A stretch of 5,249 nucleotides of DNA, from assembly GCA_027356675.1 (NCBI GenBank), contig DAHVXO010000145.1, positions 1-5,249 of the forward strand. The letters are read 5' to 3'. The position numbers and the translations under genes are program-made. A model generated the notes under the pieces. The model ran no database searches. It saw only the letters and a list, made by a program, of their open reading frames with translations, and was not told where the DNA came from. Positions 1 through 5,249 of this stretch are shown here, one piece after another. Source of the stretch: Symbiobacteriaceae bacterium. Lineage in GTDB: Bacteria; Bacillota_E; Symbiobacteriia; Symbiobacteriales; Symbiobacteriaceae. The stretch's first letter is position 1. Every line of letters starts with the position of its first letter.

Positions 1-437
1 TTGAAATCAAGGCGCAGAAGGCTGCGAATCCCCCTCTTGCCCGTATCCCAACCGCCAACCACGATGGCGGCTGCGTAGATACCGACCATGAGCCAGTTGG
101 GACCAACACGCTCCGCTACCCACCCGGCCGTGGCAAGCACGGCTGCGATACCGGTCGGCAGCAGGTGCGGGTTGGAGGCCCAGAAGGAACGCTGGAGGGC
201 GGGCAGCTTGGCGTGACGGACCGCGACGTTATGTGGTTTCCCGACCGCCACCACCAGATTCGGATCGACATTTCCTTCCACAGTGACCTTCGCAGCACCG
301 AAATTCACTTCAACCCTGGAGACTCCAGGGAGAGCCGCTACGTCCTTTTCGAACTTTGCGGCGCAGTCCGTTCAAGTGAGGCCGGCAAGCCGGAAGATTT
401 GCTTCGTGGCAGGAGCCGCCTGAGAGTAAGTACTCAT
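1..437 (-). CDS. cadA: CadA/ZntA-type heavy-metal P1B ATPase, N-terminal part, with in-frame UGA read as selenocysteine (partial, runs off left edge)
   Basis: This is the start of a P-type ATPase that exports soft divalent metals (Zn, Cd, Pb) across the inner membrane. About 145 codons are visible. Residues about 12-65 form an HMA metal-binding domain (KQIFRLAGLT, UGA, TDCAAKFEKDV, then PGVSRVEVNFGAAKVTV). Residues about 91-111 and 115-130 are the first two membrane segments, followed by GKRGIRSLLRLDF, the usual lead into the third. Recalled staphylococcal CadA aligns throughout (GFTCANCAGKFEKNV, PGVQDAKVNFGASK, FVGSIVIGGY). Codon 22 is TGA (374-372), exactly at the first Cys of CxxC; the second Cys is residue 25. 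No other stop occurs, and a SECIS-like hairpin follows, so selenocysteine is the preferred reading. The ATG at 437 overlaps the cadC stop (ATGA), indicating translational coupling. The catalytic DKTGT and the CPC motif lie outside the window. Alternatives are a nonsense mutation or a base-call error. Zn/Cd specificity is inferred from the CadA-like sequence and the cadC partner. Confidence 0.85.
314..330 (-). other. Perfect 7-bp hairpin in the cadA coding sequence downstream of the SECIS candidate
   Basis: CCCTGGA (330-324 read on the minus strand) and TCCAGGG (320-314) are perfect complements around a 3-nt loop GUC. The loop begins 48 nt after the UGA, which is too far for a standard SECIS. 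It has no U-tract, so it is not a terminator. It might stall or stack on the SECIS, or it may simply follow from coding Leu-Pro-Gly-Val-Ser-Arg. Confidence 0.4.
334..362 (-). promoter_or_regulatory. Candidate bacterial SECIS element just 3' of the UGA
   Basis: On the minus strand, 9 nt after the UGA, GCCGC (362-358) pairs with GCGGC (338-334). An AAA/GTA internal loop follows (357-355 against 341-339). An upper stem pairs GUUC (354-351) with GGAC (345-342), including one G-U pair, and closes the apical loop GAAAA (350-346). The loop begins with G and starts 21 nt after the UGA. Bacterial SECIS elements are known to have a short upper stem, a guanine among the first loop bases and a UGA-to-loop spacing of roughly 16-37 nt. 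The fold was worked out by eye, with no energy calculation. Confidence 0.7.
372..374 (-). other. In-frame UGA, predicted selenocysteine codon (Sec22 of the CadA-like ATPase)
   Basis: The minus-strand TGA is codon 22 counted from the ATG at 437. It replaces the first cysteine of the HMA-domain CxxC motif, giving UxxC (GLT-U-TDC). A single TGA at a redox/metal-binding Cys, with family-like sequence on both sides and no other stop, is the classic signature of a bacterial selenoprotein. A random nonsense mutation would hit this exact residue only rarely. A TGC or TGT to TGA sequencing error remains possible. Confidence 0.8.
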
Positions 438-817
438 CGGCGTTTTTCCTCTCGGAAATGTTCGAGGGCCTGGTTGATGATGCTGACGACGTGGCTATCG
501 TCGAGCGAGTAGTACACCATTTTCCCTTGCTTCCGGTACTTGGCAAGGCCCATATTCCTGAGCAAGCGCAACTGATGGGCGGCGGTGGCATCACTTACAC
601 CCAAAAGCGCTGCCACATCGCAAACACAGAGTTCCTCTTTGGAAAGTGCGAGTGCGATTTGGACACGTGTATCGTCTGCCAGAGCCTTGAACAGCAGAGC
701 CAGCCCTTGTTTCCCGACCAGCTCGTGCTTGAGGCGATTGACTTTCTCAGGGTTAAAGCAGAAGACCTCGCAGCTGTCCTGGTCGCTGGATATGCCCACT
801 CTCTTCACGTCGCCCAT
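434..817 (-). CDS. cadC: CadC-type ArsR/SmtB-family metal-sensing repressor
   Basis: This 127-residue winged-helix repressor is expected to bind the cad operator and release it on binding Cd, Pb or Zn. Both classic CadC sites are visible. The alpha3N site has Cys16 and Cys20 (DSCEVFCFNPEKVNRLKHEL; CadC has DTCEIFCYDEEKVNRI) and Cys64 and Cys66 in ELCVCDVA. The alpha5 site candidates are Asp107, His109, His120 and Glu123. The recognition helix lies in VSDATAAHQLRLLRNMGLA (about 74-92), followed by the wing KYRKQGKMVYYSLDD. The ATG at 817 is preceded by a modest AAGGCGG about ten bases upstream; a GTG at codon 4 is an alternative. Its stop overlaps the cadA ATG by four bases. A near-consensus sigma70 promoter with a short palindrome lies upstream, which fits autoregulation. 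The family is very secure, and the Cd/Pb/Zn response is strongly suggested by the ligand set. Confidence 0.93.
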   Translation of the reverse strand: MGDVKRVGISSDQDSCEVFCFNPEKVNRLKHELVGKQGLALLFKALADDTRVQIALALSKEELCVCDVAALLGVSDATAAHQLRLLRNMGLAKYRKQGKMVYYSLDDSHVVSIINQALEHFREEKRR

Positions 818-851
818 GCTGGATTCACCGCCTTCATTTAGACATCAGTTT

Positions 852-862
852 GAATATCATTC
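852..862. promoter_or_regulatory. Possible CadC operator at the cad promoter
   Basis: GAAT-ATC-ATTC is an inverted repeat (4-bp arms, 3-bp centre) overlapping the -10 and expected +1 of the cad promoter. ArsR/SmtB/CadC operators are AT-rich imperfect palindromes with TGAAT/ATTCA-like halves at this position. The arms are short, so the match is suggestive only. Confidence 0.45.
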
Positions 863-887
863 TATGCAGTCGCGATTCTCATGTCAA
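859..887 (-). promoter_or_regulatory. Sigma70-type promoter of cadC-cadA
   Basis: Read on the minus strand, TTGACA (887-882) is a perfect -35. A 17-bp spacer separates it from TAGAAT (864-859), a five-of-six match to the -10. Transcription would start near 852, about 35 bases before the cadC ATG. Confidence 0.8.
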
Positions 888-929
888 CCACGGAGCTCGA
901 TCTTTGGCTAGAAAATGCAATGTAGGGGA

Positions 930-958
930 TTGACTTCTTACCAAACCGGTGACATGCT
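930..958 (+). promoter_or_regulatory. Putative promoter of the csoR-like/EamA operon
   Basis: TTGACT (930-935) is a good -35 match. It is spaced 17 bp from CATGCT (953-958), a weak -10 that keeps A, T and the final T. The predicted start near 965 falls just before the 969-990 palindrome, so a bound repressor would block initiation. Confidence 0.5.
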
Positions 959-968
959 CATTGCAAAT

Positions 969-990
969 ATCCCATCCGGGGGGATGGGAT
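969..990. promoter_or_regulatory. Palindromic G/C-tract operator, probably for the CsoR-family regulator
   Basis: ATCCCATCC (969-977) and GGATGGGAT (982-990) are perfect 9-bp inverted arms around a GGGG centre. AT-rich edges surrounding C-tract/G-tract halves are typical of CsoR/RcnR/InrS-family operators. It lies between the predicted promoter and the regulator's ribosome binding site, fitting autorepression. As RNA it would also fold, but no U-tract follows, so it is not a terminator. Confidence 0.65.
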
Positions 991-1005
991 TAAGGGGGAA
1001 ATTCG

Positions 1006-1272
1006 ATGTCGCACCCACAGCGTGCCAATGTGGTCAACCGGCTGGCCCGGATCGAAGGCCACGTGAGGGCCATCAAGCAGATGTCCGAAGAAGGGAAGCC
1101 TTGCGCCGCCGTCCTGCACCAGATCGCGGCCGTTCAGGCCGCCTTGCGGAAGGTGGCCCAGGTCGTCTTGGAGGATCATCTGGACCACTGTGTACTTGAT
1201 GCCGCCCAAGCGGGGCAAGGGCAGCAGGTAATCGAGGACCTCAAGGTGGCCTTGGCCAGTTACGTGCGTTGA
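1006..1272 (+). CDS. CsoR/RcnR-family metal-responsive repressor
   Basis: This 88-residue all-helical DUF156 protein represses transcription until it binds its effector. The metal-site pattern is clear: Cys33, His58 and Cys62 with spacing C-x24-H-x3-C, the same as the Cu(I) site of CsoR, plus His3 near the N-terminus. An H-C-H-C set (W-X-Y-Z positions) recalls the nickel sensor InrS, and H-C-H-H is the RcnR set, so Cu(I) and Ni(II) are both possible. The His at the Y position argues against a persulfide sensor of the CstR type. The body has the family sequence NRLARIEGHVRAIKQM, then QIAAVQAALRKV. AAGGGGG lies about eight bases before the ATG. It ends one base before the permease start, and a palindromic operator sits upstream. 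The family is secure; the metal is undecided. Confidence 0.9.
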   Translation: MSHPQRANVVNRLARIEGHVRAIKQMSEEGKPCAAVLHQIAAVQAALRKVAQVVLEDHLDHCVLDAAQAGQGQQVIEDLKVALASYVR

Positions 1273-1273
1273 C

Positions 1274-2170
1274 ATGGCGGAGAATCAATTGGTGCGTGGA
1301 CGTTTCCTCATGGGCTATGGTGCTGCTCTGGCTTCTGCAGCGTTAGTCGGATTATTCACTGTCCTGAACAAGTGGCTCTTGGTCGAGCAGGTGCCGGCGC
1401 TCACCGCCGGGGCCTGGACCTACTTCGCCGCCGGGCTTGCCCTCCTGCCCTGGGCGATCCGGGCCGGCGGTCTTCACTTCAAGCGCCCACTGGTCGTGGT
1501 ACTCTGGCTCCTGGCCGGCTCTGTCTTTGGCCCCAGCCTCTATTTCCTGGGCCTGAAGCTGACCTCCGGAGTCCAGGGCGTGTTGATGATCAACATGGAG
1601 GCAGTTTTCACGGCCATGCTGGCCTTTGCCATCTTTCGCGAACACATGACACTGAGCACTGTGGGCGCCAGCCTTGCCGTACTGGCAGGGGGAATCTGGC
1701 TCTCGTGGCCGGAATCCGGGGGTAACCTACTGGCCGGCAACGGGCTGGGTAACTTGCTCATCGCCCTCGGGTACCTGGGGTGGGGCACGGAGAACAATCT
1801 GGGCCGCCTACTGGGGGAGGACATCCCGGCCGTTACCTTAGTCTCGCTGAAAGCCCTGATAGCAGGCGCGGTGATGGGCGTCCTGGCCCTGGTGTACGGC
1901 CAGTCCCTGGCGGTGCCGTGGCGTGTCGTGCCCGGCATCGTGGCCAGCGGAGCGTTCTCGTTGGGCCTGTCGTTGGCATTCTTCTACACGGCAATGCGCC
2001 ACATCGGCGCTGGCCGCACCGGCCTCATTTCCGCCACGTCCACCTTCTGGGGAGTCGTCGGTGCGCTCCTTCTGCTGGGCGAATCGCTCACGACCAAGGT
2101 GATTACCGGCGGATTGCTGATGGTGGTGGGCATGGCCCTGTTCGCTTGGGAAAGCACACGGCAAAGCTAG
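1274..2170 (+). CDS. EamA/DMT-superfamily permease, probable exporter
   Basis: This 298-residue inner-membrane protein is built from two EamA repeats (about 13-145 and 155-293), with roughly ten hydrophobic helices by eye. Each repeat carries the glutamate usual before its last helix: Glu123 in FREHMTLSTVGASL and Glu270 in LLLGESLTTKVITGG. The length is normal and there is no signal peptide. The ATG follows the csoR-like stop after a single base and lacks a clear Shine-Dalgarno, so translation is probably coupled. The family exports amino acids, nucleotides and other metabolites, and some members are tied to metal stress. Pairing with a CsoR-type sensor suggests that the cargo is a metal, a metal complex or a metabolite made under metal stress. 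That is inference from context; no residue here defines a substrate. Only 20 bases separate its end from the convergent desulfurase gene. Confidence 0.88.
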   Translation: MAENQLVRGRFLMGYGAALASAALVGLFTVLNKWLLVEQVPALTAGAWTYFAAGLALLPWAIRAGGLHFKRPLVVVLWLLAGSVFGPSLYFLGLKLTSGVQGVLMINMEAVFTAMLAFAIFREHMTLSTVGASLAVLAGGIWLSWPESGGNLLAGNGLGNLLIALGYLGWGTENNLGRLLGEDIPAVTLVSLKALIAGAVMGVLALVYGQSLAVPWRVVPGIVASGAFSLGLSLAFFYTAMRHIGAGRTGLISATSTFWGVVGALLLLGESLTTKVITGGLLMVVGMALFAWESTRQS

Positions 2171-2190
2171 GCAGTCTTCCACAGGCCGAT

Positions 2191-3333
2191 TCAGGGGCGG
2201 CGCCCGTGAAGGACACCGTTGACCAACCACTCGGATGCCAGCGCGATCTCTTCCTTGGTGGTCCACCGGCCAAGACTCAGACGCACGGCTCCGGTCGCGA
2301 TTTCATCCGGGACCCCCATCTCCCTTAGCACGGGAGAGGGTGCCGCGACACCTGCGTGGCAGGCGGACCCCGTGGAAGCTGCGACTTCACGCACGTTGCT
2401 CAGCAGCTCATAGCCAGGGATTCCTCGGAAACTCACGTTCAGTGTGTTGGGGAGGCGCTCTGTCGGATGGCCGTTGAAGTGGATATTATTGATGCGCGCA
2501 CGGAGGTCGGCGAACAGTTGATCCCGGAGTCCGCTCAAGCGGGTGGACTCCTCCGGCAGGTGCGCCCCTGCGATCGCACACGCTTTGCCCAGGCCCACCA
2601 TGTACGGGACGTTCTCTGTCCCGGCTCGCAGTCCACCCTCATGTCCTGCCCCGTGAATCAGGGAGTCTAATACGGTTCCCCGCCTTACATATAAAGCGCC
2701 AATACCCTTTGGAGCGTATAGCTTATGCCCGGCGACTGTCAGCAGGTCAACTTGCAGGGTTTCCACATTTACGGGGACCTTACCGACTGCCTGGGCTGCA
2801 TCTGTATGGAAGGGAATCCGGAGTCTCCGCGCGATGGCGCCAATCTCCGCTATGGGCTGCAAGGTGCTTGTATCGTTGTTGGCCATCATGATGGTGATCA
2901 GAATCGTATCCGGACGAACGGCACGTTCCACATCGCCCGGATCCACGCGCCCGGTCTCGTCCACGGGCACAAAGGTTACAGTGTAGCCATGACGGGCTTC
3001 CAGATACCTGCAGGTGTTCAAAACGGCCGGATGTTCAACGGTGGATGTGATGATGTGGCGGCCCCGGCCCTGGTTGGCAAACGCAATCCCCTTGATGGCG
3101 AGATTGTTGCTCTCGCTACCACCGCCCGTGAAGATTACCTCCCCGGGGGCGCACCCCAGGAGCGTAGCGACTCTGGTCCGTGACCAATCGACCGCATCCT
3201 TGGCCTGCTCACCATATGCGTGGGCGCTGGACGGGTTTCCAAAGTTCTGAGTGAAATATGGCTGCATCTCCACAACCACATCCGGATCGACCGGGGTGGT
3301 CGCATTATAGTCGAGATATACCGGAAGTCTCAC
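2191..3333 (-). CDS. NifS-like cysteine desulfurase with selenocysteine-lyase-like C-terminus
   Basis: This PLP-dependent class V aminotransferase-fold enzyme takes sulfur (or selenium) from cysteine (or selenocysteine) as a persulfide on its active-site Cys. Numbering the GTG start as 1: His101 (STVEHPAVL) stacks on PLP, Asp178 and Gln181 (HTDAAQAVGK) contact the cofactor, Lys204 (AGHKLYAPKGIG) forms the Schiff base, Cys325 (STGSACHAG) is catalytic, and Arg351 (VRLSLGRWTT) binds substrate carboxylate. The C-terminal half (RLPNTLNVSFRG, SACHAG, PSPVLREMGVP, GRWTT) resembles mammalian SCLY. Position 102 is Pro, not the Asp recalled as giving human SCLY its Se specificity, so Cys probably also works. 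NNDTST replaces the usual NNETGT. I chose GTG at 3333 because GGAGGT lies seven bases upstream and the product starts MRLPVYLDYNATTP; the ATG at 3351 gives 386 residues. It is the last gene of the DsrEFH-like operon. Confidence 0.92.
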   Translation of the reverse strand: MRLPVYLDYNATTPVDPDVVVEMQPYFTQNFGNPSSAHAYGEQAKDAVDWSRTRVATLLGCAPGEVIFTGGGSESNNLAIKGIAFANQGRGRHIITSTVEHPAVLNTCRYLEARHGYTVTFVPVDETGRVDPGDVERAVRPDTILITIMMANNDTSTLQPIAEIGAIARRLRIPFHTDAAQAVGKVPVNVETLQVDLLTVAGHKLYAPKGIGALYVRRGTVLDSLIHGAGHEGGLRAGTENVPYMVGLGKACAIAGAHLPEESTRLSGLRDQLFADLRARINNIHFNGHPTERLPNTLNVSFRGIPGYELLSNVREVAASTGSACHAGVAAPSPVLREMGVPDEIATGAVRLSLGRWTTKEEIALASEWLVNGVLHGRRP

Positions 3334-3340
3334 ATGGAGC

Positions 3341-3346
3341 ACCTCC
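3341..3346 (-). promoter_or_regulatory. Ribosome binding site deciding the desulfurase start
   Basis: GGAGGT (minus strand) lies seven bases before GTG at 3333. It falls inside the coding sequence if the upstream ATG at 3351 were used. The upstream ATG has only a weak GGTGG four bases away, so the GTG is favoured. Confidence 0.6.
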
Positions 3347-3366
3347 CCCATTGGTCCACCCGTTAC

Positions 3367-3684
3367 CTAAAAGGTACCGAGCGTCCGGTCACTGTTGACC
3401 ATCATCAGATCGACGATGTCGCCGTAGTTACACAGTTGGCAGTCCGGGTGAAGGGACTCGGCACTGTAGCCCCGCAGGGTGAGGTCAGTCGCCAGCACCA
3501 GCACGGAGACGCAGTCCGCCAATGGCACCTCAGGCATATGACCAGTTGCTCCGAGAACGCCATCTTCCAGCAAGCCCAGGGTCACAGCGTGGCCCTCAGC
3601 AGTAAGGTTCCGGATGATCTGAAATGCGCCGCGCGCTGATGGGGACGCGGGGCTGCTCGCGACCAGAACGGCAATGCGCTCCAT
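3367..3684 (-). CDS. DsrH/TusB-like sulfur-relay protein with a CxxC motif
   Basis: This 105-residue cytoplasmic protein of the DsrE/DsrF/DsrH superfamily has an N-terminal beta strand (MERIAVLVASSPAS) and a C-terminal section (VLVLATDLTLRG, YGDIVDLMMVNSDRTLGTF). That section matches the order of E. coli TusB (LNEDLIARG, then YTDFVRLTVKHPSQMAW). The ATG at 3684 is chosen because AGGAGG (3696-3691) sits six bases upstream, overlapping the end of the DsrF-like gene. A longer open frame reaching 3816 has no such support and overlaps that gene. Cys82 and Cys85 form CQLC, with another Cys at 58. TusB as I recall it has no cysteine there, so this subunit may carry persulfide itself. It lies 33 bases upstream of the desulfurase GTG and is probably co-translated. 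The DsrH assignment rests on C-terminal resemblance and gene order. Confidence 0.8.
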   Translation of the reverse strand: MERIAVLVASSPASPSARGAFQIIRNLTAEGHAVTLGLLEDGVLGATGHMPEVPLADCVSVLVLATDLTLRGYSAESLHPDCQLCNYGDIVDLMMVNSDRTLGTF

Positions 3685-3690
3685 AGCTAT

Positions 3691-3696
3691 CCTCCT
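3691..3696 (-). promoter_or_regulatory. Strong Shine-Dalgarno for the DsrH-like gene
   Basis: AGGAGG six bases before ATG at 3684 fixes the start and rejects the longer open frame to 3816. It overlaps the TAG of the preceding DsrF-like gene (3697-3695), suggesting coupled translation. Confidence 0.8.
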
Positions 3697-4063
3697 AAAA
3701 GCGCAGCATGAACTGCGTGGTGGTAAGGATCTTCGCCAGCCCGGCGTCGTCGACCAGATCCACACCCGGGACCAGCTCTTCTGGCGCGATCCCGCGCTTG
3801 TCAAGGCTGGGGCCATGCACCAGCACCCGCGGCACCGGTCCGCCTGGTTTCTGCAGCGAAGCTGTCAGGGCATCGGACAGGGAGGTGAACCCGGTTTGGC
3901 CGGCATGATGCCCTTGGTGGGCCAACCAGACACCATCATCGATCAGCATGGCCACCGCGTCAAACCCTTCGGTCAGTGCACCGTTGACGTGACGCACGCC
4001 CTCGGCCGCGTGGACTGTGCCGTACGGGGCCTGGGAGATCAAGACAGTGATGGACGGTTTCAT
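3695..4063 (-). CDS. DsrF/TusC-like sulfur-relay protein without cysteine
   Basis: This 122-residue DsrE-superfamily protein is the probable middle subunit of a DsrEFH/TusBCD-like complex. The start MKPSITVLISQAPYGTVHAAEGVRHVNGAL resembles the TusC/DsrF opening (a strand, then APYG, then a helix with EG). IDDGV follows as in TusC, and SLDKRGI sits where TusC has SLRQRGL. There is no cysteine in the protein, so it cannot accept persulfide and is likely structural. It starts at ATG 4063 with GGGGGAG five bases upstream and follows the DsrE-like stop by 12 bases. It ends within the next gene's Shine-Dalgarno. The superfamily is secure; the subunit assignment comes from these motifs and the gene order. 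Confidence 0.82.
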   Translation of the reverse strand: MKPSITVLISQAPYGTVHAAEGVRHVNGALTEGFDAVAMLIDDGVWLAHQGHHAGQTGFTSLSDALTASLQKPGGPVPRVLVHGPSLDKRGIAPEELVPGVDLVDDAGLAKILTTTQFMLRF

Positions 4064-4075
4064 GACGTCTCCCCC

Positions 4076-4447
4076 TTACCGCCCGCGGGCGATGAATGCT
4101 TTGCTCTGTGCAATCATGGTAAACAGGTTCTTCAAGGAACTCGGCTGCGGCCCTTCGATGCGCACTTCCCGTTTGAGGCCGCGCAGTTGCAGGCAAGATC
4201 CACAAAGATCGACCCGCAGCCCCTTGGCAGTCAGCGCCAAGATCCGATCGGCGACTGGCGGTAGGCCAATGGCCTTTTGGCCAGCGACGGCGCAGTAAAC
4301 GCCATCGGCAGAGAGGAATAGGTTAACCTGGTAGCCTTTCTCCAGGGCGGCCTCTGCCAGGTTCAGGGTAGTGGACGGAGACTCGGACGCAAAAGGGGTA
4401 GCGGTCAGGAATAGGGTAAGGGCTCGGGGCTGGTCGGTTTCCGGCAT
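4076..4447 (-). CDS. DsrE/TusD-like sulfur-carrier protein
   Basis: This 123-residue DsrE-superfamily protein is the first gene of the operon. It has a strand at 9-16 (ALTLFLTA), a helix TTLNLAEAALEKGYQVNLFLSADGVY typical of the family, and the cysteine loop VDLCGSCLQLRG (Cys82 and Cys85) where TusD/DsrE carries its persulfide-accepting Cys. Cys52 is a third. The sequence then continues EGPQPSSLKNLFTMIAQSKAF, the usual final helix. It likely takes sulfane sulfur (or selenium) from the co-encoded desulfurase or a carrier and passes it on; the recipient is unknown, since no TusA, TusE or DsrC is visible. GGAGGG six bases before the ATG at 4447 fixes the start. It faces the LysR gene across 174 bases of regulatory DNA. 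Confidence 0.85.
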   Translation of the reverse strand: MPETDQPRALTLFLTATPFASESPSTTLNLAEAALEKGYQVNLFLSADGVYCAVAGQKAIGLPPVADRILALTAKGLRVDLCGSCLQLRGLKREVRIEGPQPSSLKNLFTMIAQSKAFIARGR

Positions 4448-4537
4448 GAGAATCCCTCCAGTTACTTGACCCGTTAGCGGAAACTTGATCCCAAAGAGTT
4501 GGCGAGTCTTCGATCGTCTTTCCCTCTCTCATGCTAC

Positions 4538-4566
4538 TTGCAGATTACCATCCAAGGGAGTATACT
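4538..4566 (+). promoter_or_regulatory. Promoter of the LysR-family gene
   Basis: TTGCAG (4538-4543) and TATACT (4561-4566) are separated by 17 bp, good matches to -35 and -10. Transcription would begin near 4573, leaving about 50 nt of leader that contains the 4593-4607 palindrome. Confidence 0.65.
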
Positions 4567-4570
4567 ACAA
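4542..4570 (-). promoter_or_regulatory. Possible divergent promoter of the DsrEFH-desulfurase operon
   Basis: On the minus strand, TTGTAG (4570-4565) and TAATCT (4547-4542) are 17 bp apart. Both are weak matches, as expected for an activator-dependent promoter. Each hexamer overlaps the opposite hexamer of the LysR promoter, so the two could not be used at once. Confidence 0.35.
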
Positions 4571-4592
4571 CCGCATCATTTGTGTGGTATCT

Positions 4593-4607
4593 ATGCAGTT
4601 TCTGCAT
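4593..4607. promoter_or_regulatory. LysR-type palindromic operator (T-N11-A)
   Basis: ATGCAG-TTT-CTGCAT is a perfect inverted repeat with 6-bp arms. T4594 and A4606 fit the T-N11-A core bound by LysR-type regulators. It lies 14 bases before the LysR ATG, against its Shine-Dalgarno (GGGAGGG, 4608-4614), and upstream of the weak divergent promoter. That position fits autorepression together with activation of the operon. Confidence 0.65.
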
Positions 4608-4621
4608 GGGAGGGCGAGATC

Positions 4622-5249
4622 ATGGATCTCTACCATCTCGCGACCTTCTGCCATGTGGCCCGCGTGCTGAACTTCTCGCGAGCGGCAGAGAAGCTCTCAC
4701 TCAGCCAGTCTGCCGTCTCGCGCCACATCGAAGCACTCGAGCAGGAGTTTGGGATGGAGCTCTTCACGCGCTCCGGTCGCGGCGTTGCCCTCACAGAGGC
4801 GGGCATTCGGCTCCACGACTATGCGGAGCGAATTCTGTCCATCGCCGGGGAGACCACTCGCACCATCGCAGAACTGAAAAACCTGGAAAGCGGCCGCCTC
4901 TGGGTCGGAGCGAGCACAACACCGGGAAACTACCTGTTAGGTCCGGTCATTGCCACTTACCAGCAACGGTACCCCGGGGTGGACGTGCGCCTGGACATCG
5001 CCGATTCACAGGCTGTTTTGCGGTCGGTAGAAGCCGGCGCTGTTGACGCGGCCGTGGTCGCCATCTCCGCCGACGGAACGGGAGTCGATATCGAGCCCTG
5101 CATCCAGGACGAGCTGCTGCTGGTGATGGCCCCGCATCATCCGCTGGTCCGAAGGGCGGACATCCAACTGCCCGACCTGCAGGGAGTGCGCCTCTTTCTG
5201 AGGGAGTCAGGCTCCCATACCAGGCAGGCGGCAGAGGACCACTTTCGCA
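4622..5249 (+). CDS. LysR-family transcriptional regulator (partial, runs off right edge)
   Basis: The first 209 codons of a LysR-type regulator are visible, of roughly 300 expected. Residues 1-60 form the winged helix-turn-helix (HLATFCHVARVLNFSRAA, then LSQSAVSRHIEALEQEFG, then LFTRSGRGVALTEAG), followed by the linker helix. From about residue 90 the effector-binding fold begins (GRLWVGASTTPGNYLLGPVI, RYPGVDVRLDI, VEAGAVDAAVVAI). The style is that of the CysL/CbbR branch, whose effectors are often small metabolites or anions; the effector here is unknown. ATG 4622 is supported by GGGAGGG seven bases upstream. It is divergent from the DsrEFH-desulfurase operon and so probably controls it, with a T-N11-A palindrome in the shared region. 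Selenium-associated LysR regulators exist in Sec-using bacteria, and this could be one, but I cannot confirm it. Confidence 0.92.
   Translation, partial: MDLYHLATFCHVARVLNFSRAAEKLSLSQSAVSRHIEALEQEFGMELFTRSGRGVALTEAGIRLHDYAERILSIAGETTRTIAELKNLESGRLWVGASTTPGNYLLGPVIATYQQRYPGVDVRLDIADSQAVLRSVEAGAVDAAVVAISADGTGVDIEPCIQDELLLVMAPHHPLVRRADIQLPDLQGVRLFLRESGSHTRQAAEDHFR

Follow-up and report, generated by a model that had tools for sequence, protein, structure and literature searches.

The stretch of DNA analysed here (the window, 5,249 nucleotides in all) contains at its left edge the 5' end of a gene for a heavy-metal pump in which codon 22 is TGA. This raises the question of whether the codon ends translation or is read as selenocysteine (Sec) and, in the latter case, which signal in the mRNA directs the reading. 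The genes and codons concerned are these:

3..437, minus strand: 5' part of a CadA/ZntA-type heavy-metal P-type ATPase gene, 145 codons covering the HMA domain and the start of the membrane region (Pfam HMA, 1.9e-12), running off the window
372..374, minus strand: in-frame TGA, codon 22, predicted selenocysteine at the first position of UxxC (from the reading of the frame; the column holds TGA, TGT or TGC in 217 of 217 loci)
363..365, minus strand: TGC for the Cys that is retained, second of the two in the metal-binding motif (from the frame and the alignment)
434..817, minus strand: cadC-like ArsR/SmtB metalloregulator gene encoding ELCVCD (best PDB match CadC 1u2w, 1.4e-27; NF033788, 6.7e-25)
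4622..5248, plus strand: LysR regulator gene, cut by the window edge (best NCBIfam model NF040786, the selenium metabolism-associated LysR family, below cut-off)

The pump frame runs on the minus strand from the ATG at 437-435 to the window edge with the TGA at 374-372 as its sole interruption. The preliminary description had claimed both that the frame is otherwise open and that the TGA falls on the first Cys of the HMA motif, and both are confirmed: the motif reads GLT-U-TDC, in which U replaces the first Cys of GLT-C-xx-C, and the read-through product has an N-terminal HMA domain, matching Pfam PF00403 over residues 15-59 (1.9e-12, 47.8 bits, cut-off 24.8). Among solved structures, the best single-stretch match of this domain is to the HMA domain of a cadmium ATPase, 2aj0, with HMA domains of copper ATPases alongside. 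The TGA-bearing motif pattern occurs once in the window and in none of 200 shuffles. In alignment A1 the product is 54% identical to the pump of the nearest relative, L081, and 50% identical to that of L092, in both of which the frame continues to a whole ATPase. The L081 pump scores 604.8 bits against TIGR01525 (cut-off 346.25) and 531.9 bits against TIGR01512 (cut-off 313.5), and its residues 11-705 align with PDB 4umv at 3e-141. The Lys and Asp near its C-terminus that align with that structure are presumably the TM7 Lys and TM8 Asp of CadA/ZntA P1B-2 ATPases.

A first protein scan of genome contigs with the window's pump fragment found no relative. When one genome per species was scanned for a pattern requiring TGA at the first Cys, at least 120 loci matched, and 116 of the 120 listed belong to the pump family; L009, L019, L024 and L056 were rejected as chance matches that stop after 9-43 codons. 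The pattern loci listed are mostly from Bacillaceae, with others from Desulfotomaculaceae, Thermosediminibacteraceae, Symbiobacteriaceae, Actinomycetota and more; viral contigs scanned with the same pattern gave no match. There are 117 UGA sites in the 116 real loci, for which 82 frames end inside the locus and 35 are cut by its end. In 81 of the 82 completed frames, a further 669-728 codons stay open past the UGA and DKTGT and CPC are present, the remaining frame being the first of two in-frame UGAs of a single gene in L090. This gene, at 3238-5830 of a Syntrophomonas MAG contig, encodes an ATPase whose three HMA domains, arranged in tandem, read C, U and U; the two UGAs lie 72 codons apart, and an ArsR gene precedes them.

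A second search, with alignment A1 and with TGA not required, was run on two samples, one of 199 genomes from a single phylum and one of 150 genomes from a single order, and added both UGA and Cys genes to the set. At the column of the first Cys in 217 loci (each represented by its best match, with the window among them and at least four being one gene fetched twice), the codon is TGA in 160, TGT in 43 and TGC in 14, with nothing else and never TGG; this set of codons is meaningful, its proportions are not, since 40 of the loci were hand-picked (24 for a reported TGA, 16 for its absence) and duplicates remain. UGA and Cys therefore alternate at this position among homologues, which the preliminary description had suggested checking. 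In a tree of 161 thinned rows, built from few columns and with many weak forks, the window clusters with L081 and L092 (SH-aLRT 100), and there are 18 changes between UGA and Cys over the 116 UGA and 44 Cys rows, 6 of them forced by well-supported branches, against 39 with shuffled labels.

Copies with UGA and with Cys are found together in genomes G326, G298, G306, G307 and G267 and at locus L093. The UGA pump of L067 is borne on a plasmid, pBO1 of Cytobacillus oceanisediminis, and L033, on a contig of Bacillus sp. NTK034, has an identical stretch around its UGA. A selenoprotein gene carried on a plasmid would depend on a host able to decode Sec.

The association of the UGA with the machinery for Sec is clearest in the order sample of 150 genomes, the centre of which (G029) is itself a UGA genome. 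Among the matches listed, 37 of the 150 genomes have a match with one TGA, and the TGA is at the column in 35 of these; in G314 and G245 the column is TGC or TGT despite the one-TGA match, and both are without selB. All 35 UGA genomes have selB over cut-off, compared with 40 of the 115 others (Fisher 3e-13, kinship ignored), where the UGA genomes are those of the matches listed and weak UGA copies may be missed. In the phylum sample, the 35 best-matching of the 199 genomes were tested and 33 have selB, such that it separates little there; it is present in 13 out of 13 genomes with a TGA-bearing match (8 of the 13 read at the column), and both genomes without it have Cys.

For the loci found by the pattern, 40 genomes were chosen by hand from the 120 loci listed, 36 of them with real loci and 4 with chance matches. 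In the 36, selB is over cut-off in 33, tRNA-Sec in 32 and at least one of the two in 35; in the 4, neither is over cut-off in any. Among 14 named control genomes, the selB cut-off is passed in 2 and that for tRNA-Sec in 5, scoring for tRNA-Sec having been confined to 80 candidates per genome. Of 11 selected genomes, 9 have selA and 10 have selD over cut-off. The genome of L081 has selA, selB, tRNA-Sec and selD all over cut-off, and that of L092 has selA, selD and tRNA-Sec but no selB over cut-off. G019 (Alicyclobacillus sp. ALC3, locus L095) has a UGA pump and no selA, selB or tRNA-Sec over cut-off in its assembly, while its selD match carries an in-frame TGA; recent loss and an assembly gap are candidate readings of this exception.

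The LysR gene of the window is given no weight here as a clue to selenium. It scores 176.4 bits against NF040786, where the cut-off is 250, over 209 of 298 profile positions, the next best model giving 163.2, and its matches of 34-39% identity in the genomes of 6 of 7 relatives are never on a contig bearing selA or selB over cut-off. Elsewhere in the window, at 2191-4447 on the minus strand, a gene for a NifS-type cysteine desulfurase, 62% identical to copies in the L081 and L092 genomes, adjoins three genes for DsrE/F/H-like small proteins (TusB/C/D-like, all below NCBIfam cut-offs), and this cluster is perhaps a sulfur or selenium relay. A contig with a 99% identical cysteine desulfurase (P0122) exists, and the nearest database relatives of this enzyme that carry organism names are from Bacillota and then Symbiobacteriaceae, which makes a host in Bacillota likely. 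At 1006-2170 on the plus strand, a CsoR/RcnR-family metal repressor gene (nearest model RicR, below cut-off) is directly 5' of one for an EamA-type permease.

If the UGA were a nonsense mutation of a Cys codon, the pump gene would be a pseudogene. TGA is a single step from both TGT and TGC, and the remainder of this gene is outside the window, which leaves some room for such a reading. The presence of TGA at the same codon in 160 of 217 loci, the long open frames that follow it in the 81 genes found by the pattern and its occurrence together with selB all argue against it; for the pump family it is already refuted, and altogether it is highly improbable.

It might instead be supposed that the UGA is the true stop of a short leader and that the ATPase starts just downstream by reinitiation. 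The codon after the UGA is indeed ATG in a number of relatives, and 37 of the 120 listed predicted proteins nearest L081 start there, at a Met before [DN]C, one codon past the Sec position, with 18 starting further in and 65 having CxxC. The codons before the UGA are, however, conserved like a coding frame. In 44 UGA loci recovered without the TGA pattern, positional entropy over the eight codons 5' of the UGA is 0.87, 0.48 and 1.64 for codon positions 1 to 3, and Gly is at -3 in all 44; a count over 159 loci agrees, though the search pattern partly fixes its outcome. Conservation of these eight codons as protein indicates that the UGA is not a stop. In addition, the Cys homologues read straight through, and in the window the UGA is followed by ACG, with the first in-frame start a GTG at 308. 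Reinitiation is thus even less credible than a pseudogene. That the code is changed, so that UGA is Trp or another residue, can be dismissed almost entirely, the frame being open under TGA=W but the column having no TGG in 217 loci and the cadC of the window ending normally at TGA.

The cadC-like gene bears on the start of the pump as well as on its regulation, since its TGA stop overlaps the pump's ATG (ATGA). Its product has the ArsR/SmtB fold, the CVC motif and the N-terminal Cys of CadC, the alignment with 1u2w spanning from the N-terminal Cys through ELCVCD, and the two genes look like a cadC-cadA operon. Of the 160 UGA loci, 137 have an ArsR match upstream in the same orientation, 3 have it on the other strand and 20 have none (6 of these with less than 600 nt upstream); among the 57 Cys loci, 47 have it upstream in the same orientation.

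Since the column holds only TGA, TGT and TGC, UGA is associated with selB, the codons 5' of it are conserved as protein and a CadC-like gene overlaps the start codon, the UGA very likely encodes Sec. It is accordingly predicted with high confidence that codon 22 of the pump gene is translated as selenocysteine, so that the N-terminal HMA domain would have a U-x-x-C metal site. The original proposal of a Sec-containing CadA/ZntA-type pump is upheld by the alternation of UGA and Cys, by selB in the UGA genomes and by downstream RNA kept beyond coding needs in the UGA but not in the Cys genes. The window's own organism would decode Sec, and the pump would have a selenolate ligand for soft metals. 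The product is a metal pump and not a redox enzyme, likely with selenium as a ligand.

The proposal also held that standard annotation starts such genes downstream and loses the metal-binding domain, which is borne out in the predicted proteins nearest L081. Of the first 34 of the 120 listed, 16 start at the Met before [DN]C, 17 begin at a more internal position, some of them on partial contigs, and 1 has CxxC. Mechanical ORF calling on the window likewise starts at the GTG at 308, and the metal motif is lost.

Two RNA hairpins follow the UGA:

334..362, minus strand: hairpin 1, with stems 362-358/338-334 and 354-351/345-342 and the loop GAAAA (350-346) 21 nt 3' of the UGA; fold -13.4 kcal/mol
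314..330, minus strand: hairpin 2, with the 7-bp stem CCCUGGA/UCCAGGG and the loop GUC (323-321) 48 nt 3' of the UGA; fold -11.3 kcal/mol

The stem-loop with a loop G at 21 nt 3' of the UGA, to which the preliminary description had pointed, is present with the stability given above; it is only half of the signal, the hairpin at 330-314 being the other. With the UGA numbered 1-3, hairpin 1 of the window has stems 13-17/37-41 and 21-24/30-33 and a loop that begins with G. As proof in itself it was rejected, because 11% of synonymous recodings fold as well, which is within chance given the protein, and its significance derives from the family. Of 141 distinct UGA genes, 126 have the whole upper stem (21-24/30-33), as do 7 of 54 Cys genes, whereas redrawing codons from each gene's own usage gives 69.6 for the UGA genes (sd 5.3, maximum 86 in 500 runs) and 7.6 for the Cys genes. 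If the stem is slid by 1-3 nt, it is complete in just 1-2 of the 141. It is present in 39 of the 44 UGA loci whose recovery did not rely on the TGA pattern (null 18.9, maximum 26). The lower stem (13-17/37-41) is complete in 18 of 141 UGA genes. Between 35 UGA and 35 Cys genes of the order sample, the Phe at +7 is TTC in 29 versus 9 and the Asn at +10 is AAC in 28 versus 5. The pair 24-30 is CG in 114, TG in 10 and TA in 10, so compensated changes do occur.

Hairpin 2 occurs in two forms, with its loop 40-48 nt after the UGA, and one or the other is present in 131 of 149 distinct UGA genes versus 2 of 54 Cys genes. Form A, with stem 40-43/49-52, is found in 112 of the 149 (synonymous null 29.8, maximum 41 in 500 runs), and the loop is UGGAU in 106 of these 112. 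Form B, which is that of the window, has stem 45-50/56-61 and loop N-GU-N-N. Of the 37 UGA genes that lack form A, 19 have the 4-bp core of form B (null 4.3, maximum 11 in 1000 runs) and 16 its full 6 bp (null mean 0.7, maximum 4 in 1000 runs); it is the stem that is evidence here and not the loop letters, the GU being fixed by a Val codon. The Cys genes (n=54) have form A in 2 cases and form B in none. Among the 44 UGA loci recovered independently of the TGA pattern, form A is present in 27 (null 7.4, maximum 14), form B in 6 (null 1.6, maximum 5) and either in 33.

In the window itself, 3.0% of synonymous recodings have a hairpin 2 as stable, and both full stems recur in 0.5%, the stems having been chosen after they were seen. 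The fold of the whole 66-nt element is matched by 5.8% of synonymous recodings, which is marginal, and by 2 of 200 dinucleotide shuffles. It is at the level of the family that SECIS-like RNA structure after the UGA exceeds the coding constraint. Against Rfam, the window has no match at gathering scores and the element has none at E up to 1.

Eighteen UGA genes lack both forms of hairpin 2. In 14 of these the UGA is followed at 16-37 nt by the G[G/U] loop of a single hairpin, whose stability reaches the published limit of -7.5 kcal/mol in 10 genes and falls short of it in 4. No signal type fits L026, L048, L123 and L129 as scored. A G[G/U] loop at 16-37 nt is present in 1 of the 131 genes with form A or B and in 3 of the 54 Cys genes. 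This replacement of one pattern by the other is the reason why hairpin 2 is proposed to carry the SelB-type loop, although hairpin 1 occupies the stretch in question, so that the replacement is to some extent built in. The loop of L092, GGUCU, presumably resembles the SECIS loop of E. coli fdhF.

It may be that, with Sec inserted as proposed, the SECIS consists of hairpin 1 only and hairpin 2 has an accessory role or serves another purpose. Hairpin 1 falls inside the published limits for bacterial SECIS elements, with G in the first loop position at 21 nt and a fold of -13.4 kcal/mol. Its loop is nevertheless GA rather than G[G/U], with the G shared by 54 of 54 Cys genes, and hairpin 2 is kept beyond coding needs; moreover, the G[G/U] loop at 16-37 nt is found in 14 of 18 members without hairpin 2 against 1 of 131 with it, subject to the contrast being partly built in. 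This reading of the RNA is a possible one, though doubtful. The alternative put forward, tentatively and at slightly less than an even chance, is a tandem SECIS, in which the GA-loop hairpin near the UGA would shorten the path and SelB would read the G[G/U] loop of the second hairpin 40-48 nt from the UGA, the ordinary single-hairpin SECIS and the tandem form replacing each other within one protein family.

On the tandem reading, the CadC-like repressor would sense a soft metal (Cd/Pb/Zn), upon which the cadC-cadA operon would be transcribed. When the ribosome reaches the UGA, the two-hairpin element would recruit SelB with Sec-tRNA, hairpin 1 acting as a spacer or brace while hairpin 2, which would be the one that serves SelB, presents its G[G/U] loop. 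This division of labour between the hairpins is itself tentative, a little short of evenly balanced. In the finished protein, Sec and Cys would be ligands and the metal would be handed on to the pump.

As a protein, the window pump is a new member of a known selenoprotein family. A UxxC heavy-metal ATPase is already catalogued as a predicted selenoprotein in the available passages of PMC2398784 (GOS), PMC9312934 and PMC13188914, the last of which there credits Zhang and Gladyshev 2007, and Table 3 of PMC5029168, in the part available, has it with 25 and 32 in two count columns. Sec in the UxxC of a heavy-metal ATPase is common to these entries and the window; the catalogue passages available are without a description of a SECIS. 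In the case of ABB15669.1, the UxxC would be the HMA motif, judging by the labels 'UxxC' and 'ZntA'. A term search of the accessible portion of PMC12013277 gave no match, and the literature searched, with most subscription journals outside it, has no paper by title on a two-hairpin SECIS or a UGA pump family, which is a weak statement. In the passages available, then, the UGA pump is on record only as a catalogue line; here it is found in 35 of 150 genomes of one order, and also in other Bacillota and in Actinomycetota, often predicted without its metal-binding domain.

The CadA/ZntA P1B-2 ATPases with CxxC (PDB 4umv, 2aj0) have the same domain order, CPC and DKTGT, as read in the relatives, but where they have the first Cys of the HMA motif the window pump has UGA. 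The UxxU metal-binding (seleno)protein NF041115 is a small HMA-like domain also named for Sec in its metal motif, whereas the window has UxxC as part of an ATPase. Membership of NF041115 was considered for the window pump and rejected, at 26.7 bits against a cut-off of 95.

With respect to the RNA, the bacterial SECIS model in the available text of PMC13188914 (section 5) has a loop of 3-9 nt whose first two positions include G, a distance of 16-37 nt to the UGA and an MFE of -7.5 or lower; the loop is 'mostly' G[G/U], and some elements are said there to misfit the model. Hairpin 1 agrees with the model in its loop GAAAA, its distance of 21 nt and its -13.4 kcal/mol, but there is no G[G/U] loop within 16-37 nt, as the loop of hairpin 1 starts with GA and hairpin 2 has its GU loop at a distance of 48 nt. 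Where the model has one hairpin with an early loop G, the pump genes have two, with the G[G/U] loop 40-48 nt after the UGA. The tandem hairpins are therefore a candidate for a new variant of the bacterial SECIS and, if working as proposed, would widen both the accepted distance and the accepted form of this element.
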